Source: a bacterium HR16 (GTDB lineage Bacteria; Armatimonadota; HRBIN16). From it: a stretch of 47,344 bases of DNA. Below, one piece after another: positions 1 to 47,344 of this stretch. Made by a program: the position numbers and the translations under genes. The stretch covers positions 1 to 47,344 of the forward strand of contig BEHS01000003.1 of the NCBI GenBank assembly GCA_002898895.1, read 5' to 3'. Under the pieces are notes generated by a model, which ran no database searches, was not told the DNA's origin, and worked only from the letters and a program-made list of their open reading frames with translations. Within the stretch, counting starts at the first letter, position 1, and every line of letters begins with the position of its first letter.

Positions 1-244
1 CCAGCGCGTTGAACGCCCCAACGGGGATCGGGGTATTCGCCAGCGCGGTATGCCCGCGTCCGCCCAGCACCAGCTCCGCCCAGTGTATCCACAGGTCTAC
101 CAGTGTCACGCAGATGATACCGATAATCCAGGCGCGCGCGGTGAGCGCACGCCCCGTCGTGGTCGCTGCAGCAACAGGCTCCTGTACACGCGCTTGCGCT
201 ACGCTGGGCGAGTAGGGTACCGTCCATTTGCGCCACGAGAGCAT
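1..244 (-). CDS. N-terminal part of a multi-spanning membrane protein, cut by window edge
   Basis: This frame is open from an ATG at 244 to the window start, so only about 81 N-terminal residues are present. An in-frame TAA lies a few codons upstream, so the ATG at 244 is the first available. The translation has a short basic and Gln/Ala-rich head, then a hydrophobic segment starting around residue 37 (AWIIGIICVTLVDLWI), then an amphipathic stretch with AELVLGGRGH. The pattern resembles the N terminus of DUF6785/OPT-like membrane proteins found in Armatimonadota and Planctomycetes; that family call is tentative. It is divergent from the FapA-like gene at 444, with about 200 bp between the two starts. 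Confidence 0.6.
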   Translation of the reverse strand, partial: MLSWRKWTVPYSPSVAQARVQEPVAAATTTGRALTARAWIIGIICVTLVDLWIHWAELVLGGRGHTALANTPIPVGAFNAL

Positions 245-443
245 AGAGCGACCCCTGGTTCGCCAGATTTCTTAACCGTTTAATTGCCCTTTCTGAGCGA
301 AATCTCCTTCTGCCTTAGCAACGGTGCATCCCCTTCCGATAATAAAAGCGGACAGCGTTCCTCGCGTCGAGTGGTTTCGCAGAATAACTCCTCTGGCGCT
401 GTGCCGACGACTTTTCTCTGGAACCGGAATAGGGAGGTCACTC

Positions 444-1814
444 ATGGCACTGAAGCCTTCGTTGCGGGCTTCTGTGGACGGCAGCTTCTGGGTGTTCTTT
501 AACGAAGACAAAACTCAAGCGATACTGCTGGTTGCACCGCCTCAGGGTGACGGCAACCCCGTGCGGGTGGCAGAGGTCGTCCACGCTCTGGAAGAGATGG
601 GGGTTGCTTACGGCATCGACGAGCAGGCTATCCGCGACACGATAGAGCGCGCCTCAAACCTTGCGAGCAAGGTGCAGGCGGTCGTTGCGCAGGGCGTACC
701 ACCTGTTCACGGAACGGATGCAAAAGTGAATTACCGTTTACCGGAGGAGGTGGTGCTGCGTCCGTTGCCCCTGCTGCCCGATGGTAGCATCGACTATCTG
801 CAGCTGGACCCGGCGCGCTACGTTCAGGCGGGACAGCTGATTGCCACCGTTGTACCGGCACAGCATGGGCGCCCGGGACGCACGTTGACCTTTCCTCCGC
901 AAAACGTGCCTCAACGCCCCGGTAGAGATGCTAACTTGCGTGCGGGAGAGAACGTGCTCGCCTCCGACGACAACCTGCAGTTCACCGCGCAGAAGTCAGG
1001 CTATGTACACCTCTCCGGCGACAAGCTGATCTTGCTACCGGCGCAACCGATAACGGGCGACCTGCAGGGAGTGCAGGAGTTTAACGAGTCGCTGGTGCTA
1101 AAAGGCAATCTCCTGCCGGGTGCGCAGGTGCGCGTTCATGGAGACGTGGCAATCAGCGGGCGATGCGAAGAGGCTTCTCTCAACGCCAGAGGCACCTGCT
1201 ACCTGCGCGGCGGAGCGCAGCGTTCGAACATAGCAGCTGACGGGAACATCCTGCTGGGTGCAAGCGTCACGGATTGCACCCTCAGCACCCGCCATCAGGT
1301 GATTGCGTTGAACGCAAACGCGCAGATTGCAGGTGGGCGCATAGTGGCATTTGAGGGCATAGAGGCGTATACTATAGGTACGCCTGCGTGGACGCCCACC
1401 GAAGTGGTAGTGGGGGTAGACACTCTGGGCGATGAACGGCTCTTTGAGATTGCAGAGGAGATACGCCAATGTGAGGATAATATACAGAAAATCAACGCCG
1501 CCCTGCGCCCGTACGTGTCGGTCACCGTAGAGGTCGCTTCCTCCGAAAAGAAAGAGGCTATCCAGCGACTGATGACGCACCGCCGCCGCCTGGAGGCAAA
1601 GCTGAAGGAACTGCAACATGAGAAGCGCGCTATCACCATACAGGTCAATGCACCCACCCGGGCGGAGGTGGTGGTGCGAGGCACGATTTACCCGGGCGTG
1701 AAGGTGACCATCGGCAAGTACAGTTATCTGGTAGAAAGCGATTTACGAGCGGTTCGCTTCTTCGTCGTGCGTGGCGAGGCGCGAGTGCAGATGAGACCAC
1801 TGGACAAACTCTAG
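444..1814 (+). CDS. FapA/DUF342 family protein
   Basis: A 456-residue protein of the DUF342/FapA type. Evidence is the N-terminal segment with repeated VxQGVPPVHG-like and PARYVQAGQ motifs, a central run of short beta-helix-like repeats (GDVAISGRCEEA, GTCYLRGGAQ, GNILLGASVTDC), a charged coiled coil at roughly residues 345-405, and a C-terminal beta segment (RGTIYPGVKVTIG), the usual domain order. Family members are linked to flagellar placement or cell-surface functions; no flagellar gene is nearby, so the role here is unknown. ATG 444 is chosen because GGGAGG lies 7 bases upstream; an upstream in-frame start at 324 would add 40 unrelated residues. The small acidic gene at 1825 follows after 10 bp and is probably co-transcribed. 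Confidence 0.85.
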   Translation: MALKPSLRASVDGSFWVFFNEDKTQAILLVAPPQGDGNPVRVAEVVHALEEMGVAYGIDEQAIRDTIERASNLASKVQAVVAQGVPPVHGTDAKVNYRLPEEVVLRPLPLLPDGSIDYLQLDPARYVQAGQLIATVVPAQHGRPGRTLTFPPQNVPQRPGRDANLRAGENVLASDDNLQFTAQKSGYVHLSGDKLILLPAQPITGDLQGVQEFNESLVLKGNLLPGAQVRVHGDVAISGRCEEASLNARGTCYLRGGAQRSNIAADGNILLGASVTDCTLSTRHQVIALNANAQIAGGRIVAFEGIEAYTIGTPAWTPTEVVVGVDTLGDERLFEIAEEIRQCEDNIQKINAALRPYVSVTVEVASSEKKEAIQRLMTHRRRLEAKLKELQHEKRAITIQVNAPTRAEVVVRGTIYPGVKVTIGKYSYLVESDLRAVRFFVVRGEARVQMRPLDKL

Positions 1815-1824
1815 GAGAAGAGGC

Positions 1825-2172
1825 ATGAACAACGTGCGTCTGAACCGTTTAGTTCGTACCGAAAGCTCGGAAATCTATCTGATATGGCGCAACAACGAGC
1901 GAGTAGGGCAAGTAGACATCCACTATGCTGCTGGCACCATCTACGCCACCTTGCTACTGGAGGATGATTTCGCCCCGGAGCAGGAAGAGACTCTGGTGGC
2001 AATGATCGACGAGGACATCGTGTCAAGCTATATGCCTCGCTTCGAGCGGGAAGACTTCGTGGTGCACGTCTTCCGCGCCGAGGAGATCGGACGCTATACC
2101 GACCCCGGCATGGACATGGAAGATATCGAAGGCTTCGACTTCGAAGACGAGGACGAGGAGGAAGAGGACTAG
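1825..2172 (+). CDS. Small acidic hypothetical protein
   Basis: A 115-residue protein I do not recognise. The first 90 residues read as an ordinary alpha/beta fold (VRTESSEIYLIWRNNERVGQ, then an Asp/Glu-rich amphipathic stretch ending in FVVHVFRAEEIG). The last 20 or so residues are almost entirely Asp and Glu. There is no signal peptide or membrane segment. It has GGAGAAGAGGC upstream, starts 10 bp after the FapA-like gene and is likely in its operon, so a partner role is plausible. Its stop overlaps the stop region of the convergent gene 2169-2681 by 4 bp. Confidence 0.75.
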   Translation: MNNVRLNRLVRTESSEIYLIWRNNERVGQVDIHYAAGTIYATLLLEDDFAPEQEETLVAMIDEDIVSSYMPRFEREDFVVHVFRAEEIGRYTDPGMDMEDIEGFDFEDEDEEEED

Positions 2173-2681
2173 CCGTCCTCACCCGAAGCAGTAACCTTGC
2201 GGGCACGCTCCACCCATTTGCCCCGTCGATAGCGCAAGAGGAAGTCGCGCACTTTCGCCGCCCGCTGCACCTCACCCAAGGACAGGTAAGTGCGCATCAG
2301 CAGGTAGTGCGCCTCCCCATCCCAGTCAAAACCCCGATTGCCGAAGCGCGAGAAAGGCTCGAGCGCCGCTCGCGCCGCATGCCACAGGTGTTTCTGCACC
2401 GCCGTCCGCCCCAGCTGCTTCAGGCGGTTGTACGATTGGCGTACATGGTATAGCATCATCTGCACCAGCACGAACACCACAATAAAGTTCAGTATCAAAA
2501 AACTCACCTGTCCTATCCTCAACAGCGCCGCCAGAACGGTCATCACCAGCGGCGCCACGAACATCAGGATGGTTATCCACAGTGTGTATCGCCACCATAT
2601 CAGGCGCAGCTCGCGCTGTGCCTGTTCGATAATCGCCTGCTCGGTGGCAGGTTTGCGTTCACCGTCTGCTTTCCGTGCCAT
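2169..2681 (-). CDS. Two-TM membrane protein with helical C-terminal domain
   Basis: A 170-residue protein with two predicted membrane helices, roughly residues 32-56 (WITILMFVAPLVMTVLAALL) and 62-80 (SFLILNFIVVFVLVQMML). A cytoplasmic helical tail follows, with a TPR-like element (AHYLLMRTYLSLGEVQRAAK). ATG 2681 is preferred over the GTG at 2693 because GAGGA sits the right distance upstream. The upstream permease gene stops at 2690, so the two are coupled at the end of the ABC operon. It has no Walker motifs and is not the missing ATPase. Function unknown. Confidence 0.75.
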   Translation of the reverse strand: MARKADGERKPATEQAIIEQAQRELRLIWWRYTLWITILMFVAPLVMTVLAALLRIGQVSFLILNFIVVFVLVQMMLYHVRQSYNRLKQLGRTAVQKHLWHAARAALEPFSRFGNRGFDWDGEAHYLLMRTYLSLGEVQRAAKVRDFLLRYRRGKWVERARKVTASGEDG

Positions 2682-2689
2682 AGTTATCC

Positions 2690-3700
2690 TCACACCAGTC
2701 TTTCACGCCTGAGCAGAGCGATAAAGAACGGCGCGCCCAGTAGAGCAGTGATCACCCCTACAGGTATCTCCGCCGGGCGTGCAATGCTCCGCGCCAGCGT
2801 ATCCGCCCACACCATCAGCACTGCGCCCAGCACCGCCGCGCTCCAGAACAGCTGCCGATGGTCGGCACCGAACAGCCGTCGCGCGATGTGCGGAACCACC
2901 AGCCCCACGAATCCGATGATACCGCTGACCGACACCGCCGCTGCGGTGCACAACGCCGCCAGCACAATCGCCCACCGCTTCAGCTTCTCTACCTCAAAGC
3001 CCAGGTGCGCCGCGCTCTCTTCGCCCAGCGCGAAGGCGTTCAACCCATAAGCCATCGCGCGTAATCCCACAAAGCCCAGCACCACAAACGGCAGGAGCAA
3101 TCGCACGCGCGTCCACTCGGCATCGGCGAAGCTGCCCATCAGCCAGAACAGCACACGTCCCACATCCGCCCCCGCCAGCGTGAGCATCAGCGTCACCACC
3201 GACCACATGAACGAACCCACCACAATCCCTGCCAGCAGGAACACCGATACGCGCAACACCCCCTCCCGCCGTGCTACCATCAGCACCAGCGCTGTGGCAG
3301 CAATCGCGCACACAAAAGCGGCCAGCGGCACGCCGAAACCGTGCCATCTCGCCTCCCATCCTGCCAGCACCGCCGCCGACGCACCCATCGCCGCACCGGA
3401 GGAGACGCCAATCGTGTAGGGGTCGGCGAGGTCGTTGCGCAGTAAGCCCTGCAGAATCACGCCCGCCACGCTGAGCAACACGCCCACCATCGCCGCCATC
3501 GTCATGCGGGGCAGGCGTAACTGCCACACTATCACACTCACACTATCACTGGAGGAACTGCCTTCCCGCAGGATACGCCATACCTGCTGAGGCAGCAAAA
3601 TCTCACTGCCGAGGCATAGCGCCGCTACTGCCGTCATTACCGCGAGCACAATCAGTAACACGCCGACCGCCCCGTAACGCCTGCGCGAACCCGATGGCAT
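2690..3700 (-). CDS. FecCD/BtuC-type ABC transporter permease (cobalamin/heme/iron-siderophore)
   Basis: A 336-residue inner-membrane permease with the typical size (about 330) and about 10 hydrophobic helices. Family motifs are visible: GVLLSVAGVILQGLLRNDLA and DPYTIGVSSGAAMG near the N-terminal third, FVGLVVPHIARRLFGADHR toward the end, and a C-terminal PAEIPVGVITALLGAPFF. These are hallmarks of the BtuC/FhuB/FecCD family, which imports vitamin B12, heme or ferric siderophores with a BtuF-type binding protein and a BtuD-type ATPase. The binding-protein gene lies 4 bp upstream on the same strand. No ATPase gene is adjacent. The exact substrate cannot be told from sequence alone. Confidence 0.92.
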   Translation of the reverse strand: MPSGSRRRYGAVGVLLIVLAVMTAVAALCLGSEILLPQQVWRILREGSSSSDSVSVIVWQLRLPRMTMAAMVGVLLSVAGVILQGLLRNDLADPYTIGVSSGAAMGASAAVLAGWEARWHGFGVPLAAFVCAIAATALVLMVARREGVLRVSVFLLAGIVVGSFMWSVVTLMLTLAGADVGRVLFWLMGSFADAEWTRVRLLLPFVVLGFVGLRAMAYGLNAFALGEESAAHLGFEVEKLKRWAIVLAALCTAAAVSVSGIIGFVGLVVPHIARRLFGADHRQLFWSAAVLGAVLMVWADTLARSIARPAEIPVGVITALLGAPFFIALLRRERLV

Positions 3701-3704
3701 CGGC

Positions 3705-4535
3705 TCAACCCCTCTGTGCTTTGGAGATGATGGTCTTCAGCAGCTCCAGTCCCCTCAGCAGGCGGGGCGTGGGGCGCACGAACAGGTTGGAGTCCACGCT
3801 GTACACCTGCTTATTTTGCACCGCTTTGAGACGCTTTAGCACGGGGTGCTCGTATAGCGGAGACAGACGGTTTTCGGGTACGGTGGTGATGATGATGTCG
3901 GGGTTGCGCACCAGCAGCGCCTCCGCAGAGAGGGGGTAGTAGTTCGTTCCGCCATCCGCTGCGACGTTGCGCCCACCAGCCAGGCGAATCATATCGTCCA
4001 CAAACAGGTCGCGCCCCGCCACCCACATCGGCAGAGGCTCCACGTTCAGCGTGAACAGCACGCCGGGCTTTGTCGCCGATGCGGAGCGCGAGCGCGCCTC
4101 TCTTTCCGCCTGATGAAACCGCTGCGCCAGGGATTCGGCTTGTCTGTCGTGTCCTGTCGCCGCGCCCAGCAAACGGATGACGCGCGCAACATCCAGCCAC
4201 GTTTTGGGGGCGATTACCAGCAGGGGAAGCTTCAGTCGCTCCAGCGTGGGGATGAAGCGACGGTTGAGCACGCCGTCCGCCACCACCAGGTCCGGGCGCA
4301 GGGCAACTACCGCCTCCACGTTGGTGCGCATGTCGCCCACCTTAGGAAGTCGCTTCGCTTCGGGTGGATAGTCACAGTAGCTGGTAACGCCCACCACCTG
4401 CTTGCCCGCGCCGACTGCAAAGAGCACCTCGGTGGTGCCGGGCGTGAGCGACACGACGCGCCTGGGCGGTGATTTCAGGGTCAACGTTTTGCCACGAAAG
4501 TCAGTGATGCGACGTGGAAATGTTGTTGGCGGCAT
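3705..4535 (-). CDS. BtuF/FhuD-type substrate-binding protein lacking a visible signal peptide
   Basis: A 276-residue helical-backbone metal/cobalamin-receptor protein. Visible motifs are RVVSLTPGTTEVLFAVGAG near the N terminus, GVTSYCDYPPEAK, VEAVVALRPDLVVADG, and a C-terminal NKQVYSVDSNLFVRPTPRLL, all standard for the periplasmic-binding-protein-2 family paired with BtuC-type permeases. ATG 4535 is preceded by AGGAGGAAGG. A longer start at TTG 4559 would overlap the RBS, and an in-frame TAA lies at about 4563-4565. Neither start gives a signal peptide or lipobox, although the protein must work outside the inner membrane. A promoter lies just upstream (4569-4597). Export route unclear; function as transporter component is likely. 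Confidence 0.85.
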   Translation of the reverse strand: MPPTTFPRRITDFRGKTLTLKSPPRRVVSLTPGTTEVLFAVGAGKQVVGVTSYCDYPPEAKRLPKVGDMRTNVEAVVALRPDLVVADGVLNRRFIPTLERLKLPLLVIAPKTWLDVARVIRLLGAATGHDRQAESLAQRFHQAEREARSRSASATKPGVLFTLNVEPLPMWVAGRDLFVDDMIRLAGGRNVAADGGTNYYPLSAEALLVRNPDIIITTVPENRLSPLYEHPVLKRLKAVQNKQVYSVDSNLFVRPTPRLLRGLELLKTIISKAQRG

Positions 4536-4568
4536 CCTTCCTCCTCTACCATAGAGCAACCGTTAAAC

Positions 4569-4597
4569 ATTATACATGCCTTGTGGGAACTTGTCGA
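4569..4597 (-). promoter_or_regulatory. Sigma-70 promoter for the BtuF/BtuC operon
   Basis: On the minus strand a TCGACA -35 box (4592-4597) and a perfect TATAAT -10 box (4569-4574) are separated by exactly 17 bases, with TG one base before the -10. The start of transcription would fall near 4562, giving a leader of about 27 bases to the ATG at 4535. No cobalamin-riboswitch-like sequence fits in so short a leader. Confidence 0.7.
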
Positions 4598-4610
4598 GGC
4601 GCAAAGCACC

Positions 4611-4637
4611 GCAAGGGCGGCTACAGACCGCCCTTGC
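4611..4637. terminator. 10-bp perfect hairpin between minus-strand genes
   Basis: GCAAGGGCGG, a 7-base loop, then CCGCCCTTGC. It lies downstream of the small membrane protein gene (stop at 4698) and upstream of the btuF-like promoter, so it is best placed to end the upstream minus-strand transcript. There is no T-run on the minus strand; only TTT follows on the plus strand. It is therefore an imperfect intrinsic terminator or an mRNA-stabilising stem. Confidence 0.4.
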
Positions 4638-4697
4638 TTTATGTGAACCCACCGAAGGGAGGGGCATACGATGTTTTGGGCGCTTGCCACCTCCAAT

Positions 4698-4859
4698 CTA
4701 CTGAGTCGGCACGGGTATGCCTCCGGGCGGATTAGGAGCAGGTGGTTTGGCGGTGCGCACACCTTCTGGTGCAGTAGCCCGAAAGTAGAAGAAGATGACC
4801 GCCGCCACGACGACCACAACCACCACGATAGCCACTATCGGGTTGATCTCTTTCTTCAT
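4698..4859 (-). CDS. Small single-pass membrane protein
   Basis: A 53-residue protein: short lysine-rich head (MKKEINP), one valine-rich transmembrane helix (IVAIVVVVVVVAAVIFFYF, residues 8-26), then a proline-rich tail (KPPAPNPPGGIPVPTQ). ATG 4859 has AGGAGG 6 bases upstream; a longer reading frame upstream lacks an RBS. The tail would lie on one side of the membrane as a flexible tether. It follows the prepilin-like gene by 80 bp on the same strand, with a strong hairpin in between. No known family was recognised. Confidence 0.65.
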   Translation of the reverse strand: MKKEINPIVAIVVVVVVVAAVIFFYFRATAPEGVRTAKPPAPNPPGGIPVPTQ

Positions 4860-4893
4860 CGCATCCTCCTCTGTTGATGACGCGCATTGCTGC

Positions 4894-4928
4894 GCAGGGT
4901 TGTCGAAGCCTCTCCCCGACAACCCTGC
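4894..4928. repeat. 12-bp inverted repeat (intergenic hairpin)
   Basis: GCAGGGTTGTCG at 4894-4905 is followed by an 11-base spacer and its exact reverse complement at 4917-4928. It lies 11 bases after the stop of the prepilin-like gene and before the small membrane protein start. No T-run follows on the minus strand, so it may be a processing or stability stem, or a weak terminator between the two genes. Confidence 0.5.
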
Positions 4929-4939
4929 TTTGATGCTTC

Positions 4940-5698
4940 TTACTGCTGCGGACTCATGTCTGCGCTCCACGGATAGTAAATCATCCGGTAGAACAGATAC
5001 TGGCTCTCGCCCGGTCCGCGCTGGCGCGGGGTCTTGGTGATGTCCATCAGGTTCTGCAGGAACTGCTTGGTGTAGTACTTGACGTGCCCGTCCATGTGGA
5101 TGCAGTTCATGCCGTCGTTATGGCGGAAAGCAAGTCGCTGTCCTTCGGGGCCGCCGTCGGGCTGTCCGCTGCCGTACACCCACCAGGCGTTATCTCCCCA
5201 ACCGGAGCCGTCGTTCGCTTTCACTTCATAGAAGGCGATGCGCTCGGCGGGGTATTTAAGCGTCTCCGTGTTCCACGTGCCATCCGGTGAGACCACACAC
5301 TGCACGATACCGTAGACGCTGATGCCGTACGATTTGCCACGGTACTCCAGCCATGGGTCGTAGTTCTGGGTATTATCCCAGTCCAAAGCGGTCGAAGGCA
5401 GTCCATGGCTGGGGCACTTGAAAATGCCTTTGTTCTTCACGTACGGGTAGAGCATACCGTTCCAGCAGTATCCGAAACGGTCGAACGTCCAGAAGGTGTC
5501 TCGCATGGAAGTGTAGTCGTAATCCTGCAGGTACATCATCATGGCGAGACCGATTTGCTTCATGTTGGACAAGCATGACGCCTGTCGTGCCTTCTCCCGA
5601 GCCTGTGCGAAGACCGGGAACAGAATCGCTGCCAGTATCGCGATAATCGCGATAACCACCAGCAGCTCAATGAGCGTAAAACCGCGACGTGATTTCAT
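4940..5698 (-). CDS. DUF1559-type prepilin-like protein with H-X9-DG motif
   Basis: A 252-residue protein with a type IV pilin/pseudopilin N terminus: basic MKSRRG, cleavage before F7, then the [20 protein letters not shown] helix. The Armatimonadota/Planctomycetes signature [16 protein letters not shown] follows, and the C-terminal 'H-X9-DG' element is [17 protein letters not shown] prepilin peptidase would cut after the Gly and the protein would stay in the membrane or enter a pseudopilus. ATG 5698 has GGAGGG 7-8 bases upstream; the ORF start at 5713 would precede that RBS. It begins 22 bp after the stop of the GntR-type regulator and is probably transcribed with it. Confidence 0.9.
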
Positions 5699-5720
5699 CG
5701 TGAGACCCTCCATATGGTTT

Positions 5721-6833
5721 TCAGGTTGTCAATCTGTCTGAGCGCGGCGGTGCGCACGAATCGCGCAGCACCACCTGAGCGGGTATCTCTACCCGCTGTG
5801 GAACCGGTTTGCCCTCCATCATGTCCATCAGCAGGCGCACGCCGGTGCGCGCCATCTGCTCGAGGTCTACACGCACCGACGACAGAGGCGGCTGCATGGT
5901 GGTGCAGAAAGGCTCGTCATCGAAACCGATGAGCGAGAGCTCTTCCGGCACCCGTACGTTCATCTCCGTAATCGCGGGATAGGCGAACGCCAGCAGGATG
6001 TCCGACGCTCCCACGATAGCCGTCAGGGGTGGACGTACTTCCAGCAGCCGCTTCAACGCCTCCTGAACCGTTGGGCGAGGCTGACCGTGCTGCATCACCC
6101 AGTTTGCCTCGGGGATGATGCCCGCTTCTTGCAGTGCCTGCATGTAGCCCTCGAAACGCTGGGCGTAGTGAGGCATGTAGTGACCGGTGAAGAAGCCGAT
6201 GCGTCGATGTCCCAACCGAATCAGCTCACGCACCGCCAGATAGGTGCCCTCACGGTTCGCCTGCACCACGCGGGGAACCGGAACCTCGGGCTCGGCATCT
6301 ACCACCACCACCGGGTAACCCCGCCGCTGCATCCACAGCAGACCTTCATCGTGCAGGGGACCGAACACCAGTGCGGCGTCGAAACGGTGATGTCGTTCCC
6401 ATTCCTGCAGGTAGCTGGCGGACGCGCTTTTGTCGGGGAAATGGAGTAGCAGGCTCCCCCACAGATGCCGGGCGCACTCCTCTGCAGCAGCGTGCAACAT
6501 GCGCATCTCGCCCACCGAGTAGGAGGGACGCGCGCCCGGTATCTGCCAGGTGTAGATGAGGGCAACCAGGTGCTGTTGCACCGGCTGTTTCGGACGACTG
6601 GCGGCGATGACAGTTCCCCGTCGAGTCCGTTCCACCACCCCTCTCTGCGCCAGCAGGGTCAACGCACGCTCGGCGGTCTGGTAGCTGATACCGTAGTGTC
6701 GGGCGATGGCGCGAGCAGACCAGAGCGGGGTGCCCGGCGTTAACTGCCCCGAGCTGACCGCTGCCTCCACTTGCTCTACAATTTGCACGTAGAGCGGTGT
6801 GCGCAGATGCGGGTTCAGATGTAACGGTATCAT
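5721..6833 (-). CDS. GntR-headed, LacI-sensor transcriptional regulator
   Basis: A 370-residue regulator. Residues 1-75 form a GntR winged helix ([19 protein letters not shown], then [20 protein letters not shown], with the wing at VVERTRRGT). Residues of about 85-365 form a periplasmic-binding-like LacI/RbsR sensor ([50 protein letters not shown]). This is the AraR-type layout used for sugar-responsive repression. Its likely operon partner is the prepilin-like gene immediately downstream. A promoter with a TTGACA box lies upstream (6882-6910), and GCTATGA-type direct repeats next to the start could be its operator. Ligand unknown. Confidence 0.9.
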
Positions 6834-7182
6834 CTTTTCCCAGTCCTTTGCTATGACTGCTATGATTACTTCATTGCTTATACTCTACACTATGTTAAGC
6901 CGTTTGTCAAGGGGTTTTCCCCCTTTTTTGTGCTGGGTTTTGGGAAAAAGCAAAAGATAGAGGTCATCGCGTTTTATTGAGCAGATTTATGGCATGATAT
7001 ACCTGTTTATAGTCGTTAAATTGTGAGTAATACACATCCTTTTCGACTCGGCGCGATGTGGCATCTTCTCTCCTCTTCGCACACTCTCTAATCACGAGAG
7101 GAATTTAACTGATGTGTGCTATGATTTTCACGATGAACTTATGCTATGTGCTATGATGGAAGAACCCTGTAGCTGCAGGCTA
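6834..7182. other. Intergenic region upstream of the regulator
   Basis: About 350 bp, AT-richer than its surroundings. It holds the minus-strand promoter of the regulator (6882-6910) and several copies of GCTATGA(T/C) at 6850, 6859, 7118 and 7150. The copies at 7115-7125 and 7147-7157 are exact 11-mers (TGTGCTATGAT) 32 bp apart. No convincing gene was seen; a 14-codon ORF at 7112-7156 has a fair RBS but no other support. Confidence 0.5.
6882..6910 (-). promoter_or_regulatory. Promoter of the GntR/LacI-type regulator gene
   Basis: Minus strand: consensus TTGACA (6905-6910), 17-base spacer, TAGAGT (6882-6887), with TG just before the -10. The start would be near 6875, giving a leader of about 42 bases to ATG 6833. 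GCTATGAC and GCTATGAT at 6850-6866 fall between the start site and the gene, where a repressor could block transcription. Confidence 0.6.
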
Positions 7183-7641
7183 ATGAACTTTGAAAAAGTA
7201 ACTAAAGCGATGTTGTGCTACTGGTCTGCCAGGGTTCCTTCCCGGGGAGGGCGAGGCTCCGTCCGAGCGGTTAGCCCCCCTGTAGTCCCCCCGCAAGCAG
7301 GGGGACACAATACTCCTCCCCGCGTGCGGGGAGGTGGGGTGGGGCGAATCGGCTCACCCGGAGGTTCGCCCTCCAGGTATGGCAATGCAGCAATCCCTCT
7401 GGAGGGCGAGGCTCCGTCCGAGCCGTCCTTTCCGGTCACGACGGAGCGCGCCCCCCGCCGAAGCCAGCCTGCGTAAGGGAAGCGCAACCTGAAGGTTGCA
7501 GCTACAACCCTGCGAAGGCAGGGTCTGGTTTGAAAGGGTGCGGCTTTAGCCGCAAACCCGTGCCCAGCATTCCCTTGCCCGCACAGGGGGAGGAGCAGGA
7601 AGTGCTCGTCGCATAGATGCGACTATTTTTTCAAAGTTCAT
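7183..7641. repeat. 459-bp block of palindromic repeats bracketed by 15-bp inverted repeats
   Basis: The block is bounded by ATGAACTTTGAAAAA (7183-7197) and its exact reverse complement (7627-7641). Inside are copies of the dispersed GGAGGGCGAGGCTCC palindrome (about 7244-7376 with an internal insertion, and 7402-7435 as a half copy). Three back-to-back hairpins follow: GCAACC/GGTTGC (7484-7499), ACCCTGC/GCAGGGT (7507-7524) and TGCGGCT/AGCCGCA (7539-7554). Next to the right border, GTCGC/GCGAC (about 7608-7624) runs into a T-stretch. No transposase frame is present. It could be a MITE-like non-autonomous element or an accumulation of REP-like units. Confidence 0.55.
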
Positions 7642-7696
7642 CAGGTTGCGGCTATATTCTCTCACAGAATTTTTCCTCCGCACGAGCCTCGAACGA

Positions 7697-7725
7697 TTGA
7701 CAGGTTTGTCATAGCAACATATAAT
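7697..7725 (+). promoter_or_regulatory. Consensus sigma-70 promoter with overlapping palindrome, for the second prepilin-like gene
   Basis: TTGACA (7697-7702), exactly 17 bases, TATAAT (7720-7725): a full match to the housekeeping consensus. The -35 overlaps the perfect palindrome TGACA-GGTT-TGTCA (7698-7711), a possible repressor operator. Predicted start is near 7732, with a leader of about 55 bases to ATG 7788. Confidence 0.8.
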
Positions 7726-7787
7726 AGGAAGTACAGTTATGCCCTTAATCTACCGGGCAAAATCACCAGTGGGAGGTGTGCACAGTC

Positions 7788-8744
7788 ATGAAGCGTGGCT
7801 TTACGCTCATTGAGCTGCTGGTGGTCATCGCGATTATCGCGATACTGGCAGCCATCCTCTTCCCCGTGTTCGCCCAGGCGCGCGAGAAGGCGCGGCAGGC
7901 ATCCTGCCTGAGCAACTTCAAGCAGGTGGGCACCGGCGTGATGATGTACACACAGGACTACGACGAGTGCTTCCCCTACAACCGATTCATCGGTCCCGGA
8001 GGCGCCACGTGGTCCAACTGGAAGTACACTGTGTTACCCTACATCAAGAACCTGCAGGTGTACGAATGTCCCAACGCACGCCCGCAGATTGCACGGCTGA
8101 TGGGAGATAACGAACGCCCGTGGCGTGGCTCCAAGATGGACGAAACGTGGGCGCACTGCAATCCGGAATCGCCGTGGTACAAGAACGACCCGCTGTGCAG
8201 CATCCCGCAAAGCCAGAACCTGTGGTTTCCGCGTGGTTACACGGTGAACGGAGCGGTATTCAACCTCTCTGCATGGTTGAACGCGGACGGCACCAGTGGC
8301 GCAACACCCCCACGCAAGCTTGCCGACCTCGATATGCCGGCGGAGACCATCTGGCTGCAGGATGGGCGCAACTATGAGCCGGACACCGGACCATGGGCGC
8401 TGGTGCGCTGCTGGTGCGCTCCTCCGGGTGACCCTCTGGGTGGCGACGTGCCCACTCCTGAATCACCCTGCGGGTATGTGCGCCAGTACGGCTGGCTCAT
8501 CAACCACCTCAAGGGAGCGAACTTCATCTTCGCGGACGGGCACGTGAAGTGGACGCGCATCCAGATGGCTATCGCCAATAACCTGTGGAAGTGGCATTGC
8601 TTCCAGCGCCCGGGCGAGAAGACCTTCCAGCCGCCAGGGGTGCAGGACTTCGACCCGGCTTACTGCGTACGTGTCGGCGCGGTGAGCGATGCCGCATCCT
8701 GCCGCGCTGTAGCATCCATTCTGGTGGCGGCAGAATACAAGTAG
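7788..8744 (+). CDS. DUF1559-type prepilin-like protein with H-X9-DG motif
   Basis: A 318-residue prepilin-like protein: MKRG, cleavage before F5, the [20 protein letters not shown] helix, then [16 protein letters not shown]. The body contains aromatic and Cys-rich loops ([20 protein letters not shown]), and the H-X9-DG element is [19 protein letters not shown] 7788 is used; GGGAGG lies 11 bases upstream, slightly far. Its first 60 or so bases after the start are nearly identical in DNA to those of the 4940-5698 paralog, then the two diverge. It has its own strong promoter (7697-7725) and stands alone. The gene ends before a GGAGGGCGA palindrome shared with the convergent VWA gene. Confidence 0.9.
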
Positions 8745-8765
8745 TCTGTTGAACCGCATTCTTGG

Positions 8766-8827
8766 GGAGGGCGAGGCTCCTGCCAAGCCGTATGTGGCGT
8801 TTCGGCTCACCGGGAGGTTCGCCCTCC
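8766..8827. repeat. Complete copy of the dispersed GGAGGGCGAGGCTCC palindrome
   Basis: Nested inverted repeat: outer arms GGAGGGCGA (8766-8774) and TCGCCCTCC (8819-8827), with inner pairings AGCCG/CGGCT and CTCC/GGAG. It sits between two convergent stop codons (8744 plus strand, 8832 minus strand), where it could act as a bidirectional terminator-like or REP element. Related copies are at about 7244-7435, 13844-13870 and, inverted, 37381-37405. Confidence 0.75.
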
Positions 8828-8831
8828 AGTA

Positions 8832-11693
8832 TCAGTCCTCCCTCTTCCTCGCCCGCTTCTTGGCATCCAGCAACCTGCCGATTTGCTCTTTTGAGGTGGA
8901 AGGTTGTGGAGCGGCGGAGCGAGCGGATGTCGGCTCTGTGGGCATCACTGGCTCCTCAGAGGTAGAGGCAGATGGTGGCGGAGTTGTTCCGGTGGGTGCA
9001 TACTTCTCGCGCAAACGCTCTTTGCGCTGAAGAAGCCGTGAAGTTGCGGAAGCGGAGGCGGTCACCCTGTGTCTCAGATGCAGGTGCGCTAGCGCACGTG
9101 CCCACGCCTGCTGCCATTCGGGAAGTGCCTCCGTCTGCCACACGATGCGCCTCAGCGCAACGTCTACCGGCAACAGGAACAGCACCACAAACAACAGGGG
9201 AACACTCGCTTCCGATGGCACCCGCACCGGAGCGCGCTGAGCGCCAAAGATGTCCTGAGGCGACGGCTGTTGCCTCCCGCCGGTGAGACGTGCAATCTGT
9301 TCCAGAAGCGCTCTGTTGCTCTTCAGGTCACGGTATTCAGGCGAGTAAGCAACGGTGTCTGTGCCGGTGCTCACTGCTGTCGTGCCGTTGGGGCGGCGAT
9401 ACTGCACGGCGACCACGTAGGTTCCGTAGCCCCGCGCGTCAAACGCGGCTTCGTAGCGGGTGGCTCCTGTCTGCGAGAGCACCAGCGGTATCACCTGACC
9501 GGTTGGGGAAATCAGTTTGGCGGTTAGCGAACGCGAGCCGGTATCTTCGTTCGCGGGCTGTCGCAGGAGGTCTACGCTCACGTACCCTTTACCGCCCGAA
9601 ATATTCACCTGCGTGCGCACGTCTTCGGCGGGCAGACTGCGCAGGATAGTGCGCATAGTACGTGCCGCGAAGGCAGGAAAGTCCGCCCATTTCACCCACT
9701 GCGCACACCATTTGGCGCGTCCGTCCGAGGTAAACGCCATACTGCGCCCCACACCGTACTGCCACACCGCGAACACAGGGTCGTCTTTGTGCGAGAGCAA
9801 GCCGACCTGCGCCCCCGGCTTGGCGGTGGTGGTGTTGTAGCCCAGCAATGGGGGTGAACTCTCCCAGTTCAAGCCCGAAACGATTTCATCGCCGGTGTAG
9901 CGCACGTAGAATGGCTCCTCGACGTACTGCGCTTTGCTGGCAATCATCGCCTCTTTGGTGAAAATCTGGGGCAGGTTCGCCATGCGGTCGGTGAAGTAGT
10001 AGCGTCCGCCCCCAGCCTTCGCCAGCTGCTGCAGGAACGCTTCGTCCTTGCCGTGCCCGAAACACACGACGGTCACAGTGATACCCGCCCGGCGCAGCTT
10101 CGCTGCGAGCGGAATGGCGCCTTCCTGGTCGTCGCAGTCCGCGCCGTCCGCAAGCACAATCATGTGCTTCATCTTAGCGCGGCTGAGCTGCATGAGCTTT
10201 GCGCCCGCCTCCATACCGGGGCGCACATAGATACCGCCTCCGCCCGGCTGGAACGCCGCCAGCGAGCGCAGTATCTCCTCCTTCTTCTCGCCCACACGCC
10301 ACATCGGCACAACCGCCCGGCAGTCGGAGCCGGCGGCGATAACGCCTACCTCATCCTGCGCCGTCAGAAAGCGTACCACCGTCGCCGCGGCGCGGTTTGC
10401 CAGCTCCATCTTGGTGGTTCCGCCTTCCGGCATCGCCATACTACCCGAATCGTCCACCACCAGCACAATGCCCACGCTGGGGAATGAGTGGTATTTGCGC
10501 ACGTCCATCGACACGGGCAGGGTCTCCTCCACAGGCGTCTCAAAGTAGCCGCCTGCGCCAAAGCTGTCCTCGCCACCCACCATACCCAACCCCACACCCA
10601 GCTCGCGCGTGGCGGTTTGCAGGGCGCGCATGGCGGGGATGCCCAGCTCGTAGGCAGGCACATTGTGCAGAACCACCGCATCATACGCCTGCAGCTGCGC
10701 CGGCTGTGTTTTCATGCCCTGTGGATTGACCACCTCCACGCGAATGCGCTGTGACTGCGCAGCAGTGGACAACGGGGTTGGCTTTCCGCTACCGGTAACG
10801 TACAGCACACGGGGTGTGCCCTGTACACGCACATAGCCCGCGCCGCGATTGTTCTGGGGATAGGTATCTGTAGAAGCCAGCAGAGACACCTGGTAGCGGT
10901 ATTGCCCTGCGGTGTCCTCGCGGTGTGTCAAACGCACCAGATTCTTGCCGGGCTTCAGCGCTACCGCCTGCGTCTTCACAGGCTGTCCGTCCCGCAGCAG
11001 GGTAAGCTCCGCCGATTGTGCGTGGGTGGACTGTATCCACAGGCGCAGGTCAAATGGCTCGCCCTCTTTGACCAGCATGGGAGTTTGCACTCGCTCCACC
11101 AGCGCCTCGGTGCGCACCTCTCGCGGGAAGGGAACCACATGCACCTTCACCCCGCGGCTGGCTGCCTGCAACGCCTGTGCCACCGCGTCGCCCGCATTGG
11201 CGTTACCGTCGGAGAAGAGCACAATCTGCTTGCCTGCGTTTTCGGGGAAGGCAGCGAGTGCCAGGCTGATGGCACGCCCGATGTCGGTCATTTCTGGCGA
11301 GCTGCTGGCAGGTATTCGGCTGAGGTCGGGGCGCGGGCTCAGCGGGGTGATAACCTGCGGGTCACTACCGAAGACGATGACGCCCGCCAGGTCGTCCTCG
11401 CGGATATGGCGCACCGCCTCGCGGATGAACTGCAGTGCGGTCTCGCGTTGCTGTGGTTCCACGCTCGCACTGCCATCTACCACGAAGAACACCGCTTGCG
11501 CGGTCGTGGTGCGCACCCAGCGCACCCCCGCCAGTGCGAACACAATCAGCGTCACTAGCAGTAAACGCAGCCACAGCGAAGCTTGCTTCTGCCAGCGGGG
11601 CAGAGCTGCCAGGCTGTGCCGGTGTACCCACCAGAAGGCAGGCAACATCGCCAGCAAGAGCAACATCCACGGGCGTGCGAACTCTACAGGCAT
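8832..11693 (-). CDS. Large membrane protein with two VWA domains and a GATase-1-like domain
   Basis: A 953-residue protein. N terminus: PWMLLLLAMLPAFWWV and a second helix (LWLRLLLVTLIVFALAGV), the BatA-like anchor. VWA domain 1 has the MIDAS motif DGSAS near residue 73. A beta-rich CARDB-like segment follows, then a glutamine-amidotransferase-like segment (YDAVVLHNVPAYELG, LGVGLGMVGGEDSFGAGGY), then VWA domain 2 with DDSGS (VGIVLVVDDSGSMAMPEGG). A late hydrophobic segment (VPLLFVVLFLLPVDVALR) precedes a Pro/Ser/Thr-rich charged tail. This arrangement is common in Planctomycetes and Armatimonadota, role unknown. It starts 6 bp after the O-antigen-ligase-like gene, so the two are co-transcribed. 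Confidence 0.88.
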   Translation of the reverse strand: MPVEFARPWMLLLLAMLPAFWWVHRHSLAALPRWQKQASLWLRLLLVTLIVFALAGVRWVRTTTAQAVFFVVDGSASVEPQQRETALQFIREAVRHIREDDLAGVIVFGSDPQVITPLSPRPDLSRIPASSSPEMTDIGRAISLALAAFPENAGKQIVLFSDGNANAGDAVAQALQAASRGVKVHVVPFPREVRTEALVERVQTPMLVKEGEPFDLRLWIQSTHAQSAELTLLRDGQPVKTQAVALKPGKNLVRLTHREDTAGQYRYQVSLLASTDTYPQNNRGAGYVRVQGTPRVLYVTGSGKPTPLSTAAQSQRIRVEVVNPQGMKTQPAQLQAYDAVVLHNVPAYELGIPAMRALQTATRELGVGLGMVGGEDSFGAGGYFETPVEETLPVSMDVRKYHSFPSVGIVLVVDDSGSMAMPEGGTTKMELANRAAATVVRFLTAQDEVGVIAAGSDCRAVVPMWRVGEKKEEILRSLAAFQPGGGGIYVRPGMEAGAKLMQLSRAKMKHMIVLADGADCDDQEGAIPLAAKLRRAGITVTVVCFGHGKDEAFLQQLAKAGGGRYYFTDRMANLPQIFTKEAMIASKAQYVEEPFYVRYTGDEIVSGLNWESSPPLLGYNTTTAKPGAQVGLLSHKDDPVFAVWQYGVGRSMAFTSDGRAKWCAQWVKWADFPAFAARTMRTILRSLPAEDVRTQVNISGGKGYVSVDLLRQPANEDTGSRSLTAKLISPTGQVIPLVLSQTGATRYEAAFDARGYGTYVVAVQYRRPNGTTAVSTGTDTVAYSPEYRDLKSNRALLEQIARLTGGRQQPSPQDIFGAQRAPVRVPSEASVPLLFVVLFLLPVDVALRRIVWQTEALPEWQQAWARALAHLHLRHRVTASASATSRLLQRKERLREKYAPTGTTPPPSASTSEEPVMPTEPTSARSAAPQPSTSKEQIGRLLDAKKRARKRED

Positions 11694-11699
11694 ATCGGC

Positions 11700-13820
11700 T
11701 CACCGCAGGGCGCGTTCACACTCCTGCCGTAACTCATCCAGTGCGCGCTGTCGTTCCGGAGCACGCATCAGTGACCACAACATGACCCTGTTTTCCCTGG
11801 CAGCGCGGTCGGCGTCCAGAATCCGCAAGGCGCGAGAGTACAGCTCACGTACCTCGCTCTCCGGTTTGCCCTGTTGCTTCGCGATTCGCGCCAGACCCGC
11901 GTAGGCGAACGCATAGTCCACCTCGGGCAGCTCGGGCACCGCGCGCACCTGATTGTATACGCTCGATTCTATCTCCAGCATTCGCCGGTACACCGCCTCC
12001 GCATCTCCCAGTTTACCCTGTTGCTCCAGCGTTTTGCCCAGCTCCGCCATCACACGCAGAGCGTATGGGTCCAGTTCCAGCGCATGGCGGTAGGCTTCGA
12101 CGGCTCGGGCGCGGTCGCCCAGTATGTCCCGATACAGGTTGCCCAGATGATACCACGTTTTGGAGAGCGGCGTCAGCTCTGCCGAGCGGCGCAGTGCCTT
12201 TTCGGCTTCCTCTGCACGCGAGAGGTCGCCCGCACGCGCCATGCTCATAGAGAACATGCCCAAACTCAGGTAGTGGTCGCCGTTGAAAGGTTCCCAGTGC
12301 AGCGCACGCCGATAGCCTTCTTCATCGGGGACGCCGCGGGACAGATTCCAGTTCGCGCTATTGGCGTTGAGCGCGCCGCCCATGCGCAGGGTCAGCACAA
12401 CCCAGGCGATAGCCAGCAGGGTGGTGTGGGCGAGGTAGAGACGGTTTACCCTCGCCCCCAGCCTCTCTCCTGAGGGGAGAGGGATGGGGGAGAGCATCAG
12501 TCCCACTATCGCCCAGAAGGTGAACAGACAGGCAAAGATATACCAGTCGGAGTCTATCAGGTTGCGCGCGAGCCCGGCGGCGATAGCTCCCGCCAGCCCT
12601 GCGCGGAGCACGCGAGCGTCCCATCTCTCCGCCATCCCGTTCGCCGTGCGCACCTCGGTGCGCACTACCGCCCACGCCAGCACGCCGAGCGTGCCCAACA
12701 GCAACACCAGAGCAGGCACCCCCGCCTCCGCCGCGAGCTGCAGGTAAGAGTTGTGCGCCAGACGAGTGAAGCCCACGTAGGCGTAGCGCGGGTAGGCTAT
12801 CTCGTAGGTTCCCAGCCCTGTGCCCAGCAAGGGATGCGCCTTTGTCATGCGGAGCGTGCCTCGCCATGTCCATACGCGGAAGCCGCCTGAGTGTTCGCCT
12901 TCCTGTACCGCTTGAGTCGTCACGCGCGCGGCGAGTGAGCGGGCAGTAACGAACGCCGTACCCAGCACCAGCAGGCAGACGATTCCGAACAACAACGCAC
13001 GCTGGCGATTCCATGACCTGTTGAACGCCATCCATCCCGCCAGCACCACCAGCGCGAGCACGGCGCTCGCCGTACCAAAGCGGGAACCCGTGAGCAGTAT
13101 CGCCGCCATCTGCATCCATGCGCCGAAGCCCAACAGCCAGCGCAGTTCCCCCCCTCCTTTGGGAGAGGACAGGGTTTGCGTGGGGCAGAAAGCCAGAGCC
13201 AAACCCAGCGTGACGGGCATGGTGAGGCAGAGGTAGCCCGCCAGAAAGTTGGGATTGAAGAAGGTGCCGAACACACGCCAGTTGGGCACGATGCGCGCGT
13301 TCTCCGCGTACTCACGCATGGCGAAGGCGGCAGCAAGGGTACCCGCTAACGCCAGCGCAAGGGCAACCGTCAACGCCTGTTCTCCACGCCTTCGCGAGAA
13401 AAGCCATGCCGCGGCGATGGCTATCGCCCAGTGGCTCCATGCAACCACCGTGCCCCACCGATACACCGAAACCGCTACCGATACCAGCATCCACAGCAGG
13501 AACAGGCTCGCCAGCACGCGCGCGGGACGCGGGACCGCATCATCGCCAACGGGACGTTGTGTCCACTCCCAGATGGCGGCAGCAAGCGCGAGCAGAGTAA
13601 TTACCCAGATAGCAACCGGCAGCAGCGTTCCGGTGGTAAACAGAGCGGTTACCACCCCGCGCAGAGATGGCTCCACCGGCTCGCTACCCACCTCCAGCCG
13701 ACCGGCGGTTAACGGCGCCAGCACCACCGCCACACTGAGCAGCCATGTGGAGACACCGATTTCCCGGCGCGAGGGTGGTAGGGATTCGGCTGGCTTTTTG
13801 CTCGCTCGATTCTTCTTCAT
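11700..13820 (-). CDS. O-antigen ligase/polymerase-like (Wzy_C) membrane protein with TPR tail
   Basis: A 706-residue protein with about ten hydrophobic segments in the first 480 residues, a large periplasmic loop containing GFRVWTWRGTLRMTKAHPLL, then GTGLGTYEIAYPRY and FTRLAHNSYLQLAAEAG. These match the Wzy_C/O-antigen-ligase signature (the HNSYLQ motif). The last 200 residues are TPR repeats (KTWYHLGNLYRDILGD, RAVEAYRHALELDPYALR). Members join or polymerise surface polysaccharide on the outer face of the inner membrane. ATG 13820 (MKKNRASKK) is chosen; the 20 extra residues of the longer frame are coded by the dispersed palindrome. RBS is weak. Confidence 0.85.
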   Translation of the reverse strand: MKKNRASKKPAESLPPSRREIGVSTWLLSVAVVLAPLTAGRLEVGSEPVEPSLRGVVTALFTTGTLLPVAIWVITLLALAAAIWEWTQRPVGDDAVPRPARVLASLFLLWMLVSVAVSVYRWGTVVAWSHWAIAIAAAWLFSRRRGEQALTVALALALAGTLAAAFAMREYAENARIVPNWRVFGTFFNPNFLAGYLCLTMPVTLGLALAFCPTQTLSSPKGGGELRWLLGFGAWMQMAAILLTGSRFGTASAVLALVVLAGWMAFNRSWNRQRALLFGIVCLLVLGTAFVTARSLAARVTTQAVQEGEHSGGFRVWTWRGTLRMTKAHPLLGTGLGTYEIAYPRYAYVGFTRLAHNSYLQLAAEAGVPALVLLLGTLGVLAWAVVRTEVRTANGMAERWDARVLRAGLAGAIAAGLARNLIDSDWYIFACLFTFWAIVGLMLSPIPLPSGERLGARVNRLYLAHTTLLAIAWVVLTLRMGGALNANSANWNLSRGVPDEEGYRRALHWEPFNGDHYLSLGMFSMSMARAGDLSRAEEAEKALRRSAELTPLSKTWYHLGNLYRDILGDRARAVEAYRHALELDPYALRVMAELGKTLEQQGKLGDAEAVYRRMLEIESSVYNQVRAVPELPEVDYAFAYAGLARIAKQQGKPESEVRELYSRALRILDADRAARENRVMLWSLMRAPERQRALDELRQECERALR

Positions 13821-13843
13821 GTTTTTGGGGTTCACCGGCGAAG

Positions 13844-14002
13844 GGCGAGGCTCCTGCCGAGAGGTTGCCCCCACCTCCAATCCTCCTCAGCGCTATGGAA
13901 GAGGGAAAAGGCGCGCTGAAGTGCGCTACGACGAACAGGTCAGTTACGACGGAGCGTGACCTTCCACCCAGCCCTTTGGAGGGATGCGCTCCGTCGCATC
14001 CC
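13844..14002. repeat. Partial dispersed palindrome and an 8-bp hairpin
   Basis: GAAGGGCGAGGCTCCTGCCGAGAGG (about 13849-13873) is a half copy of the GGAGGGCGAGGCTCC family. At 13981-14002, GGGATGCG-CTCCGT-CGCATCCC forms an 8-bp stem 7 bases past the stop of the GT2 gene. With no T-run on the minus strand it is at best a weak terminator. The rest of this 188-bp gap shows no gene. Confidence 0.55.
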
Positions 14003-14008
14003 AAACCA

Positions 14009-14905
14009 CTACCTCCCCAACACCTTCAGCCGAAGCGCAATCAGATAGTTACGCACCACCAGCAGGTTTGCCCGCAGCCACAGCCCCAGAGGGATGAGCA
14101 ACCTGCTCCAGACAGGCAGGCGGTGAGCATAGTGCTTCTGGAAAAACAGGCGGTGACTACGGTGGAACTGCCGAATCATCGCGTTTACCGCCTTGTCGCT
14201 ACTGCGCCCGATGGCGTGTGTGACCAGCGCTTCGGGGTGATAAACCACCTTCCAGCCTGCCTCGTGCGCCCGCCAGCACAGGTCCACATCTTCGCAGTAC
14301 ATGAAGAACCGCTCGTCAAACCCGCCCAGCTGCTGCCACGCCTCGCGCCGTACCATCATCGCACAGCCGGATACCCAGTCCACCTCTATCGTGCGCGCGT
14401 GGTCAAAATCGGTCATCAGGTAGTCGCGCACGAAGCGGTTCTGCGGAAACAGCCTTCCCAGAAAGGTGTTGCGGAACAGCCCTGCCTCATAGACGGGGAA
14501 ACGCCGACAGGAGTACTGCAACGACCCGTCGGGGTTCAGCACCTTCGGGGCGATAACGCCCACATTGGGATGCGCGTCCGCATAATCTACCAGCGCTTTG
14601 AGCGAGCCGGGGTGCGCCTGAGCATCCGAGTTGAGCAGCATCAGATACCTGCCCTGTGCGATGTATGCGGCACGGTTATGCGCCTTGCCGAAGCCCTCGT
14701 TCAGGCGGTTCTCAATCAGCTTTACCTCGGGAAACTCACGTTTGACCATCGCCACGCTGTCGTCCCACGAGGCGTTATCCACCACAATAATCTCCACCTG
14801 TACGCCCGGATGATGCGAAGGGTGCAGCGAGCGAAGGCACTCGCGCAGCTCATCGCGCGTGTTCCAGTTGACCACAATCACGCTTACATCAGGTTTTTCA
14901 TTCAC
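14009..14905 (-). CDS. GT2 family glycosyltransferase (rhamnosyltransferase-like)
   Basis: A 298-residue GT-A fold enzyme. It opens with DVSVIVVNWNTRDELRECL, followed by EIIVVDNASWDDS, the acceptor/metal region GRYLMLLNSDAQ, then GGFDERFFMYCEDVDLCWRA, the ED-motif typical of WbbL-like rhamnosyltransferases and related GT2 enzymes. The C terminus is basic and amphipathic with a hydrophobic patch (LLIPLGLWLRANLLVV). It adds a sugar from an NDP-donor to a lipid-linked or surface glycan at the inner membrane. Its start overlaps the upstream GT2 stop by 8 bp, so the two are translationally coupled. Donor and acceptor are not predictable here. Confidence 0.9.
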   Translation of the reverse strand: MNEKPDVSVIVVNWNTRDELRECLRSLHPSHHPGVQVEIIVVDNASWDDSVAMVKREFPEVKLIENRLNEGFGKAHNRAAYIAQGRYLMLLNSDAQAHPGSLKALVDYADAHPNVGVIAPKVLNPDGSLQYSCRRFPVYEAGLFRNTFLGRLFPQNRFVRDYLMTDFDHARTIEVDWVSGCAMMVRREAWQQLGGFDERFFMYCEDVDLCWRAHEAGWKVVYHPEALVTHAIGRSSDKAVNAMIRQFHRSHRLFFQKHYAHRLPVWSRLLIPLGLWLRANLLVVRNYLIALRLKVLGR

Positions 14906-15767
14906 TCTGCCAGCCCTCGCGTCCCTTACCCAGCGTCCTCAGCCAGGCGTTCAGGATAATGCTTCCCGTAATCAACCAGTATATCGGCTTCGGCAGGCGT
15001 CGCCGATAGTGCTTCTGGTAGAACTTCTGCAGTGAGCGGTGCGATTCCCATATCATTTGTGGGCGTACCTGCCGCGTGCTTGCCCCACCGTGATGGATAA
15101 TAACCACGCCGGGGTGAAACACAATCTTCAGCCCCTGCCTTTTCGCCCGGTAGCACCAGTCCACCTCGTTGAAAAAGATGGGGAACCGCTCATCCATGAG
15201 CCCTACCGCCCTCACCGCCCGTCGGGAGAGCATCAGGAAGGTTCCCATCGGCTGGTCTACCTCCGCAATCTGGTCGTAGGTGAACCACGTCATGCGATAC
15301 GCACCGAACCGGCGCGAGCGGGGGAACAGCCTCGCCAATCCCAAATACTCCCACATCACCGCTTCGGGTTCCGGAAAGCCCCGCACCGACATCTGCACGC
15401 GCCCGTCGGGGTATATTAGCTTCGCGCCGAGCGCGGCAACGTCGGGATTCTCGCGCATGTACTGCACGGCGGTATCCAGCGCGCCCTCCGTCACCTCCGT
15501 ATCGGGGTTGAGCAGTAGCAGGTAATCGCCCTGCGCCTTCTGCAGAAGCAAGTTATTGCCCGCTGCGTAGCCCAGATTGCGCTCGGAGGCCATCAGCTGC
15601 ACTTCGGGGAACTCGGAGTGCACCATCTCCGCGCTGCCGTCCTGTGAGGCGTTATCCAGCACCCACACCTCCATTGGCTCGGAGAGGGGGTAGCGTTGCA
15701 ATGACTGAAGGCACGCCCGCAGCAGCTCGCGCGTGTTCCAGTTAACGATGAGCACGGAGAGGGTCAT
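14898..15767 (-). CDS. GT2 family glycosyltransferase, second copy
   Basis: A 289-residue paralog of the downstream enzyme. Motifs: MTLSVLIVNWNTRELLRACL, EVWVLDNASQDGS, GDYLLLLNPDTEV, and DERFPIFFNEVDWCYRAKRQG (ED-motif, with Asn-Glu-Val-Asp). ATG 15767 overlaps the stop of the HAD gene as ATGA; a longer frame upstream reads through the HAD gene and has no family match. The C terminus has a hydrophobic segment (PIYWLITGSIILNAWL). It probably works with the next GT2 on the same glycan. Confidence 0.9.
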   Translation of the reverse strand: MTLSVLIVNWNTRELLRACLQSLQRYPLSEPMEVWVLDNASQDGSAEMVHSEFPEVQLMASERNLGYAAGNNLLLQKAQGDYLLLLNPDTEVTEGALDTAVQYMRENPDVAALGAKLIYPDGRVQMSVRGFPEPEAVMWEYLGLARLFPRSRRFGAYRMTWFTYDQIAEVDQPMGTFLMLSRRAVRAVGLMDERFPIFFNEVDWCYRAKRQGLKIVFHPGVVIIHHGGASTRQVRPQMIWESHRSLQKFYQKHYRRRLPKPIYWLITGSIILNAWLRTLGKGREGWQSE

Positions 15768-16420
15768 AGCAGCTCCCTCAATTCCCTCACCAGCAGGTCG
15801 GGCGGATGATTGCGGAAGGGGTTGATGGGCACATCCAGACGCCAGATACCCACTGTGCAACAACCCGCCGCCCTGCCCGCTTCCACATCCATCCAGTAGT
15901 CGCCCACCACCACGCACCGCTCCGGGGCAATCTCCCACCTCTCCAGTGCTACCGTCACGTGCTGGGGATGAGGTTTCACCTTCTCGACATCATCCCTGCT
16001 CACCAGCAGGTCGTACGGTATTTGCAACTGCTCCAGCGTGTTGAGTGAAACCCGGCGGTCGTTGCGGGTGATGATGCCGATGCGCGCGTTTTGCTCCTTC
16101 AGCGCGTTCAGCAGGTCGTACACACCGGGTACAGGGCGGGGCGCAGCGCAGTACGCCATCTCCATTGCTTGCAGGCGGGCGAAGGCGCGCGTGCGCAGGT
16201 CTGTGCTCTCCTCCGCTCTGCCCGCAGAACGCAACACCTCAACTGCCTTCTCCACCGCGCCCAGCGCATCCAAATCCTGCAGGGGAAGGGTGTCTACACC
16301 GTACTCCGCAATCAACTGCAGGGTCGCTGCACGCAGTCTGGAGAAGTCGATGCCCGTCTCGACGAGCGTGCCGTCGAGGTCGAACAGCACCGCCTGTGCA
16401 TGGTGGAAAATCGCGTGCAT
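15764..16420 (-). CDS. HAD-superfamily phosphatase (phosphoglycolate-phosphatase-like)
   Basis: A 218-residue HAD hydrolase. Motif I is VLFDLDGTLVETG, motif II IGIITRND, motif III Lys in VEKVKPHPQH, motif IV CVVVGDYWMDVEAGRAAG. An all-alpha cap lies between motifs I and II (residues of about 30-95). The family hydrolyses small phosphate esters; substrate not predictable. ATG 16420 is only 6 bases from a TATAAT box (16427-16432), suggesting a leaderless mRNA; a longer start at 16462 would include that promoter. It is first in the run HAD-GT2-GT2. Confidence 0.85.
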   Translation of the reverse strand: MHAIFHHAQAVLFDLDGTLVETGIDFSRLRAATLQLIAEYGVDTLPLQDLDALGAVEKAVEVLRSAGRAEESTDLRTRAFARLQAMEMAYCAAPRPVPGVYDLLNALKEQNARIGIITRNDRRVSLNTLEQLQIPYDLLVSRDDVEKVKPHPQHVTVALERWEIAPERCVVVGDYWMDVEAGRAAGCCTVGIWRLDVPINPFRNHPPDLLVRELRELL

Positions 16421-16426
16421 ATCTGG

Positions 16427-16432
16427 ATTATA
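16427..16432 (-). promoter_or_regulatory. Extended -10 promoter giving a leaderless HAD transcript
   Basis: Minus strand TGG-TATAAT with the box at 16427-16432, six bases from ATG 16420. Normal -10 to start spacing puts transcription at or next to the A of the ATG. The -35 region is weak (TTCTCC-like), consistent with an extended -10 promoter. No Shine-Dalgarno sequence precedes this ATG. Confidence 0.5.
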
Positions 16433-16509
16433 CCAGCCTTGTGCAAGCAGGAGAAGAGGCAAGGTATCGTGAATCGGTATCAGCCATTTCGCAACGAGGA
16501 GGAGACACC

Positions 16510-16893
16510 ATGCCCAAACAGGTCATCACCACACACGACGCCCCGGCGGCGATTGGACCCTACTCGCAGGCGATTCGGGTGGGCAATCTGGTCTTTACAT
16601 CGGGTCAGATACCGTTGCATCCGCAGACGGGCGAAATCGTCGGTGATACCGCTGCCGAACAGGCGCGACAGGTGCTGCAAAACCTGCAGGCGGTGCTGCA
16701 GGCGGCGGGCGTGTCGTTACAGAACGTGGTCAAAACCACCATCTTCCTCACCGACCTCGGGCAGTTCGCGGCGGTGAACGCGGTCTACGCCGAATTCTTC
16801 CCACACGACCCGCCCGCACGCTCTACAGTGCAGGTAGCCGCCCTGCCGCGCGGTGTGCAGGTGGAGATAGAGGCAATCGCGGTAGTCGAGTAG
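16510..16893 (+). CDS. ridA: RidA family enamine/imine deaminase
   Basis: A 127-residue protein of the usual RidA length. Signature stretches are APAAIGPYSQAIRVGNLVF, SGQIPLHPQTGEIV, AAGVSLQNVVKTTIFLTDL and PARSTVQVAALPRG, with the catalytic Arg in PARST, then VEIEAIAV. RidA hydrolyses reactive 2-aminoacrylate released by PLP enzymes, in the cytosol, probably as a trimer. ATG 16510 is preceded by GAGGAGGAGAC. It is divergent from the HAD gene and convergent with the flavoprotein gene, whose stop is 2 bp away. Confidence 0.95.
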   Translation: MPKQVITTHDAPAAIGPYSQAIRVGNLVFTSGQIPLHPQTGEIVGDTAAEQARQVLQNLQAVLQAAGVSLQNVVKTTIFLTDLGQFAAVNAVYAEFFPHDPPARSTVQVAALPRGVQVEIEAIAVVE

Positions 16894-16894
16894 G

Positions 16895-18250
16895 CTACCC
16901 GCGCGCCGCCTCGTGCAGTAGTTCCACCAGTGTGGGATGAGCGGGATACAGGGACGCCAGCGTCTCTGCCGTTCCTCCCAGCGACATCGCTACCGCCAGC
17001 GGAGCCAGTATATCCGCCGCGTGTGGGCCTGCCGCCGAGCCGCCCAGCAGCTTGCCGGTGCTCTCCTCCACCACCAGTTTCACCAAGCCCTCGGTCTCAC
17101 CCAGCAGTTGCGCCTTCAGGTTGTCGGCGTACCCGGCGCGAAGCACCTTTACGCTTATTCCCTGCTGGCGTGCCTGCGCCTCGGTGATGCCTACCTGCGC
17201 CACCTGCGGTTGGGTGTACACCGCCTCCACCACCAGCTCGGCGCGGAAGGGCGGTGTGGGCAATCCCAGCGCATGTCGTACCGCCACCTGCGCCTGTGCC
17301 CAGCCGCGATTGAGGGTGAAAGGCGGTCCCGCCGCGTCTCCCACCGCGTAGATGTGCGGAACGGATGACTGCAGGTACTCGTTGAGGGACAAACCCTGCG
17401 GTGAGGGCTGCACACCCGTCGCCTCCAGGTTCAACCGCGTCAGGTCCGCCCGCCTGCCGATGGCGATAAAGGCATGACTGCCCTCCAGCGTTCTGCCATC
17501 CGCCAGTCGCACCTGCACGCCGCTGTCGGTTGCGGTAACGCTTTCCACCGGCGAGGAGAGCAGCACTTCGATACCCATCTGCCGGAAAGCGTGCTCCAGC
17601 AACTGCGATACCTCTCCATCCGCGCGGGGTAGCAGGCGCGGCATATCGGTAACCACAGTCACTCGCGAACCCAGCACGCGGAACAGGTAAGCAAACTCGC
17701 TGCCCGTGACGCCTCCACCCACCATCACCAGATGTTCGGGGAGCGATTGCAGGCTGCTGGCGAAGCGCGGCGCGAGGATACGCTTGCCGTCGGGCTTCAT
17801 ACCGGGCGGAAAGATGGGCACGGAGCCGGTAGCAATCAGCGCGAGGTCAAAAGAGAGCTGTTGCTCTCCACCCTCTTCTGTCTGCACTTTCACCGTATGC
17901 GCATCGACGAAAGACGCCACACCATGCACTACCTTTACTCCCGCCCTCTGCAGTGCGCCCTTTTGCACCTCACCCCACTGGCGGGTGCGCTGACGGATGC
18001 GCTCCATCAGGTCAGCAACATGCACTTCGGGCGTGGCAAGCTTTACCCCACGATGCAGTGCATAGCGGGCGTCCAGAACGGTATCCGCCGCCGTCAACAG
18101 CACCTTGCTGGGCACAAGGCTATCCCACGTGGTGCGTCCACCGATTTCGCCCTCGCCGATAAGGGTAACATCCGCCCCCAGCCTTGCCGCCTCCACCGCG
18201 GCGTGCACCCCTACCGAGCCACTACCAATGACCACAAATCGTCTGGACAT
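16895..18250 (-). CDS. Flavoprotein disulfide reductase homolog without the redox-active cysteines
   Basis: A 451-residue protein with the full lipoamide-dehydrogenase/mercuric-reductase layout: FAD-binding GSGSVGVHAAVEAARLGADV, NAD(P)-binding VMVGGGVTGSEFAYLFRVLGS, second FAD motif IYAVGDAAG, and a dimerisation domain ending in YPAHPTLVELLHEAA. The redox box, normally GGTCxxxGCxPSK, reads GGRTTWDSLVPSK (residues 37-49), so both Cys positions are replaced (Thr40, Leu45). It cannot use the disulfide mechanism. Cys-less members such as mycobacterial LpdA (Rv3303c) act as NAD(P)H:quinone reductases, and SthA-type transhydrogenases lack one Cys. A soluble NAD(P)H oxidoreductase on quinone or similar is the best guess. 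RBS GGAGG lies upstream of ATG 18250. Confidence 0.9.
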   Translation of the reverse strand: MSRRFVVIGSGSVGVHAAVEAARLGADVTLIGEGEIGGRTTWDSLVPSKVLLTAADTVLDARYALHRGVKLATPEVHVADLMERIRQRTRQWGEVQKGALQRAGVKVVHGVASFVDAHTVKVQTEEGGEQQLSFDLALIATGSVPIFPPGMKPDGKRILAPRFASSLQSLPEHLVMVGGGVTGSEFAYLFRVLGSRVTVVTDMPRLLPRADGEVSQLLEHAFRQMGIEVLLSSPVESVTATDSGVQVRLADGRTLEGSHAFIAIGRRADLTRLNLEATGVQPSPQGLSLNEYLQSSVPHIYAVGDAAGPPFTLNRGWAQAQVAVRHALGLPTPPFRAELVVEAVYTQPQVAQVGITEAQARQQGISVKVLRAGYADNLKAQLLGETEGLVKLVVEESTGKLLGGSAAGPHAADILAPLAVAMSLGGTAETLASLYPAHPTLVELLHEAARG

Positions 18251-18311
18251 ACCTCTTTACCTCCAGCGCTTTCAAGGATATGGACTCGGTGAAGAGGGGG
18301 AGGGATTCGTA

Positions 18312-18341
18312 TTGACTCCCCTTCCCCTAGCCATGTAAAAT
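18312..18341 (+). promoter_or_regulatory. Promoter for the PhyH-type dioxygenase
   Basis: TTGACT (18312-18317), 18-base spacer, TAAAAT (18336-18341). The start site near 18348 gives a short leader; GGAGG lies 6 bases upstream of ATG 18369. Confidence 0.6.
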
Positions 18342-18368
18342 ATCTCCAAACACCTGTGGAGGCGTGCT

Positions 18369-19256
18369 ATGATAGAGGACCTGTCCGTGTATCACCACCC
18401 GATTGGGAGCCTGTTTCGCCTGCCGGGTACGCGGGAGGAGTGGCAGCAGTACCGCCTGAGCGATGAACAGATTGCCTTCTTTCACGAGAACGGCTACCTG
18501 CCCGGCATCCGTATCCTTACCGATGAGCAGGTGGAGCAGCTGCGCGAGGAGCTGGACACCCTGATGGACCCCTCTCACCCCGGGCATCATCTGTTCTATG
18601 AGTACCACTCCAACGAGAGCAAGGACCCGAACACCATCCTGTTCCACGCGCTGGGCGCATGGCGCATCACACCGGGCTTTCATGACATCCTGTGGCATCC
18701 GGCGTTCACCGTGCCGGCGGCGCAACTGCTGGGCGGAGCGGTGCGATTCTGGCACGACCAGCTGTTTTGCAAACCGCCGAAACAGGGCGGCGTGGTGGCG
18801 TGGCATCAGGATTACTCGTACTGGACGCGCACGCAGCCGCAGGCGCACCTTACCTGCTGGATTGGGCTGGATGATGCTACACAGGAGAACGGTGCGCTGA
18901 TGTATATCCCCGGCTCGCACCGCTGGAACCTGTTGCCTATCACCGGACTGGCAGGCGACATGGAGGCGATTATGAGCGTGCTGACCGACGAGCAAAGAGC
19001 ACAGTTCCATCCCGTTACGGTGGAGCTGAAGAAGGGGGAATGCTCCTTTCACCACGCGCTGGTGGTGCATGGTTCAGGAGTGAACCGCTCGGAGCGACCG
19101 CGCCGCGCCACAGTGATTAACGTCTTCCGCGACGGAGTGAGGTCCGCCTCTAACGAGCCGCTGCTGGAGGGGGTTCCGGTCATCCCCGCAGGCGAAAAGA
19201 TGGGTGGACAATTTTTCCCGTTGCTTCTCGACCCACGAGAGGCGGGTATTGCGTAG
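18369..19256 (+). CDS. Phytanoyl-CoA dioxygenase (PhyH) family Fe(II)/2-oxoglutarate oxygenase
   Basis: A 295-residue protein. The iron site is visible as H146-x-D148 in [11 protein letters not shown] and the distal His234 in [10 protein letters not shown], with a following Arg-rich stretch (NRSERPRRA) supplying the 2-oxoglutarate-binding Arg. [15 protein letters not shown] is a family hallmark, and the N-terminal [17 protein letters not shown] is the usual PhyH entry helix. Members hydroxylate diverse lipids or small metabolites; substrate unknown. It is a single gene between the flavoprotein (divergent) and the nuo operon (same strand, 140 bp later). Confidence 0.9.
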
Positions 19257-19311
19257 CTGCTGGGAGGAAGCCATCTGCACCAATATGGCTCGGCGGGGCA
19301 GGTTGCTACCC

Positions 19312-19340
19312 TTGATTTTTTTCCGCAAAACAAGTACTAT
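19312..19340 (+). promoter_or_regulatory. Promoter for the nuo operon
   Basis: TTGATT (19312-19317), 17-base spacer, TACTAT (19335-19340). It lies about 50 bases before the GTG start of nuoA, in an AT-rich stretch that contrasts with the flanking genes. Confidence 0.55.
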
Positions 19341-19396
19341 TAGTAACGGCAGATTTATTGAATCATCATACTGTAGTAGTGTTGTGAGGTGGTGGA

Positions 19397-19756
19397 GTGA
19401 GTACGCTCATCGTTATCGGAGTATTTACGTTCGTTGCTATCCTGATAGTGGGTGTCACGCTGGCACTCTCTCATGCGGTTGCTCCCCGAATGCCTACGCC
19501 GGTGAAGGGTGAGACCTATGAATGCGGTGCCGAGGTGTTCTCGGACGCCTGGCGCCAGCAAAACCTGCACATATACATTTTCGCCCTGCTGTTCGTGGTG
19601 TTCGATGTGGAGCTGGCGTTGCTGGCGCCGGTGGCTCTGGTGGCAAAGAGCCTGAACGCGCCATGGCTGGTGTTTACTGAGGTCGCCCTGTTTATCGCTA
19701 TTCTGGGTGCGGGGTTGCTGTACGCCTGGCGAAGGGGGGCGCTGACATGGGAGTAA
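19397..19756 (+). CDS. nuoA: NADH-quinone oxidoreductase subunit A
   Basis: A 119-residue membrane subunit with three helices ([59 protein letters not shown]). The conserved cytoplasmic loop has [10 protein letters not shown], including the ND3-loop Cys, and VVFDVELA supplies the conserved Asp/Glu of the proton path. GTG 19397 is used, with GAGGTGG upstream. Its last 10 bases overlap nuoB. First gene of nuoABCDHIJK. Confidence 0.95.
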
Positions 19757-20307
19757 AAGAGCGACTGGAAAAAGGGCTGATTAAGGTTCCGGGCGGAACC
19801 ATCCTCGTTGCCAAACTGGCAGACCTGATGGCGTGGGCGCGAAAATCGTCCATGTGGTCACTGACCTTCGGGCTGTCTTGCTGTGCAATTGAGATGATGG
19901 CGACCGCCGCCTCACGCTACGATTTAGACCGCTTCGGCATGTTCTTCCGCGCCACACCACGCCAGGCAGACGTGATGATCGTAGCAGGCTGGGTGTCGGT
20001 GAAGATGGCGCCCTTCATCAAACGCCTCTACGAGCAGATGCCTGAGCCCAAATACGTGATTGCCATGGGCGGCTGCGCCAGCGCAGGAGGACCCTACCGC
20101 GACTCCATCACCATCGTGAAGGGTGTGGACCAGTTCGTGCCGGTGGATGTGTATGTATACGGTTGCCCGCCTCGCCCCGAAAACCTGATTCTGGGCATCC
20201 TGAAACTGCAAGAGCGAATCCGCCGCGAGCATCTGGCGGAAAAGAACGGCTTGCCCAAACCGGTGCGCGAGCCGATTATTATCCCCGACACGGGAGCAAC
20301 CGGATGA
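19747..20307 (+). CDS. nuoB: NADH-quinone oxidoreductase subunit B
   Basis: A 186-residue peripheral subunit carrying the terminal N2 [4Fe-4S] cluster. The tandem Cys pair is in [10 protein letters not shown], with further Cys in [11 protein letters not shown] and [11 protein letters not shown]. This subunit passes electrons to quinone at the junction with subunits D and H. The C-terminal extension ([15 protein letters not shown]) is slightly longer than in E. coli, as in many stand-alone NuoB. ATG 19747; overlaps nuoA by 10 bp and nuoC by 4 bp. Confidence 0.97.
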
Positions 20308-20783
20308 ATCAGGCGATAGAGAACCTGTTGCAACGCTTTGGCGAGGCGGTTATCGAATGGACACAGGTTAGCCCCAACGAGGTGCGCCTGACGGTCTCAG
20401 CATCACACTGGCGAGACATCGCGCAGTACCTGCACGACGACCCCCTGTGGCAAATGGACTACCCTGCTGACCTCACCGTGTGGGATACCGGCAACGAGTT
20501 TGGCGTCTATTTGCGCCTGTGGTCCTCGGTGTACAACCACAACGTGGTAGTGTTGACCTCTATCTCGCGTGAGGAGGCGCGCATCGCCTCGCTGGCGACG
20601 CTCTACCCGGGCGTGGACTGGCACGAGCGCGAAATGTACGACATGTACGGGGTAATTTTCGAAGGTCACCCCAACCTGAAGCGCATCCTGTTGCCTGACG
20701 ATTGGGAGGGCTTCCCCTTCCGCAAGGACTATGTGGCGGAGCCCAGTGGAAATCCTTTGCATGGGCCGCAACCGGTGAACTGA
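20304..20783 (+). CDS. nuoC: NADH-quinone oxidoreductase subunit C
   Basis: A 159-residue peripheral subunit (30-kDa family). Typical features are [19 protein letters not shown], then the signature [17 protein letters not shown] and the C-terminal [23 protein letters not shown]-type end (conserved LLPDDW and PFRKDY). ATG 20304 overlaps the nuoB stop as ATGA. It is a separate gene here, not the NuoCD fusion of enterobacteria. Confidence 0.95.
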
Positions 20784-20784
20784 G

Positions 20785-21930
20785 ATGAGTGTACCTGTTT
20801 CGTCACAAACGCCATCGTCGCTGAACACAGTAGAAATCCTCTCTCAGGGGATGGTGATTAATGTCGGGCCGCAGCACCCCTCCACGCATGGAGTGTTGCG
20901 ACTGATATTGACACTGGACGGCGAGCAGATTGTGGCGTGCGAGCCTGTCATCGGTTACCTGCATCGCGGGCTGGAGAAGATGATGGAGCGTCGCCCCTAT
21001 CGCCACAACATCCCCTTCACCGACCGACTGGACTACCTCGCCGCGCTGTCCAATAACTTGGGCATCTGCCAGTGCATCGAACGGCTGGGAGGGGTAGAGG
21101 TTCCCGAACGCGCCCAGTATATCCGCGTGCTGCTCATGGAACTCCAGCGTATCGCCAGCCATCTGGTGTTTCTGGGCACGTTCGGCACCGACCTGGGCGC
21201 TACGACCATGTTCCTCTACGCCTTCCGCGAGCGCGAGATGGTGCTGGACCTGCTGGAGGAGTGTACCGGCGCGAGGTTGACCTACAACTGGGTGCGGGTG
21301 GGCGGCGTGCCGGATGACCTGCCGGAGGGCTTTGGGCAAAAGGTGCTGGACTTCGCCAAACTCTTTCGCCAGCGCATCGAGGAGTACGACATGCTGCTAA
21401 CGCGCAACCGCATCTTCCGTTCGCGCACGCAGGGCGTCGGCGTCTTACCGAAGGAGACCGCGCTGGCGTACGGGTGCAGCGGTCCCGTCGCGCGAGCGTC
21501 CGGCATACCTTACGACATCCGCAAGGTCGCCCCGTACGAGGTGTACGATCGGGTGGAGTTCGACGTGCCGGTGTTTGAGGACGGCGACGTATGGGCACGT
21601 TATCTGGTGCGCATGGAGGAGCTGCGCCAGAGCCTGCGCATCATCGAGCAGGTGCTGCGTGATATGCCGGACGGTCCGGTGCAGACCAAACTGCCCAAGA
21701 TATTCAAACCGCCGGCTGGCATCGCATACTCGCGCGTAGAAAGTCCGCGCGGTGAACTGAGCTTTATGATGGTCAGCGACGGTAGTCCCAATCCGGTGCG
21801 TGTGCACATTCGCGCGCCGTCGTTCGTCAACCTGAGTGTGCTACCGCGCCTGCTGGAAGGGGCGAAGGTGGCGGACCTCGTAGCCATACTGGGCAGCATC
21901 GACGTGGTTTTAGGGGAGATAGACCGGTGA
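20785..21930 (+). CDS. nuoD: NADH-quinone oxidoreductase subunit D
   Basis: A 381-residue 49-kDa-type subunit. It opens with INVGPQHPSTHGVLRLIL (the quinone-site HPSTHG loop), followed by GYLHRGLEKMMERRPY, PFTDRLDYLAALSNN and EELLRQSLRII-like helices, and ends with LPRLLEGAKVADLVAILGSIDVVLGEIDR (the VLGEIDR C terminus). The Ni-binding cysteine pairs of [NiFe] hydrogenases are absent, so it belongs to Complex I and not to a hydrogenase. Begins 1 bp after the nuoC stop; overlaps nuoH by 4 bp. Confidence 0.96.
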   Translation: MSVPVSSQTPSSLNTVEILSQGMVINVGPQHPSTHGVLRLILTLDGEQIVACEPVIGYLHRGLEKMMERRPYRHNIPFTDRLDYLAALSNNLGICQCIERLGGVEVPERAQYIRVLLMELQRIASHLVFLGTFGTDLGATTMFLYAFREREMVLDLLEECTGARLTYNWVRVGGVPDDLPEGFGQKVLDFAKLFRQRIEEYDMLLTRNRIFRSRTQGVGVLPKETALAYGCSGPVARASGIPYDIRKVAPYEVYDRVEFDVPVFEDGDVWARYLVRMEELRQSLRIIEQVLRDMPDGPVQTKLPKIFKPPAGIAYSRVESPRGELSFMMVSDGSPNPVRVHIRAPSFVNLSVLPRLLEGAKVADLVAILGSIDVVLGEIDR

Positions 21931-22913
21931 TTGAGGCGATCACACAGTTTTTCAAGCAATATCCGCTGTTGTGGACGTTTGTCAAGGCGGTGGTACTGGC
22001 GAGCTTCACGCTGGTTATCCCGCTGGCGGTTATCTATGTGGAGCGGAAGATAGCAGGCTTCATCCAGAGCCGCCTGGGACCCCTGCATGTGGGACCGCAG
22101 GGTGCGTTTCAAACAGCGGCGGATGCGCTGAAGCTGCTCTTGAAAGAGGACATCGTGCCTGAGGGGGCGGACAAACGCTTCTTCTACCTCGCCCCGTACA
22201 TTGCGTTCATCTCCACCGTGCTGTGCTTCATGGTGCTTCCGTTTGCGCCCGGCTGGGTGGCGCTGGAGATGAACGTGGCGGTGTTGTTCATTATCGGGGT
22301 GTCGTTGTTCAACGTGGTGAGCATCCTGATGGCGGGCTGGTCATCCAATAACAAGTACTCCCTGCTGGGCGGCTTGCGGGCGGTGGCGCAGCTGCTCTCC
22401 TACGAAATCCCGATGGTGCTTTCGGTGCTGGCGGTGGTGTTTTACACCGGCTCGCTCAGCCTCACCGGCATCATCGAGTATCAGGTGAAGCATGGGTGGA
22501 ACATCTGGCATCCACCGATTATGATTGCCGCCCTCATCTACTTCATCTGTGCGCTGGCGGAAATCAACCGCACCCCGTTCGACCTGCCGGAGGCGGAGTC
22601 GGAGCTGGTCAGCGGGTTCAACACCGAGTACTCGGGGATGCGCTTCGCCTTCTTCTTTGCGTCGGAGTTCGCCAACAACTTCTTCATTACCGCGTTTGCC
22701 GCCGCGCTCTTCTTCGGCGGATGGGACGGTCCCGTTCTACCGCCGATTGTGTGGACGTTCCTGAAGGTGTTCGTGATGATTTTCGTCTTCATGTGGGTGC
22801 GGTGGACGCCCCCGCGCTTGCGGATAGACCAGATTCTACGCTTTGCCTGGCAACTTCTGGTGCCGATCAGCCTGGCGAACCTGCTGTTCGCCATCGCTCT
22901 GGGGGTGAGATAA
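21927..22913 (+). CDS. nuoH: NADH-quinone oxidoreductase subunit H
   Basis: A 328-residue membrane subunit of about eight helices forming the quinone entry path with B and D. Motifs are IYVERKIAGFIQSRLGPLHV, GAFQTAADALKLLLKEDIVP, and AEINRTPFDLPEAESELVSG, all diagnostic of ND1/NuoH. GTG 21927 overlaps the nuoD stop as GTGA, a usual coupling in this operon. The length is normal. Confidence 0.97.
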   Translation: MIEAITQFFKQYPLLWTFVKAVVLASFTLVIPLAVIYVERKIAGFIQSRLGPLHVGPQGAFQTAADALKLLLKEDIVPEGADKRFFYLAPYIAFISTVLCFMVLPFAPGWVALEMNVAVLFIIGVSLFNVVSILMAGWSSNNKYSLLGGLRAVAQLLSYEIPMVLSVLAVVFYTGSLSLTGIIEYQVKHGWNIWHPPIMIAALIYFICALAEINRTPFDLPEAESELVSGFNTEYSGMRFAFFFASEFANNFFITAFAAALFFGGWDGPVLPPIVWTFLKVFVMIFVFMWVRWTPPRLRIDQILRFAWQLLVPISLANLLFAIALGVR

Positions 22914-22914
22914 C

Positions 22915-23481
22915 ATGAGCCGTCAACGGACGATGAGAGATACAGAATACAATCCGCTGGTTTACTTCATCGATGGGCTGGTCACGCTGTTTAACGGGAT
23001 GGTGGTGACCTGGCGCAACTTGTGGCGTCCGAAAGTCACTGTGCGTTACCCCTATCAGCGTCGTCCGGTGCCGCCGCGCTATCGTGGGTTGTTCTATCTG
23101 AAGTGGAACGAGGAGAAGCAACGGCTCAACTGCGTTGGCTGCACACTGTGCGCGCAAGCCTGCCCCACCGACGTGATTTCGATGGTGAAGCTGGGCAAGG
23201 GAACACACGCGGGGGTCAGCGAGTTCACAATGGACCTCGGGCGATGCATGTTCTGCAATCTGTGTGTGGAGGCGTGTCCCTTCGACGCCATCTATATGGG
23301 ACCCAACTATGAGCTCGCCAGCGAGCGGCGCGATGCCTCGCTCTTCCGTATTGCGGATTTGGCACAGGGTGGCGAGGAAGCGGTGCGCAAGAATATCGAA
23401 ACGATAGAGCGGCTGCTGGCGGAAGAAGAGAAGGCGAAACCGGCTCATGCGGTACACGCAGCAGGGGGAGAATCGGAATGA
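22915..23481 (+). CDS. nuoI: NADH-quinone oxidoreductase subunit I (2x[4Fe-4S])
   Basis: A 188-residue ferredoxin-like subunit carrying clusters N6a and N6b in CVGCTLCAQACPTDVI and CMFCNLCVEACPFDAI. The N-terminal amphipathic segment (GLVTLFNGMVVTWRN) contacts the membrane arm, and YRGLFYLKWNEEKQR precedes the first cluster. The C terminus is a Glu/Ala-rich helix. ATG 22915 is 1 bp after the nuoH stop, and the end overlaps nuoJ by 4 bp. Confidence 0.96.
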   Translation: MSRQRTMRDTEYNPLVYFIDGLVTLFNGMVVTWRNLWRPKVTVRYPYQRRPVPPRYRGLFYLKWNEEKQRLNCVGCTLCAQACPTDVISMVKLGKGTHAGVSEFTMDLGRCMFCNLCVEACPFDAIYMGPNYELASERRDASLFRIADLAQGGEEAVRKNIETIERLLAEEEKAKPAHAVHAAGGESE

Positions 23482-24011
23482 GCGTGCTGGAACTCGCGTT
23501 GCTTATCTTTCTTACCGCAGTGACGGTATTCTCTGCGCTGATGGTGGTGGCGGTGCGCAACCTGATTCATGCGGGCTTCTGGCTGCTGCCCTTCTTTCTG
23601 GGTATCGGTGGTTTTTACCTCATCCTCTCCGTAGAGTTCCTGTTCGCCTTGCAGCTGTTACTGTACGCCGGGGCGGTGATGGTGGTGGTGCTGTTTGCGC
23701 TTATGCTCACGCGCGACGTAATGAACCCGCAGATTCGCCAGACGAACCGCCTGTACGTGGCAGCGATAGCCGCCAGCGCAAGCATGATGACCCTGCTGGT
23801 AGTGCTCATCTACCGGCATCTGGGCGCGCTGTCCGTTCCGCCCGGTCTGGTGGATTCGGATGCTATTACCCGCAGGCTGGGCACGATGCTGCTGAACGAG
23901 TACGTGCTGCCTTTCGAACTGACCTCTGCACTGTTGCTCAGCGCGATGCTGGGAGCGATTTTCCTCGCGCGCAACCCCAGAATCGAGATGGAAGAGGAGA
24001 GCGGGGAATGA
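23478..24011 (+). CDS. nuoJ: NADH-quinone oxidoreductase subunit J
   Basis: A 177-residue membrane subunit with five helices. ND6-family features are AVRNLIHAGFWLLPFFLGIGGFY, the TM3 region VEFLFALQLLLYAGAVMVVVLFALML that holds the pi-bulge, and a final LTSALLLSAMLGAIFLAR. The ending MEEESGE overlaps nuoK by 4 bp. ATG 23478. Confidence 0.94.
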   Translation: MSVLELALLIFLTAVTVFSALMVVAVRNLIHAGFWLLPFFLGIGGFYLILSVEFLFALQLLLYAGAVMVVVLFALMLTRDVMNPQIRQTNRLYVAAIAASASMMTLLVVLIYRHLGALSVPPGLVDSDAITRRLGTMLLNEYVLPFELTSALLLSAMLGAIFLARNPRIEMEEESGE

Positions 24012-24328
24012 ACCTGAACCATCTACCCCTTCACTTCTTTGTGCTGCTCAGCACGGTGTTGTTCGCCATCGGGCTGTACGGCTTGATTTCCCGTCGCAAC
24101 GCTATTGCGGTGCTGATGTCCATTGAGATTGTAATGAACGCAGCGAACCTGAACTTCGTCGCCTTCTGGCGTTACCTGCACCCGCAGTCGCTGGAGGGTG
24201 TGGTGTTCGTGCTGGTGACCATCACAGTAGCGGCGGCAGAAGTAGCGGTAGGCATGGCGGTGGTGCTTTCTATCTACCGGACGTTACACACGGTCAACGT
24301 AGACGAAGTGGCGCAGATGCGAGGATAG
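24008..24328 (+). CDS. nuoK: NADH-quinone oxidoreductase subunit K
   Basis: A 106-residue, three-helix subunit. Conserved features are ALGLYGLI-like (FAIGLYGLISRRNAIAVLMS), SIEIVMNAANLNFVAF with the proton-channel Glu, and TITVAAAEVAVGMAVVLSIYR with the second Glu. ATG 24008 overlaps nuoJ. nuoK is the last gene of the operon: the expected nuoL, M and N do not follow, and an endonuclease III gene begins immediately. Confidence 0.95.
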   Translation: MNLNHLPLHFFVLLSTVLFAIGLYGLISRRNAIAVLMSIEIVMNAANLNFVAFWRYLHPQSLEGVVFVLVTITVAAAEVAVGMAVVLSIYRTLHTVNVDEVAQMRG

Positions 24329-25044
24329 TGTCGGCAATGCTATCCCCTTCCGAACTGGCGCGAGAGGTGGTTCGAAGGCTGGATGCCCTGCACGGTCGCC
24401 CTGTATGGCAACAGCGTATGCCTCCACTGGAGGAGCTCATCGCCTGCATTCTGTCGCAACACACCTCGGACAACAACTCGTGGCGTGCCTACCAGCGGTT
24501 GCGCGAGCGTTTCCCCACCTGGGAAGCGGTGATGAAGGCTCCTGTCGAGGAGGTGGAGGAGGCTATCCGTCCGGGCGGACTGGCGAGCAGTAAGGCACCG
24601 CGTATTCAGGCGGTACTGCGTGCGGTCGCGGAGCATAACGAGGGCAGGCTGAACCTGGACTTCCTGCAGAACATGGACACCGAATCCGCTCGGCGCTATC
24701 TGCTCAGCCTGCCGGGCGTCGGTCCGAAAACGGCGGCAATTGTGCTGTGCTTCTCGCTGGGCAGACCGGTAATACCGGTGGATACGCACGTGTTTCGCGT
24801 CTCCTGGCGTCTGGGCTTCTTCGACCGCAAGGTAGGCGAGGCAAAAGCGCACGACCTGCTACAGCAAATCGTTCCCGAAGAGGACATCTACCCCTTTCAC
24901 GTGCACCTCATCCGGCACGGCAGGCAGGTGTGTAAAGCACAACGCCCCCGTTGTGAGCAGTGCCCGCTGGCGGACATCTGCGCCTACAGACAGGAGATTA
25001 CAACCACCCCTCCTCCAGCAATCTCCTCTCATCCCTCGCAATGA
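24328..25044 (+). CDS. nth: Endonuclease III (DNA glycosylase/AP lyase)
   Basis: A HhH-GPD base-excision glycosylase of 235-238 residues. Helix-hairpin-helix LLSLPGVGPKTAAIVLCF carries the catalytic Lys, and PVDTHVFRVSWRLGF carries the catalytic Asp. The C-terminal FeS loop Cys-x6-Cys-x2-Cys-x5-Cys is present in CKAQRPRCEQCPLADIC. It removes oxidised pyrimidines. The start is GTG 24328 (sharing the last base of the nuoK stop) or ATG 24337; GAGG at 24321-24324 fits neither perfectly. The tail runs 47 bp into the convergent gene 24998-25654. It is co-directional with nuo and may be read from the same transcript. Confidence 0.92.
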   Translation: MSAMLSPSELAREVVRRLDALHGRPVWQQRMPPLEELIACILSQHTSDNNSWRAYQRLRERFPTWEAVMKAPVEEVEEAIRPGGLASSKAPRIQAVLRAVAEHNEGRLNLDFLQNMDTESARRYLLSLPGVGPKTAAIVLCFSLGRPVIPVDTHVFRVSWRLGFFDRKVGEAKAHDLLQQIVPEEDIYPFHVHLIRHGRQVCKAQRPRCEQCPLADICAYRQEITTTPPPAISSHPSQ

Positions 25045-25654
25045 GGCAGTCCTCGCACCGCTTGGGAGGTACAAAACCCATCTCGCGGAAATATTTCTGC
25101 TGCGGCACCGAGAACTCGAACTCCCTGCCACACTCGATGCAGGTAAGCATGATAGGCTCCAGCGGTTCCGGAGAACGCTGCTGGGTGATTCCCATACGCT
25201 CACGCCAGGCGTCGAACAGGCTGGGCTGGTGACGGCTCCAGAGCACCTGATAAGGCGAGGAGAGGAAAACTTCGGGACAGAAGGTGTATCCGCGCAGTAC
25301 CTGCACGAAGGAAATATCACCACAGCCGGGCACCAGACAATCCCGGCTGTGCACCGGGCATTCCTTGCGATAGCAGATGTGCCCCAGATGCTTCTGCTGA
25401 CTACTAAACACCAGCACCTCCCATGCATGGGTCACGGACGACATTTTTCGGGCGTACTTCGCCAGAGTGGAGACATCGTCCGTATCGTTCAAGAACACGG
25501 CGAGGTCGATGTCAGCGGGGTAAGGGTCATCCGAAGCCAGCGAGCCAAACAACACTACCTCGTCAACGAATGGGAGATCTCGCACCCTGTCTGCGAACTC
25601 CTTCGCCGCCCCGTACATCGCTTCACGTTTCTGTCGGTAGATTGCCTCGTTCAT
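24998..25654 (-). CDS. Nucleotidyltransferase-fold protein with C-terminal zinc ribbon
   Basis: A 218-residue protein. The N-terminal half has the polymerase-beta-type nucleotidyltransferase motif VVLFGSLASDDPYPADIDLAVF (GS plus DxD-type acids). A central Cys-rich stretch (CYRKECPVHSRDCLVPGCG) follows. The C terminus is a Cys4 zinc ribbon, TCIECGREFEF and CEDCLIARDER, like the 'probable zinc-ribbon' domain used in nucleic-acid-associated proteins. The architecture is uncommon. It is divergent from the restriction-modification pair with 122 bp between starts and overlaps nth at the 3' end. A toxin/antitoxin-like or tRNA-modifying role is possible; no partner is visible. Confidence 0.75.
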   Translation of the reverse strand: MNEAIYRQKREAMYGAAKEFADRVRDLPFVDEVVLFGSLASDDPYPADIDLAVFLNDTDDVSTLAKYARKMSSVTHAWEVLVFSSQQKHLGHICYRKECPVHSRDCLVPGCGDISFVQVLRGYTFCPEVFLSSPYQVLWSRHQPSLFDAWRERMGITQQRSPEPLEPIMLTCIECGREFEFSVPQQKYFREMGFVPPKRCEDCLIARDERRLLEEGWL

Positions 25655-25714
25655 TGCCCCGCACCTGTTAATAAACCCGTGTTTTACATTGTACCCCCAT
25701 CAGGTGAAACATGT

Positions 25715-25744
25715 TTGCCCAAAGATACCTCTCCGTGTTAGAAT
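25715..25744 (+). promoter_or_regulatory. Promoter of the restriction-modification operon
   Basis: TTGCCC (25715-25720), 18-base spacer, TAGAAT (25739-25744); start near 25751. AGGAGA lies 6-7 bases before ATG 25777. No C-protein box or C gene was seen. Confidence 0.55.
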
Positions 25745-25776
25745 AAAAGCGCAACAAGGTTTCGCAAGGAGAAGAT

Positions 25777-27012
25777 ATGCTAACCAACGAGGAGAAGCGG
25801 GTAGCGGTCTACCAGATGGATGCCGAGCCAACTCGCCCGGAGACGGTAACGCCGGAGACCCCTCTGGAAAAGCTCAACCTGAACTGGCGGGAGCGCGACC
25901 TGCCAGAACGAATCCGCACCAAACATGTGCACCGTTTGCACCCCTATTTGGGTAAGTTCATCCCTCAGCTGGTAGAGGTGTTTCTACGAAAGTTCTTCCG
26001 GGCAGGGCAAACGGTGATGGACCCCTTCTGTGGCTCGGGCACCACTCTGGTACAGGCAAACGAGATGGGCGTTCACGCCGTCGGCTACGATGTTTCTGCG
26101 TTTAACGTGCTGCTATGCCGGGCGAAGACGGCGCGATACGACCTCGATAAGATGCAAAAAGAGGTGATGGACGTACTGGAAAAGGTGCATCGTCGTATGG
26201 CATCACGGGATGCGGGACAACTCTCCCTGCTGATGGAGACGCAGGATGTCGTCTACGATGCAGAAGGGATGTCCAGTAGCGAATATCTGCGCAAGTGGTA
26301 TGCACCACAAGCTTTGCACGAGTTGCTAACCTATCGTGATATTGTAGAGCGAGGAGACTATGAGTACAAGGACCTGTTGCGCATCATTCTTTCCCGCTCC
26401 GCGCGCTCGGCAAGACTAACCACCCATTACGATTTAGACTTCCCCAAGCAACCGATTACGGAGCCTTACTGGTGTCACAAGCACGGTCGTATCTGCGAGC
26501 CGACCACCGAGGCGTTCAAGTTTTTGAAGCGCTACAGCATCGACACCATTCATCGGGTAAAGCAGTATGCACTGGTACGAACCGATGCCGAGGTGACCGT
26601 GTATCACGCGGACAGTCGTAAGGCGGACTTTCCGCCAGTAGATGGTGTGATTACCAGCCCTCCCTACGTCGGATTGATCGACTACCATGAGCAACACGCC
26701 TACGCCTATCACCTGTTAGGCTTGCATGACCTGCGCGATTGCGAGATCGGCGCGGCATCGAACGGCGCGTCGGAGAAGGCAAAGCAACAGTACATGGTGG
26801 ACATTGCCACCGTCTTCCGGCGAATCGCAGCGGTCATGCCCTCTGGCGCGCCGGTGGTGGTGGTGGCGAATGACAAGCACAACCTGTATGGGCGAATTGC
26901 CGAAATGGTCGGGGTGCGGGTAGAGGCAGTGCTGCACCGGCACGTCAACCGCCGTACAGGACGAAGATCGAGTGAGTTTTTCGAATCCATTTTCATTTGG
27001 CGCACGCCGTAA
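25777..27012 (+). CDS. Type II DNA methyltransferase, SPPY class (probable N4-cytosine)
   Basis: A 411-residue DNA methyltransferase with motif I near residue 75, TVMDPFCGSGTTLVQANEMG, and motif IV near residue 293, GVITSPPYVGLIDYH. The Ser-Pro-Pro-Tyr form is typical of N4-cytosine and some N6-adenine enzymes; motif order I before IV suggests the beta-less permuted arrangement used by short N6_N4_Mtase members. The central 200 residues form the likely target-recognition region. It methylates host DNA to protect it from the endonuclease encoded by the next gene, which starts inside or immediately after this one. GC is a little lower than in the housekeeping genes. ATG 25777 has a good RBS. 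Confidence 0.88.
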   Translation: MLTNEEKRVAVYQMDAEPTRPETVTPETPLEKLNLNWRERDLPERIRTKHVHRLHPYLGKFIPQLVEVFLRKFFRAGQTVMDPFCGSGTTLVQANEMGVHAVGYDVSAFNVLLCRAKTARYDLDKMQKEVMDVLEKVHRRMASRDAGQLSLLMETQDVVYDAEGMSSSEYLRKWYAPQALHELLTYRDIVERGDYEYKDLLRIILSRSARSARLTTHYDLDFPKQPITEPYWCHKHGRICEPTTEAFKFLKRYSIDTIHRVKQYALVRTDAEVTVYHADSRKADFPPVDGVITSPPYVGLIDYHEQHAYAYHLLGLHDLRDCEIGAASNGASEKAKQQYMVDIATVFRRIAAVMPSGAPVVVVANDKHNLYGRIAEMVGVRVEAVLHRHVNRRTGRRSSEFFESIFIWRTP

Positions 27013-27847
27013 CACAATGGCTATTCTCAGTGACGTAACTCGCTCACGGATACAGGGATACCTGGAAGCGTTTGTGGCGAACACAGTCGCAGAGGTAAAG
27101 GAGAGGCTTCTGCCTGCTTCGATGTCCGTGCGTCAGTACCTGGAGCAGAGATCGTCTGACGGCAGGCTCAAGCCGTTTCACCAGGCGATTATCCCTGCGG
27201 AGCTGATGCGCCTGAGCGCGTTTGAAAGGAGTTTCAGCACCCGTTTGGGTTCCACCTTTGAGGAATGCGCCCGTCTCATCGCCTTGCAGTTTCATCGAGA
27301 TGCTCAGCGCAGCTATCGGCTGAGCGGCAAGGTCAGCCGATCGGCGCTGCAGGAGATAGAGCGACAGGTAAGCCTCTTCGAGCACGCCTCCTCTTCACGC
27401 CTGTCGATGCAAGAGATGGTAGAAGCTGTACTCGGTGCGCGGCGTATCGATGACCTCATCCCTCTGCGTCTTATCGCCGACCTGTGGGTACAGCGTCACG
27501 ACGGAACGCAGCTGTTCTTCGAAATCAAATCGCCCGTACCCAATAAGGGGCAGTGTCTGGAGGTTACCCAGAGACTGTTAAGGGTACACCTTGTCACAGG
27601 GGAAAAGCGTCCGCAGGTAGCAGGTTACTTCGCAATGGCGTACAACCCCTATGGAGCAAGCCGAGCCGACTATCGCTGGACGTACGCGAGAAACTACATG
27701 CCTTTCGAGGACGCTGTGTTAATAGGCAAAGAGTTCTGGTCGCTGGTTGGTGTAGAAGGCGTTTATGAAGAGCTGCTGGAAATCTATCAACAAGTTGGGC
27801 AGGCGCGAGCGAAGTATATTCTGGATACGCTGGCTTTTGGATTCTGA
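26972..27847 (+). CDS. TdeIII-like type II restriction endonuclease
   Basis: A protein of 276 (ATG 27017) to 291 residues (GTG 26972). The segment LKPFHQAIIPAELMRLSAFERSFSTRLGS followed by FEECARLIA, here cited in two parts, is the strong family marker of RE_TdeIII endonucleases. The PD-(D/E)xK core is visible as IADLWVQRHDGTQLFFEIKSPVPNKGQ (Asp, Glu-x-Lys). TdeIII itself is reported to recognise GGNCC; that specificity for this protein is inference. It overlaps the methyltransferase by 41 bp if GTG 26972 is used and follows by 4 bp if ATG 27017 is used; neither has a strong RBS, implying translational coupling and low expression. Confidence 0.85.
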   Translation: MSFSNPFSFGARRNTMAILSDVTRSRIQGYLEAFVANTVAEVKERLLPASMSVRQYLEQRSSDGRLKPFHQAIIPAELMRLSAFERSFSTRLGSTFEECARLIALQFHRDAQRSYRLSGKVSRSALQEIERQVSLFEHASSSRLSMQEMVEAVLGARRIDDLIPLRLIADLWVQRHDGTQLFFEIKSPVPNKGQCLEVTQRLLRVHLVTGEKRPQVAGYFAMAYNPYGASRADYRWTYARNYMPFEDAVLIGKEFWSLVGVEGVYEELLEIYQQVGQARAKYILDTLAFGF

Positions 27848-27864
27848 ACCTTTCTCACCGCAGG

Positions 27865-27894
27865 TTGCTTCCCTGCCCCTCGATATGCTACAAT
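27865..27894 (+). promoter_or_regulatory. Promoter of uvrA
   Basis: TTGCTT (27865-27870), 18-base spacer, TACAAT (27889-27894). The start near 27901 gives a leader of about 30 bases. The UvrA ATG is at 27931 with GGACGAAGG upstream. No LexA-type palindrome was recognised. Confidence 0.55.
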
Positions 27895-27930
27895 CCTTGA
27901 CGGCAAATCCCCGATGGACGAAGGTTCGCT

Positions 27931-30819
27931 ATGCCTCAGGACAAGATTATCGTTCGCGGCGCGCGTCAGCATAACCTGAAAAACATTACCGTCGAAATCC
28001 CGCGCGATAAGCTGGTGGTCATCACCGGCATCTCGGGGTCGGGCAAGTCCAGTCTGGCGTTCGACACCATCTACGCCGAGGGTCAGCGACGGTATGTCGA
28101 GTCGCTTTCCGCCTACGCCAGGCAGTTCCTCGGTCAGATGGACAAGCCAGACGTGGACGACATCATCGGCCTCTCGCCGGCGGTTTCGATTGACCAGAAG
28201 TCCACCAGCAGAAACCCGCGCTCGACGGTAGCCACCGTCACCGAGATTTACGACCACCTGCGCCTGCTCTATGCCCGAATCGGCATCCCGCACTGCCCTC
28301 AGTGCGGGCGCGAAATCACCCAGCAGACGGTGGAACAGGTGGTGGACACCATCCTCGCCCTGCCGGAGGGCACGCGCCTGCAGATTCTCGCCCCCATCGT
28401 GCGCGGACGCAAAGGCGAATACCGCAAGGAGATGGAGGATGCCCGCAAGGCAGGCTACAACCGCCTGCGCGTGGACGGCGAACCGGTAGACCTCAGTGAA
28501 CAGCCCATCCCGACGCTTGACCGATATAAGATTCACCATATCGAGGTGGTGGTAGACCGTATCGTAGTGCGTGCGGGTATCGAGAAGCGGCTCGCCGACT
28601 CGGTAGAGACCGCCATGCGCATGGGACAGGGCGTGGTCATCGCGCAGATTGTGGACGGCGAGGAGCTGGTCTTTTCGGAGAACTTCGCCTGCGCGGAGTG
28701 CGGCATCAGCCTGCCGGAGATCGAGCCGCGCAGTTTCTCGTTCAACAGTCCATATGGGGCTTGTCCTGAATGTCACGGTTTGGGCTTCAAAACCGAGTTT
28801 GACCCCGCGCTCATCGTGCCTGACCCCAGCAAGAGCATCGCCGAGGGCGCGATAGAACCCTTCGCCGGTAAGGACGGCTTGATGCCCTACTACGAGGGGC
28901 TACTGCGCGGGGTAGCACAGAAACTGGGCTTCACCATCCACACACCCCTCAACCGACTGAACGAAAAGCAATGGCACGACCTCTTCTACGGCGTGGAAGG
29001 CAACGTCACCGTCACCTTCCGCAACCGCTGGGGACGCACCCGCTACTTCGACAGCGAGTTCGAAGGCATTATCGCCATGCTGCAGCGCCGTTACAACGAA
29101 ACAGAGTCCGAAAACGTACGCGAGTGGCTACAGCGGTACATGTCCGACAAACCCTGCCCCAAGTGCAAGGGGTTGCGTCTGAAGGACGAGAGTCTGGCTG
29201 TAACGGTAGGCGGATTAAACATCGCGCAGCTGACCGCGCTATCGGTGGAGGAGGCACAGAGGTTCTTCGACGAACTGCCTTTGCATCTCAGTGAGCGCCA
29301 ACGGCACATCGCTCACCAGTTGCTGCGCGAAATCCAGACGCGACTGGGCTTCTTGCTGGACGTAGGGCTGGGCTACCTTACTCTGGACCGTCCTGCAGCG
29401 ACGCTGGCAGGCGGCGAAGCGCAGCGCATCCGCCTCGCCACGCAAATCGGCAGTGGGCTGATGGGCGTGCTGTACATTCTGGACGAGCCCAGCATCGGCT
29501 TGCATCAGCGCGATAACCAGAAGCTGATTCATACCCTGTTGCACCTGCGCGACCTGGGCAATACGATTATCGTGGTGGAGCACGACGAGGAGACCATCCG
29601 TACCGCCGACCACATCATCGACATCGGTCCGGGTGCAGGAGAGCACGGCGGATATATTGTGGCGCAGGGCACGGTGGAGGATATTATCGCCTGCGAGCAG
29701 TCCATTACGGGGCAGTACCTCAGCGGTAAGCGACGGATTCCGGTGCCGCTCATCCGCAGGCAACCGGGCGACCGCTGGTTGACCATTCGCGGCGCGCGCC
29801 AGCATAACTTGAAGAACATCACCGTGCGCATCCCGCTGGGGCTGTTCGTGTGCGTGACGGGCGTTTCCGGCTCCGGCAAGTCCACGCTGATTCAGGAAAC
29901 CCTCTATCCGCGCCTGATGTATCACGTGTACGGCTCACACCCGCTGTGGGGCGAACACGACGGCGTGGACGGCATCGAATACATCGATAAAGTGGTAGAC
30001 ATCGACCAGTCGCCTATCGGGCGCACACCGCGATCGAACCCCGCTACTTACACGGGCGTGTTCGACATGATTCGGGAACTGTTCGCCAGCACGCAGGACG
30101 CACGGGTGCGCGGTTACAAGCCGGGGCGGTTCAGCTTCAACGTGAAAGGCGGACGTTGTGAGGCGTGCAGAGGCGACGGTATCATCAAGATAGAGATGCA
30201 CTTCCTGCCCGACGTGTACGTGCCCTGCGAGGTGTGTAAAGGCAAGCGTTACAACCGCGAAACGCTCGAAGTGAAGTATAAAGGCAAGTCCATCGCCGAT
30301 GTGCTGGATATGACGGTGGAAGAGGCGCTGGACTTCTTCAAAGCCATTCCACCCATTGCCCGCAAACTGCAGACCCTGCACGACGTGGGGCTGGACTACA
30401 TGAAGCTGGGGCAACCCGCTACTACCCTGTCGGGCGGTGAGGCGCAACGGGTGAAACTGGCTACCGAGCTGTCCAAGCGAGGCACGGGCAGGACGCTGTA
30501 CATTCTGGACGAGCCTACCACCGGTTTGCACTTCGCAGACATCGAGAAACTGCTCAACGTACTACACCGCCTGGTGGACAACGGCAACACGGTTATCGTG
30601 ATTGAGCATAATCTGGACGTGATTAAGACCGCCGACTGGATTATCGACCTCGGTCCTGAAGGGGGCGCAGAGGGCGGCTACGTGGTGGCAGAAGGCACAC
30701 CCGAGGATGTTGCGCAGGTAGAAGCGAGCTATACAGGACAGTTCCTGCGCAAAATGCTGGACGTGGATGGAAGGGCAAAAGGTTTAAACCACCATAATCC
30801 CACTTCCTGCTACCGGTGA
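27931..30819 (+). CDS. uvrA: Excinuclease ABC subunit A
   Basis: A 962-residue nucleotide-excision-repair damage sensor of normal length. Walker A1 is [20 protein letters not shown] near residue 35; the first zinc finger has [13 protein letters not shown] signature 1 is [18 protein letters not shown] with Walker [15 protein letters not shown]. The second ABC domain has [15 protein letters not shown], the zinc finger [20 protein letters not shown] with CEVCKG, signature [18 protein letters not shown] and Walker [16 protein letters not shown]. It forms a dimer that loads UvrB on DNA lesions. The 3' end overlaps the convergent kinase fusion gene by 36 bp. Confidence 0.98.
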
Positions 30820-33399
30820 GCATACGAACATCTCCGGCTCCAGGTTGCGCGGGGCGTAGTAGTGATCGGTCAGGGCGCGCTGCACCGCGTCGCAGGCGTC
30901 CTCGCGCACCAGCACCAGGATACAGCCACCCAACCCTGCCCCCAGTATCTGCGCCCCCAGCACACCCGGCACGCGCAACGCCACATCCACCATCCAGTCG
31001 ATTTCCGGTGTGCTACAGGCGTATGCGCCCGGCTGCCATACAAGGTCGGCGTCCGGGAGATTGTGCTCCGCTTGTTGGGCAAGATGTTGTAAGACGGTGT
31101 CAGAATAGTCCACCGCAAAGGGCTGGAAATCATCGCCGTCGGTGTTCCAGCGGGCAACACGGTCGCCGTCATGCGAACGGTTCATCCACTGCCCGAAAGT
31201 ATCGATGTGACCCTCGTGCAACAGCGCTGCGGTTCGGCGGCTGCGCTCACACTCTGCCAGCCCGAAAACCACCACCGGACGTATGGGATAGCGGTTCAGC
31301 TTCTCGTCGTGCGTGCTGAGGTAGGACATTATCCGTTCGGCAGGCAGCCGTTCCAGCAGGTGCTGGCGTTCCACAACCTCGGGCAGATGCGCAAGCAGGC
31401 GGTACAGCTCGGCGAGCGAGATGCCCAGTCGCCCGGTATTCACATCACGCAGGTGCTCGATGTACGGGGAGAGGTGCGGAAAGGTGTGTTTGAGCCATTC
31501 CCTGCCCAGATGATAACACGCTACCCGGTGGTTGAACTGGTCGCGCGCGCCGGCGGTCTTCTTCGCCTGCTGGTGCGAGTGGCACACCAGAAACCGATAC
31601 CCCTGCGGGAAAGGCACAGTGCCCACCACGCGGAAGGGGAAGAAGCTCATGGCGACTACCGCGTCTCGCCGCGCGAACTTCATCGCCGCGTGGTCGCCTG
31701 CCCCGCCGCGCGTGCCCACATACCACTCTGCCTCACCGCACAGGTCCACGAACTGCTCAGGAGGCAATTCAAAGCGGTTCAGATGCAGTAATGCCTCCAT
31801 CGTCGCGACTACCACCGCTGAAGAGGAGCTCAGTCCCGCACCGATGGGCACGTTGCCGTCGGCGGTCAGATTAAAACCCGGCAGCACGTAGTCGGCGAAA
31901 TGCGCTTGCAGGCGAGCGCAGGCGGCTTTCACGTATTGCGACCACTCACCGCGCGCGGCAGCAGCCGCCTCCAGTATCGGCGCGCTGTTCACGAACTCCA
32001 CCCACGCGCCCGGCTGATAGCCCGACAGCAAATCGTCCAGTGTAAACTCACAAGGCGGGAACGCCTGTGACCGAAGGTTCTGCAGCTGCACACGTCGGTC
32101 ATCGCGCAACCCGACCACCGCGTGCACGTCACGGTCGACGGCAATCATGTTGACGTGTCCGCCCTGGTGGTCGATGTGCCTGCCCATGATATTCACCCTG
32201 CCGGGTGCGCGTGCGATAACCACCTGCTGGTCGCCGAATCGCTGCAGATGCAGGGTGAGCAGTGACAGCAGACGTTCCCGCTTGCGTTCCACAATCGCTT
32301 CATCGCCGCCGTAGGTGTTGCGCAGATGGTTCAGGAAGGCATCATCGCGTGCCTCGATAGCACGCAGCCATTGACTGACCGTGCGCATACCCTGCGGCAG
32401 TTGCTGTACCTGCACCCGCCGACGGGAGAGGAGGTATTCCTCAATTGCCTGCAGTTCCTCCGGGGTGTTGAACGCCATCGCCTCTTCGGGGTAAGCGACA
32501 GGCACGGTGTGAATAACCGCCCCGCGCTGCGATAGCAGTGCGACGATGTCGGTGAGGTATTCCTCCCCCTGCGCGTTGTCTGCGCTCAGTTTTGCCAGCG
32601 CGTCGTACAGGACGGGCGCACGGAACAGGTAGACCGAGAGATTCGCCTCCTGCGCCTGCTCCACTTGCGAGAGGGGCAATACGCTGTTGCCCACACGGAC
32701 GCCGTCAAGAGGAGGAGTGCTTTCGGCAGACACCGGCTCACCGCGTTCTATCGCTTGCCACAGGTCGCCCAGCGCACGCGCCGCCTTTTTCTCCTGCGGA
32801 AAGGTTCTGACGACAAGGCGTCTGGCTTCTTCGGCGGGCAAGGGGGCAGAATGCGCCATCTGTCGCAGGGCGTGCAGAACCTGTGCCCGCGCCAGGTCAA
32901 ACACCTCCACAATAGCGCACACCTTACCCGTCGCATCGCGCACCACGCGCCCGGAGGTGGGAAAGTGCTCCACACTGCCTACTGCAAAAGCAAGGTCGCT
33001 TCGGGTGGAGTAGAAGGTATCTATCAAGCGAGCGAGGAACGCCTCTTCAATCACCTTGTCGCCTGCAACCACCAGCACGTCGCCTTCATAGCTCAGCGAC
33101 TGCAACAGGTCTGCCGCCACGCGGGTAGCATGACCCGTGCCACGCGGTTCCGGCTGGTGAGCGTAGAGGCGTTGCCCCGGCAGGTCCTTCAGCACTCCCA
33201 TAATGGCTTCCGCACCCTGTCCGACGACGACACAGTGCGTGTGAATCCCACAGCGCACGTACGACCCTACGGCGCGGGCAATAGCGGGCGTGCCAGCGAT
33301 GGGGAAACACACCTTCGGCAGGTGGGTTGCTTTCATGCGCGTGCCCCGCCCCGCCGCCAGTATCACCGCCACTATGGGATGCGAACGAGAGATGTTCAT
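30784..33399 (-). CDS. Bifunctional NDP-sugar nucleotidyltransferase and GHMP sugar-1-kinase
   Basis: An 871-residue fusion. Residues of about 8-310 form a GlmU/GalU-like nucleotidyltransferase ([45 protein letters not shown]). Residues of about 395-871 form a galactokinase-like GHMP kinase, with substrate-binding [23 protein letters not shown]-binding [20 protein letters not shown] and the C-terminal motif [14 protein letters not shown]. The GRxxxMGRHIDH box differs from the GExTDYNGG of galactokinase, so another sugar is likely. Fused kinase plus pyrophosphorylase enzymes such as FKP salvage a free sugar to NDP-sugar in two steps; here the order is nucleotidyltransferase first. The product may feed surface glycan synthesis. 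Sugar identity unknown. Confidence 0.88.
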
Positions 33400-33539
33400 G
33401 TCAGACTATCTGTTCGAAGGGTTGTTATTCGCAGATTCGATGGGGGCGGTTCGATTCCCTTTTGGGGAGCGGTTAGCACAGAGAAGGAGCATTCGTGCAG
33501 TCGATAAGTAGGGTCCGGGTATGCATAAGAGACACAACG

Positions 33540-33645
33540 TATCTGGCGCAAGCTGCGCACCGTGCGTCAAGTCGGCTATAGCGGTCGGTGACACTGCCCG
33601 AACTGTCAAGGGGCAAGCGGGTGTAACTGAGAGTTCCAGAACACT
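33540..33645 (-). pseudogene. RHS core remnant
   Basis: Minus-strand translation gives TRLPLDSSGSVTDRYSRLDA, a recognisable RHS core element (usual form: STR-L-TDSSGxVxDRYxYDA). The frame has no start and soon runs into unrelated sequence and a stop. ACTGCCCGAACTGTCAAGG (33593-33611) is an exact 19-bp match to 37253-37271 in the other RHS remnant. It is a broken end of an RHS gene. Confidence 0.6.
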
Positions 33646-33709
33646 GTCACAAAGCCTGCCTGCCGGAAATGGTGGTCCGCTGTAAATCCCTTACGGATGT
33701 CCTCACGCT

Positions 33710-33799
33710 CTACGCTACCGTCAGGCGGCTCCCAGGCACGGCTACAGGCTCTTCGGGAATGAACACTCCGCCCCGAAACCGCACGCGAATGGTTGCCAT
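33710..33799 (-). CDS. 29-codon DUF104/AF2212-like antitoxin fragment
   Basis: A very short ORF from ATG 33799 with an excellent AAAGGAGG 9 bases upstream. The product begins MATIRVRFRGGVFIPEEPV and ends at a TAG after 29 residues. The opening 'I-x-x-FRGGVF-P-EPV' pattern is that of the N-terminal strand pair of DUF104/AF2212-type antitoxins, normally 60-75 residues long. It therefore appears truncated by a premature stop. The RBS suggests it may still be translated. No PIN-domain toxin gene is next to it. Confidence 0.4.
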   Translation of the reverse strand: MATIRVRFRGGVFIPEEPVAVPGSRLTVA

Positions 33800-33870
33800 C
33801 CGAGTTGACCTCCTTTGCTTCTTATCACAGCGTATCCAGATGCACTGCGCAGAGAGGAGGAACACCCGCG

Positions 33871-34758
33871 CTATGAAAAGAGGTTGCCCGCCAAATCAAA
33901 ATCAGGGTGCACCCACGTTCCGTCCATCGGCTTCAATGAGACCCATACCTCCGTCGAGAAAAAGGGTGAGTTGAGTATCTCATAGGCTCGTTGCGAAATG
34001 TAAACGCCGCTGTACGAAGACACGTGGAAAAAGTCCGACCCGTCCCACTGCGACTCGTCCAATCGTATCTTCAGGGGGTGATCCCCGCGCAGATACCATC
34101 GCTTACACTCCGGGCACTGGAAATACTCGCCGCCCGGGCTCACAAGAGAGGGTAATCCGGCGTAGCCTGTCACCACCGCTTCGTATACCTCGCTTGGCTT
34201 GCCATCACGAGTGTAGACAGGAAAAAGTTCCAAGCCTGTCACGCCCGCTTCTAACAATTCATCCCCCGCCCTTCTGGAGAAGTACAGGCTATCCCCCAGC
34301 ACCCCGTGACACAGAACATCCCACTTTGGCTTGAAACCTTTACGCACCACGAGGGGGCCAACACCCGCGTTCGGCGACACCAAACGCTTCGGCGAAAAAT
34401 TATATATCCGTCGTATAGTCTGCTCGATGGCAAAAAATTGCTCAGGCGTAACACTGAGGAACAGCTCTATCTCCTTGTCCACTTGCTTAGCCTCATCTTT
34501 GCCTGTGGAGGCATCCGATTCCATCGCATACCACAATCTCTCCATCATCTCGCGAGGAATCTCATGCGGATAAGGCTCAAGCAGCTTGCGAACTTCTGGT
34601 AACACAGGTTCTGGCACTTCGGCAGCCGCAATCAAAAATCCGCTTTGATCACAGGTAGGACAGTATACGCCTGGTAGGTAGAGGTCTTCCTTCCGCCTAA
34701 CCTCAAACTTCCAGTCCATTGTGTCAGAGGTGACTACATACCACTGCATCCACTTCAT
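33871..34758 (-). CDS. Double-CXXC immunity-like protein (SitI6/TIGR02264 type)
   Basis: A 295-residue cytosolic protein. It has two CxxC pairs, one near residue 35 (PGVYCPTCDQSG) and one near residue 221 (YFQCPECKRWY). Between them are the family-like segments VSPNAGVGPLVV and RAGDELLEAGVTGLELFPVY, and after the second pair a stretch DGSDFFHVSSYSGVYIS and ERFVETV-like end (AYEILNSPFFSTEVW). This matches the layout of the 'double-CXXCG motif' family, members of which are immunity proteins to Sit/RHS-type toxins, although the Gly after each pair is Asp/Lys here. ATG 34758 has GGGAGG 8 bases upstream. GC is lower than in flanking genes. It lies 42 bp after the next upstream gene's stop. Confidence 0.7.
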   Translation of the reverse strand: MKWMQWYVVTSDTMDWKFEVRRKEDLYLPGVYCPTCDQSGFLIAAAEVPEPVLPEVRKLLEPYPHEIPREMMERLWYAMESDASTGKDEAKQVDKEIELFLSVTPEQFFAIEQTIRRIYNFSPKRLVSPNAGVGPLVVRKGFKPKWDVLCHGVLGDSLYFSRRAGDELLEAGVTGLELFPVYTRDGKPSEVYEAVVTGYAGLPSLVSPGGEYFQCPECKRWYLRGDHPLKIRLDESQWDGSDFFHVSSYSGVYISQRAYEILNSPFFSTEVWVSLKPMDGTWVHPDFDLAGNLFS

Positions 34759-34800
34759 TCTGATTCCTCCCTGTTCCAGCATATCCCTGATTTTGGGTTC

Positions 34801-35628
34801 TTACTCAACAAAACGAGTACCCGCAGATATAACAACAGAAATATCGTCCCTATTACCAAAAATGCCATCACTTCCCGCGCTGCGAAAAATAACCCTTTTC
34901 CCTTCTTGATTGATTTGCACCGCACGCTGCCACTCATCTACCAAAGCAAAACCCAAAATCCTGCGTAACCACTCGACATACTCGCGCAGTTCCCCTTTAT
35001 CCCTTGGTAAGTCGAAAGCCAACGATGGAGGCAGGTTCTTTATAAGCAAGCTATCTGCACAGCGTCTTGCGCATAGCATCGAAAGGGTCTTTATCCGATC
35101 ATTCTCTCTTCTATATGAGGATATTACTAACTGCCGCCACCACACGCTACCACGTGAATACGCTTTTAGCAGGAATTTGGTACGCTCCCCTTGCGGTAGT
35201 GCTGTTGATTGCACCCGCACCTCATGCTTGCCATCCACAGGTATTTTGCTACCGTATTGCCACATCCCCCTCCACTCAAGCATCCTTGTTCGGTACACAA
35301 CCAGTAGTCTCCGTTGTACCATACCGCATCCTCTCAAGGGTTGCCTGAAGGGATAAAAAGCTGTGCCATGCAATGTCGCAAGGTCAGAAATGATGATACC
35401 GGTTCGCTCGTAAACATAGCGGGAGAGGTCGCAACACATCACCATGTGATAGTACTCTATCTGTTGGCAAGTGCGCGCAGTCAGCCATTTTCGATGGTAA
35501 CAAGCAGGATAGAAGACGATAGAGGCTGCAGCGAGAACCACAAGCCCCCACCCTAGCAGTTCCGTCATTGTGCGGCGGTTTCGAACTGAAAACCTATGCA
35601 GGCTATCTAATAGCTTTCTTACTACCAT
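34801..35628 (-). CDS. Hypothetical membrane-anchored protein in the RHS island
   Basis: A 275-residue protein I do not recognise. One N-terminal membrane helix (LLGWGLVVLAAASIVFYPACY, residues of about 24-44) precedes a basic, mostly soluble domain with a Cys pair (VMCCDLS, residues 68-74). The C terminus reads RSAGSDGIFGNRDDISVVI, a loop much like the calcium-binding end of GspG-type pseudopilins (SAGPDGxxGTxDDI). GC is about 45-50 percent, below the window average. The start at 35628 lies inside the 3' end of an RHS tip frame, the position expected of an immunity gene. RBS is weak; M21 is an alternative start. Confidence 0.6.
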   Translation of the reverse strand: MVVRKLLDSLHRFSVRNRRTMTELLGWGLVVLAAASIVFYPACYHRKWLTARTCQQIEYYHMVMCCDLSRYVYERTGIIISDLATLHGTAFYPFRQPLRGCGMVQRRLLVVYRTRMLEWRGMWQYGSKIPVDGKHEVRVQSTALPQGERTKFLLKAYSRGSVWWRQLVISSYRRENDRIKTLSMLCARRCADSLLIKNLPPSLAFDLPRDKGELREYVEWLRRILGFALVDEWQRAVQINQEGKRVIFRSAGSDGIFGNRDDISVVISAGTRFVE

Positions 35629-35911
35629 GTCGTTTCAGTAGATTCCCCAAGGATGAACGTCCGTAACCGATACTAAACACAGGACTACACAACCCTCTCA
35701 TGCGAAGATGCAGCAAAGGAAACGATAGGCGAAACCATCTGTAGCTGATATCACCAACAACAATGATTGTTGCCCGCTTCCGTGCCCCTACTGTCGCTGC
35801 TTGACGCGCAGACTTAACAGGCTGTTTCTCGCGCTTCTGTGTTGCAGCCACATTGGCATAGTTGATCGGCTCATTCCCGCAGTACCGATACAGGTTCGGG
35901 TCGCCGGAGGT
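35603..35911 (-). pseudogene. Orphan RHS C-terminal tip
   Basis: The frame begins within the RHS core end: SGDPNLYRYCGNEPINYAN, the conserved 'DPxNLYRYCGNxPVNYxDPTG' region that precedes a variable tip. It continues into about 80 basic residues with no recognised fold and stops at 35603. There is no start codon for the core part; a GTG inside gives the 82-residue frame. It starts a few bases after the stop of the 35917-36573 gene and ends 26 bp inside the 34801-35628 gene. Displaced 'orphan' tips followed by an immunity gene are typical of RHS loci. Confidence 0.65.
35886..35910 (+). repeat. 25-bp exact direct repeat, copy 1 (RHS core end)
   Basis: CGATACAGGTTCGGGTCGCC followed by GGAGG, identical to 37180-37204. 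It codes for the SGDPNLYR stretch on the minus strand. Both copies sit just upstream of a tip region and could recombine to exchange or delete the 1.3 kb in between. Confidence 0.85.
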
Positions 35912-35916
35912 TGGAT

Positions 35917-36573
35917 TTATTGTTCAAGAGATTCACCCTTTTGCCGTATGAACCCAAGTGCAGGGGTCACTAGACCGATATCTCCGATACCCTGCCTCCA
36001 GAGTGGTAACAGCAACGCGGTGAACTGGTTACCCCAGATGATCATCTCATACTCACTACGAGATGCACCAGGAACGCGCTCTAAGTAGTAGGTCAGGTAT
36101 ATGCCAGCACTGACATCCGCATCAGAGATATACACATCATCCCCATCAAGGCTAACCAGAGCTAACGCATGGTTGAGCACATCCCCACTCGTAATCCGCA
36201 CAGCAACAGTATCTATTCCCACACGCCAATACAACCACATCGGCACCTCAGACATATTCGCCGTCAACTGAGCCAGAACTCGCTTGAGTGCACGCTGAAG
36301 CTTTGCTGGTACTTTTAGGTAAAAATGATAGCGTTTACCCTCTCTGCATTCCGCGAGATGCAGCAAATACTTTTTAAACCATTCCTCCGATTCGGCTGTT
36401 TCCACTTCTGTGGCGATATCCACAGTTCTCCCTAAAATGGTGGACAACCTTTTCATCTCAGATGGCAAATGGCGTTTTAAACGGTTCCTGCGCAAGGCTT
36501 TGCTCAGAGCATCATCAACTTGCACTACTGTCCCTCCTTGTAACCCCGATGAATCATCTCCTGTATGGAACAT
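35917..36573 (-). CDS. Candidate immunity protein for the adjacent RHS tip
   Basis: A 218-residue soluble protein without a recognised family: basic N-terminal third (SKALRRNRLKRHLPSEMKRL), a middle with CREGKRYHFYLKVPAKLQRA, and an ordered C-terminal half (GDDVYISDADVSAGIYLTYYL, EYEMIIWGNQFTALLLPLW). No signal peptide. Its start (ATG 36573) overlaps the stop of the RHS tip frame (36554) by 20 bp, the position of cognate immunity genes in polymorphic toxin loci. That placement is the only evidence for an immunity role. Composition differs from the housekeeping neighbours. Confidence 0.6.
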   Translation of the reverse strand: MFHTGDDSSGLQGGTVVQVDDALSKALRRNRLKRHLPSEMKRLSTILGRTVDIATEVETAESEEWFKKYLLHLAECREGKRYHFYLKVPAKLQRALKRVLAQLTANMSEVPMWLYWRVGIDTVAVRITSGDVLNHALALVSLDGDDVYISDADVSAGIYLTYYLERVPGASRSEYEMIIWGNQFTALLLPLWRQGIGDIGLVTPALGFIRQKGESLEQ

Positions 36574-37375
36574 TCACTTTGGGCTTGTGTGAAATTCGGT
36601 CAGTATTGTCATAGCGAAGGTGTCCTAATGGGTCAATTCCCCCTCCCCGCTTCGGGGTAGAAGCTTCCCAATGTGGATATGGATGATTCGTATCCGCAGG
36701 GTGGTGAGTAACAACCTTCCTACCCATACCGCCTCCTGGCAAAGGTACCGCATACTCGTACTGCCGGTTGTTTGCCGTTCCTCGCCGGGCAATAGGCTGC
36801 CGACATGTGGGTATCCCTGCCCGTCTCATCGCCTCACGCCTCGCTGCTCGCAAACTCTCGCAGACAACCTCTTCTGAAGGACGCGCTGCTCTTAAGACCT
36901 TGCTGCCAGCTCGCTCATACAGCACAACCGCAGAAGCATCTCGGACTCGCCTGACCCAGCGCCCCGTTTTGGCAACATCCCCCAGAATAGGCACAACACC
37001 CAAACCGGAGATCGCTGCGTTCGCCCAGTCGCCTTCTAACGCATACAGCCCTGCGTTTAGCAGGTCTGCCAGCTCGCCAACACCCGGGTACAGCCCCAAT
37101 CAGGTCTAATCCGCCGTGTATCCACCGCGGGGCATAGCCCGTTGGGTCTACCGCATTGACCGGGTCACTTCCGCAGTAACGATACAGGTTCGGGTCGCCG
37201 GAGGCGACACCTATCGGGTCTTTCTGCAGCCACCGGGCGGTGCGGGGAGCATACTGCCCGAACTGTCAAGGAGCAAACGGGTGTGACCAAGACCATCAAT
37301 CACATAATACCGCGTTCCCGCTGGAGAGCGCAAGTGGATGTGACGCTTTTTATCCTGAGAAAGCACTACCGTCCC
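36554..37375 (-). pseudogene. RHS core end with toxin tip, frameshifted
   Basis: Read on the minus strand it goes: GTRYYVIDGLGHTRLLLDSS (RHS core), then after a frame change QYAPRTARWLQKDPIGVA, SGDPNLYRYCGSDPVNAVDP and TGYAPRWIHGGLDLIG, then after a second frame change GLYPGVGELADLLNAGLYAL (the pre-toxin hydrophobic/helical linker). The tip follows: REAMRRAGIPTCRQPIARRG, RQYEYAVPLPGGG, THHPADTNHPYPHWEASTPK, ending at 36554. The second break is one extra G in GGGG (37094-37097). The first coincides with a deletion of about 40 core residues. The His-rich tip suggests a nuclease-type toxin; this is not proven. Only the 181-residue tip frame (TTG 37099) is open. Confidence 0.75.
37180..37204 (+). 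repeat. 25-bp exact direct repeat, copy 2
   Basis: Identical to 35886-35910; it codes for SGDPNLYR of the RHS core on the minus strand. See the copy 1 entry for the implied recombination. Confidence 0.85.
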
Positions 37376-37380
37376 CATAA

Positions 37381-37405
37381 CGGCTCGGCAGGAGCCTCGC
37401 CCTCC
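37381..37405 (-). repeat. Half copy of the dispersed GGAGGGCGAGGCTCC palindrome
   Basis: Minus strand: GGAGGGCGAGGCTCCTGCCG followed by AGCCG. It sits exactly at the boundary between the RHS remnant and the gatB upstream region, in the same arrangement as the arms at 8766-8827. It marks one edge of the anomalous island. Confidence 0.7.
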
Positions 37406-37475
37406 AACCTGTTCAATCTGACCCTGCCTGTGATAAAATAAGAACGACGCCAGCTTTAAGGATGGAGGTCTGTGG

Positions 37476-38927
37476 ATGACGGAGTGGGAAGCCTGCATCG
37501 GCATGGAGGTACATGCCGAACTGTTGACCGATAGCAAGATGTTCTGTTCCTGCGCCAACGCTTTTGGCGGCGAGCCGAACACCCGTTGCTGCCCGGTGTG
37601 TACAGGGATGCCCGGCTCCCTGCCGGTGATGAACAAGAAGGCAGTGGAGATGGTGCTGCGCACCGCCCTTGCGCTCAACTGCGAAATCTCCATGACCTCC
37701 ATCTTTCATCGTAAAAACTACTTCTATCCCGACCTGCCCAAGAACTATCAGATTTCCCAGTACGGAGATACACCCATCGGCAAGCGAGGCTGGCTGGATG
37801 TGCCGGTAAACGGGCGTATCGTGCGCGTGCATATCCGCCGTGTGCATCTGGAGGAGGACACCGGCAAGCTCTTCCACCTGCCGACGGGCGAGAGCGCGGT
37901 GGACTACAACCGCAGCGGAGTGCCGCTCATGGAGATTGTGACCGAGTTTCCGCCCGACATGCACACCGCCGAGGAGGCGCGTGCCTACCTTCAGACCCTG
38001 CGCAGCGTGCTGGTGTATCTCGGCGTGTGTGACGGGCGAATGGAGCAGGGAAGTCTGCGCTGTGAACCCAACCTCTCGGTGCGCCCGAAGGGCAGCGATA
38101 CCTTCGGCGTCAAGACCGAGCTGAAGAACCTGAACTCCTTCCGCGCGGTGCAACGAGGCATTGAGTACGAGATACAGCGACATATTGCCGTGCTGGAATC
38201 GGGGGGCAAGGTGATTCAGGAAACGCGAGGCTGGAACGACGAGCGCGGCGAGAGCTTCCCGATGCGCACCAAGGAGTACGAGCAGGACTACCGCTACTTC
38301 CCCGAGCCTGACCTCGTGCCGGTGCAGTTTACGGAGGAATGGATAGAGCAGGTACGCGCCTCTCTGCCGGAGTTGCCTCTGGCAAAACGCCAGCGCTTCA
38401 TAGAACAGTACGCCCTGCCCGAATACGACGCCACCCTGCTGGTGGAAGACCGCGCCACCGCCGATTACTTTGAGGAGGTGGTACAGCTCGGTGCGGAACC
38501 GAAAGCGGTCGCAAACTGGATGAACGGCGACCTCGCCCGCCTGATGAACGCAGCAGGTATCGAGCACATCCGCGATTGCAAAGTGCAGCCGAAACACCTG
38601 CGCGACCTCATCGGGCTGGTGCAGAAGGGCACTATCACCGGAAGCGTCGCCAAGCAGGTGCTGGAAGAGGTGTTCCATACGGGCGCAGAGCCTGCTCAGG
38701 TGGTACAGGCGAAGGGCTTGACACAGGTCAGCGACACCGACCAGCTCATAGCGTGGGTGCAGCAGGCAATTGCCGAAAACCCCGATGCGGCGGAGAAGGT
38801 GCGTAACGGCAAACTACAAACCTTGCAGTTTCTGGTGGGTCAGGTGATGAAGCTCAGCCGTGGACGTGCCAACCCCAACGAGGTGCGTCGCCTCATCGCC
38901 GAGCAACTTGGTGTACAGGTCGAGTAG
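37476..38927 (+). CDS. gatB: Asp-tRNA(Asn)/Glu-tRNA(Gln) amidotransferase subunit B
   Basis: A 483-residue protein of normal length. Signatures are [68 protein letters not shown] and [14 protein letters not shown] of the kinase/amidation domain, then the YqeY-like tail ([10 protein letters not shown] ... [14 protein letters not shown]) that binds tRNA. It phosphorylates and amidates mischarged Glu-tRNA(Gln) or Asp-tRNA(Asn) with GatA and GatC, which are not in the window. ATG 37476 has GGAGGT 6-7 bases upstream. Confidence 0.97.
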
Positions 38928-38973
38928 ACTGGTTCTCAAGGTAGCACGCCCCACCGGCGTAATACATCTGTAA

Positions 38974-39126
38974 TCATGGGCTTTGGCTGTTGCCACAACC
39001 ATTCCACTTGCAGCCACAGCCCTTCAGCACTTTACTGTGATAGACCCCCTGCGACGCCATGAGCACCGCCCGATACACGCCGTCGTCCGCCATCTGGTTT
39101 GCGGGCGCCTGCGTCATCATCGCCAT
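38974..39126 (-). CDS. Small cysteine-rich protein
   Basis: About 48-50 residues, depending on which of three close ATGs is used (39126, 39120 or 39117). The C terminus has three cysteines in a short glycine-rich loop: VLKGCGCKWNGCGNSQSP. The N-terminal half is plain (TQAPANQMADDGVYRAVLMA). A TATAAT box (39140-39145) lies 14-20 bases upstream and GAGG precedes ATG 39120, so it is probably expressed. No family recognised; a small metal-binding or redox role is possible. It lies between gatB (convergent) and the PfkB kinase on the same strand. Confidence 0.55.
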   Translation of the reverse strand: MAMMTQAPANQMADDGVYRAVLMASQGVYHSKVLKGCGCKWNGCGNSQSP

Positions 39127-39139
39127 CACCTCTGCCTCG

Positions 39140-39145
39140 ATTATA
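39140..39145 (-). promoter_or_regulatory. -10 box for the small cysteine-rich gene
   Basis: Minus-strand TATAAT preceded by GTGTGC, within 20 bases of the first ATGs. The -35 region overlaps the end of the PfkB kinase gene and is not convincing. Confidence 0.4.
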
Positions 39146-39160
39146 GCACACTGCATATCT

Positions 39161-40135
39161 TCATTGCAGAATGTGCTCCGGTATCTCGATACTATCCAGC
39201 CGTGCGCCCATTTTGGTCACCACCTGCGCCGCGGTGTATGCCGCCAGCCTGCCCGCTACCTCCAGCGATAACCCTGCGCATAGCCCGTACAACAGCCCCG
39301 CTGCGTACATGTCGCCGGCACCGGTGGCATCTATCGCTTCCACGCGGAATGCCGGAATCTCGTGCACAACGTCCCCCCGCCGAATCAGCGCACCCCGGCT
39401 GTCCATCGTCACCACCGCTACATCGCAGTAATCCGCCAGCAGTTGCGCGGCGCGGTGGGGATTATCCGCTCCACTCAGCTCCTGTGCTTCGGTAGCGTTG
39501 CCGATGAGCACGTCCACATGTTGCTCCAGTAACCGCTGGAAATCCGCTTTGTGGCGACGCACGCAGAAGATGTCTGACAGGCTGAACGCCACACGCACTC
39601 CTGCCCGGTTCGCTTCTTGCATGGCATGGAGCACCGCCTGCTTTTGCGACTCGGTATCCCACATGTAACCGGTGATGTACAGATAACGGCTCTGGCGCAG
39701 GTCGTCGATGTTCACCTCATCGGGGCGCAGTTGCTGGCTTGCACCCAGATAGGTGCACATGGTGCGCTGGACATCGGGGGTGAGCAGGATGAACGAGACG
39801 CCTGTACTCCCCTCGCCGACGGCAAGGTTCGGCTTTACGCCCTTCTCGCTGAGGCTGCGTCGGTAGAGCCTGCCGTATTCGTCGTCTGCTACCTTGCTGG
39901 TGTAACACGCCTTGCCGCCCAGCAACGACACGCCGATCATGGTATTCGCACCCGAACCACCCGCTTCGGAGTGCACTACTCTCTCGGCAAGGTGTTCTAT
40001 CAGAAAGCAGCGTTGCAGCTCGTCTATCAGGAACATGCCGCCTTTCTGCAGCCCCAGCTCCTGAATAATCGTTTCATCCACCTTCGCCTGAACATCTACC
40101 AGCGCGTTGCACATACCGAAAACGTCAAAGACCAT
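39161..40135 (-). CDS. PfkB family kinase, adenosine-kinase-like
   Basis: A 324-residue ribokinase-fold enzyme. It starts with FDVFGMCNALVDVQAKVDE, has the substrate motif HSEAGGSGANTMIGVSLLGG, and ends with the PfkB signature 2, DATGAGDMYAAGLLYGL, containing the catalytic Asp and anion hole. The opening 'G-NALVD' with a large lid region is typical of adenosine kinase and related nucleoside/sugar kinases of bacteria. It phosphorylates a nucleoside or sugar with ATP in the cytosol. GAGGTG lies 5 bases before ATG 40135. Confidence 0.88.
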   Translation of the reverse strand: MVFDVFGMCNALVDVQAKVDETIIQELGLQKGGMFLIDELQRCFLIEHLAERVVHSEAGGSGANTMIGVSLLGGKACYTSKVADDEYGRLYRRSLSEKGVKPNLAVGEGSTGVSFILLTPDVQRTMCTYLGASQQLRPDEVNIDDLRQSRYLYITGYMWDTESQKQAVLHAMQEANRAGVRVAFSLSDIFCVRRHKADFQRLLEQHVDVLIGNATEAQELSGADNPHRAAQLLADYCDVAVVTMDSRGALIRRGDVVHEIPAFRVEAIDATGAGDMYAAGLLYGLCAGLSLEVAGRLAAYTAAQVVTKMGARLDSIEIPEHILQ

Positions 40136-40162
40136 GTTTCACCTCGTTCAGAGTCGCAGGGA

Positions 40163-40191
40163 TTGTGTGCTTTCGTACTCCGCACTATAAT
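40163..40191 (+). promoter_or_regulatory. Promoter of the 40261 membrane-protein gene
   Basis: TTGTGT (40163-40168), 17-base spacer, TATAAT (40186-40191). The start near 40198 gives a leader of about 63 bases. This 125-bp gap also separates the divergent PfkB kinase gene, whose own promoter is not clear. Confidence 0.5.
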
Positions 40192-40260
40192 ACTCGGCAG
40201 CAGGAGCGGCTTTATGTTATACTTACTCCTGCCCGTTACCTGCCGAGGTGGTGACCGGGA

Positions 40261-41292
40261 ATGCCATGGCGTGTACTGCATATTCTGTTCGCTGCGCTTT
40301 CTCTACCGTGGGCTTTTGTGGCGACTGCAATCCTGCTCAGTGCCGGCGCGTACATCGACAAGCCGGGAATGCTGCGCGCTAAGGAACAGGCGTTCGAGGC
40401 AGTGGGTGTGATGCGCCGCACGGGCAAGCCTGTTATCGCCATGCTCCATCTCTCTAACGCGGAGAACCTGAACCTGGGCCATCCCTTTGCCACTGTAGTG
40501 AAGCGTAAGGAGGTGTCTTTCGACCCCGCTGATGTGCAAAAGGCTTTGCCTCAAGCGGACAAAGAGTTCTGGACATACGGTGGCGAGAACTTCGTAGAGG
40601 TGCGCGTGCTGGATGCCAACGCCGACGGTCAGCTGGATGTGTTGTTTCAGTATGATTTTGACACCCTTGTGGAACCCACCGCGCATATCTGCTACCTTTA
40701 CACAGTAGCCGATAATACTCCTGTTCTGCTACTCGCCGTTCACGGTGAGGCGGACCCGTTGGAGCCGGTCAAGACGAAGGATGGAACGTATGCCTTCATC
40801 AATCGGCGCACGGTGTGGCAGAACAAAGCTTACGTCTGGAAAGGTGGACGCTACCGCCTGCTGGATTATAACGTGCGGGAACAACGCAAACAGATACTTC
40901 TGCGTTTCGCTGGGGCTCCGCTCGCGTTTGGGTTATGGATATGGCTCATCAGCCTGGCGCCAGCTGCATGGCTGTTTTCGAACTGGTGGATATATGTGGG
41001 GCACCCGATGCAAAAGAGGGAGAAGCCACCTATTGGGAAGGTGTACTACCTGCTGTTATGGTGCTGGGTTATCGGCTTCGCCGTTGCGGCGTGGCTGATA
41101 ATATACCCACGTTTCTATCATGTGAGCTATATGCTCTCGCTCATCCTTTTCCTCCCGTCATGGCTGGCGGGGCTGGGTGCAGCGATAGCGCAAACGGTGC
41201 TGGGTGTACGCTATAATAGAACGAGAGGTGATAGCAATGGCAGTAGTCCAGGCGAAATCGGGGGTCGTTCACTACCCGGAGTCGGACGGTAA
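40261..41292 (+). CDS. Hypothetical membrane protein
   Basis: A 343-residue protein. N-terminal signal anchor (ILFAALSLPWAFVATAILLSAGAY), an extracytoplasmic domain of about 190 residues with a Ca-binding-like DANADGQLDVLFQYD motif (dockerin/EF-hand-like D-x-N-x-D), then three C-terminal helices (APLAFGLWIWLISLAPAAWLF; VYYLLLWCWVIGFAVAAWLI; SLILFLPSWLAGLGAAIA). I do not recognise the family. The final 56 bases overlap the Uma2 gene in another frame, whose promoter lies inside this gene. Confidence 0.75.
   Translation: MPWRVLHILFAALSLPWAFVATAILLSAGAYIDKPGMLRAKEQAFEAVGVMRRTGKPVIAMLHLSNAENLNLGHPFATVVKRKEVSFDPADVQKALPQADKEFWTYGGENFVEVRVLDANADGQLDVLFQYDFDTLVEPTAHICYLYTVADNTPVLLLAVHGEADPLEPVKTKDGTYAFINRRTVWQNKAYVWKGGRYRLLDYNVREQRKQILLRFAGAPLAFGLWIWLISLAPAAWLFSNWWIYVGHPMQKREKPPIGKVYYLLLWCWVIGFAVAAWLIIYPRFYHVSYMLSLILFLPSWLAGLGAAIAQTVLGVRYNRTRGDSNGSSPGEIGGRSLPGVGR
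41212..41217 (+). promoter_or_regulatory. -10 box of the Uma2 gene
   Basis: TATAAT (41212-41217) within the end of the upstream membrane-protein gene, 20 bases before ATG 41237. The matching -35 (CGCAAA) is poor. GAGGTG lies 6 bases before the ATG. Confidence 0.4.
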
Positions 41293-41983
41293 ACCAATGG
41301 CAGAATCTCCCGAACATCTTGAAGTGATGTTATCTCTGATTGTTTCTTTGCAGGCATATTTTGCCGATAGGCAGGACGTTTACGTGGCAGGAAATCAGTT
41401 CCTGTACTGGGTAGAGGGTAATCCCAGACAGCGTGTGGCTCCCGATGTGTATGTGGTATTCGGTGTGCCTCGGCGCCCGTGGCGCGCCACATGGAAGGTA
41501 TGGGAGACCGGCAAAGCGCCCGACCTGATTATCGAACTCACCTCCCCCTCTACCGCGTCGGAGGACCTGGGACGAAAATACCAGCTGTATCAACGCCTGA
41601 AGGTAGGCGAGTACGTTCTGATTGACGTGAAGCATGAGTACCTGAAGGAACCTCTGAACCTGTATCGGCTGGAGAGTAACGCGTATCAGCGCGTGCCCAA
41701 CGAACACCCCTATAGCGGAGAGTGGCGAGTACATAGCGAGCTATTGGGATTGACATTTGTGCTGGTGCCCGGTGAGAGTGGCTATCAGGTGCGCCTGTGG
41801 GAACCGCAGCGCGAGCGGTGGCTGCCCAATCCAGTGGAAGTCGTGGAGCAGTACGAGCTGGCTCAACACCAGGTGCGAGAACTGGAACGGCGATTCGCCC
41901 AGGAAGCGCAAGCACGTGCCCAACTGGAGGAGCGGGTGCGCGAGCTGGAAGAGGAGCTACGCCGTCTGAAGGAAGGGCAATAG
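41237..41983 (+). CDS. Uma2 family nuclease-fold protein (DUF820) with coiled-coil tail
   Basis: A 248-residue protein of the Uma2/DUF820 PD-(D/E)xK superfamily, common in Cyanobacteria, Chloroflexi and Armatimonadota and usually present in many copies. Core features are RVAPDVYVVFGVPR, PDLIIELTSPSTASEDLGRK (with Asp and Glu) and YVLIDVKHEYL (Lys). The last 50 residues form a charged coiled coil (RELERRFAQEAQARAQLEER). Function in cells is unknown; these are possibly mobile endonucleases. ATG 41237 is preferred over 41204 because of the GAGGTG RBS. Overlaps the upstream gene's end by 56 bp. Confidence 0.85.
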   Translation: MAVVQAKSGVVHYPESDGKPMAESPEHLEVMLSLIVSLQAYFADRQDVYVAGNQFLYWVEGNPRQRVAPDVYVVFGVPRRPWRATWKVWETGKAPDLIIELTSPSTASEDLGRKYQLYQRLKVGEYVLIDVKHEYLKEPLNLYRLESNAYQRVPNEHPYSGEWRVHSELLGLTFVLVPGESGYQVRLWEPQRERWLPNPVEVVEQYELAQHQVRELERRFAQEAQARAQLEERVRELEEELRRLKEGQ

Positions 41984-41985
41984 CG

Positions 41986-42720
41986 CTACTGTAATCGCGT
42001 GAAAATCGCCTTGGCGACGCGCTTGAGGGCGGGTGGCACGCGCACGGTGCTCAGGTGGTCATACACGATGTGCAACAGCAACAGATAGCGGTTGCGTCGG
42101 CGGTCGGCAGCAGTGTTCTGTGCCACCTTTTGCCCGAAGGTGATAGAGTGCACAAAACCCACGTTGCGAAAACTCCGCGAGCGGTAAATGGATTCCCTCG
42201 CCACGCGCCGGGGACCTTCCCACCGAATGGTATCGTGCATCAGCAGGTAACCACCCTCTAACAATTTGGGGAACCACAGGTCAAAATCCTGACGCACCAT
42301 CTCGTAGCGGTGGTCGCCGTCGATGAAGAGCAGCTCCACCGGCTGGTCGAAGCGTGCTGCTGCCTCTGCAGAGGTCGCCACCACGGGCGTCACCATCTCC
42401 TCCACCCCCGCCCGGCGCAGATTAGCAAGGAATTCGTCGTATGTCCATACCGGCTGGTCGCCCTGCCGGTGCTCAGCCGAACCGGTGTGCGGGTCAATGG
42501 CAACCACTTTCGCGCCCGCGCCCGCCAGCGAACCCTTTGCCAGCCAGATGGTGGATTTGCCCTTGAAAGAGCCTATCTCCACGATGGCTCCCCTGCCTGT
42601 GCACGCCCACGCCACCCGGTAGAGCAACTCTCCCTCTTCCACGGTGAGCCACCCCTCCACCCCTGCGGTGAGCGCGAGAAGTTCCCGTCGAACGTCTGGT
42701 GGTATCGGTGAAAGGTTCAC
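41986..42720 (-). CDS. Class I SAM-dependent methyltransferase (Methyltransf_24 type)
   Basis: A 244-residue protein. SAM-binding motif I is GAIVEIGSFKGKSTIWLAKG; the acidic loop AKVVAIDPHTG follows; the catalytic/metal motif is ELLFIDGDHRYEMVRQD, typical of cephalosporin-hydroxylase-like or Methyltransf_24 sugar/small-molecule methyltransferases. Positively charged C terminus. It starts with GTG 42720 overlapping the esterase stop (GTGA), so the two are coupled. The product substrate is unknown, but coupling with an esterase suggests surface-polysaccharide or secondary metabolite tailoring. Confidence 0.85.
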   Translation of the reverse strand: MNLSPIPPDVRRELLALTAGVEGWLTVEEGELLYRVAWACTGRGAIVEIGSFKGKSTIWLAKGSLAGAGAKVVAIDPHTGSAEHRQGDQPVWTYDEFLANLRRAGVEEMVTPVVATSAEAAARFDQPVELLFIDGDHRYEMVRQDFDLWFPKLLEGGYLLMHDTIRWEGPRRVARESIYRSRSFRNVGFVHSITFGQKVAQNTAADRRRNRYLLLLHIVYDHLSTVRVPPALKRVAKAIFTRLQ

Positions 42721-43454
42721 TGCCCCATGGCTTCCATCACGAACTGCAACACCTGCTGGATATGCTCATCCCAGTAGTCCCATGTGTGCGCGCCCGGGAA
42801 CTCATGGTAGATATGCGGGATGCCCAGCGACTCCAGATGTGCATGGAACGCCCGGTTGTCCTCAATCAGAAAGTCTTCCACGCCGCAATCCAGCCACAGC
42901 CCGGGCAATTGCGCCCTGTCCACTTTCTGTACCAGCGCGAACAGGTCTTTATCGGAGCCTTGTGGGTTCTCCCCGAAAATGCGCTTGAAGTCAGGAGGCA
43001 TCTCATCGGATACAGGCTTATGCCCGACGGCTACCGCCCCCGACAGACTGGCTGCCGCCACAAAACGGTCGGGATGATGCAGGGCGAGGCTTATCGCGCC
43101 GTAACCACCCATCGACAGCCCCGCTATCGCGCGGTGCCGGCGGTCTCGGGCAGCGGGAAAGAGTCGTTCTGTTTGCCCTAGCACGTCCTTCATGATGTGG
43201 TCTTTGTATGCCTCACCGTTCACCCCGTTGGTGTACCATCCCCTGCCTCCATCGGGCATGACCACAATCAGCGGTAAATCGCGCACGTACCACTCAATCC
43301 GGCTGCGCCGAAGCCATATTGAAGCGTCGTCGGACAGCCCATGCAGCAGATAAAGCACCGGGAACGGTCCCTCACCGCTGTCCGGCAGTACCACGAGCAT
43401 CTCCGATGCTTTTCCTAAAGACTGGCTGAAAAACCGCAGTTGACACAGCGCCAT
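42717..43454 (-). CDS. Esterase family alpha/beta hydrolase
   Basis: A 245-residue enzyme of the EstA/S-formylglutathione-hydrolase-like group. The oxyanion region is FPVLYLLHGLSDDASIWLRR, the nucleophile elbow is IAGLSMGGYGAISLALHHP, the acid is in LWLDCGVEDFLIEDN, and the His in FPGAHTWDYWDEHI. No signal peptide, so cytosolic. AGGAGG lies 8-9 bases before ATG 43454. It likely hydrolyses acyl or tributyrin-like esters; physiological substrate unknown. Confidence 0.9.
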   Translation of the reverse strand: MALCQLRFFSQSLGKASEMLVVLPDSGEGPFPVLYLLHGLSDDASIWLRRSRIEWYVRDLPLIVVMPDGGRGWYTNGVNGEAYKDHIMKDVLGQTERLFPAARDRRHRAIAGLSMGGYGAISLALHHPDRFVAAASLSGAVAVGHKPVSDEMPPDFKRIFGENPQGSDKDLFALVQKVDRAQLPGLWLDCGVEDFLIEDNRAFHAHLESLGIPHIYHEFPGAHTWDYWDEHIQQVLQFVMEAMGQ

Positions 43455-43529
43455 GCATCAAACCTCCTCTTACTCGCTTAACGGTTCTATTCATTGGTAC
43501 GCCCGGAATGTCCTACACCACCCTCCGGT

Positions 43530-43558
43530 TTGACGCCTCGCGCATCACAGGTTATAAT
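43530..43558 (+). promoter_or_regulatory. Promoter of purM
   Basis: TTGACG (43530-43535), 17-base spacer, TATAAT (43553-43558). The start near 43565 leaves a leader of about 27 bases to ATG 43592, preceded by GGAGG. This shows that the longer upstream frame from 43508 is not the start. Confidence 0.75.
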
Positions 43559-43591
43559 GTGCCCGTAGCAAATTGCACGGAGGCGAAAGGG

Positions 43592-44629
43592 ATGCCAGAG
43601 GAACCGGTAACTTACCGACAGGCTGGAGTGGATATCGATGCAGCACATACCGCGCTCCTGCGCATGAAGGAGCTGATTCGCGCCACACAAACGCCGGAAG
43701 TGCTGGCGAACCTGGGCGCGTTTGGTGGGATGTTTCAGCTGGACCTCAGCCGCTACCGGCAGCCGGTGCTGGTTTCCAGCATCGACGGTGTGGGCACCAA
43801 GCTGAAGGTAGCGTTCATGATGGGACGCCACGATACCGTCGGGCACGACCTGGTGAACCACTGCGTGAACGACATCCTGGTACAGGGTGCGCGCCCGCTT
43901 TTCTTTCTGGACTATTTCGCTACCGGCAAGCTGCAGCCGGAGGTGCTGGTAGAGGTCGTGAAGGGATTGTCGGAGGCGTGTCAGGAGACAGGTTGTGCCC
44001 TGCTGGGCGGTGAGACCGCCGAGATGCCCGGCATGTACGCTGAGGGCGAATACGACCTTGCCGGAACCATCGTGGGCGTTGTGGAACGGGATGCGATTAT
44101 CGACGGCAGTCGCGTGGAGCCGGGCGATGCGGTAGTAGGGCTGGCTTCCAGCGGCTTGCACACGAACGGCTACTCGCTGGCGCGGTATGTGTTGTTCGAG
44201 CTGGCAGGGATGCGTGTGGACAGCTATGTGCCGGAACTGGGCACATCGCTGGGTGAGGAGCTGCTGCGCCCGCATCGATGCTATCTGCACCCTTTGACGG
44301 CGGCGATGCAGCAGTTTGATATCCATGCAATAGCGCACATCACCGGCGGTGGTTTCTACGATAATATCCCGCGAGTTCTACCCAGCGACTGCCGGGTGAT
44401 TATCGACCGCCGCTCGTGGGAAGTACCCCCCATCTTTCGGCTGATACAGGAGAAGGGCAACGTGCCCGACCCGGAGATGTTCCGCACCTTCAATATGGGC
44501 ATCGGCATGGTGGTGATTGTGCCGCGCGAGCAGAGTCTGGCGCTGGTAGAGTTCCTGCAGATGCAGGGCGAAGGCGCCACATTGATCGGCGAGGTACAGC
44601 GCGGTGGCCACGATGTGCAGATTATGTGA
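43592..44629 (+). CDS. purM: Phosphoribosylformylglycinamidine cyclo-ligase (AIR synthetase)
   Basis: A 345-residue enzyme of normal length that catalyses the fifth step of purine synthesis. Motifs: VDIDAAHTALLRMKELIRAT, LVSSIDGVGTKLKVAFMMGR, DLVNHCVNDILVQGARPLFF, GETAEMPGMYAEGEYDLAGT, GLASSGLHTNGYSLARYVLF and HITGGGFYDNIPRVLP. ATG 43592 lies after a clear promoter and GGAGGCG. It works with PurL, PurN and others not in the window. 206 bp separate it from the next gene. Confidence 0.97.
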   Translation: MPEEPVTYRQAGVDIDAAHTALLRMKELIRATQTPEVLANLGAFGGMFQLDLSRYRQPVLVSSIDGVGTKLKVAFMMGRHDTVGHDLVNHCVNDILVQGARPLFFLDYFATGKLQPEVLVEVVKGLSEACQETGCALLGGETAEMPGMYAEGEYDLAGTIVGVVERDAIIDGSRVEPGDAVVGLASSGLHTNGYSLARYVLFELAGMRVDSYVPELGTSLGEELLRPHRCYLHPLTAAMQQFDIHAIAHITGGGFYDNIPRVLPSDCRVIIDRRSWEVPPIFRLIQEKGNVPDPEMFRTFNMGIGMVVIVPREQSLALVEFLQMQGEGATLIGEVQRGGHDVQIM

Positions 44630-44758
44630 CTACAGCGGCGGCGAGTAGTCCAGCCGAACGTCGTATCGAGCACGGGTGAAGGCACTGTCGCACGAACTGC
44701 GGTCGGGGAGAAGGGACAAAGAAGAACCCCTTTTTCAGATTTTACATCCAGCAACCTC

Positions 44759-44788
44759 TTGCAATAGCAGGAAAAAATCTTATATAAT
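44759..44788 (+). promoter_or_regulatory. Promoter of the copper lipoprotein/cox operon
   Basis: TTGCAA (44759-44764), 18-base spacer, TATAAT (44783-44788), in an AT-rich stretch. The start near 44795 gives a leader of about 40 bases to ATG 44836. Between purM and this promoter an AAGGG/CCCTT stem followed by TTT (about 44711-44735) is a weak terminator candidate. Confidence 0.6.
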
Positions 44789-44835
44789 GAAAATAAGATG
44801 AAAAGATGAAAATATCCTATTATGGAGGTATTCGC

Positions 44836-45579
44836 ATGGCTTCGAGAAACCGTGTTCTGCTCGCTGCCCTGCTCGGTGTGGGCATACTCGTCGGCTGCGG
44901 CAAACAGCAGACCTCTACCGCTCCTGCCCAAACCGCTCCCAAAGGCACGGCGACCATTACAGGCAAGGTGATCTACGAGGGGAAGCCCATAAGCACGGCG
45001 ACTATCAAGATGAACGCAGAATGCCAGGCTCTGCACCCGAATGCCCCGGCGAAAGACGAGTCTTTCGTTTTGAACCCCAACGGCACGCTGCGCTACGCCT
45101 TCGTGTACGTTAAGGAAGGAGTACAGGGCAACTATCCTCCTCCTTCGGAGCCAGCAGAGGTAGACCAGCATAACTGCATGTACACGCCACACGTCATCGG
45201 TGTACAGGCGGGGCAACCAGTAGATTTCAAGAACAGCGACGACCTGCTTCACAACGTGCACGCTGTCACGAAGAACAACGAGGCGTTTAACTTCGCGCAG
45301 GTGACCAAAGGGGCAGTAGACCGCAAAGTGTTCAAGAACCCCGAAATCATGGTGCAGATGAAGTGCGACGTGCATCCCTGGATGTCTTCGTACATCGGGG
45401 TAGTGGCGCACCCATTTTTTGCGGTCACGGGTGAAGACGGTAGCTTCCAGATCCGGAATCTGCCCGCAGGCACCTACGTGCTGGAGGTGTGGCACGAGAA
45501 GCTGGGAACCCAAACGCAGCAGGTGACCATAGCAGAGGGCGAGACGAAGGAAGTTAACTTCGTATTCAAGCAGCCGTAG
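44836..45579 (+). CDS. Lipoprotein with cupredoxin-like copper site and carboxypeptidase-regulatory-like end
   Basis: A 247-residue exported protein. The lipobox is LLGVGILVGCGKQ with Cys24 acylated. After a Pro/Thr-rich linker, a beta domain starts at TATITGKVIYEGKPISTATI. The copper ligands are visible as HNVHAV and MKCDVHPWMSSYIGVV (Cys-x2-His-x2-Met spacing), the type-1 cupredoxin pattern. The final 60 residues (EDGSFQIRNLPAGTYVLEVW) are carboxypeptidase-regulatory-like. RBS GGAGG precedes ATG 44836. Location 34 bp before the oxidase subunit II gene suggests it is an electron donor or copper chaperone for the oxidase; this is inference. Confidence 0.85.
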   Translation: MASRNRVLLAALLGVGILVGCGKQQTSTAPAQTAPKGTATITGKVIYEGKPISTATIKMNAECQALHPNAPAKDESFVLNPNGTLRYAFVYVKEGVQGNYPPPSEPAEVDQHNCMYTPHVIGVQAGQPVDFKNSDDLLHNVHAVTKNNEAFNFAQVTKGAVDRKVFKNPEIMVQMKCDVHPWMSSYIGVVAHPFFAVTGEDGSFQIRNLPAGTYVLEVWHEKLGTQTQQVTIAEGETKEVNFVFKQP

Positions 45580-45612
45580 GCTGCCTAACTACGCACGAGA
45601 AAGTGGGGACGA

Positions 45613-46203
45613 ATGAACATGGTACAAACAATAGCCTTCGCCATCTGGGCAGTTATTGTGCTCGCGATACTGGCAACATACGGCTATTTCGCCTGGAGTG
45701 CACGTACCCCACTGGATGGGGAAGAGTACTACAAAGCCGTCGCTCGCCTCCGGCGACCGCTGTTCATCGTGCTGGTCCTTCTGCTGGCGGCGACTCTCGC
45801 CCTGACGCTACCGCGAATACCGTATCCACGCAGGGACATCGTGCCCGACAGGGTGGTGCATGTAGTGGGCAAGCAGTTTTCCTTCGCCGTTTCCGAACAG
45901 CCCATTACCACCGATGCCGACTTCGCCAGAGCAATTGGTGAGAGGGTTCGTCTGCCCGCGGGCGCGCTGGTGGAGTTCCGCGTAACCAGCCGTGACGTGA
46001 ATCACGGCTTCGCGGTTTATGACCCTGAGGGTCATCTGCTCGGTCAGACGCAGGCAATGCCCGGCTACGTCAATCGCTTGCTGATGCGGTTTGATAAGCC
46101 CGGCACTTACCATGCGCTGTGCCTGGAGTATTGCGGTCTGGCGCACCATGCGATGCGGGGCACCTTTGAGGTGCTTGCATCCGAGAAACTGGCACGGAGG
46201 TAA
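45613..46203 (+). CDS. coxB: Cytochrome c oxidase subunit II (CuA)
   Basis: A 196-residue subunit. Two N-terminal helices (IAFAIWAVIVLAILATYGYF; LFIVLVLLLAATLALTLP) are followed by a cupredoxin domain. The CuA site is complete: LCLEYCGLAHHAM gives Cys-x3-Cys-x3-His-x2-Met, and the conserved His is in SRDVNHGFAVYDPEG. Its short length and the Glu within CLEYC fit ba3/B-family oxidases. GGGGACG lies before ATG 45613; M3 is an alternative. coxA follows 6 bp later. Confidence 0.93.
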   Translation: MNMVQTIAFAIWAVIVLAILATYGYFAWSARTPLDGEEYYKAVARLRRPLFIVLVLLLAATLALTLPRIPYPRRDIVPDRVVHVVGKQFSFAVSEQPITTDADFARAIGERVRLPAGALVEFRVTSRDVNHGFAVYDPEGHLLGQTQAMPGYVNRLLMRFDKPGTYHALCLEYCGLAHHAMRGTFEVLASEKLARR

Positions 46204-46209
46204 AACACA

Positions 46210-47344
46210 ATGGCGGTATCCACATCGCTTCAACTGGAGCAGACGCCTGCCGAGCGACTTCGGTGGCAGAGTGTGACGCTGGCATGGACGAGTCTGCTTT
46301 TCGTGTTGTTTCCTGTGCTCGCGTCGCTGGGACTCTTCATGCGTGCCTATCAAGCGAACCTGTTTCCTCGCCTGGACCCCGCCTGGTTCTACACTGCAAT
46401 GACCCTGCACGGGCTGGGCATGGTCGGGCTGTGGTACACTACATCCTTCGCGGGTATGGCGTACCTGGTAGCGCGGTACGTACGCATGAAGGCAGGGGTG
46501 ATGTGGCTCAGTTTTACGATGACGCTGGCAGGGGTCGTGCTACTGCTGGTCGCCTGTGCGGTTCGCTTTTCACCGGGGTGGTACTTCCTTTACCCTCTGC
46601 CTTTCAAGTCCGGTGGGACGTGGCCTGCATGGGCAACGGACGTGTTTCTGGCGACATTGCTGGTGCTGGGCGTGGCGTGGATACTCTGGATTTTGCATCT
46701 GCTATGGGCGATTGCCCATCGCTACGCCCTGTCACAGGCGTTGTGCTGGCACTACCTGCGTAACGCAACGCAACCTGAGGTGCCGCCTGTTGTGTTAGTG
46801 AGCACAGTATCGGGCATCGCCAGCCTGACCGCTCTGCTGGCGGCGGTGATACTGCTGGTGTTTTTAGGGCTGGAACGTTTGCTCGGCATTCCCGCCGACC
46901 CCCTGTTGATGAAGAACCTGACCTTCTACTTCGGGCACACCCTGATTAACGTAGCGATGTATCAGGGCGTCGCCATCATCTACGAGCTGTTTCCACGCTA
47001 CACAGGACTGCCATGGAAGACGGCTAAGCCCATGGTGATCGGCTGGAATGCAGTGATGGTACTGGTGATGTTCGCCTTCTTCCATCACCTGTATATGGAC
47101 TTCGTTCAGCCCCGTGCAGTGCAGGTCATCGGGCAGATTGCCTCCTATAGCAGCGCGTTGCCCGCAGCGGTGGTCACTATCCTGGGACTGCTGGCGCAAG
47201 TCTACCATCGGAAAGTTCGCTGGACGCTGGCTTCGGTGCTGATGTTCGCCGGAACGATGGGGTGGGCAATAGGAGGCACCGCCGCGGTGATCGATTCCAC
47301 CATTGTGGTGAACTTCCGATTTCACAACACCCAGTGGGTACCGG
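46210..47344 (+). CDS. coxA: Cytochrome c oxidase subunit I, B-family-like, cut at window end
   Basis: At least 378 residues are present from ATG 46210; the C terminus lies past the window. Low-spin heme His67 is in AMTLHGLGMVG; the CuB ligand His243 in TFYFGHTLINVAMYQGV; the His pair 292-293 in FAFFHHLYMDFVQPRA; NFRFHNTQWV near residue 366 fits the final His region. These features match heme-copper oxidases of the ba3/archaeal B type. The residue four after His243 is Asn247, where the classical cross-linked Tyr would be expected. Oxygen reduction to water is coupled to proton pumping. Works with coxB. Confidence 0.92.
   Translation, partial: MAVSTSLQLEQTPAERLRWQSVTLAWTSLLFVLFPVLASLGLFMRAYQANLFPRLDPAWFYTAMTLHGLGMVGLWYTTSFAGMAYLVARYVRMKAGVMWLSFTMTLAGVVLLLVACAVRFSPGWYFLYPLPFKSGGTWPAWATDVFLATLLVLGVAWILWILHLLWAIAHRYALSQALCWHYLRNATQPEVPPVVLVSTVSGIASLTALLAAVILLVFLGLERLLGIPADPLLMKNLTFYFGHTLINVAMYQGVAIIYELFPRYTGLPWKTAKPMVIGWNAVMVLVMFAFFHHLYMDFVQPRAVQVIGQIASYSSALPAAVVTILGLLAQVYHRKVRWTLASVLMFAGTMGWAIGGTAAVIDSTIVVNFRFHNTQWVP

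Follow-up and report, generated by a model that had tools for sequence, protein, structure and literature searches.

A probable remnant of an orphan Rhs toxin cluster between a kinase gene and gatB in an Armatimonadota bacterium

What is the 3.9-kb island that separates two housekeeping genes in this Armatimonadota bacterium, and is any part of it still intact? It lies in a window of 47,344 nucleotides (the whole stretch of DNA analysed; Table 1). Its parts, all encoded on the minus strand, are three broken fragments of Rhs core, two tips, one intact and one truncated, and three candidate immunity ORFs, none of them broken. We conclude that the island is very probably what erosion has left of an orphan cluster belonging to an Rhs polymorphic-toxin system. 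The kind of system is already known; the toxin/immunity family is unmodelled. One toxin-immunity pair is still whole: purifying selection has acted on both of its genes, and the toxin domain has recombined at the domain boundary. A preliminary description of this DNA had placed a one-stranded RHS island of lower GC between a sugar kinase and gatB. The flanks and the layout agree with this, as does the GC content, which is 0.49–0.52 in the island versus ~0.60 in its surroundings.

The island is an insertion. In a comparison with two relatives (G005 and G006), the flanks align up to window position 33465 and again from 37407, and the empty kinase-gatB site spans only ~146 bp in G005 and ~131 bp in G006. 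No relative examined has an intact Rhs gene at this locus; in G009, a shared Rhs remnant adjoins gatB. Elsewhere, same-genus genomes carry fuller Rhs/orphan arrays with homologues of most island pieces, and the G006 array is partly collinear with the island (caspase-like tip, membrane immunity gene, DUF104, PIN, core). The preliminary description had suggested such a comparison, and the fuller arrays together with the empty site show that “decayed orphan island” is right. Its impression of a degraded locus is largely upheld by the frame-broken core pieces, a stub tip and a fused DUF104-PIN pair. The dispersed palindrome that it noted at the right edge is present. However, it occurs in 218 copies in the genome (0–1 for the reversed control) and has no partner at the left edge, and we rejected it as an island border or mobile element.

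Table 1. Positions (in the window) and condition of the island, its parts and its flanking genes
Feature	Position	Strand	Condition or relation
Nucleotidyltransferase/sugar-kinase gene (left flank)	30784-33399	-	
Island	33466-37406	.	between kinase gene and gatB
Rhs core fragment 3	33575-33631	-	DNA repeat of 37253-37292 (fragment 1)
C-terminal end of PIN (VapC-like) toxin	33639-33713	-	fused to antitoxin start by deletion
Start of DUF104/AF2212-like antitoxin (ORF 33710-33865)	33734-33799	-	truncated
Orphan double-CXXC candidate immunity gene, 303 aa	33871-34782	-	intact; toxin absent
Candidate immunity gene, 275 aa, N-terminal hydrophobic stretch	34801-35628	-	intact
Stub of caspase/CHAT-like orphan tip	35732-35851	-	catalytic part absent
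Rhs core fragment 2 (GDPNLYRYCGNEPINYAN)	35852-35920	-	DNA repeat of fragment 1
Cognate immunity gene, 218 aa as listed	35917-36573	-	intact; 72% to G005 partner
Orphan tip ORF	36554-37099	-	intact
Candidate toxin domain, 85 aa	36557-36811	-	intact; 88% to G005
Pre-toxin (linker) part of tip ORF	36812-37099	-	homologous to G005/G006/G009 pre-toxins
Rhs core fragment 1b (..ARWLQKDPIGVASGDPNLYRYCGSDPVNAVDPTG)	37137-37256	-	TIGR03696 Rhs_assc_core
Rhs core fragment 1a (..RYYVIDGLGHTRLLLDSSG)	37250-37339	-	87% aa identity to G005/G006 Rhs cores
Dispersed palindromic repeat copy	37386-37405	+	genome-wide, not island-specific
gatB (right flank)	37476-38927	+	

Are the three proposed core remnants genuine? 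All of them are. In a three-frame reading, fragment 1a contains the upstream motif HLRSPAGTRYYVIDGLGHTRLLLDSSG in another frame than fragment 1b, ~50 core residues being absent between the two, and fragment 1b scores 48–50 bits on TIGR03696 (cut-off 32.5). Fragment 2, below the cut-off at ~17 bits, is identified by alignment to intact cores and by 90% DNA identity to fragment 1 over 49 nt. Fragment 3, LSYTRLPLDSSGSVTDRYS, has 88% DNA identity to its fragment 1 counterpart over 40 nt and 74% amino-acid identity to intact cores over 19 residues. Furthermore, the core repeats of the island are in register with each other. The preliminary description would have been refuted by the lack of any Rhs-profile hit or by an intact non-Rhs family over the fragments; with TIGR03696 above its cut-off, it stands. 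Small frameshifts are possible assembly errors, but the missing residues and the absent N-terminus cannot be explained in this way. No delivery part is left in the island, and a PF05593 search of the genome gave no match on contig C3, and hence no full-length carrier with YD repeats there. The main Rhs gene of the genus is intact in G006 and G001; in the assembly analysed here (G000) we found only a 30% partial match and no close relative. An intact 1276-aa Rhs gene on contig C21 has no DNA match with the island. With 325 contigs and a completeness of 93.6%, this assembly is fragmentary, and a carrier gene may be missing from the data.

The intact pair retains the order of orphan rhs-CT/rhsI modules: core remnant, variable tip and immunity gene follow one another on one strand from 37339 to 35917, as they do at a G005 locus (L037). 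A G005 orphan module is 80% identical to the tip and immunity pair over 1.16 kb. The tip ORF is frameshifted relative to the core and has no conventional start; the homologues of its pre-toxin part in G005, G006 and G009 belong to several unrelated tips. DNA identity to a sister species changes in one step where the toxin begins (window ~36845), from ~65% to 90%, the mark of a tip exchange. The actual start of the 218-aa immunity gene may be a GTG further in. Against G005, dN/dS is 0.17 for the toxin domain, 0.14 for the tip ORF and 0.30 for the immunity gene, all <1, although these values average over the entire divergence and are no proof of present function.

The 85-aa domain is a candidate toxin of a family that is widespread in bacteria and absent from Pfam and NCBIfam. 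Across phyla, 46 loci are related to it. Relatives occur in Pseudomonadota, Bacteroidota, Leptospira, Planctomycetota and Armatimonadota, and none in phage records. Most of them form the extreme C-terminal end of a large ORF, be it Rhs, HINT-type or another, and a partner gene follows. The partners fall into one main immunity cluster, and the 218-aa gene groups with those that accompany this toxin domain at 25 further loci, other phyla included. Neither Pfam, NCBIfam, PADLOC nor PHROGs holds a model for the toxin or its immunity protein, and PADLOC, PHROGs and Rfam scans of the island's parts were empty or gave nothing useful. The locus had been expected to be a source of unrecognised toxin/immunity families, and the intact pair bears this out: it has no model, a broad distribution and a conserved pairing.

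What might the toxin do? Its domain has a D-x2-H-x3-H-W-E core and a conserved K. AlphaFold2 modelled the domain with a pLDDT of 91.7 and a pTM of 0.83, and a PDB fold search with two AlphaFold2 models found no match (lowest E values 0.78 and 0.67); two plasmid rows were left out of the deeper alignment. The Tox-HNH-EHHH profile (PF15657) matches two relatives of the toxin (L134 and L138) at 49–51 bits, and matches neither the window tip nor anything else in the genome at E<=10. When the toxin was compared with Tox-HNH-EHHH by hhalign, one 25-column block aligned with a probability of 93% and a score of 37.5, versus at most 12.5 for 30 shuffles, and the C-terminal half was unaligned. This shared block and the conserved His/Asp/Glu/Lys residues suggest that the domain may be a nuclease. 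We tentatively propose, as somewhat short of probable, that the 85-aa tip represents an unnamed nuclease-like toxin family found across phyla, possibly with a new small fold, with its own conserved immunity superfamily and with modules still exchanged between Armatimonadota species.

The rest of the island is more eroded. The preliminary description counted two variable tips; one is intact and the other is a stub. Of this second tip (35603-35851) only the start is kept, with 46% identity over 63 aa, the core 2 piece included, to a caspase/CHAT-like tip in a sister species (G006 L041 5582-5764; phmmer 2.6e-10), and the full G006 tip weakly matches PF12770 CHAT (E 0.011). All three downstream candidate immunity genes of that description are open. 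The 275-aa ORF is 32–33% identical (E ~1e-19) to the gene directly downstream of the caspase-like tip in G005 and G006, and is a candidate partner of the lost tip. The 303-aa ORF has CXXC motifs at residues 41-44 and 223-226, scores 15.2 bits on PF09535 (below the cut-off of 25), and has its relatives in other families of the phylum. One of these (G185 L148; 39% identity, E 1.8e-31) passes PF09535 at 25.7 bits and immediately follows a PF09533 (DUF2380) ORF. With phmmer we found no support for homology between the 303-aa ORF and its positional counterpart in the G006 array, despite two CXXC motifs in both. The reported truncated DUF104-like ORF is confirmed by 82% identity over 22 aa to G006 L041 9723-10001 and 15.7 bits, sub-cut-off, on PF01954. 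The PIN-toxin end beside it, which had been overlooked, is 76% identical over 25 aa (E 5e-11) to G006 L041 9998-10402. These 22 and 25 aa are all that is left of a pair that sits whole within the G006 array.

If the island is an eroded orphan cluster, its tip, once joined to a complete Rhs carrier, would be released inside an adjacent cell and work there as a nuclease, and the 218-aa immunity protein would block the nuclease in the producer cell. With neither a visible carrier nor a normal start in the present genome, the tip is probably silent. The open frames that have been kept are mainly immunity genes, which could protect against kin with the same toxins, and the whole cluster would be heading for loss.

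An alternative explanation is that selection kept the three immunity genes as an acquired-immunity cluster and that the toxin remnants are passengers. Orphan immunity genes elsewhere are expressed and protective (PMC3150448), and here every immunity ORF is open, while only one of the two tips has survived and no toxin accompanies the 303-aa gene. However, the tip ORF is open too, and its lower dN/dS than that of the immunity gene is not expected of pure passengers. We regard this explanation as unlikely, though appreciably possible; it overlaps in part with the one we favour. A functional cassette, kept as a living reservoir that could fuse to a main rhs gene by recombination via the core repeats, is improbable. 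The mechanism is known (PMC3967940; PMC3150448), such fusion having been shown for Salmonella rhs orphans, and the repeats, the tip exchange and the purifying selection on toxin and immunity gene are consistent with it. Against this, G000 yielded nothing close to the main Rhs core, the intact Rhs gene on C21 has no DNA match with the island, the core pieces are short and frame-broken, and neither the second tip nor the DUF104-PIN pair has survived. Still more doubtful is use of the intact pair inside the cell as a type II toxin-antitoxin, the role of Salmonella orphan Rhs pairs (PMC7043789): both frames are open and selected, but the tip lacks a clear start codon and we found no sigma-70-like promoter in the region, a weak test in this phylum. 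Rhs-like motifs that arose by chance in genes of other kinds, suggested by the individual scores of fragments 2 and 3, are refuted by the score of fragment 1 and by the near-identity of the fragments as DNA repeats that align to intact same-genus cores.

With an eroded orphan cluster at this site, Armatimonadota join the bacteria known to have Rhs orphan arrays, tip exchange and orphan immunity genes; in the open literature searched, Rhs, toxins and this phylum are hardly ever mentioned together. One genus provides a clean comparative case, in which the site can be seen empty, the copy here is decaying and other arrays are fuller. The toxin/immunity pair ranges from Leptospira and Erwinia to Bacteroidota and Planctomycetota, and annotation pipelines miss it because current family libraries do not model it.

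How does the island compare with known systems? Both ends of an AF2212/DUF104 antitoxin and PIN (VapC-like) toxin pair are recognisable in it but, unlike such pairs, they are fused by deletion and dead. The 303-aa ORF resembles Gmx_para_CXXCG (PF09535) proteins in its two CXXC motifs and through its DUF2380-adjoining homologue, but it does not reach the PF09535 cut-off and no toxin lies beside it. The PF09535/PF09533 pair is of the myxobacterial SitI6/SitA6 type. The intact tip is like Tox-HNH-EHHH, exemplified by TseI of Aeromonas dhakensis (PMC7170923), in being a C-terminal Rhs tip followed by an immunity gene and in its AGIPTSQQP lead (shared with relatives L131, L134 and L138) and subsequent GR-Y-Y-P-GGG block; it differs in its C-terminal half, which has D-x2-H-x3-H-W-E ... 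K rather than the GPHFN..H end. The island also resembles the orphan rhs-CT/rhsI clusters of Enterobacteriaceae. Orphan modules there lie downstream of a main rhs gene, whereas this island, with the kinase gene and gatB as neighbours, is detached from any such gene, lies between housekeeping genes in Armatimonadota, and is eroded. Nonetheless, it shares with those clusters displaced tips with a short core piece and no normal start, an immunity gene for each tip, and modules that interchange at the toxin boundary (PMC3150448, PMC3967940).

The 3.9-kb segment between the kinase gene and gatB fits its preliminary description well: a decayed Rhs polymorphic-toxin island of lower GC (0.49–0.52 vs ~0.60). 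It lies on contig 3 of a 3.79-Mb draft assembly (325 contigs, 93.6% complete) of bacterium HR16 (G000), a member of the Armatimonadota. In two genomes of the same genus, G005 and G006, the flanks can be aligned to position 33465 and from 37407, with ~146 and ~131 bp in between; the gap is also short in G002 and G008, where ~656 and ~158 bp separate the coding matches. In G009, the nearest relative (~90–91% DNA identity), gatB still has the outermost Rhs fragment beside it (37272 onward, in register); beyond this fragment lie unrelated genes at a contig edge. Hence, the island probably arrived before G000 and G009 split. The palindrome described at its right edge is indeed dispersed: this REP-like 20-mer has 218 copies in the genome at ≤2 mismatches, often paired or in triplets with a spacing of 71–72 bp. 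Further copies in the window are at 7246, 7401, 8766 and 13840 (-).

Features of the island and its flanks (window coordinates)
Feature	Position	Strand	Remarks
Nucleotidyltransferase/sugar-kinase fusion gene	30784–33399	minus	Left flank
Rhs core repeat	33575–33631		88% to core fragment 1 over 40 nt
PIN (VapC-like) toxin, last 25 aa	33639–33713		Joined to DUF104-like start
DUF104-like start	33734–33799		
Rhs core repeat	35852–35920		90% to core fragment 1 over 49 nt
Intact tip ORF	36554–37099	minus	181 aa; linker (pre-toxin) half and 85-aa C-terminal domain
Rhs core	37137–37256		TIGR03696, 48–50 bits (cut-off 32.5)
Rhs core	37250–37339		87% identity to intact same-genus Rhs cores
REP-like 20-mer	37386–37405		
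gatB	37476–38927	plus	Right flank

The three proposed Rhs core remnants were recovered, core fragment 1 above the TIGR03696 cut-off in a profile search and the other two as repeats of it. The two overlapping core pieces are in different frames, with ~50 core residues lost at their junction, and no YD-repeat carrier part accompanies the island's core fragments. Of the two variable tips first described, one is intact; the other survives only as the stub of a tip of caspase/CHAT-like type, with a phmmer match to G006 at 2.6e-10. A 275-aa membrane-type protein comes after the stub, and its homologues (E ~1e-19) stand behind a complete tip in G005 and G006. These orphan tips with their membrane-type immunity gene (L038 4284–4973 in G005; L041 5534–6208 in G006) have GHN and HACYTD motifs; the full G006 tip matches PF12770 weakly, at E 0.011. 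The truncated DUF104-like ORF is likewise real. Compared with G006, whose array holds the complete pair, a loss of roughly 490 bp has fused it to the end of a PIN protein. The G006 array and the window share one order of elements: caspase-like tip, membrane immunity gene, then DUF104, PIN and finally core. Judging by this order and by the homology of these elements, the island seems to be a reduced segment of an array of this type. Two CXXC motifs occur in the 303-aa ORF, which scores under the PF09535 cut-off and whose toxin partner is absent from the window. Its homologue in G185, a genome of the same phylum (39% identity, above that cut-off), adjoins an upstream DUF2380 ORF and precedes another Rhs core.

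Might the island serve as a reservoir? In Salmonella, rhs orphans can be reactivated by recombination (PMC3967940). G006 and G001 carry an intact copy of the main Rhs gene that goes with these arrays; it has no match in G009 and only a 30% partial match in G000. The sole intact Rhs gene seen in G000 (contig 21, L139 3193–7023, 1276 aa) has no DNA match to the island. Reactivation of the Salmonella type therefore has no visible partner in G000, an argument limited by the draft status of the assembly. The contig 21 gene belongs to another core lineage and has its own Cys-rich tip.

The linker half of the intact tip is common to several unrelated tips of the genus. An orphan module in G005 is 80% identical to the tip and its 218-aa neighbour over 1,161 bp, and dN/dS is 0.17 (95% 0.07–0.33) for the toxin domain and 0.30 (0.18–0.46) for the immunity gene. 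Along the module, identity rises from 62–71% to ~89% where linker and toxin meet (window ~36845). There dS drops from ~1.6 on the linker side to 0.33 for the toxin domain; it is 0.59 for the immunity gene, compared with 0.67–0.82 for flanking genes. From these alignments, the step and the dS pattern are the mark that tip exchange after the species split would be expected to leave.

The island was also proposed as a source of unrecognised toxin and immunity families, and the intact pair bears this out: no Pfam or NCBIfam model matches either member. Plasmid records hold 35–42% relatives of the toxin domain, at Rhs protein C-ends in Leptospira and also in Cupriavidus and Cronobacter. A scan of genome contigs found 46 loci, spread over Pseudomonadota, Bacteroidota, Planctomycetota, Armatimonadota and a small number of other groups, Opitutae and Bryobacterales among them. 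At most loci a stop codon falls within a few residues of the domain end and an ORF begins directly 3ʹ; upstream are Rhs, HINT-type or other long ORFs. Among 36 partner proteins compared, 26, including the window's own, group together at E<1e-8. At E<1e-3 this group also takes in variants from G002, G005 and G006; the L040 and L123 partners stay outside. These two (L040 5842–6696; L123 649–1473) represent a second, unrelated immunity type, which two Armatimonadota families have behind a subtype of this toxin domain. Conserved toxin residues are D60, H63, H67, W68, E69, K74 and K98 (numbered on the first aligned sequence). An AlphaFold2 model from 33 sequences (pLDDT 91.7, pTM 0.83) had no match in a PDB structure search (best E 0.67). 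A fragment elsewhere in G000 (L083, contig 90, 5073–5213) scores 41.5 bits on the toxin alignment. The family is widespread yet unmodelled and is the part worth following up; the system itself is of a known kind.

What might the toxin do? Three relatives share the lead “AGIPTSQQP” with the window tip and have different ends; the two scanned, L134 and L138, match Tox-HNH-EHHH (PF15657) at 49–51 bits. After the lead, profile-profile comparison with Tox-HNH-EHHH toxins gave one 25-column block (93% probability, score 37.5; maximum of 12.5 in 30 column shuffles). The PF15657 profile does not match the window tip, whose C-terminal half differs from that family, and we therefore propose likeness rather than membership. 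By this analogy, we lean slightly towards a nuclease that would work like the PF15657 toxins, of which TseI is a DNA endonuclease bound by its immunity protein (PMC7170923).
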